A stretch of DNA of 64,000 bases from Amyelois transitella. Lineage: Eukaryota; Arthropoda; Insecta; Lepidoptera; Pyralidae. Below, piece after piece: positions 1-64,000 of this stretch; the first letter of the stretch is position 1; each line of letters begins with the position of its first letter. The position numbers and the translations under genes are program-made. The notes beneath the pieces were generated by a model. The model searched no databases. It was not told the origin of the DNA and saw only the letters and a program-made list of their open reading frames with translations. The stretch lies in NCBI RefSeq assembly GCF_032362555.1, contig NC_083515.1, positions 3,817,001-3,881,000 on the forward strand, given 5' to 3'.

Positions 1-3000
1 TACTATTTAAATCTCATATTTCATCGATTTTACGCTGTAGCTTCATAATTTTTGTAGAACATAAGTACGTGTTTTAAAACATACACGTTCCTGTACCTGG
101 AATTTTCTTGTGAACTATGTGATGAAATGACTTTACTTTCTCAAAATTGCTCCACATTATACCTAATAAAAATATTCAGTTTAACTTGCGTAGCAGCTTC
201 TACGACTTGTCTACGAACTTCTACGAACATCACATAGGTGTAACCGAGATAACTTTAAAAATTATAATCATGAGTAATGTTGTAGTCGTTACGTACATTG
301 CAATTAATAATAATATATTGGTTAAACATAAATTGAAACGCCCTTTCTAACATTATCCTTACAGGTAACATCGGCTATACTAAATCCTTTAATATGACTC
401 AAATGAATCAGTTCCGCAGGTGTATATCCGCTGGATTTATTATCTATTACCGACACGCTTCCACCGGGAACGGCGGGAAAAATTTATTGAGGACTCCGCG
501 GGCGCACTAAAATACACATTAAATCTCAGTAGTTATGTTCAACCATTGGAACTCTATTACATATATTTAACATTATTTGTTGTTAGTTTTAAAGTTCAGG
601 GTCCAAATAAATCAAATTACATATAATATATACTAAGAAATGATTTGGCATCTTCTTACAAACCAACGCGTAAGTATACCCGGCACAAATTAACATATGA
701 AAGTTAATCATCCTCCTGGCGTTCGTCTCATCTCTCTGCAGAGGAGTCTTGGGTCCATCAATGACCACGATCGTGAATTGGGTCATCAGAAATTTATAAC
801 TCGTTACAATGTGAAAAGTATAGGTAGTATTAGATCTGCGATAAAACTTACAATGTTACTGAACTGCAGTTTTGATAACATACGACAATGTCTTCAAACC
901 TGATGTAAAATTCATACCTTCAAAGGCAAATAAGGGTTTATGAGTTAGACGGCGTCATACTCAAAAATTGAAATTTGGAGGAGACCCTCGGACCTCCGTA
1001 AGTCGCTTCGTGTAGAAACCAATCGTCAAAGACGCACTCTCTCTCTCTAGAGAATTGATGATATAACCTAGAATAAACGTCAAGAGGAAAGATTACGTGA
1101 AAAGGTTGCTTTTAAAAACCCGCCATTAAAAGTTACGAAGCATGTATAAATACTTCTAAGTTGAGCACGTAACGATCGACGGAGTTCGCTGCACAGTGCA
1201 CCCATTACAGATGGCAATTTCCATTCCTCATGCCGATGGTATGCTTATAAATTTAGTAATATAGTTTAAAAACCTAACTTAATCCAGGATCAGAGGTAAT
1301 AATTAACATACATCACTGTGGATACAAACATGTCAGTTTAGGGCCCTGATCTTTTATCATGACGTCCTCGATTTAGTAAATGATGTGCTTATAGTGTGAC
1401 AATAATAATGAGGAAGACAGTAGAAGATGTCAACATTTAAAGGGTTTATTAAGCAAGTTTGTTTGCAATATTGCCTTGATAATAAAATGTCATAACATTT
1501 TTTATTTTGAATTAAAACCAATTTTATATATTTTTTTGCGTCACACTATTAGTATTTTTTCAAATAACATCACTGAAATCGCGGGAACTCCCATTACAAT
1601 TCTACTTTGCATTTCACAAAATATTGGATTTATGTGTCAATAAGAAAATAACGGGCGGGCGAGGTAAAAAGCCCGCTGAGTGTGCGCCATACAAAGCGTG
1701 GCGGCAATCGATCGAGCAACAGGTACACCAGAGTCGAGCTCAGCCACATAAGTACCGAGAGCCGAGGGGCCGTCAGCGGGTCACAGGATCCCGAATCCCC
1801 GACCCTATTCTTTTTCAAACTTTATCTAAACAAAGTTCTAGAATTGCTTCTTATTTTACAGATTTTTTACGAACGAGCAAGCTTTTTTGTATCGCTCATG
1901 TTTTGACCATGATTCTGTATGAATTTAGGTTATATATGTACTTACAAATAATTATCCTGCAGAAATTTCAGGAAAAATTATTAACCTCGGTTCTCCTTTT
2001 CTACGGACGGCACCAAATATTATTATAAAGTCATTTGAAGTTCGTTTCACGATAACGTTTCACGAATAAATGCAAAGCCCAAAACTTCTATGAAGGTGTA
2101 TTAATTCATCTGGCATATGGATATAGTTCTCAAATCCCACAGAGCTATTTTACCATGTCAATGTGACCGATCCATTACTTTTAGCTAACAAAAAAGCTAC
2201 CTAATTACCCACGTAATAGATTACCTCCAGCCGCCATCCATTCTAACATTCAATCGTATCTGGAAGGCGGAATCTGATAATCCGGTACGTTTCGCCCGTT
2301 TTTCCTGTAACTCTTTTAAGTAGCTAATTTCTATAGAGCGCGCATATGCCTCGTAGAGATTATTGGCTACCAGTGTGGAACTGTAAGAGCAGAGCGCATT
2401 ATGGTATTTCTCGGAATTTAGTTACCTATAAATATTAATTTTAATATATATGTTACATTATGTATATATATGTACGTTGTCAAAATTAATATTTTCATTG
2501 CATTAATTTTTACGCGATTAGATTCTTAACGCATAATAAATACAATTGAGTTTTTTAGCCACATGTCCAAAAAGGAAGGAGGGCTAGAAGATTCAAAAGA
2601 GATCTTGAACAACTAGGTAATTATTAAGGGCATACTTGATGCCAAACGACATAGAAAATAGTTTGACAAAACTGGACACTCACTGCATATCCTACTCCAT
2701 AACAAGAACAAATGGCAGGATTCTCTGAGAAACGCATAACGCCGAGCTCAAGACCCTAGGCAACGAGGAATACGACGCAAGGAGGAGGAGCATTTGTAAA
2801 TTGACATCCAGTGATAATGTTGCAGTGTAGTTTGTTTCGCTGCTTCTTCTACACTTGTACCTTAAAAGCGGTAGTAGATTTAATTATTCTTAGTTATAAA
2901 ATCAATTTCTACTTCATTTTATATTAAAGTCAAGCATTATACGTGCTCTACAATAAAAGAAAAAAGTAACTCTACGACGCGACCCTATTGGCTCGATCAT

Positions 3001-3689
3001 TCGAAGCGCGGCAATTGATTAAGCGGAAAAAATTCAATTAGAGGTAACGATCACACACCGGAATTTTGAGATTGCCTGCTTGCCAATCTGGTGGAGGTGA
3101 ATCTTTGACACATCTTCGTCGAAAATTTGTTTTTAAGTAAGTAAACTACAAAACCAATTTTGATGAAAATTGGCACACAAATGCTATTTCTTTCTGAAGT
3201 TCCAACAGGAGCGAATTTTCATGCAACACCTAGTTTGTTTTAAAACCAAGGCACATGTTGTATATCATTGTAAGTAGGTATCGTAGGTAGGTAATTGATT
3301 GCATAAAAAATAAAATTTTCAATACATACGTACTTAAAACACGCCTTTTCAAGGGTAGGGGCTGACTAATTTCCATACAGATTTCCCTTGCGTTCTTCAT
3401 GCAAGCTCGTCGATTTAAGGAAACTGCGTTTATGTTACGTGCGTCTAGTCTAGGCCTTACCCGTTTATGTTCCAGTTTACGCTCTCTTTGCCAACCTCAA
3501 GTAAATAAAATCAATTGGTGTGAACCATCAAAGACAAAACTTTTAATATTAATAAATTGCATGAATACGAACAAATACCTACTTCAATAATATTATGAAT
3601 GGGAAAGTAAGTTATTTTGTTAAAAATAAAAAAAAAAACCATAATAGTCAATGTCAATGTACCATGTACTTATTATTTTTAAAACTTAT
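1..3689. other. Gene-free stretch with old repeat relics
   Basis: I find no exon with credible splice signals or a recognisable protein here. The longest open frame (1624-2028, plus) begins in a GC-rich patch and its translation is low in information, so I do not call it a gene. A degraded coding-like patch at about 2560-2900 has several stops and looks like an old mobile-element tail. Around 3110-3260 there is a relic of the AT-rich dispersed repeat seen again at 4014-4300. The rest is AT-rich DNA without visible structure. Confidence 0.5.
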
Positions 3690-4013
3690 ATCATAAATAG
3701 TGTCCGACCGAAGCTTCGGCTTCGGCTTCGGCTTCGGCCACCTTCGGCCAAAAAATCCACCTTCGGCGAAACATTCGGCTTCGGCCCAAAATCCGGCCGA
3801 AGCCGAAGGTTTCGCCGAAGGTCCGAGCGACCGTCGAGATTGAACGAACTGTTACGAAAGTCATGAGGCGGCGGGGAGTCACTGTCAAAATATCACATTG
3901 CTGATTGCATGCATCAAAACAAGTCCGTACGTGTATTTAAACGAGTGTTTTTGTAAGAAATCAAATCATTATTTTTACCAGTAGGTAAATCACAAACTTT
4001 TATCTATACATAT

Positions 4014-4300
4014 AATAAAACAGTAAAAATATTTTGTCTGTACATTTAGTATTTTCGACTGAAATGGATAGAGGGACACTTAGAATGAATAATAGAAAGC
4101 AAAAATATTTTTTTTTAATTTCTTGTCTGTCTGTCTGTATGTATGATCACGATTATCTCCGAAAGTACTAAACCGATTTACTTCAAACTTTCACCAATTG
4201 CTTTGTTTTAACTCAGAATAACATTTAAAGTTTGTTTCATCAAAATCGGTTCACAAAAAAAAAAGTTATCGACATTTGAATGAAACTCAAGGCATCAGTA
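4014..4300 (+). repeat. Dispersed repeat fragment inside the hAT element
   Basis: The segment begins with a run like CATATAATAAAACAGTAAAA and continues through a TCTGTCTGTCTG stretch and an 'accgattt...' core. A related copy starts at 4754 and ends with GACGAAGTCGCGGGC near 4888-4903, the terminus of a very common lepidopteran short interspersed repeat. Family name not determined. Confidence 0.55.
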
Positions 4301-4384
4301 TGCCGGCAAATAAGTTACGAAATTAAAAATTCAAAGTCATTTATCATTATACGACGGCATTATACCTATAACATATAAATATAA

Positions 4385-4573
4385 GTGAAAGGCGACTAAG
4401 GGATGGGCTTACAAACTTGGGATTCTTTTTTAGGCGATGGGCGAGCAACCTATCACTTTTTGAATCTCAATTCTATCATTAAGTCAAATAGCTGAACGTG
4501 GCCATTCAGTCTTTTCAAGTCTGTTGGCTCTGTCTACCCCGCAAGGGATAAAGACGTGACCATATGTATGTAG
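4385..4573 (+). mobile_element. SINE copy, CATA/TATG-tailed family, 5'-truncated
   Basis: It matches the 3' three-quarters of the full copy at 39779-40044 (which is on the minus strand): 'aggcgactaagg', 'cttgggattc', 'agctgaacgtggcc', 'ctgttggctctgtctacccc', ending in CATATGTATG. It lies inside the hAT element, so it inserted after that element or was copied with it. Confidence 0.8.
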
Positions 4574-4607
4574 TCTACTTTAATTTCGACACCAACGCAA
4601 CGGCTTC

Positions 4608-4690
4608 GATGGTCCAGTGGTTAGCCCGTGAGACTGTGAAGTTGGCGGTCCAAGTTCGAATCCCAAGAATTACAAGATATTTTTTATTAT
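4608..4690 (+). mobile_element. tRNA-like SINE head fragment
   Basis: It shows an A-box-like TGGTCCAGTGG and a B-box-like AGTTCGAATCC about 35 bases apart, then an AT-rich tail. The acceptor stem does not pair, so this is a tRNA-derived repeat rather than a working tRNA gene. Confidence 0.5.
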
Positions 4691-4753
4691 TAAAAATATT
4701 TTTTTTTGTATTGTTTGAGTATTTTATGTAAAAAAACTGAAAATCAAAATACT

Positions 4754-4913
4754 ACATATAATAAAACGGTAAAAATATTTTTTCTGTACATTTAATATTT
4801 TGACTGAAATGGATAGAGAATTTTTTTTTACATTTTTTGTCTGTCTGTATCTGACTGTATGATTAAAATTCAACTCGAAATTTACGCGGACGAAGTCGCG
4901 GGCAACAGCTAGT
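4754..4913 (+). repeat. Dispersed repeat ending in GAAGTCGCGGGC
   Basis: This is a second, diverged copy of the repeat at 4014-4300, ending with GCGGACGAAGTCGCGGGC and AACAGCTAGT. The same terminus recurs at 29431-29460 and, in reverse, near 57682-57705. Confidence 0.6.
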
Positions 4914-5185
4914 TTATCTCTAAACCAACCACCTCTATGATATATCATCAACTTCTATATGAGACAGTCAATATATAAACCTTCAATATTGAGGTTTTGA
5001 AATGATTTTAATATTAATTGTAGCTTGTAGACAATATTGAACAAAATTAATTACTGAGTGCTGAGAGAATATAAACCTTCGGCTTCGGCTTCGGCTTCGG
5101 CCGAAGGTTGTGGCGATAGCCGATTAATCGGCTTCGGCTTCGGCTTCGGCCAAAAATAGACCTTCGGTCGGACACTAATCATAAA

Positions 5186-5624
5186 CAATCAGGTATTGAA
5201 TTATTACTTAAATCACCATAGGTATAGAATATAATAGCATCCTTGTACTGAAGCTATTTTAGTTACTCTGTAATATTTTAATGGGTTCATAGATAAATAT
5301 AAATACCTATAGGTATCCATCCTAAATCATTTTGGGTTTAAAAAAAGATAGGTAGCTTAGTAGTAACTTATATTTATTTTATTAGAATTTGTTATTCTGA
5401 CAAAAAGTTTTGAAGCTTGTTTGGTTGGTAGGTTTAAGAATTGTTTTATTTTTACTTACAATAATGTAATAAAAAATATTTAAATAAAAAATATCAATTT
5501 AACTTTAATATGTACTTTATGAATACAAAAATTTAAATCTAACTTAAGTTTAACTGATAAAAATTTAAATAACCAATAGATTAATCACAAATTTACATGC
5601 TAAATGTACTAAATCTAGATTTTG
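5186..5624. other. 3' flank of Gemin7
   Basis: AT-rich DNA holding the likely 3' UTR of the minus-strand Gemin7 gene. TTTATT on the plus strand at 5445-5450 reads as AATAAA on the minus strand and could be its polyadenylation signal. No other gene is visible. Confidence 0.4.
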
Positions 5625-6604
5625 TCACTGGATAGGACCTTCAAAATGTATAGCAAGTATATCAGGTGTACGTAACAATGCTGCAGGAATGACAATACCT
5701 GCAGGAGTTTGTAAGTCGCTCACAAGAATATCAGAACCATCTGGTTTCCAGGCTGTGAATGTGCCATTTAATTTTGAATGTTCGTATGTGAGCATACTGC
5801 AAGGTTTGCCTGGAAAGTTTACATTTATTAAAAAAAATTGGGAATATGTATAGTTTGTTCAATATAATATGTTGTTTAAAAAAACATGGTTTATTTTGAA
5901 TGTCAAGATGAATATATAAGTAAGCAATGTGTTATTAACAGAGTTCGGAATAGGTAGATTGAATTGGGGTCAATGAACTGAAACATATATATTAATATGG
6001 ACTTGGACATGCCTCGGGGATTGCGGGATTTGTAAATTATTAAAAAATAATCCGGAATTTTTACAAGTGGGATGAAGAATATATTAGTGGTAGTTGTTAC
6101 CCGCGGACAATGTAGTTTACTGTAAGTGTAAGTACTGAAATGGAATCCCGGAAAAGGGGCTTTCCAATGTTATGCTTTCTATGGTAATTCATGATGCAAG
6201 TACATAAAATCAATCTACCTATTCCAATCTCTGGTTATTAAACAAAAAAAATGCAAATGAAGTAGGTGGTAGATTGAGCTAGCCGAAATGTAAGTTAGTA
6301 ACTCATATTATTGAAAACATAGTTACTAATTTAATGTAGGTACTTTATTTTAAATAAAAAATCACAAATGCATTTAAGTACAAATCTTAGGCCTGGGACA
6401 ATCTAAAAAATATTATTTTCCAACTTGACCATCCGTGGCAATGAATGATCAGTACATATTAAGGTCACTAAGGGAAATCCAAGCAAAGTAGAGAATAAAC
6501 TCACCGCTAAATTGGCTAACTGCTCTTAAAAACCTTTCCCTGAGGATAGCTCTAGCTTTTTGATCCGCGGCATTTTGATCTGTAGATTCATTTTCAGTTG
6601 ACAT
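5625..6604 (-). CDS. Gemin7: Gemin7, SMN complex subunit (2 exons)
   Basis: Exon 1 is 6505-6604 and exon 2 is 5625-5809, joined across a GTGAGT donor and a TTTCCAG acceptor at phase 1; the product is 94 aa. The first exon encodes an acidic/polar start and then ARAILRERFLRAVSQFSG, which matches the conserved helix before the Sm-like fold of Gemin7. The second exon carries the Sm-like strands, with SDLQTPAGIVIPAALLRTPD near the C-terminus, as in animal Gemin7. In animals Gemin7 pairs with Gemin6 and works with SMN and Unrip in loading Sm cores on spliceosomal snRNAs in the cytoplasm. The protein is shorter than human Gemin7 (131 aa) because it lacks the N-terminal extension. The identification comes from motif recognition; the exon structure is seen directly. 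Confidence 0.9.
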
Positions 6605-7190
6605 TATCTATTTTATTATGTGCTTATTGATGACTGCCGAAAATCCCGAAATTGTAATGAAAGAGGTTATTTTTATCATAATCTCTTTTTAGTTTGTGAT
6701 GTTTATTTGAAATAAATTATTTCCCAGTTTCAGAGTCGCTTTGTCAATGTTAAATTGTCAAATCAATGTCAACCTCAAATGTCAATGTCAACATACCACC
6801 ACAAATCACAACCAATGTTACCCACACGGACCCCAAACCAACTACTGACTGTACGTTACGCTACATAACTTATTTTTAATTTACCATCGTCAAACCATAT
6901 GATATGATATACCCTATAATGTACATTTTTTACCTGTCTCTAAGTCTTAAAAAAAACATTTTTTGTTCCATTTTATTGCATATAAATGCAATAAGTAACG
7001 GAACGAAATATATTATCTAGAATGCGCCCGCGCCCGGAAATCCCCCCGTTCCCGCGGAAATTTCCAATTAACCTTTAAATAAGGATGCATACCATCATTG
7101 GTCGGTCGGTCCAGTAGTAGTAGTAATAATCGGCTGTGCGTTGATAGATCAGTCAATTTGGGTTTCATTTAATAGATATTTGTATGTACC
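6605..7190. other. Gemin7 5' flank
   Basis: This holds the promoter side of the minus-strand Gemin7 gene and then an intergenic stretch. There are short direct repeats of 'atgtcaatgtcaac' at about 6743-6800 and a GC-rich patch at 7020-7060. I see no separate gene. Confidence 0.4.
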
Positions 7191-7452
7191 GTGTAGTTCC
7201 CGGCACCAATACAAAAAAGAATAGGACCAGTCCATCTCTTTCCCATGGAAGTCGTAAATGCGACTAAGGGATAGGCTTACAAACTTGGGATTCTTTTTTA
7301 GGCGATGGGCTAGCACCCTGTCACTATTTGAATCTCAATTCTATCATTAAGCCAAATAGCTGAACGTGGCCATTCAGTTTTTTTCAAGACTGTTGGCTCT
7401 GTCTACCCCGCAAAGGATATAGACGTGACCATATCATACATATGTCATGTAT
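7191..7452 (+). mobile_element. Near full-length SINE, CATA/TATG-tailed family
   Basis: It begins GTGTAGTTCCCGGCACCAAT and runs through the shared blocks 'gactaagggataggc', 'aggcgatgggctagca', 'agctgaacgtggcc' and 'gtctaccccgc', ending in ATATGTCATGTATG. It is collinear with 39779-40044 on the opposite strand. Confidence 0.85.
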
Positions 7453-8948
7453 GATATTTGTATCTCACGGGACTAACGGCGATTTCGCAAGCTTAGGTAT
7501 ATGTAAGAATATCCAGTACAGATACTCGCTTTGTAAAGTTTTTCTATACCAATCTAGTCTGTCAGTCTAGTCTGGTTAAGCCCAGTGTGGCCCCCCATAC
7601 TGGGCGTTTATAAACCACTAACATTAATTAAGCATGTTGCAGACCTAATAAAATAGATAATGTTACCTGAAAATGGGTTTTACAATACACCTGATGCTGT
7701 AAAGGCCAAGACGACCGTGCTGGTTTGTGAAGATTGGTTTGATGAGAGAAAGCTAACAAAATAAAACTTCACCATGTACCATAATTTATTGTGTAATTAT
7801 GAGCACTCAACTTTTGCTTTCAACGACATAAATGATCGGAATAGCATTAAAAACTTATTTAAAAAATATTCAGAGTTCATATACACAACACAAGAAAATT
7901 ATTAACACTTAGATTACTTAATAAAAAGTATTGAATTTTCAAGAAAAGATTTGTAATATTTCTACATATTATAATAATAGTCATCAACTATTGTTCTACA
8001 AAGAAACGAAGAATTAACACGCTATCTGTAGTTTTAACAGTATTTTTTTAATTGCTACAGCATTTTTAAACACCGGTTTACTCTTTAGGATGTAAAAAAT
8101 GTAAATACATCACTGACATCTAAACTGGCATAATTAAGTAAAGTAAGGCAATGCATAATTCAAGCATACAAGAGTGTATAATAAGTGTATTGTTTTTGGA
8201 ACAAAAATTTGCTGCAAGTAATAATTGCTTATTAAATAAAAATTTTGACTTAAAAGCTATTTAATAAATTGACACATAAGTACCCAATTTTGCATGTTTG
8301 TCGCTCATTTCCGGTAACTCCAAATTAAAGTTTTGCCATTGTTTTGATATTTAAGCCTATATAATATAGAACGAACTGATCTGTCTGTGGGTTCTTTCTA
8401 CCCCGTAAGGGATACCAGGTACCTTATAAACCTAATGATAAATGACAAATAAAACATACCTTAACTAAATCAATCCAAACTAGCAATTAATAATACTATT
8501 TATAGCTTATCATAATTAATTAACAAAGACACCCTATTAAAAAATATTACACTTAAAGGTAAGTCAACTTAATATTCAACAGAATTAGTACAGGGTCAGA
8601 TTTTGTTTTGACAATAGGCGAATAAAACGCACATCTAGAATCACCTCTGTATGAACATTTGATCTTCTGACGCATATGAAACTAGCACCAGACGACTTCC
8701 TACATTCAATATCAGCGAAATAACATTATCACTTCCTAACTTCAATTAAAATTAACCATTCATTTCGTGATAAAATTTCTAAATTTCTTACAAATAAAAT
8801 AACAAAACTTAATACTAATTATACCTACAATAGGTAGGTTATTGTAACTAAAACTCATATCAAGAAAAAATTGATATCATTAGTCTACCCCTTTTTTGTT
8901 TACAAAACCTCATTAAAAACTTCAAAGTAGACTTATAAGGAAATGGAG
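7453..8948. other. 3' UTR and flank of the large zinc-finger gene
   Basis: This AT-rich stretch lies downstream of the stop codon at 8949 of the minus-strand zinc-finger gene. A minus-strand AATAAA (plus-strand TTTATT at 7785-7790) could end a 3' UTR of about 1.2 kb. A short relic of the CATA-tailed SINE is visible at about 8378-8412. No open frame of note. Confidence 0.4.
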
Positions 8949-11900
8949 CTAGGACGACAACTTAGATTCACTTACTATATTAAATTTATAGTTTATTTCC
9001 CTATCACCGTGATGAGTAAGCAAGTGTTTAAATAATACATTTGGTGTAAATAGAAGGCCACATTTAGAACAATTTTGCTTTGCTTGTTTTGCTTTAGGTT
9101 CACACTGACTTATATGTTCAACGATTGCTGGTTTATCTAAGAAATGAAGACCACAGCAAGTGCAATTATAAATATTCGCGGTATTTTCACCTTCAATAAG
9201 GTTATTATGATCTAATGCAGTCGGTAGACTAATTTCTTGTGACGTATTTTGAACAACATCGCTTTTAATTTCATCGTTTTCATTTGCATCAACGCCAACT
9301 GCGCATTCTTGGCCGATCATTTCATCGCTTGATTTGAAATCGTCTTCGGGTTGAGGCATAGATGGATTAAATTCAATAAAACTCATATTGTCCAAAACAA
9401 AATCAGGATCAGATTCGTGATTTTTTGTATGGGATAAAAGTCTATAAGCGTAAAAATATAAACCACACTTGGAACAAGCTATACGTGAACCCTTAGAACA
9501 GCACATGTGATTCAAAGTTGATCTCCTATCTTTCACACAAACGTGACAATTACGACATGTATAAAAAGAGTAGTCATGTATTTTTCCCCTAAAAGTACTC
9601 ACAGAAGTAGAATCAATTTTTTTATTGTTCAATTCTTGCTCGCCAAACAAAATTACTTTCATATTTTCTGAAATAAAACTATCTAAAGTCTTATGTTTTG
9701 CAATATGGTTTTCATAAATATCTGCAGTTATCAAAAGACCACATTCCATACAAGATTTTAACCCATTTTCATGGCAAACATGAGCCATTCTATGACTGCG
9801 ATCAACAACGCCATTACAATTTCTGCATTGATGTAAAACATAAAATTGAGGTGGACCAAAAAACGTTTCATTTAGTTTGGCATCATCCTGCCTATTAAAC
9901 TGCACGATCCTATAAGATTTAAAAGTAACTTTCGGATCCTCATGAGTTTTTTTATGTTTCGTTAATGAAAACGTTGAAATAAAATCCAGATGACAAATGG
10001 GGCATGTGTGTTTCCGCAAATTTGAACAGGAGTTTTCAATATGATGAAATATAACATCAGGTTCCACATATCGTTTGCACTTATCACATTTATATAAAGT
10101 CAAATCAAATCGTCCTTCTTGAAGAATATCCATTTTAAATCTATGCTCGTATCGGTAAGGAGATCTTTGAATAATGTCTAGTTCCTTGAATTTAGGATGC
10201 GACCCAAATACATGATTCAACCAAACTTTGTTGTCAAATCTGAAGTAAAAGGGATCAAAATTAAGCTTATCATAAGAAGGAACTCCAAATTTTTCATGTG
10301 CTTTTATATGGGTTTTCAAAGAACTGTCTTCAAGTGTTATATTACAAACTTTACACTCTTTCGTATATGTCGGTAAATTATTAAGGCAATGATTCTGACA
10401 ATGTTCTATCAAACGGTCATATGTATCGACGTAAACATCACAAACTTTACAACCATACAAAATAAATAAAACATTTTCTTCTTGTGTATTCATTTCAGGC
10501 AATTTTTTACATGCTACTGTATTATTTGATTTTAAATTTGAACTCGATTCATCCATATTATATTTATGAAATGCCATATGTAAATGAAAAGTTTCTTTAA
10601 AAAGCTTAATGTTACAAATATCACAAATTTTATAATCATTATCGCTGCAGACATGTTGTCCAAGTGTACTTTTCGATATAAAGTTTACATCGCATATTTT
10701 ACACTTTTCATATTGTGGCATAGGCGGCAAGGCTCGTTTACCACTATTAAAAGCATAGAATTTAAAATGCTGCAATTGCAAATTTTTTATTCTTTTATGT
10801 AACTGTTTGTGAGTGCTTAACATTTTACAACTAAGTCGAAGTCCGCAATCTTTACAAACTAGTGTGGGTAGTTTCTCACAGAGTCCTTGTGCATGTTCTT
10901 TTCGCCTTTGCCCAATTATACTTACAAAACTCTTGCAAGTATCACAAAATGATAATTTAAGTAACATACTATCGTATTTTCGTTGATGTGAGCCAACCTC
11001 AAAAGAATAATTTCCATCAAAAATATCTTTTGATCCATTATTAGAACATTCTGCAATTTTATCACTTTTTAATTTTTTTTGTGTGTCTAAAGTCTCGATA
11101 TTTTCAATTTTCCTCTTCAAACTATTTTTTAATTTACTTATCCCATATTCGACTTGATCAGCTTTATTATGAACATTGTTAAAATTCAATTTCATTTGCA
11201 GATTAGTACTGTCATCATATAATACATCAGTTTCAATGATAATAAAGTCTATTGGTGTTAAATGTCGATGTTTGTGATTATACTCGTGGCAGATCTTAGC
11301 ATTACAGTCCATGGAAATTTTACATATTTCGCAAGTATAACACTGTCTTAGGTTTAAGACACATTCATGGTGATGATTATCGACACTTTCATCGTAGTGC
11401 AAATCACATTTAGAACATTTATATAGAATATTTGAAATATTGGCTGTATTCAGATCGTAAACAGTAAATATATCAGAAAACAAGTGTTGTTTTTCATGCA
11501 GCCCTTTATCGCAATCTTTGAAAATTCGGTTACAAACTAAACACTTCCAATTAACCAACATTTCCATGTGATTTGAATGATCCATTGCGCTTTTAATGTT
11601 TAAAAAGTGAATATCACATTTATGGCATTTGAATAGTGCAGATTTGATTATAGGAATGATGTGAGAATTTTCGTCCATTGGTTTGGGAACATCTTGCGTT
11701 TTGTTCTTGTGTTCAGTTACAGATTTATCCTCTGTATTTTTTTCTAAACTCTTAGGACGTGAATGCTTAAAACGCTTTGTGAAATTTTCGTTCACTCTTT
11801 TCCAGTGACAGCTATGTAAATGTCGATTGTATGCAATTTCATCGACGGATTCTAATGGACAATACTTGCAATTTGGATCAAATTCAATTTTCTTCAATTC

Positions 11901-14613
11901 ACGAACACTTTCCACTTTATGTTTTCTCACAATATGTGAATTACAAATATTTATAGAATTGAAATAGTATGAGCAATAACAACATCTATAAAATCGTTTT
12001 ACTTCTGATTGTTTTTCATCTGATCGGTTAACTTGTGATATGGGTGCCGTTTTAACATTATTTTGTACATTTATATGTTCATCATTTTTATTTTCCTCAT
12101 AAAATTTAGATAATTCAGTATAATGGCGCATATTCATGTGTTTATTATACAATTTGGCAGTGTTTAAATGCTTAGGGCAGAATCTACATTTTGGGTTATA
12201 TGTAACTTTTTTAACTTTAGGTATTACATTCAATTTGTGTTTCACTCTTATATGCTTAGCATAATATCGCATACTCATGAAAAACAAAGGACAAAAATAG
12301 CATTTAAAACACTGTATTTCTGTTTGATGTTGTCGTTCTGCTTTATTGCTATTGTGAACCTTTAATATTTTGGGTTTGGTTATTACCACTTTTTTAACAT
12401 TATATTTCAATGCTGTCGATTTTACCGCTGCATGATTTAAGTATGCAGAATGATGCTTATACATGTGAGCATTATACCGTATTATACTGTTGGATGTTTT
12501 AGAACAGTATCTACAATTCGCGTTAAATTCTTCCTTTTTGGCCTTAGGTATATTTGTAATTTTATGTTTAAGAGATAAATGCCGACTATAGAATTTCATA
12601 GTCTTGAAATACAAACCACAAAAATTACATTTATAATATTTCATGTCGGATAGATTTTGTTTATTTTTATTCATATCATCGGTAATCGTCGAATTACATT
12701 TTTCATATGACTGATTGCATTTTGCAGAATGGGTCCTTTGTAGGTGCTTATTATAATGTTTTGCAGTCGAGTATGTTCTATTGCAATATTTACATCTTGG
12801 ATCAAATACAATCTTGCTTAGTTTTGGTACATTGATCACTTTGTGTTTAACTGCCATATGCCCTACCAATCTTTTCGTAGTATTGAAATACAAAGAGCAA
12901 TAATCACATGTATAATAACTAGTGCGATCTTCAGATACAACAGGAATTCTTACTTTATTACTTCTACAAAGCAATTGCTTTCTAGATAATACAATAGCTT
13001 CTTGTATTATTTTGGGATGTCTTTTGCGTAAATGGGAATTATACATATCCACGTCCTCCGACACTCTGGGGCAGTGTTTACATTTAGGATCAAAATCAAC
13101 CTTGGTCATCTGAACATTTTTCACCATTTTATGTTTAATTGTCATATGACGTAGATAAATTTTTGTAGTTTTGAAATATATGAAACAAAATTGGCATATA
13201 TAAAATGTTTTTGATTGCTGCACAGTTTTCAGATTGACGCGTTGATTTTTTGAAAATTTGCTTTTTTCAATATCGGTTAAGTTTTTATTTCCATTTTCTG
13301 GCACTACATTAATCTTTTGTTCATTATTTGTTTTCTTACCAATAAGTATCTTGTTAGAATTTTGTTTCGGATCATTCTTTGTATTTTGTAGTATACTATA
13401 AATATGTTCAATGAGTAAACTTTGTGAACGAAATAATTTCTTACAATGAAAACATTCATTGCGCTTTAAAACTGCTGTAATTTCTTCCCGTGGCTGTGGC
13501 CTTGGCTTCTTTTGTAATGTTTCTAAAGTTGTTTGTTCTGTCATCTTATGAACTTGCATTAAATGTACTTTTAAATTTCTTTTGTATTTCAATAGTTTTT
13601 TACATATAGGGCATTTTGCATTTTCTCTATCTAACTTTGTCAGCATTTGGTCAGACTTTTGTTGAATTTCTTCTCCACTTCTTACTTTATTTTCCTTATA
13701 TTTCTGCTGGTCAATTTTATCCTCATCACTTTTTAGGTTAACTTTGACTTCAACATTTTCAGTATCAGTCAATTGTTCAATGTGAAAATTATTTTTGTGA
13801 TTACTGTAATCTAAATTTGTGGGAAAGAGAATTTTACACATGTTACAATATCGTAAACTTCTTCTCAAATAACACCCAAAATCTTCCAAAGCTACCACTG
13901 CACAATATGGTTTTATATTTCTTTCGAAATCTTCTGATTTGCTACAAACAGGACTTATAGGTTTGGAACCTAAAATTATTTTATTTTTACATATTTTCAT
14001 TTCAATGCCTTTATCCCCCCTTGTAAAGTCATCATGTTGTCTATTTGGAAAAAAGTTTTGAATATTACCTGGTGGTACAATTAAATTTGTTTCTACGTCA
14101 TTTTCTAAACTTTCTGCATTATTGCTCTCATGAATATCTGATGAAGAAGTTGTAGGGTTGTGATCTTTAGATTCTGTACCTGCAAAAGTATGATTGCATC
14201 AAGATAAACTTTTAACAGGTTAGAAATTATATTCCATTTCCATTTATTATAAAGTGCCAGGCCTAGAACCAGACCAATTACAAAAAGTTTGAATTCTTCA
14301 TAACCTGACCGGGAATCAAACACAGGACTTTTTGGCTCAAGAGGCGAAAATCTATCGACTGCAAAACAGGCTGTCCTCCGTCACCAGCCATCTCTCTCTC
14401 TCATCTTTTCATGTCTTGTTTGGTCCACCTACCAGATCATCTTAGCCAACATGGAATACTATAAATTTTTCATATTAAAACAAATACAATCATACCTTCT
14501 TTATAGTCATAGTCTAAAATTTCCTGTTTTAACCTTGAAATATCAGGAAAAACATTCCTGACAGTGGGATCGTCCAGTAAGTCATGTTCTTCTATTTCAA
14601 TTTCATCTGTCAT
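8949..14613 (-). CDS. Giant C2H2 zinc-finger protein, paired fingers (2 exons)
   Basis: Exon 1 is 14496-14613 and exon 2 is 8949-14179, joined at phase 1 (donor GTATGA, acceptor TTTTGCAG); the product is 1782 aa. The ATG at 14613 adds 99 acidic residues before the long open exon. Three spaced fingers come first (CNMC, CPIC, CFHC). Then, from about residue 365 to 840, five repeats each hold a canonical finger of the form YxCxxCxxYF...H...KH followed about 10 residues later by a second finger starting F/Y-D/N-P-x-C. After a basic linker come roughly nine looser pairs, where the first member usually ends in Cys (CCHC-like) and the second is CCHH. It is probably a nuclear nucleic-acid-binding protein. 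I see no ZAD, BTB or SCAN domain and do not recognise an orthologue. Confidence 0.85.
14205..14372 (-). mobile_element. tRNA-derived SINE in intron 1 of the zinc-finger gene
   Basis: Read on the minus strand it has a tRNA-like head with a B-box-like TGTTTGATTCCC (about 14305-14320), followed by a body containing 'ggtctggttctaggcctggca'-like sequence. It lies wholly within the intron 14180-14495. Ends are approximate. Confidence 0.45.
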
Positions 14614-14999
14614 TTTTCCTGTAACATACAACAACATTTTAATTTCAGATATTGTTAAAAATTAAGGAATTAGAAATAAAAATAATATATTATTATGTTA
14701 CATGGTGCAAAAGTGCTCTTTGGTAAAAATATATTTTACTGACAGTAATTTTAGTTTTTCCAGAAAATATGGGTTATCCTCCCCTATTTTGGGCATGGGA
14801 GGGAACCCCACTTTATCACTCCCATAAAGATTTAGAGATGTTCAAGCTTGAAGTCATTACTACTTGTGTCTAGTGAGAGAGTAAAAACCCTGTGCTAAAA
14901 ATCATCTAAATTCAGGCATGTACGGTGAAATTGCATGAAAAGCTATTATTTCCATTATTAGATTGAAGCTGCCTACTTTAAGCATTGTTTATTATTTAT

Positions 15000-15170
15000 T
15001 ATCTTCAAGCTGGTTGCCAGTCCGTAAGGACCACAGTTTTGCTTGTGACCATACTCCTGGAGTGTGTAAGTCAGGTTTTTACATGAAGCAAATTCAATAT
15101 GACCTCCACAATCTGGTAGGGGTACCCAGCCCATATTGGATCAAAGTAAGACACAATCCCTTACTTTGTT
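15000..15170 (+). repeat. Short dispersed repeat, SINE-like
   Basis: It contains 'aggtttttacatgaagc', 'tgacctccacaatctgg' and 'acccagcccatattgga', blocks I recognise from common lepidopteran short repeats. Boundaries and family are uncertain. Confidence 0.4.
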
Positions 15171-15424
15171 TTCCCTCAACAATAAAGCATTGCTCAAAAA
15201 TCAAATGAATGATGAAAGATTGGTAGAATTTGATGGGTATTTTATACTATTTCTATGGAAATACAAAATAGAAATAGAGGGACATTTTTCAAAAATTTAA
15301 TTCCTTTATTTAAAAAAATGGAGTTACCTATGCTTTTTGTAGAATTTTTATGATCAAAATAATTTTGAAATGAACCTTATTTATTCAGTCAATGATTAAT
15401 AAAACGATACCTATTAGTGTAATA

Positions 15425-16012
15425 TCAATACTTATAAAACAGTAAAAAAAAAATTGTCTGTAAATTGAGTATATCTTCAACAAAATACTTTATTATGATG
15501 AAGAAATAGTAACCAAGCATCAATTTGAAAAAAAAGGTACTTATGTCTATTTGCATGTTTGTTTGTACACCACGCTAATCTCCGGTACTGCTGAACGGAT
15601 GTAAATGAAACTTTTTTGTTGTATAGCTCTTATGCCTAGCCAACTGGTGCCAAGCTAAAAGGTATAATTTATTTTGTAATCTGGAATAGCTGATATCAAA
15701 TGATAAAAACCCAGCTAAATCATCTGAATTATGGAAATGATGTCTTAACAAAAGTTATTCAACTTGATAAGCATTTTCTGGTAGCATATAAAAATCGAAG
15801 ATCTGGAACACCTAATGCAAAACCACTATAGACCAGCTTAGTCATCCGAATTATGGAAAAGACACCACAAAAGTTTGTTCAACCTGATGATTCTTTTGGC
15901 GAAAATAAAAGAGGGGCAAATACTCTGTAATATGTTAAGAAATTTGAGTAAATTCAATAACCTTCGTATTTCCAATAACACACAAACGGAGTCGCGGGCA
16001 ACAACGAGTATG
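15425..16012 (+). repeat. Degraded dispersed repeat ending in GAGTCGCGGGCAAC
   Basis: It begins with a 'cttataaaacagtaaaa' block like the one at 4014 and 4754, contains 'ctaatctccggtactgctga' and ends at about 15985-16003 with the GTCGCGGGCAAC terminus. It is strongly diverged and may be two relics. Confidence 0.45.
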
Positions 16013-16555
16013 CAATATATTGTAGTTCTACCTGTAATGATAACGGTGGAAGTTTTTTTAAAGAGGAAATACTTAAATACATTACTTCTATATGCCCATG
16101 TCAGGTGATGTTTGCGTTTGATAGACGGAATACAACAAGATTTAAAAAAAATCTATATTCACAGAAGGTAGGTAGATAAAGATTATCTTTGATGTAAATA
16201 TTAAAACTTAACCTCACTAAATATCAACCCAAACAATTTTCTCACTTTGCAGTAAGCAACATTGCTAAACATGGATAAAAATGTTGATAGAAGGTGCTTA
16301 CCTAAAGTTACAATGATCAGCAGAAGGAACTAGTGGAGGGCATCAGTTATTCTGTAGATGATGAACACCAACATGCTACTTTGTATTTATTGTTAACAAA
16401 TTATATCTTTCATTAAGTACCATATTCTATTAGGAAAACTTAATTTCGCTCAAACGTGATTAAATAAAAACACTAAAGGGAAGTTTACAATAGAACAAAA
16501 TAAATTGAAATGTTGTTGCAATGAATTTAACAAACAAAAATTCAACAAACCAAAC

Positions 16556-16871
16556 TAGTGATGGGACTCGAATCACGTTTAACGGTTTAATTCGAATGAT
16601 TCGAATGATCGCAGTCATTACCCCATTCGGATTGAATTATATATTGATTCGATTCATTGATGATTCGAACTGTCCAATTGATTCGAATCAAAAAGTTGAT
16701 ATGAATCCTACGATTATTCGAATTGATCCGAATCAACTCTCTGATTCAAATCAATTTATCTTATTCGGATCTTCATTGCTCGGCGAACTTGCCTACCTTA
16801 CAGGTGAGACCACTAGGATATTTTCAAGTTTGTATTGCGATTTTGAATATTTTTGAAGTTTATATCGTGTT

Positions 16872-16910
<39 letters not shown>

Positions 16911-17227
16911 CGAGTTTAGGGTTTAACTGGATTTGTGTTATACATAAAGTGTTAGTGGGTACACTAAACTTGAACACCGTGTTGTATAGGTAAAAAATAT
17001 GGCACCGGCAAAACAAAGTATTGTTTGGGACTTTTATATAAGCTAAAATTTATATGAGCTAAAATTTTTTTCGTATATTTTCATTGCTTTGAATCATCAA
17101 ATCGATCCTTATTGATTCGAATCATCAGTTAATTCGGATCGAAGGCTAATTCGAATCACCATTCAAACTTTTTCCTGGTGATTCGAACTAATTCGAGTAC
17201 AGAATTTCGATTCGAGTCCCATCACTA
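16556..17227. mobile_element. Non-autonomous hAT-like element with GATTCGAATC arrays
   Basis: The terminal inverted repeats are TAGTGATGGGACTCGAA at the left end and its complement ending CCCATCACTA at the right end. The element is flanked on both sides by the same 8 bp, AACCAAAC (16548-16555 and 17228-17235), as expected for hAT insertion. The interior of both halves (about 16560-16770 and 17085-17225) is packed with variants of the near-palindrome GATTCGAATC. The middle carries a TA microsatellite. The plus-strand open frame at 16521-16856 is only a by-product of the repeats. There is no transposase. Length 672 bp. Confidence 0.85.
16877..16908. repeat. (TA)n microsatellite
   Basis: About 16 uninterrupted TA units in the centre of the hAT element. 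Confidence 0.9.
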
Positions 17228-17770
17228 AACCAAACCAATCAAACCAATTATGAAATCAGAAATGAGTGAACGAAAAATGATGTTTTCTTTCATCTCGATT
17301 GACATTGACAGGACTTTTGGGCGGGATCCATCCATAGCGAGCTCTGAAGAACTATCATAAGGAAATGCCGTAATTGTTTACAACTTCTTTTCCTTTTAAA
17401 TCGGAAACTAATTGACGTATCGGCGTAATTCTTTTACTAGTATTTTTTATGAGTATGAATAATTAGGAGTGATAATAATCAAAATTAGTTAACATTCTTC
17501 ACTATGCCAAAAACCTGAGGCAAAAATTTTGTATAGTTCCTAGGGTTGCCACCAAGTTAGTTTGCTTAACATTTGGGTTAAAAGACCGAATCCGCTCCAA
17601 AGGCTCAATCCACCAATCATCAATCAAATCCAAGGCATTATAAAAGCCTACCAAAAACAGGTGTTCCAACCAAAAAGCCTGAATGTGCCTGGCAACATGC
17701 AGATTGTGAAAGTTAATTAAGGGAAAGGTTAATAAAACAAATAGGTACCTAATAAGTAAAATCAATAACA

Positions 17771-17968
17771 TTCTTTTAGGTGATGGGCTAGCAGCCTGTA
17801 TATTATTAACTATATATGAATCTCAATTCCATCACTTAGCCATACAGCTGAACCCACGTTCAGACAATTACAATCAACAACAAATTAAGACATTACAATC
17901 TTGAAGACTATACTGTTGGCTCTGTTTACACCGTAAGGGAAAAAGACTTGGTTGAATGTATGCATGCG
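17771..17968 (+). mobile_element. Degraded SINE, CATA/TATG-tailed family
   Basis: It shares 'taggtgatgggctagcagc', 'gaatctcaattc' and 'ctgttggctctgt' with the other copies. It is interrupted by an extra block of roughly 35-50 bases around 17860-17905, and the 5' part is missing. Confidence 0.7.
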
Positions 17969-18446
17969 TCTGACAAGGCAACCTAAGTACTACCTACATA
18001 AAACCTAGTGATAACATTCCTTTTGGTACTTCCATACCGTAATTAAAGTTCTTTATTTATTATTATCTGTGTTCAAAGAAGATATAGTCACCATCTGATC
18101 TTACTGAACCATGCGCTGTGTGCCGGGATTCGCCCACCGCACTGCCAAATCAGTACTTACATAAGCTAATCCGCTGGCCTTTCACTCTTTGCTCCCTCTA
18201 CTGCAACCCTTTGCTCCCCTTTCAGACTTTTCTAATTAAACTAATGCATCCTGAGTTTTGTCTGTTACGCTCACATGGCAAACACAAATTATTCAGCTAC
18301 TATTAGAATAGAACACTATGTACAATAAATACCAAAAGCATAATGAAATTCCAAAAATATGTTATATTCTTTATACAGAATGTAGAATATAGTTTTCTTA
18401 ACTTTACATAATATACAATCTTACAAGATAAATTAAAAACAAGTTG
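17969..18446. other. 3' UTR and flank of CHMP6
   Basis: Downstream side of the minus-strand CHMP6 gene. A minus-strand AATAAA lies near 18053-18060. The short plus-strand open frame at 18118-18306 has no recognisable protein. Confidence 0.4.
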
Positions 18447-19885
18447 TTAAGCTTCTACAGCAATCTTGCTCGGACTTTCTTTGGCCTTGTGTGGTTTTTC
18501 CAACAAATTCTCATCTGGTAAATCCGGCAGCTGATCAGTAGGCACTTCTGGTAGTTGTTCACCAACATCCAAAATGGCTTCAAGTTCAGCCTCCACTGCC
18601 TCATCATCTTCCTCTGTCAGTTGACCTGATATGAGTTCATCTATCTCTTTCTGTTTCTCTATTCCCTCCTTAGTTTCATCCATAATCTTTTCAATTTCAT
18701 CTATGTTGAGACTTTCATGTATTTTCTTTAAGGCCACATTTCCTATCTTGAGACCATCAAGCACCTAAAATTGAAATATATTGCAATTAAGGTAAATAAA
18801 TAAGAACAAAATAAAATTTTTGGGAGGTGTAATTTTATGAACCTACAAAGACCATAGATAATGTCTTTTTACAAATGTACAACATTAATTTGTACAATAA
18901 AGGCTTTTGAACTGAAGCACCACATTATGTAGGTCTATCCTTATACCTTCTATTGAAATTAAAAAGCCAGGAGTTAATAATTTATACCTAAAACAATTTT
19001 CTGAGCCTCGCAACTGTTACACTATTAAAAAAATACATTGTAGTCCATTTTCACAACCCCCATACTATTTTCTAACAAAGAAAAAACAGACTAGGAAAGA
19101 CAGATCTAGTTGTGTGACTATATCTGTCTTTCCTAGTCTGTTTTTGAAGTAGTTTGTATAAGAAAATGGGCGGAGACATAACAAATAACCCTTGGAGTAT
19201 TCTTTCAAACTTTTACATAACTAAACAGTTATGTGTGTGTGTTATTTGTTATGTCTCTGCCCATTTTCTTATACAAACTTCTACAAAAGCTATTAATTAG
19301 ATTAAAACATTGTGCCATGTGGTTCCCAGCACCAATACAAAAAAGCATAGGAATACTCGTATCTCTTTCCCCTGGATGTCGTAAAAGGTGACTAAGGAAT
19401 AGGCTTATAAACTTGGTATTCTTTTAGGTGATGGGCTACTTGTCACTATTTGCATTCTATCATTAAGTTATACAGCTGAACATGGCATATCAGTCTTTGC
19501 AAGGGATATACATATGTATAGATGTAAAAATATTAAACAGTAAAGACCTTGCTAGAAATAACTTATAAGTCTAGTGACTAACCTGCAATTCTATTTGGGC
19601 AAATTCAAGATCATGTGTTATTTGTTCTAATTTTTCTAACTGAGCTTCCGTATTCTGCAGTAATTGTTCTTGGTATCTTTTCTTTTTCAGTGCCAGTTTA
19701 GCTTTATCCCGCTTTCCTTCACTAAGAAGTTTTTTAGCCAATTCCCTGTCTCTTTCAAAATTTAACTCTATTCTCTTCTGATACTGCTTTAATTTATCTC
19801 TTTGTTGCTTCAATTGTAAAACAGCTTTGTCCTGTTCTGTCACTCTGCTCACAGGTTTTTTGTGCTTGCCAAATAAACCACCCAT
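18447..19885 (-). CDS. CHMP6: CHMP6/Vps20, ESCRT-III subunit (2 exons)
   Basis: Exon 1 is 19583-19885 (101 codons) and exon 2 is 18447-18764 (105 codons plus stop), joined at phase 0 across a GTTAGT donor and a TTTTAG acceptor; the product is 206 aa, close to the 201 aa of human CHMP6. The N-terminus MGGLFGKHKK has the glycine-2 and basic context for N-myristoylation seen in Vps20/CHMP6. Residues of about 15-100 form the long basic helices of the ESCRT-III core, and exon 2 encodes the acidic autoinhibitory C-terminal half with a LPEVPTDQLPDLP segment like the VPS4 MIT-interacting motif of CHMP6. In animals the protein links ESCRT-II (VPS25) to CHMP4 assembly on endosomes. The intron 18765-19582 contains two long hairpins and a SINE. 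Confidence 0.95.
19082..19145. repeat. Perfect 24-bp hairpin in CHMP6 intron
   Basis: The left arm 19082-19105 and right arm 19122-19145 are exact reverse complements (core ACAGACTAGGAAAGACAGAT), with a 16-nt loop. It stands directly next to a second, longer hairpin. Confidence 0.9.
19150..19280. repeat. 40-bp near-perfect inverted repeat in CHMP6 intron
   Basis: The arms at 19150-19189 and 19241-19280 match at 38 of 40 positions (they share 'tttgtataagaaaatggg'). The loop is 51 nt and contains a TGTGTGTG run. Together with the adjacent 24-bp hairpin it may be a foldback element or MITE; I see no clear target-site duplication. Confidence 0.85.
19312..19521 (+). mobile_element. SINE, CATA/TATG-tailed family, internally deleted
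   Basis: It begins with 'catgtggttcccagcacc', carries the shared central blocks, and lacks the 'caagactgttggctctgtctacccc' part; it ends CATATGTATAG. It sits in the CHMP6 intron. Confidence 0.8.
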
Positions 19886-21740
19886 TCTAATAGGTCTAAT
19901 TTATTGTTTCAATGAAGATTTTTTGTAAAAGATCCAGCACAGTACCTATGTATATAAAACTTTATTTGTATAACTTCATTGAAAATGGTTAGAAAACTGG
20001 AAAAGCACACAATTATAAAGTCATTAAGATAGTACTTGAATTTAATTGCAAATGTGAGTTAAGCAATCCTATCTATAGTATCTCTATTTAGTTTGTGATC
20101 AAATCCACACTTCCTTGCTCAGCACAGCAATCAGCTTAGACTTAGATGTGTTATTCCCATCCCACAGTGACATAACGTGACAGTGACGGCTGATCAGTTG
20201 ATAGCTGAAGCTATCCTGTGAAACAATTCCAAAGAAAACGTAAAAAATCGATTTAGCTGGTTCCCATGAATGGGAAAATTAGTTTTCTCATATTTTCCCA
20301 AAAAAATATTTTCCCCTATGAAATGGTCGCGGCCGGTTTTCACTTCGTGGAACCGTGTGAATTCTCGGCAAGTGATAGTTTTATTTTCTGCTTTAATGTA
20401 TATTTCTATTTTGTTTTTATTGTTATATGTTATATGGATTTTCAGATTTGTTGGTGTTTTTTAAAGTATTCTTGTTTTTGCTACATTTTAAAGATTTTCT
20501 GACGTTCAACGAGGTACTAAATGTATTGTAGCGGGAGCGATGATTCGGGCTCGACCGCCACCAAAAGCAAGATCTTCCGCCTGGCAAGGTGTTATGCCTG
20601 GGGAACCGCGGCTCCGACGATGTTGTGTCGGAGGTTGTATATTATATAGCTCCAATCCGTGAAATCTTTGCTTGTGCGATTTAGGTTTTTAGTTTCTTTT
20701 GATTGATAGCGTCGCGTGATTCTATTTTTTATTTTTATGACTTGTGGCGTATAGATTTCGCCAGAGTAGGTATATTTGTACTCGCGTTCTCAAAAACGGC
20801 TTGAACGATTTTGTGGAAATTGGAAAAATAAATACATACGATCGTAATAAATCGATTAAGCTGAGTTCCATGTCTGAGAAAATTCCTTTATTGTATACTT
20901 TATCCTAAAATTATGTATTTTCCCATATAAGATGGTCGCTAGGCATTGATAATTTCGGCGCACGCGATAGCTTCACTAGTAACTCAGTGGTTATGTCCAT
21001 ACAGGAGGATTTTCACGACGGACGACCTGAGTTCGATTCCCAGCGACGGATAACTTCTTTTGTATTTATTATTTTACTTTGGTGGTTCTTGATTTTTTCT
21101 ATTTTTACTTAATTTTTATGGTTATTTGATATTTTTTCCATAAGTATTAACTTTATTTTTGGGAATATAGTACAGTACTGACAGTATTTGAATTTTACAT
21201 TAAATTTTTTTGACGATTTTTTTGGTGGTGTTTCTGTTTATACTACTTAAAATGGTTTATCCGACGTCCACCGAGCACAGCGCAGTCACCCAGGTACTGT
21301 ACCTATAAAAATACGAAATAAAAGTACCTAATATTTTTTTTTATTGGGGACACAAAGTACGTTCCCTTATAAAAAATTAGAAACATAAGAAAACTCAATT
21401 CGGTGTCAATTTAAAAAAATACCTAGGTGACGTATCTTTCTTTTCTACCGAACTTTCGGTTCTGTGATTCTGCCAATGTCATAGTTTGAAGAGACATGAA
21501 GTTACGGAATTGGTCAATGGATTATTATACGATTTACGATCATTTCATTCATTCCATTCAACGTGTGCGTTTGATTTTTTGGTGCTGATTTCTTTCTTGG
21601 TGTGATAATATACGAAAATTAGTGTTTGGTTTGAAAAAAATCGAATTAGTATTTCCCTGCGTTTCAAATTATATAATTGTCATATTTCTACGTTAGGATT
21701 GATAAATTATTTCTATATTGTTGAGATATAAAAAGTACAC
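19886..21740. other. Intergenic region between CHMP6 and LUC7L3
   Basis: CHMP6 (minus) and LUC7L3 (plus) are divergent, so both promoters fall here. A diverged direct repeat occurs at about 20247-20373 and 20848-20980 (both start with an 'atcgatt.agctg' block, contain 'atggtcgc' and end near 'gatag'). A GC-rich block at 20520-20650 and a tRNA-like piece at 20979-21060 are also present. No additional gene is supported. Confidence 0.45.
20979..21062 (+). mobile_element. tRNA-like SINE head
   Basis: It shows an A-box-like TAACTCAGTGG and a B-box-like GAGTTCGATTCCC, followed by an AT-rich tail. It lies directly after the second copy of the diverged direct repeat, so the two may form one composite element. 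Confidence 0.45.
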
Positions 21741-21809
21741 ATGCATAATGGCGGTGCTTGCAGCTGCTCAACTCTTGGACGAATTGATGGGACGGCATCG
21801 GAATACTAA
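21741..21809 (+). promoter_or_regulatory. Overlapping upstream ORF at the LUC7L3 start
   Basis: An ATG at 21741, seven bases before the true start, opens a 22-codon frame in +2 relative to the main protein and stops at 21809 inside the LUC7L3 first exon. If the mRNA starts upstream of it, scanning ribosomes would meet this ATG first. Its context (CACATGC) is weaker than that of the main ATG (ATAATGG). Confidence 0.5.
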
Positions 21810-24800
21810 TCCTAACGAGAAAATAAAAAAGCCAAACTGGGAAGACTCTGAGGTAAATATTGTTTAAAATCTACATTTGCACTTATTTGTCTTTATATCC
21901 TGACTTTATTGCTTCTGATAATCTGTGATCCCTATAATGTGGTTCAAAATTTGTATTTTTCAGTATTGCAAGTATTACTTGGTAAAGTTTTGCCCTCATG
22001 ATCTTTTTGTCAATACGAGGGCTGATCTCGGAGTTTGCCCTAAAGTACACGATGACGAGGTTAAAGAGCTATTTGAAAAGGCTGAGTCGTCGTACAAGAA
22101 AGCACAGTACGTTGAAGAGTTTTTACGTTTCTGTAGGCACATGATCAATGACGTTGAGAGTGAGTACTTTTTTAAAACAATTTTGCAAATTTCAGTGTCT
22201 TGTGGAAACACATATGTTCATATAATTTTGATAATGTGAAAAATTTTAGGGAAAATACAAAAAGGCAAGCAGAGATTGGAACTAATGAATTCTAAACCAG
22301 AAGGTCCTCCAATGACTCAAGCTCAAACTGAAAAAAATCAGGAACAAGTAAGTATACTCTGCTGGTTCCACGCAGCTTATCAATTATATCATTACATTCC
22401 AATTACTATCACCACAGTGGCACCACTATCATAACTGTATTATTTTAGAAAAATAAAGTATTAAAAATATAAATGCCTTGAAGTATGTATGTATTTGCGG
22501 TCTATAAATAATTCCTAAACATGTAATATGTTTTGTTTTTCACCATAAGATGATGGTTTTATGACAATGGTGTAGTTTTTCTAACATATGCTTTTTTAGG
22601 TTCAGCTTTTATCAGAAAAGGTCAAATCATTAGTGCAAGAGGCCGAGGAGGCTGGAACACGAGGAGATGTGGAACAGGCCCAGGGTTTAATGAAGCTATG
22701 TGATCGGTTGAAAGAAGAAAAAGATCAGCTATTGAAACAGCAAGAAAACAGGTAAACCCACCACTTTATAATAAAACAAGTACAATTTAGGTAACATAGG
22801 ATAACAATGACATCTGCAGAAGTTATGAAACTGTGTCGCAGATCTCAACGCCCACCTCCAGAAAACATTTATATAATGTGTTTCCTTAATCTTAGTACCT
22901 AATCCATTTATTACAACAAAAGAGAAGGAAAAAGAAAAAGATTTGATATTTAATATATGTATTGGGTGCAAATGTGTTTTGTTTATGGAATATACCAATT
23001 AATAGCAGAAATACTTTTCCAGTAATGTTTTTTTGTTCTACATACTAAGTGTTAACAACTTTATAAAGATTAATAAAATTTTAATTACAGCCATTGGTCT
23101 ATGACTGTTGAGCTGGCCGCAGCTCAAGAGAAGCAGATGGAAGTGTGTCCTGTCTGCGGTGCCTTTTTGATTGTTGGTGATGCTCAGCAGCGGATTGATG
23201 ACCATCTCTCTGGAAAACAACATGTTGGGTATGTTATACAATATGTGACAAAAACCTGTTAGATCCATGAAGCATACTAGGTTATAAAGAAGATTCAATT
23301 TATCGGTTTTTTGCCAAAAAATAACTAAATATTACGCTAGAAATTAAAATTAATATGGTAACTTTGTGGCAACTCATTAACTATTTATAGTGCCACAAAG
23401 AATGTGTTGTCGCTTTCATCGATACTGCGGTAATCTTAGTGATCAAATTTAAGTTTTTTTTAATATTTCGTAAAATTGTAAGTCGAGTGGTGCTTTTAAC
23501 AGATGAGACAGGTTTTCCGTTACATATTGAATGGTTATTATAAATATCTCTTTAGTAACGTTTATTGCATTTGCATTAGACTCACATCCAAGGAATGTGA
23601 CAAAAAGTATTTGCTTCCATAGGAACTAACTGAAACAAATTTAGCCTAAAGGTCTAGTCTGTTTGTTAAAATATTATTTGAAGTAGGTCCTCTATTTATT
23701 CATCTTTAGGCTATTAAGAAATCCACCTTAAGTTCCAATAGTCATAACTAATGCTAGAGAAAAAACAATATTACCTTTGAGATTTTATAACATACATACA
23801 TACATATGGTCACGTCTATATCCCTTGTTGGGTAGACAGAGCCAACGGTCTTGAAAAGACCAGATTTGACAAAGTTGTTACAATTATCAAAAGATTTGAA
23901 AAAGGTATGTATTTGCTGCCTTGCATAACTAGCTATATAGGGTTATATCGGGACATCGCTCACGCGGGAAATTCATCTTCTTCATAAAAACAAAAAAATA
24001 TAAATATTTTTCCTGTATAATATAACTTTGGAGCATGGATAGGCATTTCAATAGTGATAACAGCTGTGCTGGCTACTTTAAGAGGTGAGTGCAGTATGTA
24101 GTTTTTTGATCATGGGGGATGCCTAACGTGACCATAGACCAAGCGGGGCGCAAGACATGACAAATCTTTTGCCATTTGTTCATTAAATAATCCCCCAATA
24201 GTTTAACTAAATAGTACAGCAAATTTGAAAGATTTTGAGATGTTCAGGCAGCAAGTTACAAATGAAAGACTCATGAATTTGCATAAAAATTGATGTGCAT
24301 ATCCACATTTTTATAGCATTCATTGCAGGTTTCATTGATTTGAAATATTTGATTTGCTATTGTTGTAATATAGGAAACCTATATATAAGTACCTATATAT
24401 GTATTTTAAGTGTACATAGGCAAAAAATTAAGAATCCCTATATAAATGAAGTCTTATCTTATAGGTTGCCAGATCTGAGTGAAATAAAAAATGGTCACGT
24501 TAGGGATGCCCAGCAAAGGATCATTGATCATCTCTCGGGGAAGCAACACATTGGGTATGTTTTTCTATCCTGTTACTTCATTATGACCCAGGCTTGGTGC
24601 CCTTTGGTTTATCCCGATTAATGCTTGCTTTGTACATAATTTTCCCTAAGTTGAAGATTAATATAGATGGTTTCTAATAAAAGTTGATGTTTTCAGATAT
24701 TTCAAACTCCGCCAGGCGTATGAGGAAATGAATGAGGCTCGTGAAAAGGAGTTGCAAGAGAAAGAGAGGAGGCGTCGTGAAGACCGTGACAAAGATAGGA

Positions 24801-25975
24801 GTTCTAGAGGGGGCGGTTTGGGGTCTGACAGACGGGATAGGGAGCGGATGGAAAGGGATAGGGAGAGAGACGGGGACAAGGACAGGAAGGATCGGGACAG
24901 GAGTGACCGCGAGCGGGAACGAGAGAGGGATAAGGACCGTCATCGGTGAGTCGATATAATAGTGAATTTATTTGCCAGTTTATAAATGTTAGAAGCATAA
25001 TGTTTAAGGAATTATTTTTTAAGGATTTAAATTCAATATATTATAGGACTAGTAATATTTCCATTAGAGAGTAAGTGGCTATTTACTAGATGATACAAGC
25101 AATAATAAAAAGTTCAGTGAAAATTCTTCGGCGCTCGTCTTATGGTCTAATAATTATATCAGATAAAACAAAACCCTTGCCTAAGAATGTTTCCATCAAA
25201 CGCTGTAGTGAGAGATGTTAAATGAATTGATAATATTTACTTTCAGTTCGAGTCGCGATGACCGCAGCAGCCGCCATGAAGATCGCGACCGCGACCGGGA
25301 CCGCGAGCGCGACCGCGACCGCAAACATCGCAAGGACAGAAGTGAGTCTAAATCCCGTAACATAGGTACTATAAATAACTAGACCTACAATTCTCCGAAA
25401 ATGTTTCCGAAACAAACAATTTTGCCCATCCATTCGAAAGTGGATCTTAACGCATGAGAATAAAGCATAAAATCCTTAAATATAAAATTTCTTAATCATA
25501 TTTAAGGATTGTGTGCTTTATTGCAAAACATTATCATCCGTTTTTTAATAGTATATACCGGGGAAAAAAGTGACGATATTTGTTTGATTTCGTCGCGCTT
25601 CTATGAACAGTTTAGTTGATCGAAGCTATAACCTCGAAAAAACTTACAATTAGGTACAGTTAAATCATCAATAGATAACTTAAGAAATTTAGCCTGTACG
25701 TATGTTCCGACGAGCATAGGGGAGCACAAGATTTTTTTGAAATTGCGTGAATAGGAATATGTGGGCATTGGTTCATATTTGCAATTTTCTTGTCAGATCT
25801 TTTGAAACCTGCATTTGTTTTAAAATCACATGGAAAAATTCACAACTGTATGTGTATTTTGATACTTCAATATCTGATTTACCACCATATTTTATAAAGG
25901 TATGCAATAATCTTTATTTTTACACCAGGATCATCCCGTGACCGCTCTCGCCGACGGTCCCGCGACCGTCACTAG
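21748..25975 (+). CDS. LUC7L3: LUC7L3 (CROP) U1 snRNP-associated splicing factor (8 exons)
   Basis: Exons: 21748-21852, 21964-22159, 22250-22347, 22600-22751, 23091-23228, 24697-24945, 25247-25341, 25929-25975; 1080 nt, 359 aa, with every junction GT-AG and phases agreeing. The start MAVLAAAQLLDELMGRHRN and the CCCH finger (CKYYLVKFCPHDLF...CPKVH, residues of about 37-65) are typical of the LUC7 family. A coiled coil spans about 110-175, and the second finger CPVCGAFLIVGDAQQR...H...H falls at about 200-225. The tail from about 245 is a run of RD/RE/RS dipeptides. LUC7 proteins bind U1 snRNP and influence 5' splice-site choice in the nucleus. The RS-type tail and the finger sequence place it with LUC7L3 rather than LUC7L/LUC7L2. 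An extra exon candidate lies in intron 5 (24465-24554). Confidence 0.95.
23788..23868 (-). mobile_element. 3' end of a CATA-tailed SINE in LUC7L3 intron 5
   Basis: Starts with CATACATACATACATATGG and then GTCACGTCTATATCCCTT, 'gtagacagagccaac' and 'cttgaaaagac'. It is the reverse complement of the 3' end of the family. Confidence 0.8.
24465..24554 (+). CDS. LUC7L3: Candidate alternative LUC7L3 exon (duplicate of exon 5)
   Basis: It is bounded by a TCTTATAG acceptor and the donor GG|GTATGT, which is identical to the donor of exon 5. The exon is 90 nt and has the same phases (2 in, 2 out) as exon 5, so it can replace exon 5 or be added to it without a frame change. Its 3' half encodes DAQQRIIDHLSGKQHIG, against DAQQRIDDHLSGKQHVG in exon 5. 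Of 11 codon differences in that half, nine are synonymous. Its 5' half (LPDLSEIKNGHVR) has no CxxC, so a protein using it in place of exon 5 would have only the histidine side of the second zinc finger. Confidence 0.6.
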
Positions 25976-26010
25976 CTATACACTGAGGTATCACAAAGCA
26001 CCACAAACCG

Positions 26011-26139
26011 GTAAGTATACATCGCAGCAAACCTAACGCTCAGCCCCCAGCACACTGCCCGCTTAGACCTAACACTCCCATCCAAATTCTAACCCATAAA
26101 TAAATCATATCACATTATATATCAACATCATTCCCGCAG
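26011..26139 (+). other. Candidate intron in the LUC7L3 3' UTR
   Basis: A strong donor ACCG|GTAAGTAT at 26011 and an acceptor CCCGCAG ending at 26139 lie downstream of the stop codon at 25973-25975. The donor is 35 nt past the stop, below the roughly 50-nt distance usually needed to trigger nonsense-mediated decay. Confidence 0.5.
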
Positions 26140-26169
26140 ATCCATCCCGAAATTGATACAATGACAAGT

Positions 26170-26220
26170 AATAAAGTGAACACTGTTATTTTACAGCTTA
26201 ATTTAGCATACCAAAATAAA
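26170..26220 (+). terminator. LUC7L3 polyadenylation signals
   Basis: AATAAA occurs at 26170-26175 and again at 26215-26220, about 200-245 bases after the LUC7L3 stop codon, which suits the end of its transcript. Confidence 0.6.
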
Positions 26221-29200
26221 ACTTCGGTATATGGCAAACATTTGGGGCGTAATGTTGACCCCCCGTTGCACTCTCGATTCGGTAGTTGTCGTCACACCGA
26301 CGGACTTGGACAGGTATTTGATTGGTATTTTGAATAGTTGCCACGAGCCCGACACGACTGGGATGCTATTGGGCGATCGCTGCGAACTGCGTGAGAAAAA
26401 GACACGTGAATTTTTGCTAATGTGACAAGATAAAAGTTAAGTTAGCAAAGTTCACGTTTCACTTTTTCGTGTGATCATTTTGCGTTAAATGATAGAAGCG
26501 AGCGATGGTCCTAATAAGCTCCCCCGATTTGAGCAACTCGTCTGCGTCGTTTTGAGGTATTTCAACATGTTTTGTCTCGTGGCGGGTTGTCGAGCTGACC
26601 GATCTTGGACGCGATGTCAGGTATTTGTTAGGACTTCCGTGTAGGGTTCAAATTCATTGTATATACGTTAATGAATGAGAATTTTCCCAATAGTATGAAT
26701 ATAAAACGCCGCTTCACATTTTCATCAGTATCAGTTTTTTAACCAGTCAATTTTTCCAATTTCAAAGATAATTTTGAATCTGAACTAAACCATTTTCCAA
26801 CATAGCGTTTCAGAACAAATTATTAAGGTACCTATACGTATGATAGAGGAATCTTGCGGGATTCTTAAAGTCAGTTTCCATCCACATACCATCCAATTTT
26901 TTTTATTATGCGGAGTCTTATTTCCTGAATCTAGGCAATTTTTCGTCAAAACGTTTTATAAATCTGTTGGTTTAAATAATAAGAAAAAAATATCTCCATG
27001 GCGCTAAGAAGACATCCAAGAGACCAGAGAAACTTCCTGATTATTTTGTGACTAGTCGCAGCGTTTTACTTGTCGTTACATTGCCATGTTTCGGAGATAT
27101 GAGAGAGCACACCCAATTCGCTCCTTGTATCGCAATATTGGATGCTGTAATCACATCATATGTACTTCCAGGTACCCAAAATTTGTAAACGATTGGCAAC
27201 AAGTTTCATAATTTTCAAAAAAGAATAACATGCCAGATTTGCATTGCAATTTATATTAAAGAAATAACCGCCAAAATTGAGATATAATGCGAAGACTTGC
27301 AGCCAATCTATAAAAATACTAATAATCCCCGGTAAACCCTTTTGGATATCTACAATTCGTGGTTGTAACGACAACTTTTTTGATTAAATATTTTTTTGAG
27401 AATTTACAATTATTAAAATTCGCAATAGCTCGTATCTATGGAGTGAATATCAATGTGTGTGAACTAATAGGATTCTTGCATTATTCTCTTTTCGTGCAAA
27501 ATGCTTAATATAAAGTTTAATATATTATTAATTTTTCCTTTCGGTGTTCAATAATTCAATCACGAATTGTGTTTCCAATATATCTGCCGATGAAATTCTC
27601 GTTACTATCTTGCTCGATGGACTTTTCAGTTGGAAATGGACAAAGACTCGCCGAAGTGCTCCTGTGACATCAATCAGAGGTACTTTATGAAATAAGCACA
27701 TCTGAAGACCACGGCATCCAGCAGAGCTTCACCAATGGTTAGAGGTGACATAGAATAGTCACATTACGTATTAGGACACCCGTTAGCGTACTTCATAAAC
27801 CTTGATATAAATGCATGGTCCCTCTCAAAATGGACTTGTCTACTTAGAATATTAGATATTTGTATATTTATCTTCCTACCTCGGCAAATGTCACATCTAT
27901 AGGGAGGTCTATTATTACCTTTACCGGTTCAAACTTTGGAAGTTTCAGGTATTTATCAATTTATTTTATTTTTCTTGTTACAATGTTATTGTAATTGCTT
28001 TGATTCAAAAGTGTGAACTAGGATTTAATTACAAGTAATAAAACATTACTTACATAAATCAGTTTTTTTATTATCTTCTTTTATAACATTCATTTTTTCG
28101 GGTTAGTGTAGGTACCTTACCTAAATTAAATCGGGGGACTTGGGTAGGTCTACGGGTAAAAGTTGGATTAATAAATTACTGGCGAATATATTTCAGGATG
28201 GTGGGACTGCGGGTAAAAATACCCCGTACCACCAGGCGTTGGGACAAAGTAGGAGTAGCACTGGTAAATGAAAATTATAATTCATACCTACTTAAGGAAT
28301 GCACGCACACAGAGAAATAAAACTGCGAATATTTTTATTCTCTTTTTAATCTCATCCATATCAAATTACTGAACAAAGTTTTTAGTTGGTACATCGTATT
28401 GTGTCTAATTATTTCATTTCCTATAAAATATAAATTGGCGTGGCACCATCGAAGACAAGATATCTAAATGGCTGTGATATTTTATCTCCATGATTATCAC
28501 TGCACCATCAAAAACCCCTATAACCAGACGATTTCGAATCGTATTATCCCATCACTAACAATCCAGCCAGTGTTAACATAAATGATATAATTTTTAGTCT
28601 TATTTAAATATCTAATATAATTCTACTTGATACAATTATTTTATTACCATAATCTATATACAAGTAAATACAAGCTATATTATATTTGATTACAAGCTGT
28701 TATATGTTTGGAAGTGATTATAACACCACTTCTTAAATTGATGGCATGTTAAGTAAGTATTTTAACTGCTATTACATTCCTTAAAAGAACTATATCAAGT
28801 TATATCACACTTTTACTGTACGTACATGGCAAATTATATAATTGGCTATTGAAGCTGGACCTGGTTTCCGTATAAAGGGTCATCTGTCCAAGTACAATTG
28901 TTTTGTGTGAATTAGGATGGCGGGTGTAAAGACACAAAAACAAATATGTTATATACGAAAAGAGCATACTAGTTGTGTACCTAAACGTACCTTATGAAAT
29001 TGAGTCAACCTCCAAGGAACAAAAACAATAATCCAGCTAGTCGCAGTTTTGACGGTCTGAATGGCGGGTAAAAGCTGAAAGCTTTTGATTTACACTATAA
29101 ATTTATTTTTAGTTGCAATGAAGTTTAAATAAATAAATATATAATTTTTAATTACTACTCAAAATGTAGCTTTGAACGTAAGCGTGAGATCTAAGCAGTA

Positions 29201-32200
29201 ACATTTCAAAAATATACCGAAAAAAGTAAGAAAATCGGGTAATACGTTCCATTAGAATCCTACTAATATTATAAATGCGAAAGTTTGTATGTATGGATGT
29301 TTGTTACTCTTTCACGCAAAAACTACTGAACCGATTACGATAAAATTTGGTATATAGGTAGCTGAAGACCCAGAATAACATTTAGGGTACTTTTTATCCC
29401 GGAGTTCCCGCGGGATTGATAGGATTTCCATGCGGACGAAGTCGCGGGCGGCCTCTAGTATAGTATAATTCTCCTATTTATCTACGTTAATGTCACATGT
29501 TTTGATTCATTCACGCATTTACTGATAAAATTCCGGCAAACTCGCGTCGATGCTCAGGTCTAGCGCAATGCCCGCCCCCACACCGCACCGCCGATTTTTC
29601 CCTTAGTTCCCCTTTCTGCGGAAGTGCTGGCCAGCATGAAAAAAATGTGCAATGTCATTCAAGGTTATCGGCTACCGTCGTCGCTATAGTTACCATGCAC
29701 TGCCCCATAGTCAAGGAATGGGAAGGCCGGCTTATCCGCAGAACCTAAACCTACGAGGTATTTTGACGAAGATCCCCGTCATAGTACTTACGAATGATGC
29801 TGCTCGCAATTCAACCAAGCCAAACATACCTTTGCATGGAAAATAATAAATTACGCTGATTTGTACCTACCCCCTTATCACTAAATTTTCTAGTTTAGTA
29901 ATAAAATATAAAATTATAACTTTGAAGTTTACATCAATTATCCAATCAGCTGTCATATACATTAAACGCGTACAAATAATGGGAACTCGCGTAAATCACT
30001 CGAAGTGCGAAAGAGAACGATTAATGGATGACCTAATTGTAATACAAAAATGACACCATAGTTTAATACCACCATAATTTTTGGATTTTAACAAAAATTA
30101 ATAATTAGTTAATAAATGAGTTATTTTTAAAAATGAATACAAGGATAAAATATAATTAAAAAGCGTTTATTTATGAGGCCTCGATTTTTGTGTGTGAAAA
30201 CTTATGAATAGAATGAGAAAAACAAATTTTGTATTTAAGGATCTTTTTTCACTTAACGTGCTCAGGCATGGCCTGGTATTTTTTTATATTACGAAATCAC
30301 GGGCTGATCACCAAGTGCTAACGCAATGAAATTTATAAAAACGTGTTGATTGCATTATCTGACTAATTATTACATTATTGACTTCAACATTTGCCAACAC
30401 ATGCCAACTATTGGTGCAACACGCTTGCTCTGTTAAACCTAGACATACTTTTGTCCTACTATGTATTTTTAACCGTGTTTGCCTGCAAATAAATAAATTC
30501 ATTCATTCATCTGACTCTAACTGTAGGAATTTACGAACACTGCTGCAAGTGTTCATAATTGCTGCCTTTTGCAAAGTTATATATATATATGTCGATTTTG
30601 GTAAATGTAATTGGCCGAAGCGTTTAAACCAGTTATTGGAGACAGCTCCGATGGTGGATACGATTACAATAGTAACAGTATTAATTTTCCACATAAGGAT
30701 TTTTATGACTGTTTAGGTACCTACACAACAACGCTCTTCGTATGTAACTCATTTATTTTTCTAACTACCTCCGCCATTCTGACTCACACTTTGTATTCTA
30801 AACAATTTTAAAAGAATCTATTATTTGTTTATCAAACTCTTGCGTTAGTGGTCCCCTTTCTGACAAATACATTTATCCGAAATTTAATGTTATTTCATAC
30901 TTGAATCGTGTTTACAATTATCAGTAGTTACAAAAATCCCAAGGAACTTTCAAAAGATAGTTTATCTCTACGACGATCCTTGGCAACTCTTAAGAAAATT
31001 ATTACGATGCACATGAGGAGGAATGTTATTTATTTAACGTCATAGTCGTTAAGAATTTTGATAGGTAACCATTTAAAATAAAAATCATAATTATAATAAA
31101 AGATTATGAATGCCGGCAATAAAATGTGTACTTGTGTATCTCAAAATTGTACCGTATAGGCTAATTTTTCATGATTTATAAACATAAATAAATATTAATT
31201 ACATGTAAAGCTGTTTGGAAAGGGAGTAACAAAACGTTTACTCATATCATATTTTACTAGGGGAGCCAGAGATTTCTGAATTTACTAAAGCGTGGGTGAT
31301 AGATATACATGGAGAATCCTTGTACCTGATTAGGTACATCCACCAAATATGAACCCGATATATTTGAGGGACAAAGGCTCGGATTAAAAAAATAAATAAG
31401 GTAGGGTGAGTTAGTTACATGCTAAAATGTGTATGTTCCACTAATCTGAAATTTTGAAAGTGTCATTAAGAAAGGGAAGGGCTACAAAGTGAAAAAAAAA
31501 CCTTTTCGATTATATTCAATTACTTTAAAATAAAATCATATAAGGCGAATCCTTTTACATAATCGTCAGATAATAGCACGTCCATTAATATCTTAATTTG
31601 TCGTGCTAGTGTATTTCATAATAACGAAATTGGTGCACATGTTTAAATGGCTACAAGTTTGTGTTACATCCAAATCGTTTTGGATGTAAAAAGAGCAAGC
31701 AAAAAGAGCAAAGAGCTTTTTTAGGTTCACTATGTCACGGATAGAACCATCAACAACATTTTTAAAAATACGTAGGGCATCAATATCTGACGCACTCGTG
31801 TAAATCTATAGCTGCTTCCTCCCACCCCCACCGCGATCAAATGGATAATACATATTATATGTTTTTTTTTTACTTTACCTTCGCAACCCGATGGGTCTCT
31901 TTGACGATCGAGTAGATCTCGATTAACGATGCTAATGCGAGGGCTCCCCTGCTATTTGTAGCGATTGACGTAGGTATAAATGTTAAAATTTAAAATTATG
32001 CCGCCGCCGGTGTACGCTGACAAGAATAAAATTATACTTACAATCAATTTACATAACTAAATCACGTTTCCATGCTTATTTACATAATTACACAAATGGG
32101 ACAATAAATATATCTTAAAATAATGTTAAAATATCAAAAAATTTTGATGTAAATGTACTGACTTAGTATGGTATATCAGTATACTTTCATCAATAAGTTG

Positions 32201-32889
32201 CCAGAGATAAACAACGTAAACAAGAGATCAAGTCAATCATCATTTAGATTTTATATACCTCTAGAAAGCGTAATCTCTGTACAGACATAATTTTCAAATG
32301 ATACTGGCCAATATTGGAATAAGCTCAATCTCATACTTGAGACAGTTCTATAAAATGTGATGAATTCCTATTCTACATTTCAACATTTATTGTACCTAAA
32401 CTTGTATAAAAATTAGTGTCACAAATCACAATAGCTATTTGTGCTAATAGTCTCTCCAATTTCAGTTTTCACAAGATTATCACTTTTACAAGCATGACAA
32501 GAAAATATTGTAATAGCTGTCTGGAAGAATCAAATAAGTTTGCATTATATTGTGTTCATAAACGTTGCACACATTTGAAGTATTAATCCTACTCTATTTC
32601 AGTATAATACAAATATTAACATTCATTTTTAAAAGTATAATAAAATTATTAAATGCGACATACGCGATCCCAGTGACAGCTACCAATAATTAGTCTTGCA
32701 CATGAAGTACACTCATCAATGTTTTATTGGTCACTATGTACATTCATATTTTTTAGAATGGCACTCTATTTACAACAGTGCTTCACAGATTTCGATTTCG
32801 CGCACTAGTGTGAAGGTCTCTTCGGTGTCCAGGGGGTCCTTGTAGGGCTCCGGGTCCCCCTTGTAGGGTTCCCCCCCGGGGGGCTCGTG
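26221..32889. other. 6.7-kb gene-free stretch between LUC7L3 and crol
   Basis: LUC7L3 and crol converge here. No exon with a recognisable product is visible on either strand. The first 400 bases are relatively GC-rich with a short plus-strand open frame (26231-26425) that looks fortuitous. A dispersed repeat occupies 29260-29460. The part next to 32889 should hold the crol 3' UTR; a minus-strand AATAAA lies at 32723-32728. Confidence 0.5.
29260..29460 (+). repeat. Common lepidopteran dispersed repeat, nearly complete
   Basis: It begins CCTACTAATATTATAAATGC, contains 'cacgcaaaaactactgaacc' and 'cattta.ggtactttttatcccgg', and ends GCGGACGAAGTCGCGGGC followed by CTAGTA. It is the best-preserved copy in the window. 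Whether it is a LINE (RTE-type) tail or another class I cannot decide by eye. Confidence 0.7.
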
Positions 32890-33280
32890 CTAGTAGTTGA
32901 CGGTGACGGGGTGGTGCGTGAAGGTGGCCGCCTGGACCTCGGCCGCGCTCGTCGGCACCGACCGAACTTGTTGCTGGGGATCATTTTGTAATTTTAATAA
33001 GTTTTATGAAGGCTTTGTACTGTTTCATAATGGGAGACACAACTACCAAAAGGTCCAGAGGATGATGGAAGTTTTAATACTATTTTTCCTAATTTATAAG
33101 TATAATATAGCAGATTTTATATTCAACTGTTAGTCTTAAACTTAGTGAAACCTAACATGCTGTCAAAATTATTAGTAATAGTAAAAAATACATACTTGAT
33201 TGGTTATTTGCATCACATTTGTATTATTTTGGGGATTTTGAACGACGTTAGTCTCTGCTGGTCTAGTCTCTGTGGTCATC
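32890..33280 (-). CDS. crol: crol C-terminal exons
   Basis: Two exons, 33196-33280 (acceptor TTTTTCAG, donor CAA|GTATGT) and 32890-32973 (acceptor CCCCAG). They encode [14 protein letters not shown]...ITNQ and QQVRSVPTS...HHPVTVNY followed by TAG at 32890-32892. The phases agree with each other and with the exon ending at 33616. The final residues resemble the short hydrophobic end of fly Crol (HPVVY). If the donor at 33616 is not used, translation would read on to a stop at 33588 instead. Confidence 0.7.
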
Positions 33281-36200
33281 CTGAAAAATAATAATAATAA
33301 AAAAAATTCTATCATTAACCCAAATAGCTGAACGTGGCCTATCAGTCTTTTCAAGACTGTTGGCTATGTGATGTGATAAAAAAACCTTATCAGCAAAGAT
33401 CAATTAAATTATGACCATAGAAATAACAAAGATTTTACTGATTGACTTGAACCCAAAGTTTGATACACTCGGAAGACTCCTAGCATGGTAAGTATACGAG
33501 ACAGACAAAAGTATACTGTCATGATATTGTGCTTACTCAGTCTGAGTCTCAATATTAATGAGATTTGAACTCAAAGTATGATGTTCCTCAATCATGATAA
33601 GATAAGTATACTGACATGATATCGTGTTTCCTCTCCTGCGGCTCCTGCTTGTCGCAGTCGTCGCGCTCGGCCGCCGGCGAGCACTCGCTGGCCTCGTCGT
33701 GTGTGCGCCGGTGCGCCACCAGGTGGCCTGGCGGACAACAAACACTATACTCACAATACTCATACACTTATATTATGGCAGCTTTGGCAAAAACGTTTAA
33801 GAGGTATGTTAGAGTCTTTATGTATCTTACCTAGGATTCCCATAATTATACACAGTATGAAAATGCTGTTTGTATGTTGGAAACTATGTGTCACCAGGCT
33901 TTCTATATATTTTGATGATGCATGTCGCTGTAAACTATTGACATAATAGCAAGTACAGATTTAAATATTATGATGAGATTTTTATTGTAATTGGTAATCA
34001 ATATGCTTAAAAATGGTGGGATAGATTTTGTATGCAATTTGGAACAGTTGACCTTCAGGAATAATCTGACTGACGAGTTTAGAGCTAGATTTGCCTATTG
34101 TTGCCTGACAACATCTGTAATAGAATTGAGATTCTTAGATAGTGACAGGACGTTAGCCAATTACCGAAAAGAAGAATTACAAGAATACTAAAAGCCAGAA
34201 GGAGCAACACTTGTTCGTCTTTTACAGGCTATTGTAAGAAGAGAAGCAGCTGGCAACCACAAGACTTATCATTTTCATCAGCAGTAGCACATAAAATACT
34301 GACCTTTACAAAGGAATTCCTTCGAACAGACATCACATCGAAATGGTGTGGGGGTAGCGCCGCTGTTGGTCTTGTTGTGCGACCGCTGATGGAACAGAAG
34401 GTTGCCTTTCAACGGGAAAGACTTGCCGCATTCACCGCAGCTGAACGGACGCTCGCCGCAACTGTGTGATCTGTAATTTGAATGAAGTACTCATGAGCTA
34501 TGCCCATATACAACTGAAGGTACAAAAAAGAAATAGTAGTGAAAGGAGTGTGCCAATGGTTATTTCTGATAAATTTTTGGCCACTGACACACAAGTAGAC
34601 AATTTGGTCATCTAGATAAATAGGTAAGAGAAAACAAACAAATATTAATAAAAAAATTAGCACAATGAATTAGCACATAAATAAATTAAACAAACCTCAT
34701 ATGCGTTCCAAGATGTTCTTTCCTAGTAAATGGCTTGGAACAGATTTTGCACGTATGTGGCGTGTCGCCCGTATGCTGCTTCATATGGTTCGTGAGGTGT
34801 TCTTTCCGTGTAAACCGCTTCTGGCAGAATTCACACCGATGGGGCGACTCGCCCGTGTGGATTCTTGTTGAAAAAAAGTAAAGTTAGGTTGTTTAAGAAA
34901 TTACATAAAGTATATGAAAATACTTAAACTGTTAAAATAAATCGGTGTAAGAAGTTTTTTAAAAATAAAACTCTTATTAAAATTAATTGAAAAAAAAAGA
35001 AAGAAATGGTGTAGCTTAAAAATATGCAAATTATATATGAAAGCGAGAAAGTTTTCACATAGTTAGATTGTAACAAGAATAGAAACATAATGGTACTCTA
35101 CTATTTTATTTTATTTAAACTTAGTTGCTTAAAATGGATGACTGGCTTATTGAAACATATTGCTTGGGATATTCACCTGACATGATTGGTCAAATGCTCC
35201 TTCCTTGAGAAGGTCTTGGTGCAGAAAGGACACTTATGCGGCGTCTCCCCCGTGTGGAGATGCACGTGGTTGGTGAGGTGCTCCTTGCGCGAGAACGATT
35301 TCGTGCAGAACGTGCACTTGAACGGAGTCTCGCCGGTGTGTTGTCTGCAATACATTCCGATGTGTTATTACGTTTACAGTTCTACCACTTCAACATGTCG
35401 CCTCGGCAATATTTGAAGCCGAATCAAACCGAATAAAAACTCAATACAAAAAGACCTTATTACAAGTACATTAAAATTAAAACCCAAAAACAAAATGACT
35501 ACTCCCTGCTATCACCCTTATAATAGTTGTAAAATCCGCAAACAGTTCAGTTCGCGGGTTCATCATACCTGACATTATGGATGAGGTGTTCCTTCCTTGT
35601 GAAGCTCTTGTTGCAGTATCAGCAGGAGTGGGGGGCATGTCTTCCGTGTGTTGTCTGATGTTTTTACTAAAGAGATTCAGTCTACCTGACCTTATTGACA
35701 AGACGCTCCTTCCTCGTGAAGCTCTTGTTGCAGTACGAGCAGGAGTGGGGCATGTCTCCTGTGTACTGTATGATTTTTAAGGCGTTCAAACCAAGAAGAT
35801 TCTGTCTCATACCTGACATGATTGACAAGGTGCTCCTTCCTCGTGAAGCTCTTGTTGCAGTACGAGCAGGAGTGGGGCATGTCTCCGGTGTGCTGCCGGA
35901 TGTGGTTGGTGAGGTGCTCCTTCCGGGAGAACGCTCGAGGGCAATACGTGCACTTGTGTGGAGTTTCCCCCGTGTGCTGCCTGCGCAACAGAGTACATTC
36001 CGATTTGTTGTGTAAATATCTTTTAGACTATGTAACTAAGACTGACGTGTTATTCAGACCTCATCTAGTGATAACTGTAAATATTAGCGATATCATCTAC
36101 ATTGCAAAAAAAATCACAAATTGCTTTGCATAAAATAAGTTTCATCCTTGACAAGGTCTGAATGATGTGTCCTATTATATTTTTTATCACTAAGTTTCTG

Positions 36201-39200
36201 ACTTGGGGCCCGCAAGCTCGAAAAGCTCAAATCGGAATGCACAATGCTGTGCTACTGCTCTCAAAGGGAAACTTCACACAAATGCCGTCTGGGACCAGTA
36301 TGCAACTACTCCATTAAGAAAAATATAACTCTTACCTTGGGTTTGAATTGGGTTACATGCGTATTCATGCATACTACTTGATGACATGCCTTATGGGATC
36401 TAGGATTAATCTACTAGACGGTCAGTGTTTTAGGAACCGTAGCATTTAGCAGTTTGTAGCACAGCATTGTTTATTTCTACTTTATCTGAGTTTGATGTAT
36501 GAAGAAAAAGATATTTTTAAAATTAAAAATAACTCGCATGATACTTTCAGTAGGTCAATAATATTATTCCATTAGAATAAAGTTGGAAACTTGATTTGCA
36601 TTATTAGCTTGGCCAAAAGGTAACAATAAAAGTTGGCTTTTAAAATTTGGTGAACATGTTTAAATAATACACATTTTGGTTGTTAAGTGCTATACAAAAT
36701 TTGAGAATTTGTTTAAAAATAAAAAACAGTATACATTAAAGTTCTTTTCTAAATGTTTAAATTTTACTGGCCGTTCTGTAGATAAATCAAAATTCTACGA
36801 GAAAGTACCACCCCAAACCGGCAAAAGTTAAACTTTCTCACCTGACATGATTGGTTAGATGTTCTTTCCTCGTGAAAGATTTCGAACAGAATGTACACCG
36901 ATGGGGTGATTCTCCGGTGTGCTGGCGGACGTGGTTAGTGAGGTGTTCCTTGCGGGTGAACGACTTGGTACAGAACGAGCACTTGTGTGGAGACTCGCCC
37001 GTGTGTTGTCTCACGTGGTTTACTGTCAACAGAACATTAAAGTTAAGTTACATAGAATATGGACACAGAGGAAGAAAACTAATAAATATCTTCGTCCTCC
37101 TGAAGTTAGTCCCGAATACAAATTGTTTACTCAAAAAGCCGGGATGGTTGCCTCACACGGTTCTCTAGAAATTCGCGTCGCATAAACGACTTGGAGCAAA
37201 AGTTGCATCGGTGCGGGGATTTAAACGAGAATATTGTAAACACAAAAAACAATATATTACCGAGATGGTCTTTCCTAGTGAATGCCTTGGGACAGTATCC
37301 GCACTGGAAGGGTGTCTCTCCCGTGTGTTGTCTGACATGATTCACGAGATGTTCGCGGCGCGTGAACGACTTGGAGCAGAAGTTGCATCGGTGCGGGGAT
37401 TCCCCCGTGTGTTGTCTCACATGATTCAATAAGTGCTCCTTGCGCGTGAATGTTTTGGAACAGAAATCGCAGCGGTGTGGCGTCTCGCCTGAAATACAAA
37501 TTTATTGGTTAGTTATACAGTTAAGTATAGTTCGTATAGAGGAAACATACGCACGTAGTATGGAATTTCAATTAAACTTTGTCTCTGTATACCCAAAATA
37601 CAGACCAGTACGTCAACGATTAAAAGATCGTCGCGTAAAGATGTATGTGAAGGAATCAATAAATAATGGTAGACTGAAACAGATATGTTTTTGCGTATTA
37701 TCCATGCGTTAGTTAGCAACACAACACAAAATTTGTAAGATAAGAAAAAAATAAAATAAACAGGAAATCCAAGCCTGCCACCAGCAGTACATTGCGAGGT
37801 ACAGTGGGCAAAACAAATACTCTTTCACACAATCAATGGGCTTAAATGAAAGCTATACTAACCCGTGTGCCACATAATGTGATTGGTGAAGTGTTCCTTT
37901 CTCGTGAACGACTTGCCGCAAAGATCGCATCGGAATGGAGTATCGTTTGTGTGTGACCTCATATGGTTCACTAAATGCTCCTTCCTAGTATACTTCCTGC
38001 CGCAAATTTGACATTGGTGCGGCGTTTCACCTATGCGTGGGCAGAAAATAAAACGTTAACATTCAATGATGCAACTATGCTTTTTGATACTAATCAATAT
38101 ATTGAGATTTCAGGTGTTAGTAACTTTAGTGTGAGGGCCCACGTTTTAGTCAATGGTATGTTAGAGGCTCTATATAGAGATTTTGATAGTTGAATCATTC
38201 AATCTTTCTACTTTCTGCACCACTTCTTTGACGTATTTTTGGTGCAGGCTTGGTTTATCCTATTTTTATTCTACTAATCTTGTCGATGTAATTACCAACT
38301 ATAAACCTATAACAATATAATTCTGTTGTATAACAGTATATTTTACAATAAGAATTTACCTTTATTTAAACATGCTCTATTACTAATTGTACAAGGGAAG
38401 ATTATTACATAATAATACTACTCATAAATAGATTTTATTTTTACTATATTGCAAGACTAAAGTAAGTAAAACGATGTGCATTGTTGCATATGGGGATGTT
38501 AATTAAAATAAAAGTGAATTATTTGAACAATCAATAAATCATTGTCTATGAGTTTGTTTCTATTTAATTGAATACTATATAAATACAAAAAGAAAAATTA
38601 AATACTGCGCCGATGATTTTCGATCCCTATTGTACTGCACTTTTAAAAGAACAGATATATTGTTGTACATATATAGAAAAAAAAATCGAAATTTTGGAAG
38701 CAGGACATACTACAGGTGATGTACATAATATTCTCAATGCCGGAACGTGGTCATTAGCGCATCTCGGGCTCCTCTGCAGAGGTGAGGACAACACCGAGAC
38801 AACGTCGGAAGGGCGAGATGGTGGTGTACTGTACATATGATTCCCAAGGCATTGGTTTATGCTGAAAGACCGACAGCCCACTTCATGATGGATTGTGATG
38901 TTTTCATATGCAAGACTCCACTTGCGTCCAGTCTTTATCAAGATCAGAATTAAGATCTTTCATGCAAGCAGCTGAGGAAGAAATCAGGAATGTGCTATGA
39001 TGAAAAACCTTTAACAATACACAATATGTAACAGAAACCCAGCCCAAAAACCGTGACATAATAAAATCGGATATTCTCTATATTTAGCAAATTCAAAGAA
39101 AATGATAACACATTCTTGGCAGTGGCCTATTGAGCAACAAGCCATGACAATACTTTTAACAATGGTATTTTTTTACCTTTATACGCTGGCGTGCAAGTGA

Positions 39201-42200
39201 TATTGAATCTGATAAGGAATATTCACTGATAACTTATAACTGATAAGGAAACTTACATCAGATGAGATGCAAATGTTGAAGTAACGACGATAACAAAACG
39301 GACATGGTTTACGTTACATATTGAATACCTTCTTTGAACGAAAATTAGTACCTAGTATACTTTTTAATAAAGCAAAGGGCACCATACCTGTATGCCACAT
39401 GACATGGTTCATGAAGTGCTCCTTCCTAGTGAAGCTCTTCTTGCAGATCTCGCAGCGGTGCGGCGTTTCGCCCGTGTGTTTGCGGACATGGTTCACCATA
39501 TGCTCTTTGCGCGTGAAAGTCTTCGCGCAGAATTCACATCTGTGGTAATAAAACTTTGTTACGGCACTTTCAACTAAAAAGCTCACATATTTGTAAGTAA
39601 AGTTTTGTATTGTTCATACAAAAGAGCACATCACAATATATTAATTCCTTCTAAAATAATTCTAAACTTGACTTACTGTCGAAAAAAAATACATAGCAAG
39701 ACATGTATATTCTAGAGTCTATGTCTATACTTTTGGGACAGTACAGGTTTTAAAAAATCTATTCATATACAATGTTACATACATACATACATACATATGG
39801 TCACGTCTATATCCCTTGCGGGGTAGACAGAGCCAACAGTCTTGAAAAGACTGAATGGCCACGTTTAGCTATTTGGCTTAACGCTAGAATTGAGATTCAA
39901 CTAGTGACAGGTTGCTAGCCCATCGCCTAAAAAAGAATCCCAAGTTTGTAAGCCTATCCCTTAGTCGCCTTTTACGACATCCATGGGAAAGAGATGGAGT
40001 GGTCCTATTCTTTTTTGTATTGGTGCCGGGAGCCACACGGCACAATGTTGTAAGCAAAAAAAATGGAAATGGAAGATGAACTTATTTATTTATCACCGTT
40101 TCAATCTTACCTATAAGGCGTCTCTCCAGTGTGGCTGCGTACATGATTATCAAGGTGCTCCTTACGCGAAAAGGTTTTATGGCAAGTTGTGCAAGCGTAA
40201 GGTTTGTCTTGAGTCAATCTCTTTGCGTTGCGTTCGGCCGGGTCACCTGCTGTAATAATGAATAGTATTGAAAATATTTAGTATATGACATAAGATATAA
40301 TTTCATGTGATAACTATACATATATACTGTATATTTCATTTTAGACTTAAATACTACTGAACCACTTATGTTGTCCATAAAACGTCAGATATCTATCTAT
40401 ATATTATAAAAAAAAAAACAAATTTCTTGGCCATAAAACCAAAAGTACGATGTTGAGTTTTGCAGAGGCAGCTTACAAGAACATCAATAGTGCATCATGT
40501 CAATCATACGTAACCCTTAGATTTAGTGGTTGTACTCGTATAACTGGAGTGTTATTCCATAAGGCTTGTTTGATTGTAATTATAATAAGAACACTTACCA
40601 AGGTGGCATTTTCCGTGCCTGGACAATTCAACAGGGTTGGCGAAAGCGGAGCCGCAAACTTGGCACGTGAATGGCTTGCTCTCGCCGTGGTATCGTCTAT
40701 ACGGACATTGCAAAATTATATATTAACACATTACTGCTGAATAGATAACTGATTTGATATACAATTAGTTAAAAAGTTGTCTATCCTGTGAGCTTTTAAT
40801 TACATGCAATAGAACCAAAACAAATGCCGAGAATTCTGGCACTTGTAATTTACCAATCGGTTAAAATTACATACATATTATATTATGACGTATATATATA
40901 TATATAGGTATATACGTCAAGTAGATATTATGGAAAATGGAAAGGCATTGTTACCTATGCCTTTGGGAAAGAGTCGTAATTTTATATATCTTATATCTAT
41001 AAAATATAATGAGTATTACCTGTGAACAATGAGTTGGTATCTAAACGGGAAGGTCTTTCCGCAGATATCGCACGAGTGCTGCCCCGGCGAGGACTCTGAC
41101 TCCGACATGGCTGCACTTGTACCCGCTTCTACTTCCACTTCGCTGATGACCTATAAAAACAATAATTATGTCATGAAGTTTGAAAGACTAATTTTATAGT
41201 GCGAATTCAGATCGCCGTCGTTTCTCTGCAATAACGTGAACTTTAATATAAGCAGACTGCAGACAAATTCAGGATAAACTCTAGGATGACGTGTTCCTTT
41301 TAGTAGTTTATTAAAAGCAAGCCTATGAAGAAACATAGTTTTTATCAGTCCAATAGACTGAATGTTCAAGGCTTCAACTGGTGGTTGGAATTATCTTACA
41401 TATTCAAAGGTTATGATTGTAATTAGACTACCACACTAAGAAAATAATCTGAAAACATTGTTACACATATTATGCATGTTACATTTGAGTGATACAACGT
41501 CTTTTCGCATCGAAAATAATAATATTAGGGTTTCTACTTACTTTAGCTTGCTGCTGTCCCTCCGTGTTTAGCTTCCCAAACACCTCATGGTACGCCAGCA
41601 GTTGTGAAAGATCTTCAACATTCACTTTGTACATCGCGTGGAGATCGTGATCTGCTGCTCCAGCAGATATCTTCACCACTGCACCTTCCATACCCATAGC
41701 TCCAACGCTCTGTAAGAGATTAAATTAAACAACTGTTTATGTAAACCATGTAAGGTATAAGAAAAATAGATATACATATATATATATATATATATGTTGA
41801 TGTTACCTTTAGATCGATTCCCTTGATATCCTTTATTTCCGTCGGTATCGCGAACTGTGCCGTTTCAATTTTACCGGTATTCTTCTCATCTTTGACTATC
41901 AGCGGGTCTGCTGCACTCGCTTCTATAGACGTGGTTCCGTCGGGATTGTGAGTAACTAGGATGTTTGCAGGTTCACCTGTGGCTTGCTCAATTCTGACGA
42001 CGCTATCTATTACCTGTATAATAATATTCAATGTTAACACAAGAAATACTAAAGACGCCGTGTAAGTAAAGCAAAATGTGACAATTTAAAGTTAATCCCA
42101 ACTAATATGAATTTAATATACTATAATAACTATTTAATTAAACTTATAGTAGGTACCTAAGTAGTATTTATTATAGTTAGACGTAGAATTACGTTGTATT

Positions 42201-45200
42201 CTTTTGTTGTGTAATAATAAATTAAACCCCAACTTTCTTATCCCGGTAAATAGTTCCCGAAGCTGCGGGTAAAAGGTCGTTAAAGATAAAGGAAGGAAAT
42301 ATAAAATATATATATATATGGTATATTTATTCTTAGTTTATATTTAAGTTTGTCCTAGTTCAGTAAGTTTTAAATATTAAATGTCTATTGTTATTCCAAT
42401 ACTTTGTACATTAGTTTCCTAAAAGACATTTGTGATAAAGCTATCCTTGAAAAAATTTTAACACATGGTTTCTTGTATTTAAGCATTAGGTTCGAGATTT
42501 TCAATTGGTCTGCATCTTTCATTTCATCATCTCTTGTTAACAGAAATTAATTTTTAACACCACATATCCTGTGACAAGTATATACAATAAGCTGTACAAT
42601 AAACAGAACTACCTCAGATGTTTGCCACTGCTGTTTACACACCTGCTGTCCAACAATTTGCTGTAATTGGTGAACAGTAAGTGTCTGGTGGTCCGTGGGC
42701 ATTTTGATGGCTTCGTGAAGCTCCTCCTTGTCCACCAACTTCCCACCTCCGGGCTCCACCACCGTGACAATGCCATCTTCGCTGACTGTCAGTTGTATCT
42801 ATAGAATTAAAAAATATTAAACTGGTATATTATTGACACTGAGTCATTCATAATATATCACTTATTTTCCCTTATGGGGTAGACAAAGTTAATAGTCTGT
42901 CTATTGTGTACCAAAGCCAAGAATAAGTATATATGGGGCCTTTGTAAGTCTTGTGTTTACTGGTTCTGTTCACCTCGACGGGCATAAAAGACATGATAAT
43001 ATGTGTGTGGACGGTTATCTCGTACCATTAAAAATAATTTAGATTTACGGTATAACACGAGAATGAAGTCGCGATGTAAAGCTATGTAAACAAAATATAA
43101 TAAAATACAAAAAGATTTGATATCTATGGGAGAGTTCGTTTTTTAGTTACATTGAACTCTCTTATCAAGTAATAGGATAGCAGATAACACTTATAAGTCA
43201 TATTTAGTAAGATGTCATAATGCTTATTATTGTTTGGCATATACGTAATTTATTATTTTGGATAACTTTAAAACTGTTGCGACAAAACTGCGTCTACATA
43301 CATTCGGTGTTTAAGATATTGGTAGACGGTTACTGATTTTATTGCTGCGAAATTATAAGTACAACGCCAGTGTTATTCACAAAACATGTGTTAAAACGTC
43401 AGCATACATTACGTCATTAAGAGCAAACAGAAAAGTACTTTAACATATACCTACATTGCATTTGGCTCTAAAACTGACCTACTGTTTTATCTACGGTTTA
43501 AAATGTATGCAACAGGTAATGAATGTGTTTTCGTATGTTTAAATGAGGACTGCCTTATGAGTCAAATTAACAGACTGCAAGTGTGTTGCTCTTACTCTTA
43601 ACTATGCCAATTAGTGCTTCAATATTGAGATTTGCAAGCCCCAAGTATCTACAAAATTAATGAATAGCTACATGTGTCTCATAATGTTAACTCAGGTCTC
43701 TAGAGATCATCCAATTACTGGTGTATTTTTTAGTATTGTAAAGCATATCTGAAACTTTATCTGACAACATTAGGAATTAAAAAAATGCAATTTCTGATGA
43801 ACTTACCTCACTAACCTGCTGAGCGATGAAATAAAAAGCAGCGTGAAGTACAGGAACATTATGTTACAAGGTGCAATATTATACATAATTGAAATGCAAA
43901 ATAATGTAGCATGTAAAAATCATAAACTAATGGAAACAAACCTGTTGATTTGTGTGCTCCTGACGTGTTCCGCTCATCAGTTGCTGCTGCATCAAATGCT
44001 GTTGTGAATGATGCCCCTGTACATAATGAGAAATCCCATTTTAGAGCCCAAAATTTAATTGTGCAATGACCCAAAAGCCAATAAGACATTACATATAATA
44101 GGAACATCAATCACAATAAATATTGTAATTTTTTTGTTTTATAACAAAATTAAACTTATTTTGAACATACATTGCATCAATGACATTTAAAGGTCAGGTA
44201 CATGCACTAGATAAATGTACTGGAAAATTTGTAATGAACATGCGTATAGCATTTCTTGATAATCATTCTTCAAGGAAAAAGATAAACATAGTGAAGCATC
44301 TGATTATGCAGACATCCACTGTTAGTTTAATTCAAGGAACAGTCATGCTCACAACATATACAAACCTCAGTTAATGAAACTATAATCTATTTTGTAAAAA
44401 GTAGCGACATACAGCATTCCCGCTTATAAAGGGTGGGTTACCACATTATTTACCATATCAATGTTATGGTGCTGTACAAACTCGACCCGACTATTGGGTA
44501 CTTGCTGATGAGTAGCCGTGACCTGGGTTCCACCTGAAGCTTGCTGGGCAGCCAGTTCTTGCTGATTGTGGGCGACCAAAGCTTCTGTAAATATCCAATA
44601 TTACATTTAATAATTTATATTATACCTTTATTTCTCAAGGGGTAGATGGAGCTAATAATGGTAGAATATTTGAGGATGACTATTTTGAATTTGAAATAAG
44701 TCTTGTTATAATTAAAAATAATTAATATCTTGAGCTAGCCAGGAAAACAACCTTGTGGCTCAAAGACAAGTGGATATCACTAACTTTTTATAATCACCTG
44801 TGTGGGTTGCTGGAAAATACACTATTTTCTTTTTTCACTTATTTGTGATAACATATAATTTAGAAATTATGAAAAAGTAAAAATTTACCATGAGTTTGGC
44901 CAGATTGAGCAGCAATAATTTGAGACACAGGTATTTGTTGTGTACCAGCTGCTGATACAGTAACCTGTGGCTGCCCGGAGTGATGGCCAAGTATGATGTT
45001 TGGATCCCCATTGAGAATACTAGCATGGGCCGTACCCAGATCCTAAAAAACAAAATTCAATTAATTTCAGAATATTTAAGTATACTAAGGTCTTCAACCA
45101 ATTAGTAGGAAAGAAAATAACAGTCTTATTTACCATCTAAATCACATTTGCATAATTTTTATAAAGTAAAGGTATGTTATTTATAGTATCTTTACATACT

Positions 45201-45627
45201 GAAACACCTTTCTAAGTGTAGATACATGGAAGTAATAATAAAAATACAAATTTACCTGGACAGGTTTTCCATTTTCAATTCTTGTTCCTGTAGGAAGTCC
45301 ATACACAGAAACTTGAGGTATGGGCCCAGGGAACAGATTTGTAAATACCCAGTATTTAGCGACGCTAGACAAAGCAACATTGACAGCGGCCGAATTCACG
45401 GAATTTACACGCAGGTCCGTCGCTGAAGTAGTGGCTGGCAGATTATTGGCTTGTTGTTGCTGTGTATTTTGAATTCTCTGGTTCTGAGACTGCAAATATA
45501 CAATATGGACATATATACGCTATATAATTGAGTTTTAGCAAAAAATAAATAAAAGTATTTTACAAACCTCCGAACTTCCAGGAGGTTGGCCACCACCCGC
45601 ATTGATACTATGGTGTTCAGGATTCAT
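32890..45627 (-). CDS. crol: crooked legs (crol) zinc-finger transcription factor, ~23 exons
   Basis: All exons join in phase to about 1079 aa. The segment [20 protein letters not shown] (exon 41542-41709) and the long run of FTRKEHL-type fingers, including an H...MWHTG finger, match Drosophila Crol. The order is: Gln-rich N-terminal region, SAY/MYKVN segment, fingers 1-2, a finger missing relative to fly, fingers 3-20, then a short C-terminus ending in VNY. Fly crol is an ecdysone-responsive nuclear factor needed for leg and head morphogenesis; the same role here is inferred. The finger exons mostly hold two fingers each, and four of them are exactly 168 nt. Exon coordinates are given in the three sub-entries below. 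Small uncertainties: the microexon, two possible donors of one exon, a NAGNAG acceptor and the donor of the exon at 33616. Confidence 0.92.
33306..33370 (+). mobile_element. SINE fragment in crol intron
   Basis: The short piece 'ctatcattaacccaaatagctgaacgtggcctatcagtcttttcaagactgttggct' region (33308-33367) corresponds to the middle of the CATA-tailed SINE. Confidence 0.7.
33616..41150 (-). CDS. crol: crol zinc-finger array exons (20 C2H2 fingers)
   Basis: Exons in transcript order: 41020-41150, 40599-40696, 40111-40246, 39388-39539, 37863-38030, 37261-37488, 36842-37022, 35813-35980, 35177-35344, 34696-34863, 34304-34470, 33616-33727. Finger 1 ([21 protein letters not shown]) is split between the first two. 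After finger 2 the fly protein has another finger whose C-terminal remnant here reads ERNAKRLTQ without its Cys pair. Fingers 3-18 are of the RKEHL type linked by HTGE(T/S)PHRC; fingers 19 and 20 (CGEC...[14 protein letters not shown]...[10 protein letters not shown]) match the diverged last fingers of Crol. The fly FVERGNLKRHMK finger is not found. The last exon ends at AT|GTCAGT (33616), the only donor I see giving the phase required by the next exon. Confidence 0.88.
35569..35654 (-). pseudogene. Decayed duplicate of a crol finger exon (copy A)
   Basis: This is an 86-nt copy of the second finger of exon 35813-35980, still flanked by an acceptor-like ACATCAG and a donor GTATGATG. It has two extra C residues in the MPH codons and a TGA where the finger has TCG, so the finger frame is broken. 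It lies in the intron between the exons at 35813-35980 and 35177-35344. Confidence 0.8.
35686..35765 (-). pseudogene. Decayed duplicate of a crol finger exon (copy B)
   Basis: This copy is nearly identical to the second finger of exon 35813-35980 (C...[13 protein letters not shown]...), but the first zinc-binding His is Arg (CGT) and the second is Lys (AAG). The only acceptor, CATACAG, removes the CAG codon and would shift the frame. The gap to the functional exon is only 47 nt, too short for an ordinary insect intron. Confidence 0.8.
37143..37222 (-). pseudogene. Dead crol finger in the intron after exon 37261-37488
   Basis: It encodes [20 protein letters not shown], clearly copied from finger 9 in the neighbouring exon ([20 protein letters not shown]), with both zinc-binding His lost (Phe and Arg) and a stop shortly after. 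There is no acceptor directly before it. The frame is open from the upstream exon into it, so intron retention would add it before a stop. Confidence 0.8.
39779..40044 (-). mobile_element. Full-length SINE, CATA/TATG-tailed family
   Basis: On the plus strand it starts with the tail CATACATACATACATATGG and ends GGTGCCGGGAGCCACACGGC. It is the cleanest copy in the window and can serve as local reference for the family. It lies in a crol intron (40111 to 39539). The family resembles SINEs widespread in Lepidoptera; I cannot give its catalogue name with certainty. Confidence 0.9.
40246..40251 (-). promoter_or_regulatory. NAGNAG tandem acceptor of a crol exon
   Basis: The minus strand reads TTACAGCAG|GTGACC. 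Using the first AG (exon from 40249) would add one codon (G to AG in the protein) relative to using the second AG (exon from 40246). Both keep the frame. Confidence 0.6.
41542..45627 (-). CDS. crol: crol N-terminal exons (before the fingers)
   Basis: Exons in transcript order: 45568-45627 (ATG at 45627, [12 protein letters not shown]...), 45256-45489, 44889-45042, 44454-44584, 43942-44016, 43807-43815 (9-nt candidate), 42643-42798, 41807-42013, 41542-41709. Exon 2 encodes [20 protein letters not shown], a striking non-finger block; exons 3-5 are rich in Gln, His and Ala and look like an activation or cofactor region. Exons from 42798 down are acidic, with [13 protein letters not shown] and the [20 protein letters not shown] block shared with fly Crol. 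Exon 42643-42798 could instead run on to 42613, in the same phase, adding ten codons ([10 protein letters not shown]). Confidence 0.85.
43807..43815 (-). CDS. crol: Candidate 9-nt microexon of crol (VSE)
   Basis: The minus strand reads a pyrimidine-rich tract, TCGCTCAGCAG, then GTTAGTGAG, then a perfect donor GTAAGT. The nine bases are in phase 0 and fall between two phase-0 exon junctions, adding Val-Ser-Glu. No other exon explains this tract-acceptor-donor arrangement. Confidence 0.55.
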
Positions 45628-45800
45628 TGTCAGTCCTCACAGTTTATAAAATTAACAACTTTTACTATATTATTTACAATAACACAACATTTTCTAAACT
45701 TTATGCATCGGCATTGTCATAATTTGACTGTCATCGAAATGGAGGCGCGGGGGACGCGACGGGCCGCCATTATGTACCTTAGCGCACAATAACATTTTTC
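45628..45800 (-). promoter_or_regulatory. crol 5' UTR and promoter region with YY1-like site
   Basis: The sequence just upstream of the crol ATG contains, on the minus strand, ATAATGGCGGCCCGTCGCG (motif at 45761-45771). AATGGCGGC is the core bound by YY1 in vertebrates and its fly relative Pho, often found at transcription starts. The surrounding 40 bases are GC-rich in an AT-rich setting. Confidence 0.45.
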
Positions 45801-47052
45801 TTTATTCCGTAAATATAGCAGTTCCTTATCTATAGAATTATTTACTATTCACACTGATACACATGGGCAATAGATATTTGACTATTATAGGTCATTGCTA
45901 TTATCTCAACATAAAACTAAAGTTTTTAGTAAAACACTTTTCATCACACACATCCACGAAAGAACGAAAGTTTTGTCATGGCCGCGGCAGTGCCAACACA
46001 AAAGCAAAAAAAAAAAAGTAAACGGAAACAGAAGAAATTTTGTTTCGTTCAAAGGTATGGATGGATTTGATATATTTTACTTAACGTAACGTATCGTAAT
46101 ATAAACCAAAATAATGTATAAAATTAGGGCTTTGGGATGAGACAGAAGCAAAATATTACATAGAATAGATTGAGAACGATTGTCAATAGATGGCAGTGAA
46201 ATCGAAGTAAGAACATTGCCAACTGTAGAATATAAGTTTGCGTTCAAGTTCAAATATTTTGAAATTTTAAATTTAAAGTTTCTATTCTACGTTCTATTTA
46301 TCTGACTGCACCAGAACAAAAATCATAATTTCGATTTCGCATCGAGGCAGTAATCGAGTAAGTCACATTTTTTCATGAAGCGACTTCCGGATGACGTCGA
46401 ACCGTATCGGTTAGTACTTACAATAACTACATATATGTATAACTTAGAAAAGAGATTCAAATCCCACCGCGGTCATGTCTGATTAGTAGTTACGACGTTT
46501 TTCGGAGTTATGTAAATTAGTTTAATAACTTACTTACATAATAACTTACTTGCCAATGCTCTTAAGATAAGGAAATACATCGTGCGAGTTAGGTAAGGTT
46601 CCCCAAAGTTTGGGGAAGTCAGACGGTGAAGTGCAGAAAACATCGTGCGAAAGGCAACTGGATGTGGTTGTTCTTGTTATCTTTCCCTGTAAAAGTTACG
46701 GAAGACAGACGGAAGAATATAACTTTATTTTTCAATATATCTTTAAAGTTTTAAACAAAATGTTTTGATCTTCAATTATAATTAGGTAATCTTTAGATTT
46801 GCTCATCGGATTGAACAGAACAAATTTTAAAGGCCCAGGTAAAAGTGTGGTTGGCCCTTTAGACGTCAAAGATTTCATATGTCCGGTAAAAAAGTTCTCA
46901 TCAGAATTTACAAGATTTGTTCAGGTGTATTTCCATATTCCTAGAGTTTGTATTTGTACTCTTCCCTTTAAAACAATATAAAATCAGTCCAGTTGTTTCC
47001 GTGATCGATAAGTAGTAAGTGCAAAATCAAATTCAAATACAATTTTTTATAC
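45801..47052. other. Intergenic stretch upstream of crol
   Basis: AT-rich DNA with a possible short repeat at about 46570-46690. I see no exon or RNA gene here. Confidence 0.4.
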
Positions 47053-47309
47053 GGCCTCTGTGGCGCAGCGGTAGTGCGCTTGTCTGTGACATCGGGGGTC
47101 CCGGGTTCAAATCCCGGCCAGGGCATGATGAGAAACGAACTTTCTCCGATTGGCCTGGGTCTTGGATGTTTATCTATATAAGTATTTATAATAAAATATA
47201 GTATCGTTGAGTTAGTATCTCGTAACACAAGTCTCGAACTTACTTCGAGGCTAACTCAATCAGTGTAATTTGTCCCGTATATATTTATATTTATTTATTT
47301 ATTTATTGA
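47053..47309 (+). mobile_element. Full-length tRNA-derived SINE
   Basis: The head GGCCTCTGTGGCGCAGCGG contains an A box (TGGCGCAGCGG) and the B box GGTTCAAATCCC, spaced as in a tRNA. A body follows with 'gattggcctgggtcttgga', 'cgttgagttagtatctcg' and 'aagtctcgaacttacttcg', then an ATTT-rich tail. Other copies in the window are on the minus strand at 50158, 55730 and 59748. Internal RNA polymerase III promoters are implied by the boxes. Confidence 0.9.
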
Positions 47310-48479
47310 TATTATGGGAAATTTCAACATCACTTAATAATTGTTATATCTTTTGGTTTCACAACAGACGTCAAATTAATTATTTAAAACGTAGTTTATT
47401 GCCGCTTCCAAAGGGTCAGTGCATAAGAAGCGGTAACAAACTGCACTGCAGCATTTTCTTCAATAACGTCAACTTCACAATTATCCAGACTTAAAATGGA
47501 AATGTGGACGAGAGAACATTGTTATGATTAATTGATTTATACGAAACTAGACATGTTAATAATTATTATTATATTATATAATAACTACCAAACAATGGGA
47601 ACACTTCCAATTAAACGATTTAAATAATAATAAATATAATTTTATACTGAGATATAAGTACATAATAAGTATGTTCCATAATTTCATAATTAATACGTTG
47701 GGCCATATGATAAACATTCAACAGTGTCATATTGTTAAGAGCCTCTAAAACAAAATTTTTCAGCGTGAGTGAGAACCATAGGTACCTAAATCAGTTTCAG
47801 GGAAAAATGATAGGTACAAAATTTTCCTGAATATATCAATTCCCGTTAACCTCGATTATAAAGTGTTCTGGGATCAAATTTAAATACTCTTCATTTATAA
47901 TTTATAATGTGGACCGTCATAAATTCAGTGCAGGTCAATGTGGATAGGATATTATTAGGATTAAGTTCATATGAAAACTGGTAAAGATTTTAAGAGAAGA
48001 CCCATAAAAACTTATTTAAAACTATCCACTGGTCTCTCTTCTATTAGTAACTTATTACATTTAGATTATCTAGGTAGTTAAGAAGGTATTTAGAAATCAT
48101 TAAAGTTTTTTTATCACATCTTAATTTAAATTTCATTCACGCAAAATCTCCACCAGTAATTATTTCTATTTAGTTTTTCTGTGACTATTTTAAAAAATAA
48201 GCGTCAATAAGTGAAGCTTTATGTAATAATATCTCACAGTTTTCTTATACTGTTCACGAGGTATCAACGTAACTATAATAGTGGCGGCAGAACACAGAGA
48301 TATAGTGGTAGTGTCCATCTATCAAATCTATGTTCCAGACATTCCATAATCACGACAACAAGCTCAATGACAAGACTGAAGAGGTAAATGAGTGGTGTAA
48401 CAGGATGTGAAGTTCCTCCTGGTTAGGATGATTGTTGTAGGTGTACGCAGTGGGTCGGAGAAGCCAACCACGCTACTGA
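47310..48479. other. Gene-free AT-rich stretch
   Basis: I see no open frame, RNA gene or recognisable repeat of note. Confidence 0.4.
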
Positions 48480-48724
48480 CTCAGTAACTTCGATGAGGTT
48501 ATACGGACCGCGCGCCTCCGCCGCGCCGTGCCGCGAAAACCTTTACGTCACTCCATAAAACTTTTCCCAAACAACAAAACAATCTATTTTGTCTATTTGT
48601 GATAGTGTTTCATAGACTGGCCTGACTGTCTACCAATTAAATCTCGTCGCGATTGGACGATTCACTCAGCTGTCATTTGTTTTGATTAGCAAACACCGAT
48701 TTGCCGCCGGCCGGTTCCTCGCAG
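48480..48724 (+). promoter_or_regulatory. Candidate promoter and non-coding first exon
   Basis: The block has a GC-rich core (GCGCGCCTCCGCCGCGCCG, about 48509-48530) in AT-rich surroundings, a CRE-like TTACGTCA at 48543-48550, a CCAAT-box-like GATTGG at 48651-48656 and a consensus donor CTCGCAG|GTATGT at 48724/48725. This is the layout of a promoter with a non-coding first exon and a long first intron on the plus strand. No matching coding exon is visible before the window ends. Confidence 0.45.
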
Positions 48725-49328
48725 GTATGTCGGAATCAGATGATTTGAAATGATGATTCTAAAAATATAGTTGTTCGACGCAAAATATACAAATTGCTTT
48801 TTAATGACTTCTGCGTTGAATAGTACACATTGAAACAGGGAAATTGTTGTGGTTTTTCACCGCATAATTTCTAGTTAAGTGGAAATTGTTAAAGAAATTG
48901 AATTTCTTTGTAAACTGTTAAGAATTTCATTATGAGATATGGATAGGAAGAAATATAGTATCAATTAATTGGTTGCTGATCTGAGGTTGCTACAAGGAAA
49001 ATAAATTAACTGCGATTGTATGTTCTTTCGCATTAAAATCATTGACACATTCAATGATTTACTTAATTATTCATGTCAACTAGGTACCATCTTAAGTCAT
49101 CAAAGTATTAAGGGGGTAGAAAACGTTAAGTAAGTTAGATTTGTTTAATTAATATAACTTTCCAAAGATTTAAACAATTTTGTAGATAGGTATTTGGAAG
49201 AACGAATAATTCACGAATTAATTTCCATGTATCATACAATTATGGTGTTTCTACAGTCATAGCTTTATACCTTCTTAAGAAGATTACTTACTACAGAATA
49301 TAACCATAACTGTTCAGTTAGAACAGTA

Positions 49329-49399
49329 TATATTAATTTATTTTTATTATTATATTAAGTTTAATAATTTTAATATAATAATAGAAATAAATTAATATA
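49329..49399. repeat. 30-bp AT-rich inverted repeat
   Basis: The arms 49329-49358 and 49370-49399 pair with a single mismatch around an 11-nt loop. The sequence is entirely A/T except for one C-G difference. Confidence 0.85.
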
Positions 49400-49853
49400 A
49401 ACGGGACAGATTTAACAGAGTGAGTTATTATATTATTTACCTGTGTTGACAATTTGTCTTATTTATAAAACCGCATCACCTTGATACTTCACCTGTTTGA
49501 TCTGAAGTTATTATCTTTATCATCTGTTTACGTTAATTGATAGGGTTCATATTATTTCTTGTTTATTTCTCACGCGATCGCTTTAAATTGAGATGAAAAG
49601 ATTGCCACAAGCCATTATTACAAACGCAATTTTTTTTTATCTAAAGGTTAAGTAGGTATATCTTTATCTGCATCGAGTATAACTAAATCTCGTTTGTTTC
49701 TGTCCTTTTTGTCTCTCAGTCAGTAACACTCAGAAACTTAGAGTTTTGTTAAATAAATAGATATTTATTAAAGTAATCTACCATATATCGAAATGTTCTC
49801 AAACTATATCTACTTTCAAATAATTTACTTATTTCAATAATCATGCAATATGT

Positions 49854-49896
49854 TGAAAAGTGTTTGTCTATAATGTTTATAGACAAACACTTTTCA
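49854..49896. repeat. Perfect 19-bp hairpin with 5-nt loop
   Basis: The arm TGAAAAGTGTTTGTCTATA (49854-49872) is followed by the loop ATGTT and an exact reverse complement (49878-49896). No T-run follows directly. Confidence 0.9.
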
Positions 49897-50157
49897 TATA
49901 CATATTAGTCTGTAATGCTAATATAATCGAGACGACAGAAAAAGTTGTAAGTACTTTTTTATCGTCACGACAAATTGTCTAAATAGACCGGTTTCCGTTT
50001 TAGATTACGGATAGATTTGAACCTTCTACTTTCGACCTTGAAATTGTAACGTGTTAAATATTGCAAATTGAGTTAACCCCTTCGATCATAAGATTTTTGA
50101 TGATACCTACCTACACATGATCCGGGACAATACACAGTTAAAGATAGCCACAAAGTA

Positions 50158-50285
50158 ATTTCGAGACTTGTGTTACGAACGAGATACTAATCAACGATAT
50201 GAAGGTAGGTACTATATTTTGTAATAAATAATTACATAGTTTAACATCCAAGACTTAGGCCTATCAGAAAAAGTTAATTATCGAA
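50158..50285 (-). mobile_element. Fragment of the tRNA-derived SINE body
   Basis: Carries 'cgagacttgtgttacgaac', 'taacatccaagacttagg' and 'ctatcagaaaaagtt', matching in reverse the body of the copy at 47053-47309; the tRNA head is missing. Confidence 0.75.
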
Positions 50286-52654
50286 GGTTAGGTCAAAAGT
50301 TAGTTTCCATGGGTAGCAGTACCTATATACCTAGTGAACAATTAAACATTTACTTACCTACCTTACCTTACCTAGCTTCTAACATATGAAGATTATTTTC
50401 CAAGGTCCTGGCCAATTAGAAAAATTAAGATTTTCAATGTGATTTGTTGTGCTTAAGAAGTAAGAACTTTACGAGGGGTAAAATGTAACAACCTTTACTT
50501 ATGGACCTCTTTGAACTGAAGCTATATGTATTACATCATTTCCTGTTAAGGCATCTTAATAACTTTACGTCTTTAATGGTTTGAGTAAGAAGTACCTATG
50601 GGCATTTTTGAAAGTCTATGTATAAGTTTTTTGTAAATTGTGAATCGACTGTGGATTGGAGTTAACTCATAAACGTTGATCTACAGTTAAATTTGCAGAC
50701 AAAAACATTTTTACTGTTTCATTATATGTATAGAAAAGAGGCAACACAACTCTGAATTGTATGTGATATAACTACCTAAGTAAAACACTTGACGAAGCAA
50801 TCAAGTTTGTTTTATAAGTCATAGTTTGATTCAGCGCATGCTTTTGCATAATCAAAAGTGTGGACTTGGTTACAATGGCGCATAGAAGGTGCTATAAACA
50901 AATGTGCTGTGTGTTTACAAATTATTGCATTACGAGCGGTTTCGTGAGCGATTTTGTTGGATTGATTATTCAGAATGCTTTGTTTTGCGACTTTGTTTAT
51001 AACTTAGCCTGATAAAACTTTAAATTCCAGCTCAATAGTGAGGGAAACTAGTCAGTGATACTTATTAGGTATGTTTGCAATATGAGAAAATTTTACTTCA
51101 TTTAAATTAAATCTGCTTTATGTTGTATTTTGGCAGCTTGCTTAGCTCTCTTAAATCCGCATTATGCACATTAATGGTATAAAATGTTTTTTTTTTAAAT
51201 CAATGCGTTAAATATAATATAACGTCAAAGTTTTAACTGAACTTATACTTACTAATTTTCTTTTGTTTCTATGTAACACTTTATTGTATAAGTTCAGGTG
51301 TACAGTACAATAAGCGAACCTAATCTAGCATTAAAATCAGTCTTTGACTGACTAGAAGCATTATAAGCCAATTTATTGGGTCTAACAAAATTTCCATGAT
51401 TTATTTGTAGCGAATTAAATTTATTTTTAAAATGACCATAGAATGTGATAGTTCACTAATAGGTCATCGCACAATCATGCACGCTCGGGTCGGTCCCCCA
51501 CTGCGAGCTGCAAAGATTGCCCGACATTATGACCTTTAGACCATGGGAACACACTATTGTAAGCTAAGCTATATAGCTTACTTCGCTACTTCGTATGCAT
51601 AATGACCCGTTTTACCTTTCTCGTGGCAATTTCAGCTAACAGTACTCCGTACACTGTCAAGGAACATACGTATGCCAAATTAACGGTGTTTATAGTTTAA
51701 TAGCTTTTTCCCGCAGTTTCGCTAGCGTACCTATATTGTCATCCTTCGAGAATATTACTTTTTTCTGGAATAAAAAATATCAAGTGTTGTACTCAGGGTG
51801 CTAAAGAACTTATATTTGTACCAAGTTTAGATGTTTTAGATGCTTGAAAATATGTCTGTATTCTGTATATGTCTGTCAGACATTTTTTTAAATTATATCT
51901 TTGGGTTCGGTTTTGACATCCTCCTCTTTTTATATTTTCAATATGCAGAATTTACCCTTCTACAGATTTTTTATAAATAGGTAGATATTAACAGATAAAG
52001 ATGAATATACACAACACCATAACTTCAAATTTTAAATAAATTGTAAAACTATCTTCTGAATGTTTTTAAAGCTACTTTATAGTATAGTTTATAGTGTAGT
52101 CCGCGCTAAAAGCAATGCTAACTATAGGAAATAGGGGAAGTGGACCGGGCCGAGAATTAATATAATAAATTGCTTAACTAGACCTTTATGGTGGTCTTGC
52201 AACGAACAGACAGCCAGCCAAAACAGATTGGGTGAAACATAATCAACATTTTGCGACGTTATAATGAATTATGTTCCGTCCCTAATCTGAATATATGTGA
52301 TATGTTTTGAGGAATTTCGGGGGTATGACCATAGATATCCCAATGATATAGGACTATATTATTCTGATTTCTGTAATTCTGTAGATAATAATATAGGACT
52401 ACATTAGTATGATATAAAAACTTAGTAAACTGAAGTTATCTATTTTAGGAGGGTCATAAATTTAGGTAAAAATTAAATAAACTTTAGTTCACACGAAAAT
52501 TACTACATAATATTCCACAATGATTTAAGATTTTATAGATACTCGTAATAAGTATAGGGTCTTGTGTATCCTGGAAATAGCGTCAGAAAAAAAATTAATT
52601 AAAAATAAATAAGTACGGTGTAATAAGTACATTTTTTCCTAAAATATTCGTGGT

Positions 52655-52914
52655 GTCGTGTGGTTCTCGGCATCAATAGAGAAAGAATATCCATTTCTTC
52701 TCTTTCCCATGGATGACGCAAAAGGCGACTAAGTGATATGTTTATAAAGTTGGGTTTCTTCTTTAAGGCAATGGGTTAGCAACCTAGCACTATTTGAATC
52801 TGAATTACACCATTAGGCCATACACCGGAACGTGGCCTTTCAGTCTTTTCAAGACTGTTGGTTCTATCGTGCCCACAAGGGATACAGACGTGACTATAAG
52901 TATGTTTGTATGGA
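52655..52914 (+). mobile_element. SINE, CATA/TATG-tailed family, diverged
   Basis: It begins GTCGTGTGGTTCTCGGCATC and carries all family blocks with many substitutions, ending GTATGTTTGTATGG. An extra 'ttcttctc' separates the first two blocks. Confidence 0.8.
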
Positions 52915-55196
52915 TATTCGTGTGAGTGGGCTGTTTACGATTCTGAATATTGACTGGATCTTAGATATTTCTTTAGGTACATAAGTTTGTAGGTAAGCAG
53001 TAAATAATAATATGCATGTGTCATTATATAATTGACTTCAATTAATGATACTTATTCAAAAATAATTAATAAAAATACTCGTTTTTACATAATCCCAATT
53101 GTATGTTGCACAGGTACTTTAAGTTGTACACAACGAAAGCATCAAATTGAAATTAATTGGCAGCTTTTGTTCATGACTCTATGATTTAAGTATTGTATTG
53201 TATATCTATTGTCGATTTATAACAGAAACAATAAAACAAAGCATTAATTATGTTAACTTGAGAACGAAGCCAGTCTTACTTCTTGATTATGGCAGAACGA
53301 GAATGTCTTTCGGCAACCTTCAATAGTCTAATAATAATAGTCTATTAGTGTTCTTATACTATTTGACTAGCTTTTGCCTGCCGCTTCACACGCGTTATTT
53401 GAATTGCATTTTTAATATCGTAATACTATGTGTATGAATTAAACAGGTGCTGTAAATACCTTTACAATGATGCATATAGGTACCTGTTAATTAAATTCCT
53501 TATTGTTACTGTGCTACAAACTAAATAATTATAGCTTATCATTCTTTTAAGCTTGTCATCTAATAAGCAAGTTATGATGATCCTACGAATCAAAATATGT
53601 AAGAAAATACGATAACACGAGCTAAGGAAGTGTCAATCTACAGTCACAATAGCTATAATATTTCAATCATTTTAAGATGTACCTAATACTTAATAGCATA
53701 TAGCAAGTGTCTGTAAATTAACTCGTTATCTACACAGTAAGTATAGTGAACCGACGAGTTTAATAATAAAAAATAGGTAATGAATGAATGTATGAAGAAA
53801 AAATCGAAATACTTTTTTATTTGATTCAGAATATAGCAATAACAATAGAGAAGAAATCCCTCCTAGGGATAAGTTGGCCGTTGTGCATTATTTCTTTTTT
53901 TCAAGAACGTACTTCTATAAATTTGTTATGTACAATAAAATATTTACAAACAAACAATAGGGACGTATGCATCTGGCTGGAAGAAATATTTCCCGTCTTT
54001 ATTCAGGAATTTCGAAAAAGTTATAGGACTGAATTGCATCATTTAGCTTTAATCAATAAGATGTAGAACTCTAGATAAAACTTGTAAAGACGAAAGGAAA
54101 TGGAGAAAAATGGGATCTTTTTTCAAAACAACGGAACCCTTAAACAGATTTAATAAGCGGCCATAGTCTAACAACGTGTATTTCATGTTCCACTTGTTAA
54201 AGGCAAATTGCCGGTGGTATAATTAAACGGTGACTACCATCGATGTGACCACATTGACCACCTACTTAGTGTCGGATGGCGCACTCGTAATGAGGTATTA
54301 TGGCCGTCTAATTATTTCATTCAGTTGAACACGACTTTTACTTTGCTACAAATAGAAACATATAACCTGGCTTGATGAATTTCAGCTTAGAATTGAATAG
54401 TACAACAATTTACAAGTATCTTTTTTATTAATTAGATTTAAGTTATGTGACGTCAATAAGTGATACCTTGTATCCAATTTTGAAAATAAATCTATTCTAT
54501 TCTATCATACGAGTGGCATACTTTTCAATATCGTCGACTGTGAACTTTGCTTTGTTTTCGTAATGTTACATTAAATAAATTCTATTTGAATTACAAAAGG
54601 TAACAGCATTATTTAATCTGTGTTGTATAATGGCGGCCTAAAAAGAAAGTGATTGCAATCGGTCAGATTCGGCACGAGTGCGGTGGTCACGGTCAGCGGA
54701 ACATTCGTGATAATTCATAATATTTATATCTTGTCTTACCGATACAAAAGATTGCTCGAATGTTTAAACAATGCGTATTCTACGTGTTTGTAATATTATT
54801 GCAAAACTGTAAATTAAGTTTGTCCTTATGTAAAGAACTCAGGTTGGACCCAAAAATATGATGGGATTTAAAAAAGTTTAGTACAACTGTTTGTCAAAAA
54901 AATATGCAAATTTGCTAATTTAATTTGATAATCATCACTGCATAGCATGAGTATAGTCCCCCTCTGTCAATTGTCTCTGTTTGTATGTATGTGGTAAACT
55001 CGGAGAGGTTTGGATGGATTTTGTTCCTGCTTGAAATATTGGAAAGAGTGTTTTCTGAGGAAGGTACGAAGCTGGGGCGGGTCGCTAGTGAATGATACAA
55101 CAAAGACATTCTTTAATCATTTTGGCGTTTATTCCGGTTGGATTCATGGGTCACTCATGAGTGTATCAGTTACACTAATTAAATATAATATAAACA

Positions 55197-55262
55197 AGTA
55201 CGTACATATATATAATCACGTCTTTATCCCTTACGGGGTTAGACAGATCCAACAGTCAAACA
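55197..55262 (-). mobile_element. 3' end of a CATA-tailed SINE
   Basis: 'gtacatatatataatcacgt', 'tttatcccttacggggtt' and 'agacagatccaacagtc' correspond in reverse to the 3' end of the family. Confidence 0.65.
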
Positions 55263-55729
55263 AAAATTTAAAGATTTTCGAAGATGGAATTGAAATTAAT
55301 ATTAAAAGATTAAGTACCTATCCCAATTTGCATAAAGTATCTTTTATGATATACCTACTGCTACTATGCTTAACTGCCAAGTGTTACCCAATAGTTAATA
55401 GATTGTTAGAACACGGAAGGTTGCGTGTGTGCTCGCTAGTTTTACGCTTGCCCGGTCTTTGCAGGAAAAGATAGTATCTATGATCTGCATGTTTTTGGGC
55501 GTAATACCTACTGTACATACATACATTAAACAAGCCTCTTTCTTGAAGGGGTAAGCAGAGACTAATGTTTCCACATGCCACAATCTCTGCATACTTTTTT
55601 CGCTATTTTCACTTATTAATTATGTTCACATTTATTTAATTTTCTTTTTCTTAATTTTGATAAAGTCTAACAAGCAGTCAACATTAGACCGTGGAATGTG
55701 AAACGAATAAAATATACGGAACAATAACA

Positions 55730-55925
55730 TAGTTTGAGCTATACCTAAACTAAGTTCGAGACTTGTGTTATGGGATAATAACTCAATGATTGTACATCCA
55801 AGTACATTCAGACCCAGTCCAATCTGAAAAATATGGTTTTCCATCGTGCCCTGGCTGGGATTTGAACCTGAGATCTTGTGCCTCAGAGGGCCAAGCGCAC
55901 TATTGATGAGCCCCAGAGGCCGACA
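55730..55925 (-). mobile_element. Degraded tRNA-derived SINE with head
   Basis: Read on the minus strand it starts GGCCTCTGGGGCTCATCAAT, has the B box GGTTCAAATCCC, 'agccagggcacgatgg', 'gattggactgggtctg' and 'aagtctcgaacttag'. It matches 47053-47309 with a shortened body. Confidence 0.8.
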
Positions 55926-57679
55926 AATCAGAATGATTTATTAGTATCATAGCGATGCAAAATTAAAAGAAAACACAAGTTAAGTCTACTAAGGTGACCT
56001 GACAAATACAAGTTAAGTCTACGAAGGTAACATGATCTGAGCTGTCATGTCATGTGTGAAGGTCTAATAGCCGGCATTAAATTCGTGATCATCTCGATTG
56101 TGGGGCTGGTCAACAAAAAAAATAAATAATAATGCACATTGAAAATGAGTGCAGACACTCTCATGTTGAAGGTAAATTGAACTACTTATATTGAAGTAAA
56201 TTCCCAAACGCGTGCCTACTATTAAGTAATTTTCTCACGACTATGTCGAAACGAAATCTGATAGCGATCATGAAATAAGATGCGAATTTTTTTATCGCGA
56301 CGCCAACCTTTTGTCTTGCAGCCTTATAAAGTAAACCTTAATATTTATAGAGCGCGCATAAAAAACGCCACATACTTTTTGTAAGCAAGGTAAGAAGAAT
56401 AACACTTCAGAAAAGCTTATTTTAAAACCTAAGATTAAAATTAATCTAAAATCCATTATTAAAATAAATTCATTGACAGTAAGTTAGTTTACAGTTCCTA
56501 GAAGCCTAAAAAGCGAATTATAGCCGGATTTGGTGACGTAAGTGCTTTAACAAAGTAGGACCTAGTTTTAAATATGAGAGAAATATATATAAGATTATAA
56601 AACGAACTAAACAACTGAGGTAGGTACTAAAAACGAGTATTAATTACGCCTAGCTTGTATGAATGAGTTATGAATGTGGATGAAGCGGAAGAAGTATGGA
56701 GAGATCGTAGCAAGAAAAGATGTAGTCTCTGTCTATCCCTATAGGAAAGGGGCGTTGTTTTATGTATTACGCCAAGTTGGTTGTTATTTCTTTGTAATGA
56801 ACTTTCAAAGTCTTAAATTTGATATACACTATATTTATGTAAGATTTTTAATACATACATACTCTTTTCCGGAGAAGCAGCAGAGCCTATGATCTGCATT
56901 TTTCTATTGCTTAAATATCCACAATTATGCACGCTTGTCGGTTTAAGGTAGTCGTGATCCAAGCTTTCGTTATACAATTGACAATTTTCAACAGGACGCG
57001 CTCTACATCCAACAATGTGCGTACTCTTTGCTTGCGGCAATGCACGAACTATTGTGCTCGTGTTCTACTGCTTGCGTAAAGACCCTAAAATGGGAGATTT
57101 GCTAATAGAATTACCTACAACTAAGTATAATAAGCTGATGATAACGGAATTATTTCACAAAACTAAGTTGTGTGTGAATTGATAAATAAAACCAAATATA
57201 CCTATTTTTATTGTGTAATTTGTCCTGTATATATTTAATAACATTACTGAGTCGGCTACAATAACCGCTTTTCCACCGATGCTCTGTTATTAAATTCAAA
57301 AGAAATCCATGCTACCATAGAAACAAACACATAACTACGATGCAGTCTAGTATTATTCGTAGTCACGGTGCGCAAGCGCCGGTATGCATAAACAGGGGGT
57401 CACTGGTTCCAACTAGCCCATTTGAATGGAGTTTTATAAGTTTATTTTAGGTGTCTATCAAATAAATCTGGATACTGAGAGTCGAGTGGAATGGCAATTA
57501 AAATTTATTTTATTTTTTAAGTCATTCGTATGAATGTAAACTGTGATTTGTTTTATTACATGAAATATTAAGTAAGTTGTGATAATTACTTTGATGTCAT
57601 TGTTTATCTCTAGGAATATGTCAAATGATCTCTATCTAATTTTTAGAAGTTTATAGAACCACAGATATGTTTATATTTA

Positions 57680-57730
57680 ACTAGCGGCCCGCCACGACTT
57701 CGCCCGTGGTGAAAACAGAGCCTTTAGCAC
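57680..57730 (-). repeat. Terminus of the GTCGCGGGC-type repeat
   Basis: ACTAGCGGCCCGCCACGACT followed by TCGCCCG is the reversed end of the repeat seen at 29260-29460. The body beyond it is not recognisable. Confidence 0.45.
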
Positions 57731-58689
57731 CCGCAGATACTGTATTTTCGAAGATTAGCTCAACCAAACAAAGTTACAAACTTAATGATAATCGGAAGGA
57801 AGATAAAAAGTATTTTACTCAATCGAAAATATATTTGTCTAATTTCTTCTATTTCATGGACACTCACAATAGCCCTTATCAAATTCACTCGACTAATGTG
57901 ATGATTGTCAATGAATTTGTTGAAACACGGATATAGACCGGCGCGTCACCCTGTTTGTTATGCTACTTGCATTAAAGTATAGGTATTTGTTGAAGGACTT
58001 CAGTCCGCTTTGCTATAAATTACATTAATCTTTAATTTTTTTAAACTGTATGTAAAAATCTGTGGTCGTTAGAAACAACTTTATATAAAAACGATTTTAG
58101 TACCTAATATTTTTTTATTAAGAGAGTTTTAAAATCATTAAAATTTAACATTAAGTATTTTTATTTCTTTTAGAAGAAGGTGTGTCGTATAGTTATCGTG
58201 ACGTAAATCGGATGTCGCAAATAGTAACACTGTCGCAAACATAAAGATTAGCAAAACTATTTCAGTCTTGGCATGTACCTACATCACAACATTATACAAA
58301 TATTTTAAACAGTATTATTCAAGATTAACTAGCTGAGATAGAAACAGAATAGAAAGAGATAAAAATAACACTGAAATACATTGTGCATTCGTTAAAACTA
58401 AATAAAAACTTGAAGGTTAAGCTGTGGAGTAAAAAACGTCACTCTGGGTGTGTCGTTACGTCAATTAGACGTCGTGGATAGTCGCGTGCGTAGGAGTTAC
58501 TTCTGTAAAGTTATTTAAAAATCTTTAAAATTATTTATCGTATTTGTACATGCGATGCCTACATGCTTCGGGGTATGGGGTTTAGCCTAACATAGCACAC
58601 TTAGCATAGCAAGAATAACCACAATCCTCTATCTTTTTATTTTTTATTGCTTCAAAGCTGCTGGTCAGGAGAACTTAATTATGAAATAG

Positions 58690-58915
58690 AGATCTAGTTT
58701 CTCTCATCTCTGCGTGTTCCCGGTTGCACCTTCCACAGCAGTGTTTCGCGGTCCACCTTCCGACTTTTTTTTCTCCACTTGTTACGGTTTTCGACGCCCT
58801 CGAATTTCAGTCCATTGGCTCGCATATCATGTTTTCTGCGTCAAGCTATGATCATTTCGACCTTCTTGTTCTACCTGGGCCTGGTGGTAGCGGCATGGGC
58901 AGACATCAGAAATAG
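58690..58915 (-). repeat. LINE-like relic (copy 1)
   Basis: It is similar to 61360-61600: both hold 'tctcatctctgcgtgttccc'-type sequence, 'agtgtttcg.gg', 'cagtccattggc(t/a)cgcatatcat' and 'atttcgacctt'. On the minus strand the related copy reads as the C-terminal end of a non-LTR retrotransposon protein; this one is full of stops. Confidence 0.5.
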
Positions 58916-59747
58916 AGATCTAGTTTACCACCGAGTAAATGCGAAAAATCTTGAAAGTGAAATTACTATAAGAAAGTCAAACTACATCAGCATTCTAAGA
59001 ATCTAAAAAGAAGAATAATTATCTATCTATTAGGATATAAGTAGAAGTATAAATACATATCAGCAGTTACGCTAAAAATAGTTTTAAGGTATCTAGAAAT
59101 TTGATGGAAGAAAGTAAAAGCTTCCTTATAATCGTAGTTTTCTTCATAGAGTATAAAAAGTTGAAAGCAGTCCTGATGTAATGGTCCCTTGTGGCAAAAG
59201 ATTATATCATTTTATGGACACAAATGGTTAAGTGTCCTAGGAGAGGCACACCATACAACAGGTGGAGTGCGGATGATATTAACTGAGTAAAGCGTTTTCT
59301 TCATATTTTTCAACTATGTACTAAGATGAATGGGTGCATAAGTTTTATTTCCCTTTGCCTCTTTTCACGAATAAATGTTACTATAACGAAAAAACTTCTA
59401 TGTAAGTCTGAAAGTATTTTTTCTGCAATTTAGTTCTTCTGTGACTTGTTCATGTTCATATTCACCGAAATTCTTTGTGTAAATCGCCTTATGATGATTT
59501 TTGGCCTGTTTCTTAGACCATATTCTGGGTACTGTCACCAATCCAAGGCTCTCCTTACTTTCTATCGCTGCTCTTGCTTTATTACATTACATGTTACACG
59601 AGGACATACAATAAAGTCAAAGAAGCCATAGAAAGTGTTACTATTCTTGGATTGCCACTGTAATATTTGATTACTGACTGACTGAGTGTTAAAGTATCTT
59701 ACTTCTAATAAGATAAATAAATATATAAAATTAATAAATATATACGT

Positions 59748-59935
59748 GTCAAATTACACTGACTATGTTAGCCTCGAAGTAAGTTCGAGACTTGTGTTAT
59801 GTGATACTAACTCAACGATACTATATTTTATAAAACAACTTATAAAGATAAACATCCAACACCCAGGTCAATCAGAAAAAGTTCTTTATTATTATGCCCT
59901 GACTCATGACATCATGGGATTCGAAACCAAATTTT
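59748..59935 (-). mobile_element. tRNA-derived SINE, head degraded
   Basis: 'gttagcctcgaagtaagt', 'cgagacttgtgttatg', 'ctaactcaacgatactat' and 'aagataaacatccaacaccc' match in reverse the body of 47053-47309. The tRNA-like head at the right end is worn. Confidence 0.8.
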
Positions 59936-61354
59936 CATTAACTCTTCAGTTTCTCAAATTTCAGAGTTCAATAATTCAAGAATACTCCAAAATAAGAGTA
60001 ATTGCAGCCGAACGTTTATGACAAAATATTCATCTCAAATGGCATTGAATTCCTACTAAGTCGAGTCTAAGTATAAAAAAAATAAACAATCTACAGCGCA
60101 GCCTCAGTGCGAAAAGCGAGGCGCATTTGAAAATGCTGATTAGAAGTAGATAACCGTGAAATTTGGTCCGTAATCGAACAATTAGTCGCACTTTTTATTG
60201 GAAAACTGAACTTTAATTGAGTTATGTTCTTTTTTTATTGCCATAATTATGTGATGAAAATTAGGTAGGTACTTAATTTGTAGGTGTAGGACCAAAAATA
60301 ATATAATTCAAGAAATTAAAATAAAAAGTTATTTACGAAAACCTGCAGTTTTGTAATGTCAGAATGGATTTAATAATTATGCTATAACTTGAAATTTATG
60401 CAAATTGACCTAAGTACCACTGTTACATACATATTATTGTTTTTTTAAATAGTCTCATGTAACGAAGTGCATCCACTCACAACAATACTCAAATATCATT
60501 GACTTATTTAGAATGATATTCCACTTAAATGTCGTCGACATTTCTAGTAAAGGTGCTTCGAGGTATAGGTTAGTCTGACCTTATGCCGTAACACGTATCG
60601 TAATTCTATAACAGCTTTTAATATGTCAGTAACATTGGTAACATTTGAATTGTTTGACATTCTTTTAGTGACTTTAAACTCTTCCGTCGTGACACACGTT
60701 AGCTGGTAGTTACTGAGGTTAAAATAACGACAGTATTTAAAGCAGTTAGAGTATGACAAGTTGGTATAAACTTGGAGGTCAAACAGCAGACGCTTCTCGT
60801 AATAACCTGATTTTACCACTCCGGTATCGTGTTCAGCGGCGAATTCTGGATTCTATATTCCGTAAATAGTGAAGCGGATAAACAAATAAGTACCAATAAA
60901 ATATAAGAATTTTCGTAACTGAGAGTTGACTTAGTCTTCTTAGGCGGTCTAATTGGTAAAATCGTGTCCAAAGAGCTGACCATTGCGTTTAACCTCCGAT
61001 TGAGAAACCCGACTGTTACTAAAATTTTCGACAAGTCCCCATAACTCTAATGGCGATATGACCGCAGAAACTGATGTTATGTAATGAGATTACAGCTGTT
61101 AAATGTTTAAGAGTATTTCATGGTGGTTTATCGTCATTCCCCAGAAAATGTTTATCTAGTGACAATGATAGAGAAAGTCACAATAACTCGTGCATTTGGC
61201 GGCCTCTGCGGACTGCTGACACACATCTGAATCACGCTTGACACCAACCAAAAAAGTTTACTTTAGTAATATATTGATTATATGTTTTTTGATCGCTTCC
61301 ATGTTGATCTAGTAATGATGAAAAACAAAGTGTGTGCAGTATTCATATAATATT

Positions 61355-61600
61355 TTCTTTTCTCTCCGTCTCTCTCTCTCATCTTTGTGCATTCCCAGTT
61401 GCACCCTTCATAGTGTTTCGGGGCCTGGGGTCCGCTTTCCTGCATTAATTTCTTCACTTTGTCTGGTCTGTGGAGTCTTCAGTTTTCAGACCATTGGCAC
61501 GCATATCATCTTTTACTACTTCAAGCCAGATTTTCTTCGGTCTGCCCATTCGACCACGCCCGACGGATCTGACATAATTTCTTGTTTAACCGATAAGCTA
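61355..61600 (-). repeat. LINE-like relic (copy 2) with protein remnant
   Basis: The minus strand translates around 61480-61560 to a remnant like GRMGRPKKIWLEVVKDDMRA, a motif found near the C-terminus of RTE-like reverse-transcriptase proteins in insects. The rest is degraded. Confidence 0.55.
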
Positions 61601-62721
61601 GCTAGTTATCAACGTGGCTATCGAGTCTACTTATTGTGCACGTTCTTCATCTTATAAATATTTTTTTCAGCTACTCTGTGATACTTCGAAATACTGTCTC
61701 CACGGAGGGTCATCGTATATTACCTATATCTAAAACAAAGTCATTATTCAATATTTATATATTTCTTTACACATCTCATCAACCTTATTCCTATTATTGC
61801 TGACTAATACGCCCGTGCATTATACAGGTAACTCATGTAAGGTTATTCGTATAATATTACTAGGAATCAGCCACAGCTTCGCCCGCACACACGTAGAATA
61901 AAACACACACAGATTATGTTCCCTTTTTAATGGTGAAAGAATTTTCATACTTCAAGTCAAACAGTATTAGTGTTTTTTATGATAGCGATATTTCCTGATG
62001 CATTTTCCGTACGAGTAACTGGACCAGTCTTCGCTTGGTTTAGTTGTCTCGGCTGTAATGTACTCGTATAAGTAAACTTCTTTGTCAGCGTAATGACCAT
62101 TACCCGATTTAACGCGGTTGATTTTCCGAGCTCCAATGACACAGTCTACGACTTATTGGAAGTGTGTTCGACGTGATAGGGTTGTACAATGTTAAAATCC
62201 ATACTATGTATATATTATTATAAATGTGAAAGTGTATTTGTGTGTTTGTTTGTTCGTCTTTCCCGCCGATACATCTGAACCGACATATTTATAAGAGAAC
62301 TAAATCTTGTCTAATAATTACACAAGTTTCATAACTAGTGCAATATTTAAAGCAAGACATGGAATTACAGTTAAGTATAAAATTATTTTAGTATACATCT
62401 AAATTCCTTTGTTATAATTGCTTTTTATGAAACTAATTATAACGATTAAATTAATTTAATGACTTTATTTATTTAGGTAAGTAGGTAGTTACTCCACTAA
62501 TATAATAATTTACATCATGATTTTGGCAAAACTATGCCTAGTAGTCTTGATGTTAAACCTACAGCGTTAAAGTTCCCAAAAGTTAGAAGGTATCCTGGAG
62601 AGAAGTAAAGGTATGGTTTTGATGCAAATAACAAGATTTTCGAATTTTTTTAAGACGTACCTACATTCTTTGCGTCAGGCCGGTAATCGACATTATAAAA
62701 GGCATGTGAATTATCACTGAC

Positions 62722-62935
62722 ATATTGGCATTTGTAAACAACTAAGTAATATGCGGGGTATGAGTGATTTTATTAGGACCACTCCGTCTCTTTCCCAAGG
62801 ATTTCGTAAAAGGCGACTAAGGAATAGGATATTGACATTTGTAAACAACTAAGTAATATGGGGGGTATGAGTGATTTTATTAGGACCACTCCGTTTCTTT
62901 CCCAAGGATTTCGTAAAAGGCGACTAAGGGATAGG
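62722..62935 (+). repeat. 107-bp tandem duplication
   Basis: Unit 1 (62722-62828) and unit 2 (62829-62935) are nearly identical, each running from 'atattg(g/a)catttgtaaac' to 'ggcgactaagg(a/g)atagg'. The duplication spans the 5' part of a CATA-tailed SINE plus its upstream flank. Confidence 0.9.
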
Positions 62936-63105
62936 CTAATACTTGGGATTCTTCTTGTAGGCGATGGGCTAGTAACCTGTCACTATTTGAATATTCATTC
63001 TATGATTAAGCCAAACAACTGAACGTGGCCTATCAGTCTCTTCAAGACTGTTGGCTCTGTCTTCACCGCAAGGGATAAAGACGTGACTATATGTATGAGT
63101 GATAT
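62775..63105 (+). mobile_element. SINE, CATA/TATG-tailed family, with duplicated 5' end
   Basis: It contains 'aggaccactccgt' twice because of the tandem duplication, then the family's central and 3' blocks, ending CTATATGTATGAG. The first 30 bases of the usual 5' end are absent. Confidence 0.8.
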
Positions 63106-63127
63106 ATACAATTTTAAAAGAAATATC

Positions 63128-63190
63128 TTACATACATACATATAATCACATCTATACCCCCTTACAAGGTAGGCAGAGCTGGCAGACTCG
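63128..63190 (-). mobile_element. 3' end of a CATA-tailed SINE
   Basis: CATACATACATATAATCACA followed by 'tctatacccccttacaaggtaggcaga' corresponds in reverse to the family 3' end, diverged. Confidence 0.6.
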
Positions 63191-64000
63191 AAGACAGAAA
63201 GCTGGCTCACTATTTGATTATTCATCGCTATATCGTATAGAAGAGGGTCACAAAGTATTAAAATTAACATAACTGTAAAAAATGCATTTACAATATTCTT
63301 TAGATTACAAGTGACATTTTGCCAGCCCTATACATCATCGACAATATTGAACCGCGGTACCAGCCCATCGCGACACAACTTTCGCTGCTTGTTCTAAAGG
63401 TGTGTACACACCTAACCCAATCAACGTTTTGATCTTATTTTTTGGTAATTTTGTCGGCGGTCGGCCGACATCAAAATCGCTGCATAAGGTGCATACGCAC
63501 TTGCGATTTACACAGCGAAATGCCAATCAGCATTTTTTAAGGAATTGTGTTCTTGCCTTTGATTTGTGCACATCTTTATGGTAGAAGTCTTACACCACAA
63601 TGGTTCTGATGTCATTCGGAGGCCTTGATTGGAGGCATAGTACAAGAATATTTCTAAAGTCACAGACAAAAAAATAACCTCATTTATTTATCGTACTTTT
63701 ATTTCTATGACCGAAGTAGGTATCGTTCTTTCTTTCTTTGCATAAGCTGAAACAAGTTTATAGTCGCATTTAAAAATCATAGGTTCTTTTTGACCGCTTC
63801 TATAGATTTCGTTTAGTTTTTGGGCATTTCTTTAAGTAGGGTTCCCTAACCTACGTCTTTTATTTAAAAAAACGTTTATTTTGTTTATAAAATATCTCGA
63901 ACTAGTATAAATCATTATTCGAGCAATATAAATTTCGTTTAAATAAATCACCAAATAATTTAGATTGAGGGTGTGATTCTTCTTGTACGTGTTGGACTGA

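Follow-up and report, generated by a model that had tools for sequence, protein, structure and literature searches.

The window analysed here comprises 64,000 nucleotides of Amyelois transitella (contig NC_083515.1, positions 3,817,001 to 3,881,000 of the forward strand), and all coordinates below are those of the window. It contains a LUC7L3-like gene, which we take to be of the LUC7L3 subtype rather than L or L2, with the following coding features:

21748..25975, plus strand: LUC7L3-like gene with 8 coding exons, 359 amino acids and stop TAG (exon joins and translation)
21748-21852, 21964-22159, 22250-22347 and 22600-22751, plus strand: coding exons 1-4 (joins and translation)
23091-23228, 24697-24945, 25247-25341 and 25929-25975, plus strand: coding exons 5-8 (joins and translation)
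23091..23228, plus strand: canonical exon 5, encoding the second zinc finger CPVC...H.....H (exon joins; alignment to yeast Luc7)

Both a LUC7 domain with two fingers and an RS-rich tail are present in the encoded protein. Its first 247 amino acids match Pfam LUC7 with an E value of 1.4e-91, the yeast Luc7 chain matches it at 2.8e-23, and the C-terminal tail is RS/RD-rich. The second finger aligns with CEVC...DH....KIH of yeast Luc7. The coding RS/RD stretch is the sole tandem repeat in 21000-27000, and a scan of 21500-26500 against Rfam gave no match at the gathering score. Elsewhere in the window, on the minus strand at 35682-37501, there are ORFs that carry zinc-finger motifs of the C2H2 type in tandem (HTGETPHKC...) and apparently belong to a separate zinc-finger gene.

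The initial annotation had singled out the segment 24465-24554, in intron 5, as a duplicated alternative exon that could be spliced instead of exon 5 or added to it. Its coordinates, its length of 90 nt (0 mod 3) and its phases are right, the frame is open in both splicing schemes, and the donor motif GGGTATGTT is common to exon 5 and the segment. Homology to exon 5 was recovered by alignment over 63 nt (23173-23235 versus 24499-24561), by comparing exon 5 with the window (blastn E 1.3e-5, tblastn E 1.9e-6), and in the repeat search as a direct repeat with 76% identity over 70 nt. The count made in the 16 aligned codons, with 11 changed and nine of these synonymous, was exact. The acceptor, described as good, is plausible with a score of 6.8, although 63 of the 3190 AG sites in the window, 24465 included, equal or beat that value. 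The statement that the segment duplicates the 3' half of exon 5 turned out to be incomplete: the 3' match is real, but a 5' half of the copy is present too, at 24085-24123. Between the two halves lies the following structure:

24124..24502, no strand assigned: MITE-like insertion of 379 bp, with 12-bp terminal inverted repeats (TIRs) TAACGTGACCAT at 24124-24135 and 24491-24502
24116..24123, plus strand: left 8-bp target site duplication (TSD) GGGATGCC, a direct repeat outside the TIR
24503..24510, plus strand: right 8-bp TSD GGGATGCC, a direct repeat outside the TIR
24465..24502, plus strand: right end of the insertion, forming the first 38 nt of the proposed exon (insertion boundaries)
24463..24464, plus strand: AG of the putative acceptor, inside the insertion (splice-matrix scoring)

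The ends of the insertion are laid out as GGGATGCC, TAACGTGACCAT ... ATGGTCACGTTA, GGGATGCC, with the TIR (12 of 12) and the TSD (8 of 8) perfect and bracketing 24124-24502 exactly. The proposed exon is made up of 38 nt of this element, 8 nt of target duplication and 44 nt of exon-5 copy. Exact pairs of 8-bp TIR plus 8-bp TSD averaged 0.06 per window when the sequence was resampled 50 times with a first-order Markov model and 0.16 when its bases were shuffled 50 times; five were observed, including 24124-24502. The other four are two element-like structures (3698-5177 and 16556-17227) and two overlapping pairs in a TATA repeat at 40899; when 12-base ends are demanded, 24124-24502 and the two element-like structures are the three left. 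The first of these two, with 1480 bp, 16-bp perfect inverted repeats TAGTGTCCGACCGAAG and an 8-bp duplication ATCATAAA, is probably another hAT-like element judging from its sequence. The second measures 672 bp and has 19-bp perfect inverted repeats TAGTGATGGGACTCGAATC and an 8-bp duplication AACCAAAC.

The terminal bases of hAT elements are YARNG. Those of the insertion, TAACG, fit, and 3698-5177 and 16556-17227 begin TAGTG. Its 12-bp TIRs fall in the hAT range of 10-25 bp, and its TSD has the 8 bp of a hAT-type MITE, with exon-5 homology resuming at the TSD. Target preferences of hAT elements (Ac or Buster group) are nTnnnnAn or nnnTAnnn; the target GGGATGCC fits neither, and so no Ac or Buster group is claimed. 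The MITE-like identity of 24124-24502 is a structural assignment throughout: there is no second copy in the window, where an internal 25-mer matches only the element itself and the best other blastn match is 22 nt long (E 0.006). Matches of a 16-base element end in 20 viral contigs were judged to be due to chance, and a literature search with the TIR letters gave, by title, no transposon paper among the matches. The sequence AGACGTGACCAT, two mismatches away from the TIR of the element, occurs four times in the window (4552, 7421, 23806 and 39797), three of the four sites having GAACGTGGCCAT or AAACGTGGCCAT about 58 bases off; it seems likely to be an interspersed repeat, perhaps unrelated to the element. 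We also set aside an in-frame ORF at 24277-24621 as unremarkable, as it crosses the element and the window lists 30 ORFs of at least 100 amino acids.

If a copy of exon 5 had been split by an insertion, exon-5 sequence should resume to the left of the left TSD, and it was found there. The parts of the copy are:

24085..24123, plus strand: 5' half of the exon-5 copy, including the left TSD (VSAVCS-FLIMGDA versus VCPVCGAFLIVGDA)
24511..24554, plus strand: 3' half of the exon-5 copy (QQRIIDHLSGKQHIG), followed by the donor GTATGTT at 24555-24561 (alignment, repeat search)
24024..24084, plus strand: possible decayed 5' part of the copy, homology not secure, with an in-frame TAA at 24079-24081

With the TSD excluded, the score of 24085-24115 against exon 5 is reached by only 9 of 42646 stretches in the window, its own site counted, and by 6 of 9609 when the gene region on the plus strand is excluded. 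Joining the flanks across the insertion yields a single exon-5 alignment that is gapless at the junction. Upstream of 24085 there is little likeness to exon 5, with scores as high in 105 of 3121 control windows, and beyond the donor the intron flanks of the copy and of exon 5 show no likeness (1061 of 3116 and 1183 of 3119 as high); therefore, the duplication either started within the exon or included further 5' sequence that has since decayed. Altogether, the sequence gives good support to an anatomy of a split duplicate plus a MITE-like element. In the 5' half, the first Cys of the CxxC has been lost and one adjoining codon deleted; this half reads VSAVCSFLIMGDA and then hits TAA as the very first element codon, and a second in-frame TAA lies just upstream of it, at 24079-24081. 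The CxxC is indeed absent from the 90-nt segment, as the initial annotation had pointed out, but this is because the insertion separated the 5' half, and not because a switch of the finger was designed.

The repeat search reported the same ends as a 21-nt inverted repeat, 24115-24135 and 24491-24511, with 90% complementarity, which might instead be taken for a selected RNA stem choosing between exon 5 and the copy, with no transposon end involved. Besides the complementarity over 21 nt, the fold of 24105-24520, closed by this stem, speaks for such a structure, with a z score of -2.33 that was matched by 1 of 100 shuffles. However, the extra pairs are accounted for by the near-palindromic target duplication, and none of the 21 inverted-repeat pairs found in the repeat search has an arm within exon 5 (23091-23228). 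A stem would also leave unexplained why the direct repeat GGGATGCC lies exactly outside the inverted 12-mer and why exon-5 homology stops and resumes exactly at the arms. On account of these last two points we rejected the stem, which we regard as very hard to credit, in favour of a transposon-like insertion.

The splice sites of intron 5 were scored with matrices built from seven sites each, taken from the LUC7L3-like gene itself, whose seven acceptors range from -1.0 to 8.4 when each is left out in turn. Apart from the AG of exon 6, no AG of the intron outscores the acceptor at 24465. The donor at 24554 scores equal to the donor of exon 5 on this seven-site matrix, a score flattered by its being identical in sequence to one of the training sites. 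As long as the element is present, an open exon with its end at 24554 can start from seven in-phase AG in 23240-24540: five are in the element (the best being 24465, with 6.8, and 24411, with 5.3), one is at the junction (24504, 5.9), and one, weak, is within the 3' half (24519, -4.2). At the rejoined, element-free site, the only in-phase open acceptors score -0.2, -3.5 and -6.8. Given these weak acceptors and the stops, the old exon can no longer be produced in its intact form, whereas the chimeric one could be. The strongest donor of intron 5, GAG/GTGAGT (10.2), closes a stretch of 21 nt, a multiple of three, at 24064-24084 that is preceded by an AG scoring 4.5. This stretch was considered as a microexon and discarded, its resemblance to the exon 5/6 junction being weak (279 of 3122 as high).

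When both halves of the copy are compared with exon 5, the 27 codon pairs comprise 13 synonymous and 6 nonsynonymous changes and 8 unchanged codons, in addition to the one deleted codon, and the differences at codon positions 1, 2 and 3 amount to 7, 1 and 14. In simulations with a copy that was neutral throughout, none of the 500 runs made at each of seven distances reached this pattern. When exon 5 was made to evolve 2, 3 or 5 times faster than the copy, an always-neutral copy reached it in at most 0.002, 0.0033 and 0.026 of the runs, respectively. The data agree well with a copy that was neutral for 5-10% of its branch (one-sided 0.72 and 0.42), while 25% is marginal (0.062) and 50% is poor (0.004). 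Rejection is weaker with the left half alone (13 codons), which the initial annotation had not selected and for which an always-neutral copy stands at 0.036. These values come from a simple simulation, with equal rates in the main runs, ratios up to 5 in the extra runs and no codon bias, applied to a stretch that was chosen for matching exon 5. Since the synonymous excess rejects an always-neutral copy, the copy was probably once coding. The purifying selection proposed for the 90-nt segment is thus borne out as regards the substitution pattern, which is real and spans both halves, but the selection most plausibly acted on the copy while it was still whole; as the synonymous pattern covers a half absent from the 90-nt exon, it is no evidence for that exon.

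A copy with this same split anatomy could nevertheless have never been a used exon, being either a duplicate that lay dead in the intron or a piece of a LUC7L3 paralogue with a coding role elsewhere. We consider this to be a possibility of clearly lower standing, with perhaps a third of the weight; it shares its anatomy with our preferred explanation, so that the likelihoods given to the two are not mutually exclusive. It would agree with the want of a good native acceptor, with the weak homology before 24085, in-frame stop included, and with intron flanks that share no homology beyond the donor. Against it, the simulation rejects a local copy that was always neutral, and the shared donor motif argues, in the case of the paralogue, for a DNA-level copy that brought its intron edge along. 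The claim of a former exon is itself weakened in that no convincing native acceptor is left, and we rate the former use of the copy as an exon at about even.

The divergence of the element's ends, estimated from the 20 identical base pairs of TIR and TSD, is below 0.14 (95%), a bound that assumes the inverted repeats to have been perfect at insertion and that lies much below the fitted distance of the exon-5 copy. On that assumption, the element is young compared with the copy. The fitted neutral share and the young element both suit a coding copy whose loss coincided roughly with the insertion; the same two figures would also suit a fragment of a coding paralogue. Relatives were looked for in a viral contig collection, where LUC7L3-like sequences gave no match, and in a genome contig collection, where 15 pattern matches included no relative by tblastn; they were hardly to be expected in either.

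Could the end of the MITE have supplied a new acceptor, so that the 3' half was rescued and is now a functioning alternative exon? The product would be a LUC7L3 without the CxxC of finger 2, or one with a 30-amino-acid insert after finger 2, an isoform that is possible but unlikely. The segment is in phase and open, with its acceptor at 6.8 and a donor equal on the matrix to that of exon 5, and 24504, at the junction, and 24411, in the element, would provide two further in-phase open acceptors. The chimeric protein keeps its Pfam LUC7 match, with 250 versus 307 bits. Transposon sequence is also common in Bombyx mori transcripts: PMC8476886 puts it in about 32% of the protein-coding ones, the ORF being affected in only 308. 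However, 36 nt of the composition of the element have an open frame in 35% of random draws, and by simple reasoning the right phase is expected by chance in one third of cases. Moreover, only 44 nt of copy and the 8-bp target duplication are left in this exon, the synonymous pattern includes the half outside it, and the protein would be without the CxxC of finger 2. A rescue of this kind appears improbable to us. Slightly more doubtful still is its extension, that a transposon end captured as the acceptor of a half-lost alternative exon created a lineage-specific switch yielding a U1-linked factor without the metal site of the second finger. The proposed switchable zinc finger is less likely than a relic: the segment as drawn joins the end of a MITE to what survives of the 3' half, and in the window we found no sign of its present use. 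What had been observed at 24465-24554 is confirmed in part, and its interpretation is supported in part.

We therefore favour, instead of a live exon, the following course of events, as read from the anatomy of the locus. Exon 5, with the second zinc finger, would have been duplicated long ago into the following intron, where the copy probably remained under coding constraint for most of its life as an alternative, perhaps mutually exclusive, exon. Later, as the sequence anatomy shows, a MITE-like DNA transposon of 379 bp inserted in the middle of the copy, making an 8-bp TSD and splitting it. The copy would now be a pseudo-exon, its 5' half having no good in-phase acceptor, one finger Cys and one codon gone, and a stop at the element. 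The proposed 90-nt exon would consist of the right end of the element, in which an acceptor presumably arose by chance, and the intact 3' half, and 24465-24554 may at most be spliced at a low level as an exonised transposon end. We are rather confident of the split-duplicate anatomy and of the copy being a relic today. A former function of the copy is plausible, its loss of function is likely, and present use of 24465-24554 is unlikely; the best reading of the insertion is that of a hAT-like MITE that may have killed a fossil exon, perhaps once alternative.

This locus illustrates that a transposon end joined to an exon relic can pass for a switchable finger, and that the target duplication exposes the mistake. 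Should an intact copy persist in relatives that lack the insertion, a choice of second fingers would have existed in the LUC7L3 of that lineage, which, if true, would bear on 5' splice-site choice. Two papers are relevant in this respect: LUC7L3 knockdown alters the use of one class of 5' splice sites (PMC11732430), and duplexes of U1 with the 5' splice site must have 6-7 bp to get as far as the second zinc finger of yeast Luc7 (PMC9436412). Among the matches listed in our literature search, none reported, by title, an alternative exon in a lepidopteran LUC7L3, which does not prove that no such report exists.

As regards known systems, hAT elements are characterised in PMC3942097 by TIRs of 10-25 bp and an 8-bp TSD, with 12-bp TIRs in BuT2. 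Like hAT-type MITEs, 24124-24502 is short and has 12-bp TIRs and an 8-bp TSD; unlike them, its target GGGATGCC departs from both hAT preferences. A duplicated exon in a zinc-finger splicing factor, the kind of arrangement that the initial annotation had in view, is also found in U2AF1, whose exons Ab and 3 are, according to PMC5224494, duplicated, mutually exclusive and reported to be alternatively spliced, whereas the LUC7L3 copy is split and has no known transcript. Similar exon length is a criterion for mutually exclusive exons in the title of PMC3228551; exon 5 and 24465-24554 are homologous and in the same phase, but their lengths differ (138 versus 90 nt), and the second has no native acceptor of its own, since its acceptor lies in the element and the rejoined site is weak on the seven-site matrix. 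The same paper describes pseudo-exons within tandem clusters of duplicated exons that are mutually exclusive; these are exons in the course of being lost, which show frameshifts or stops or lack splice sites. Our case resembles these pseudo-exons in being a homologous tandem copy in the next intron, with the same phase, a shared donor and a damaged 5' part, and differs from them in that the damage is mainly a clean transposon-like insertion and the host gene encodes a LUC7-family splicing factor.
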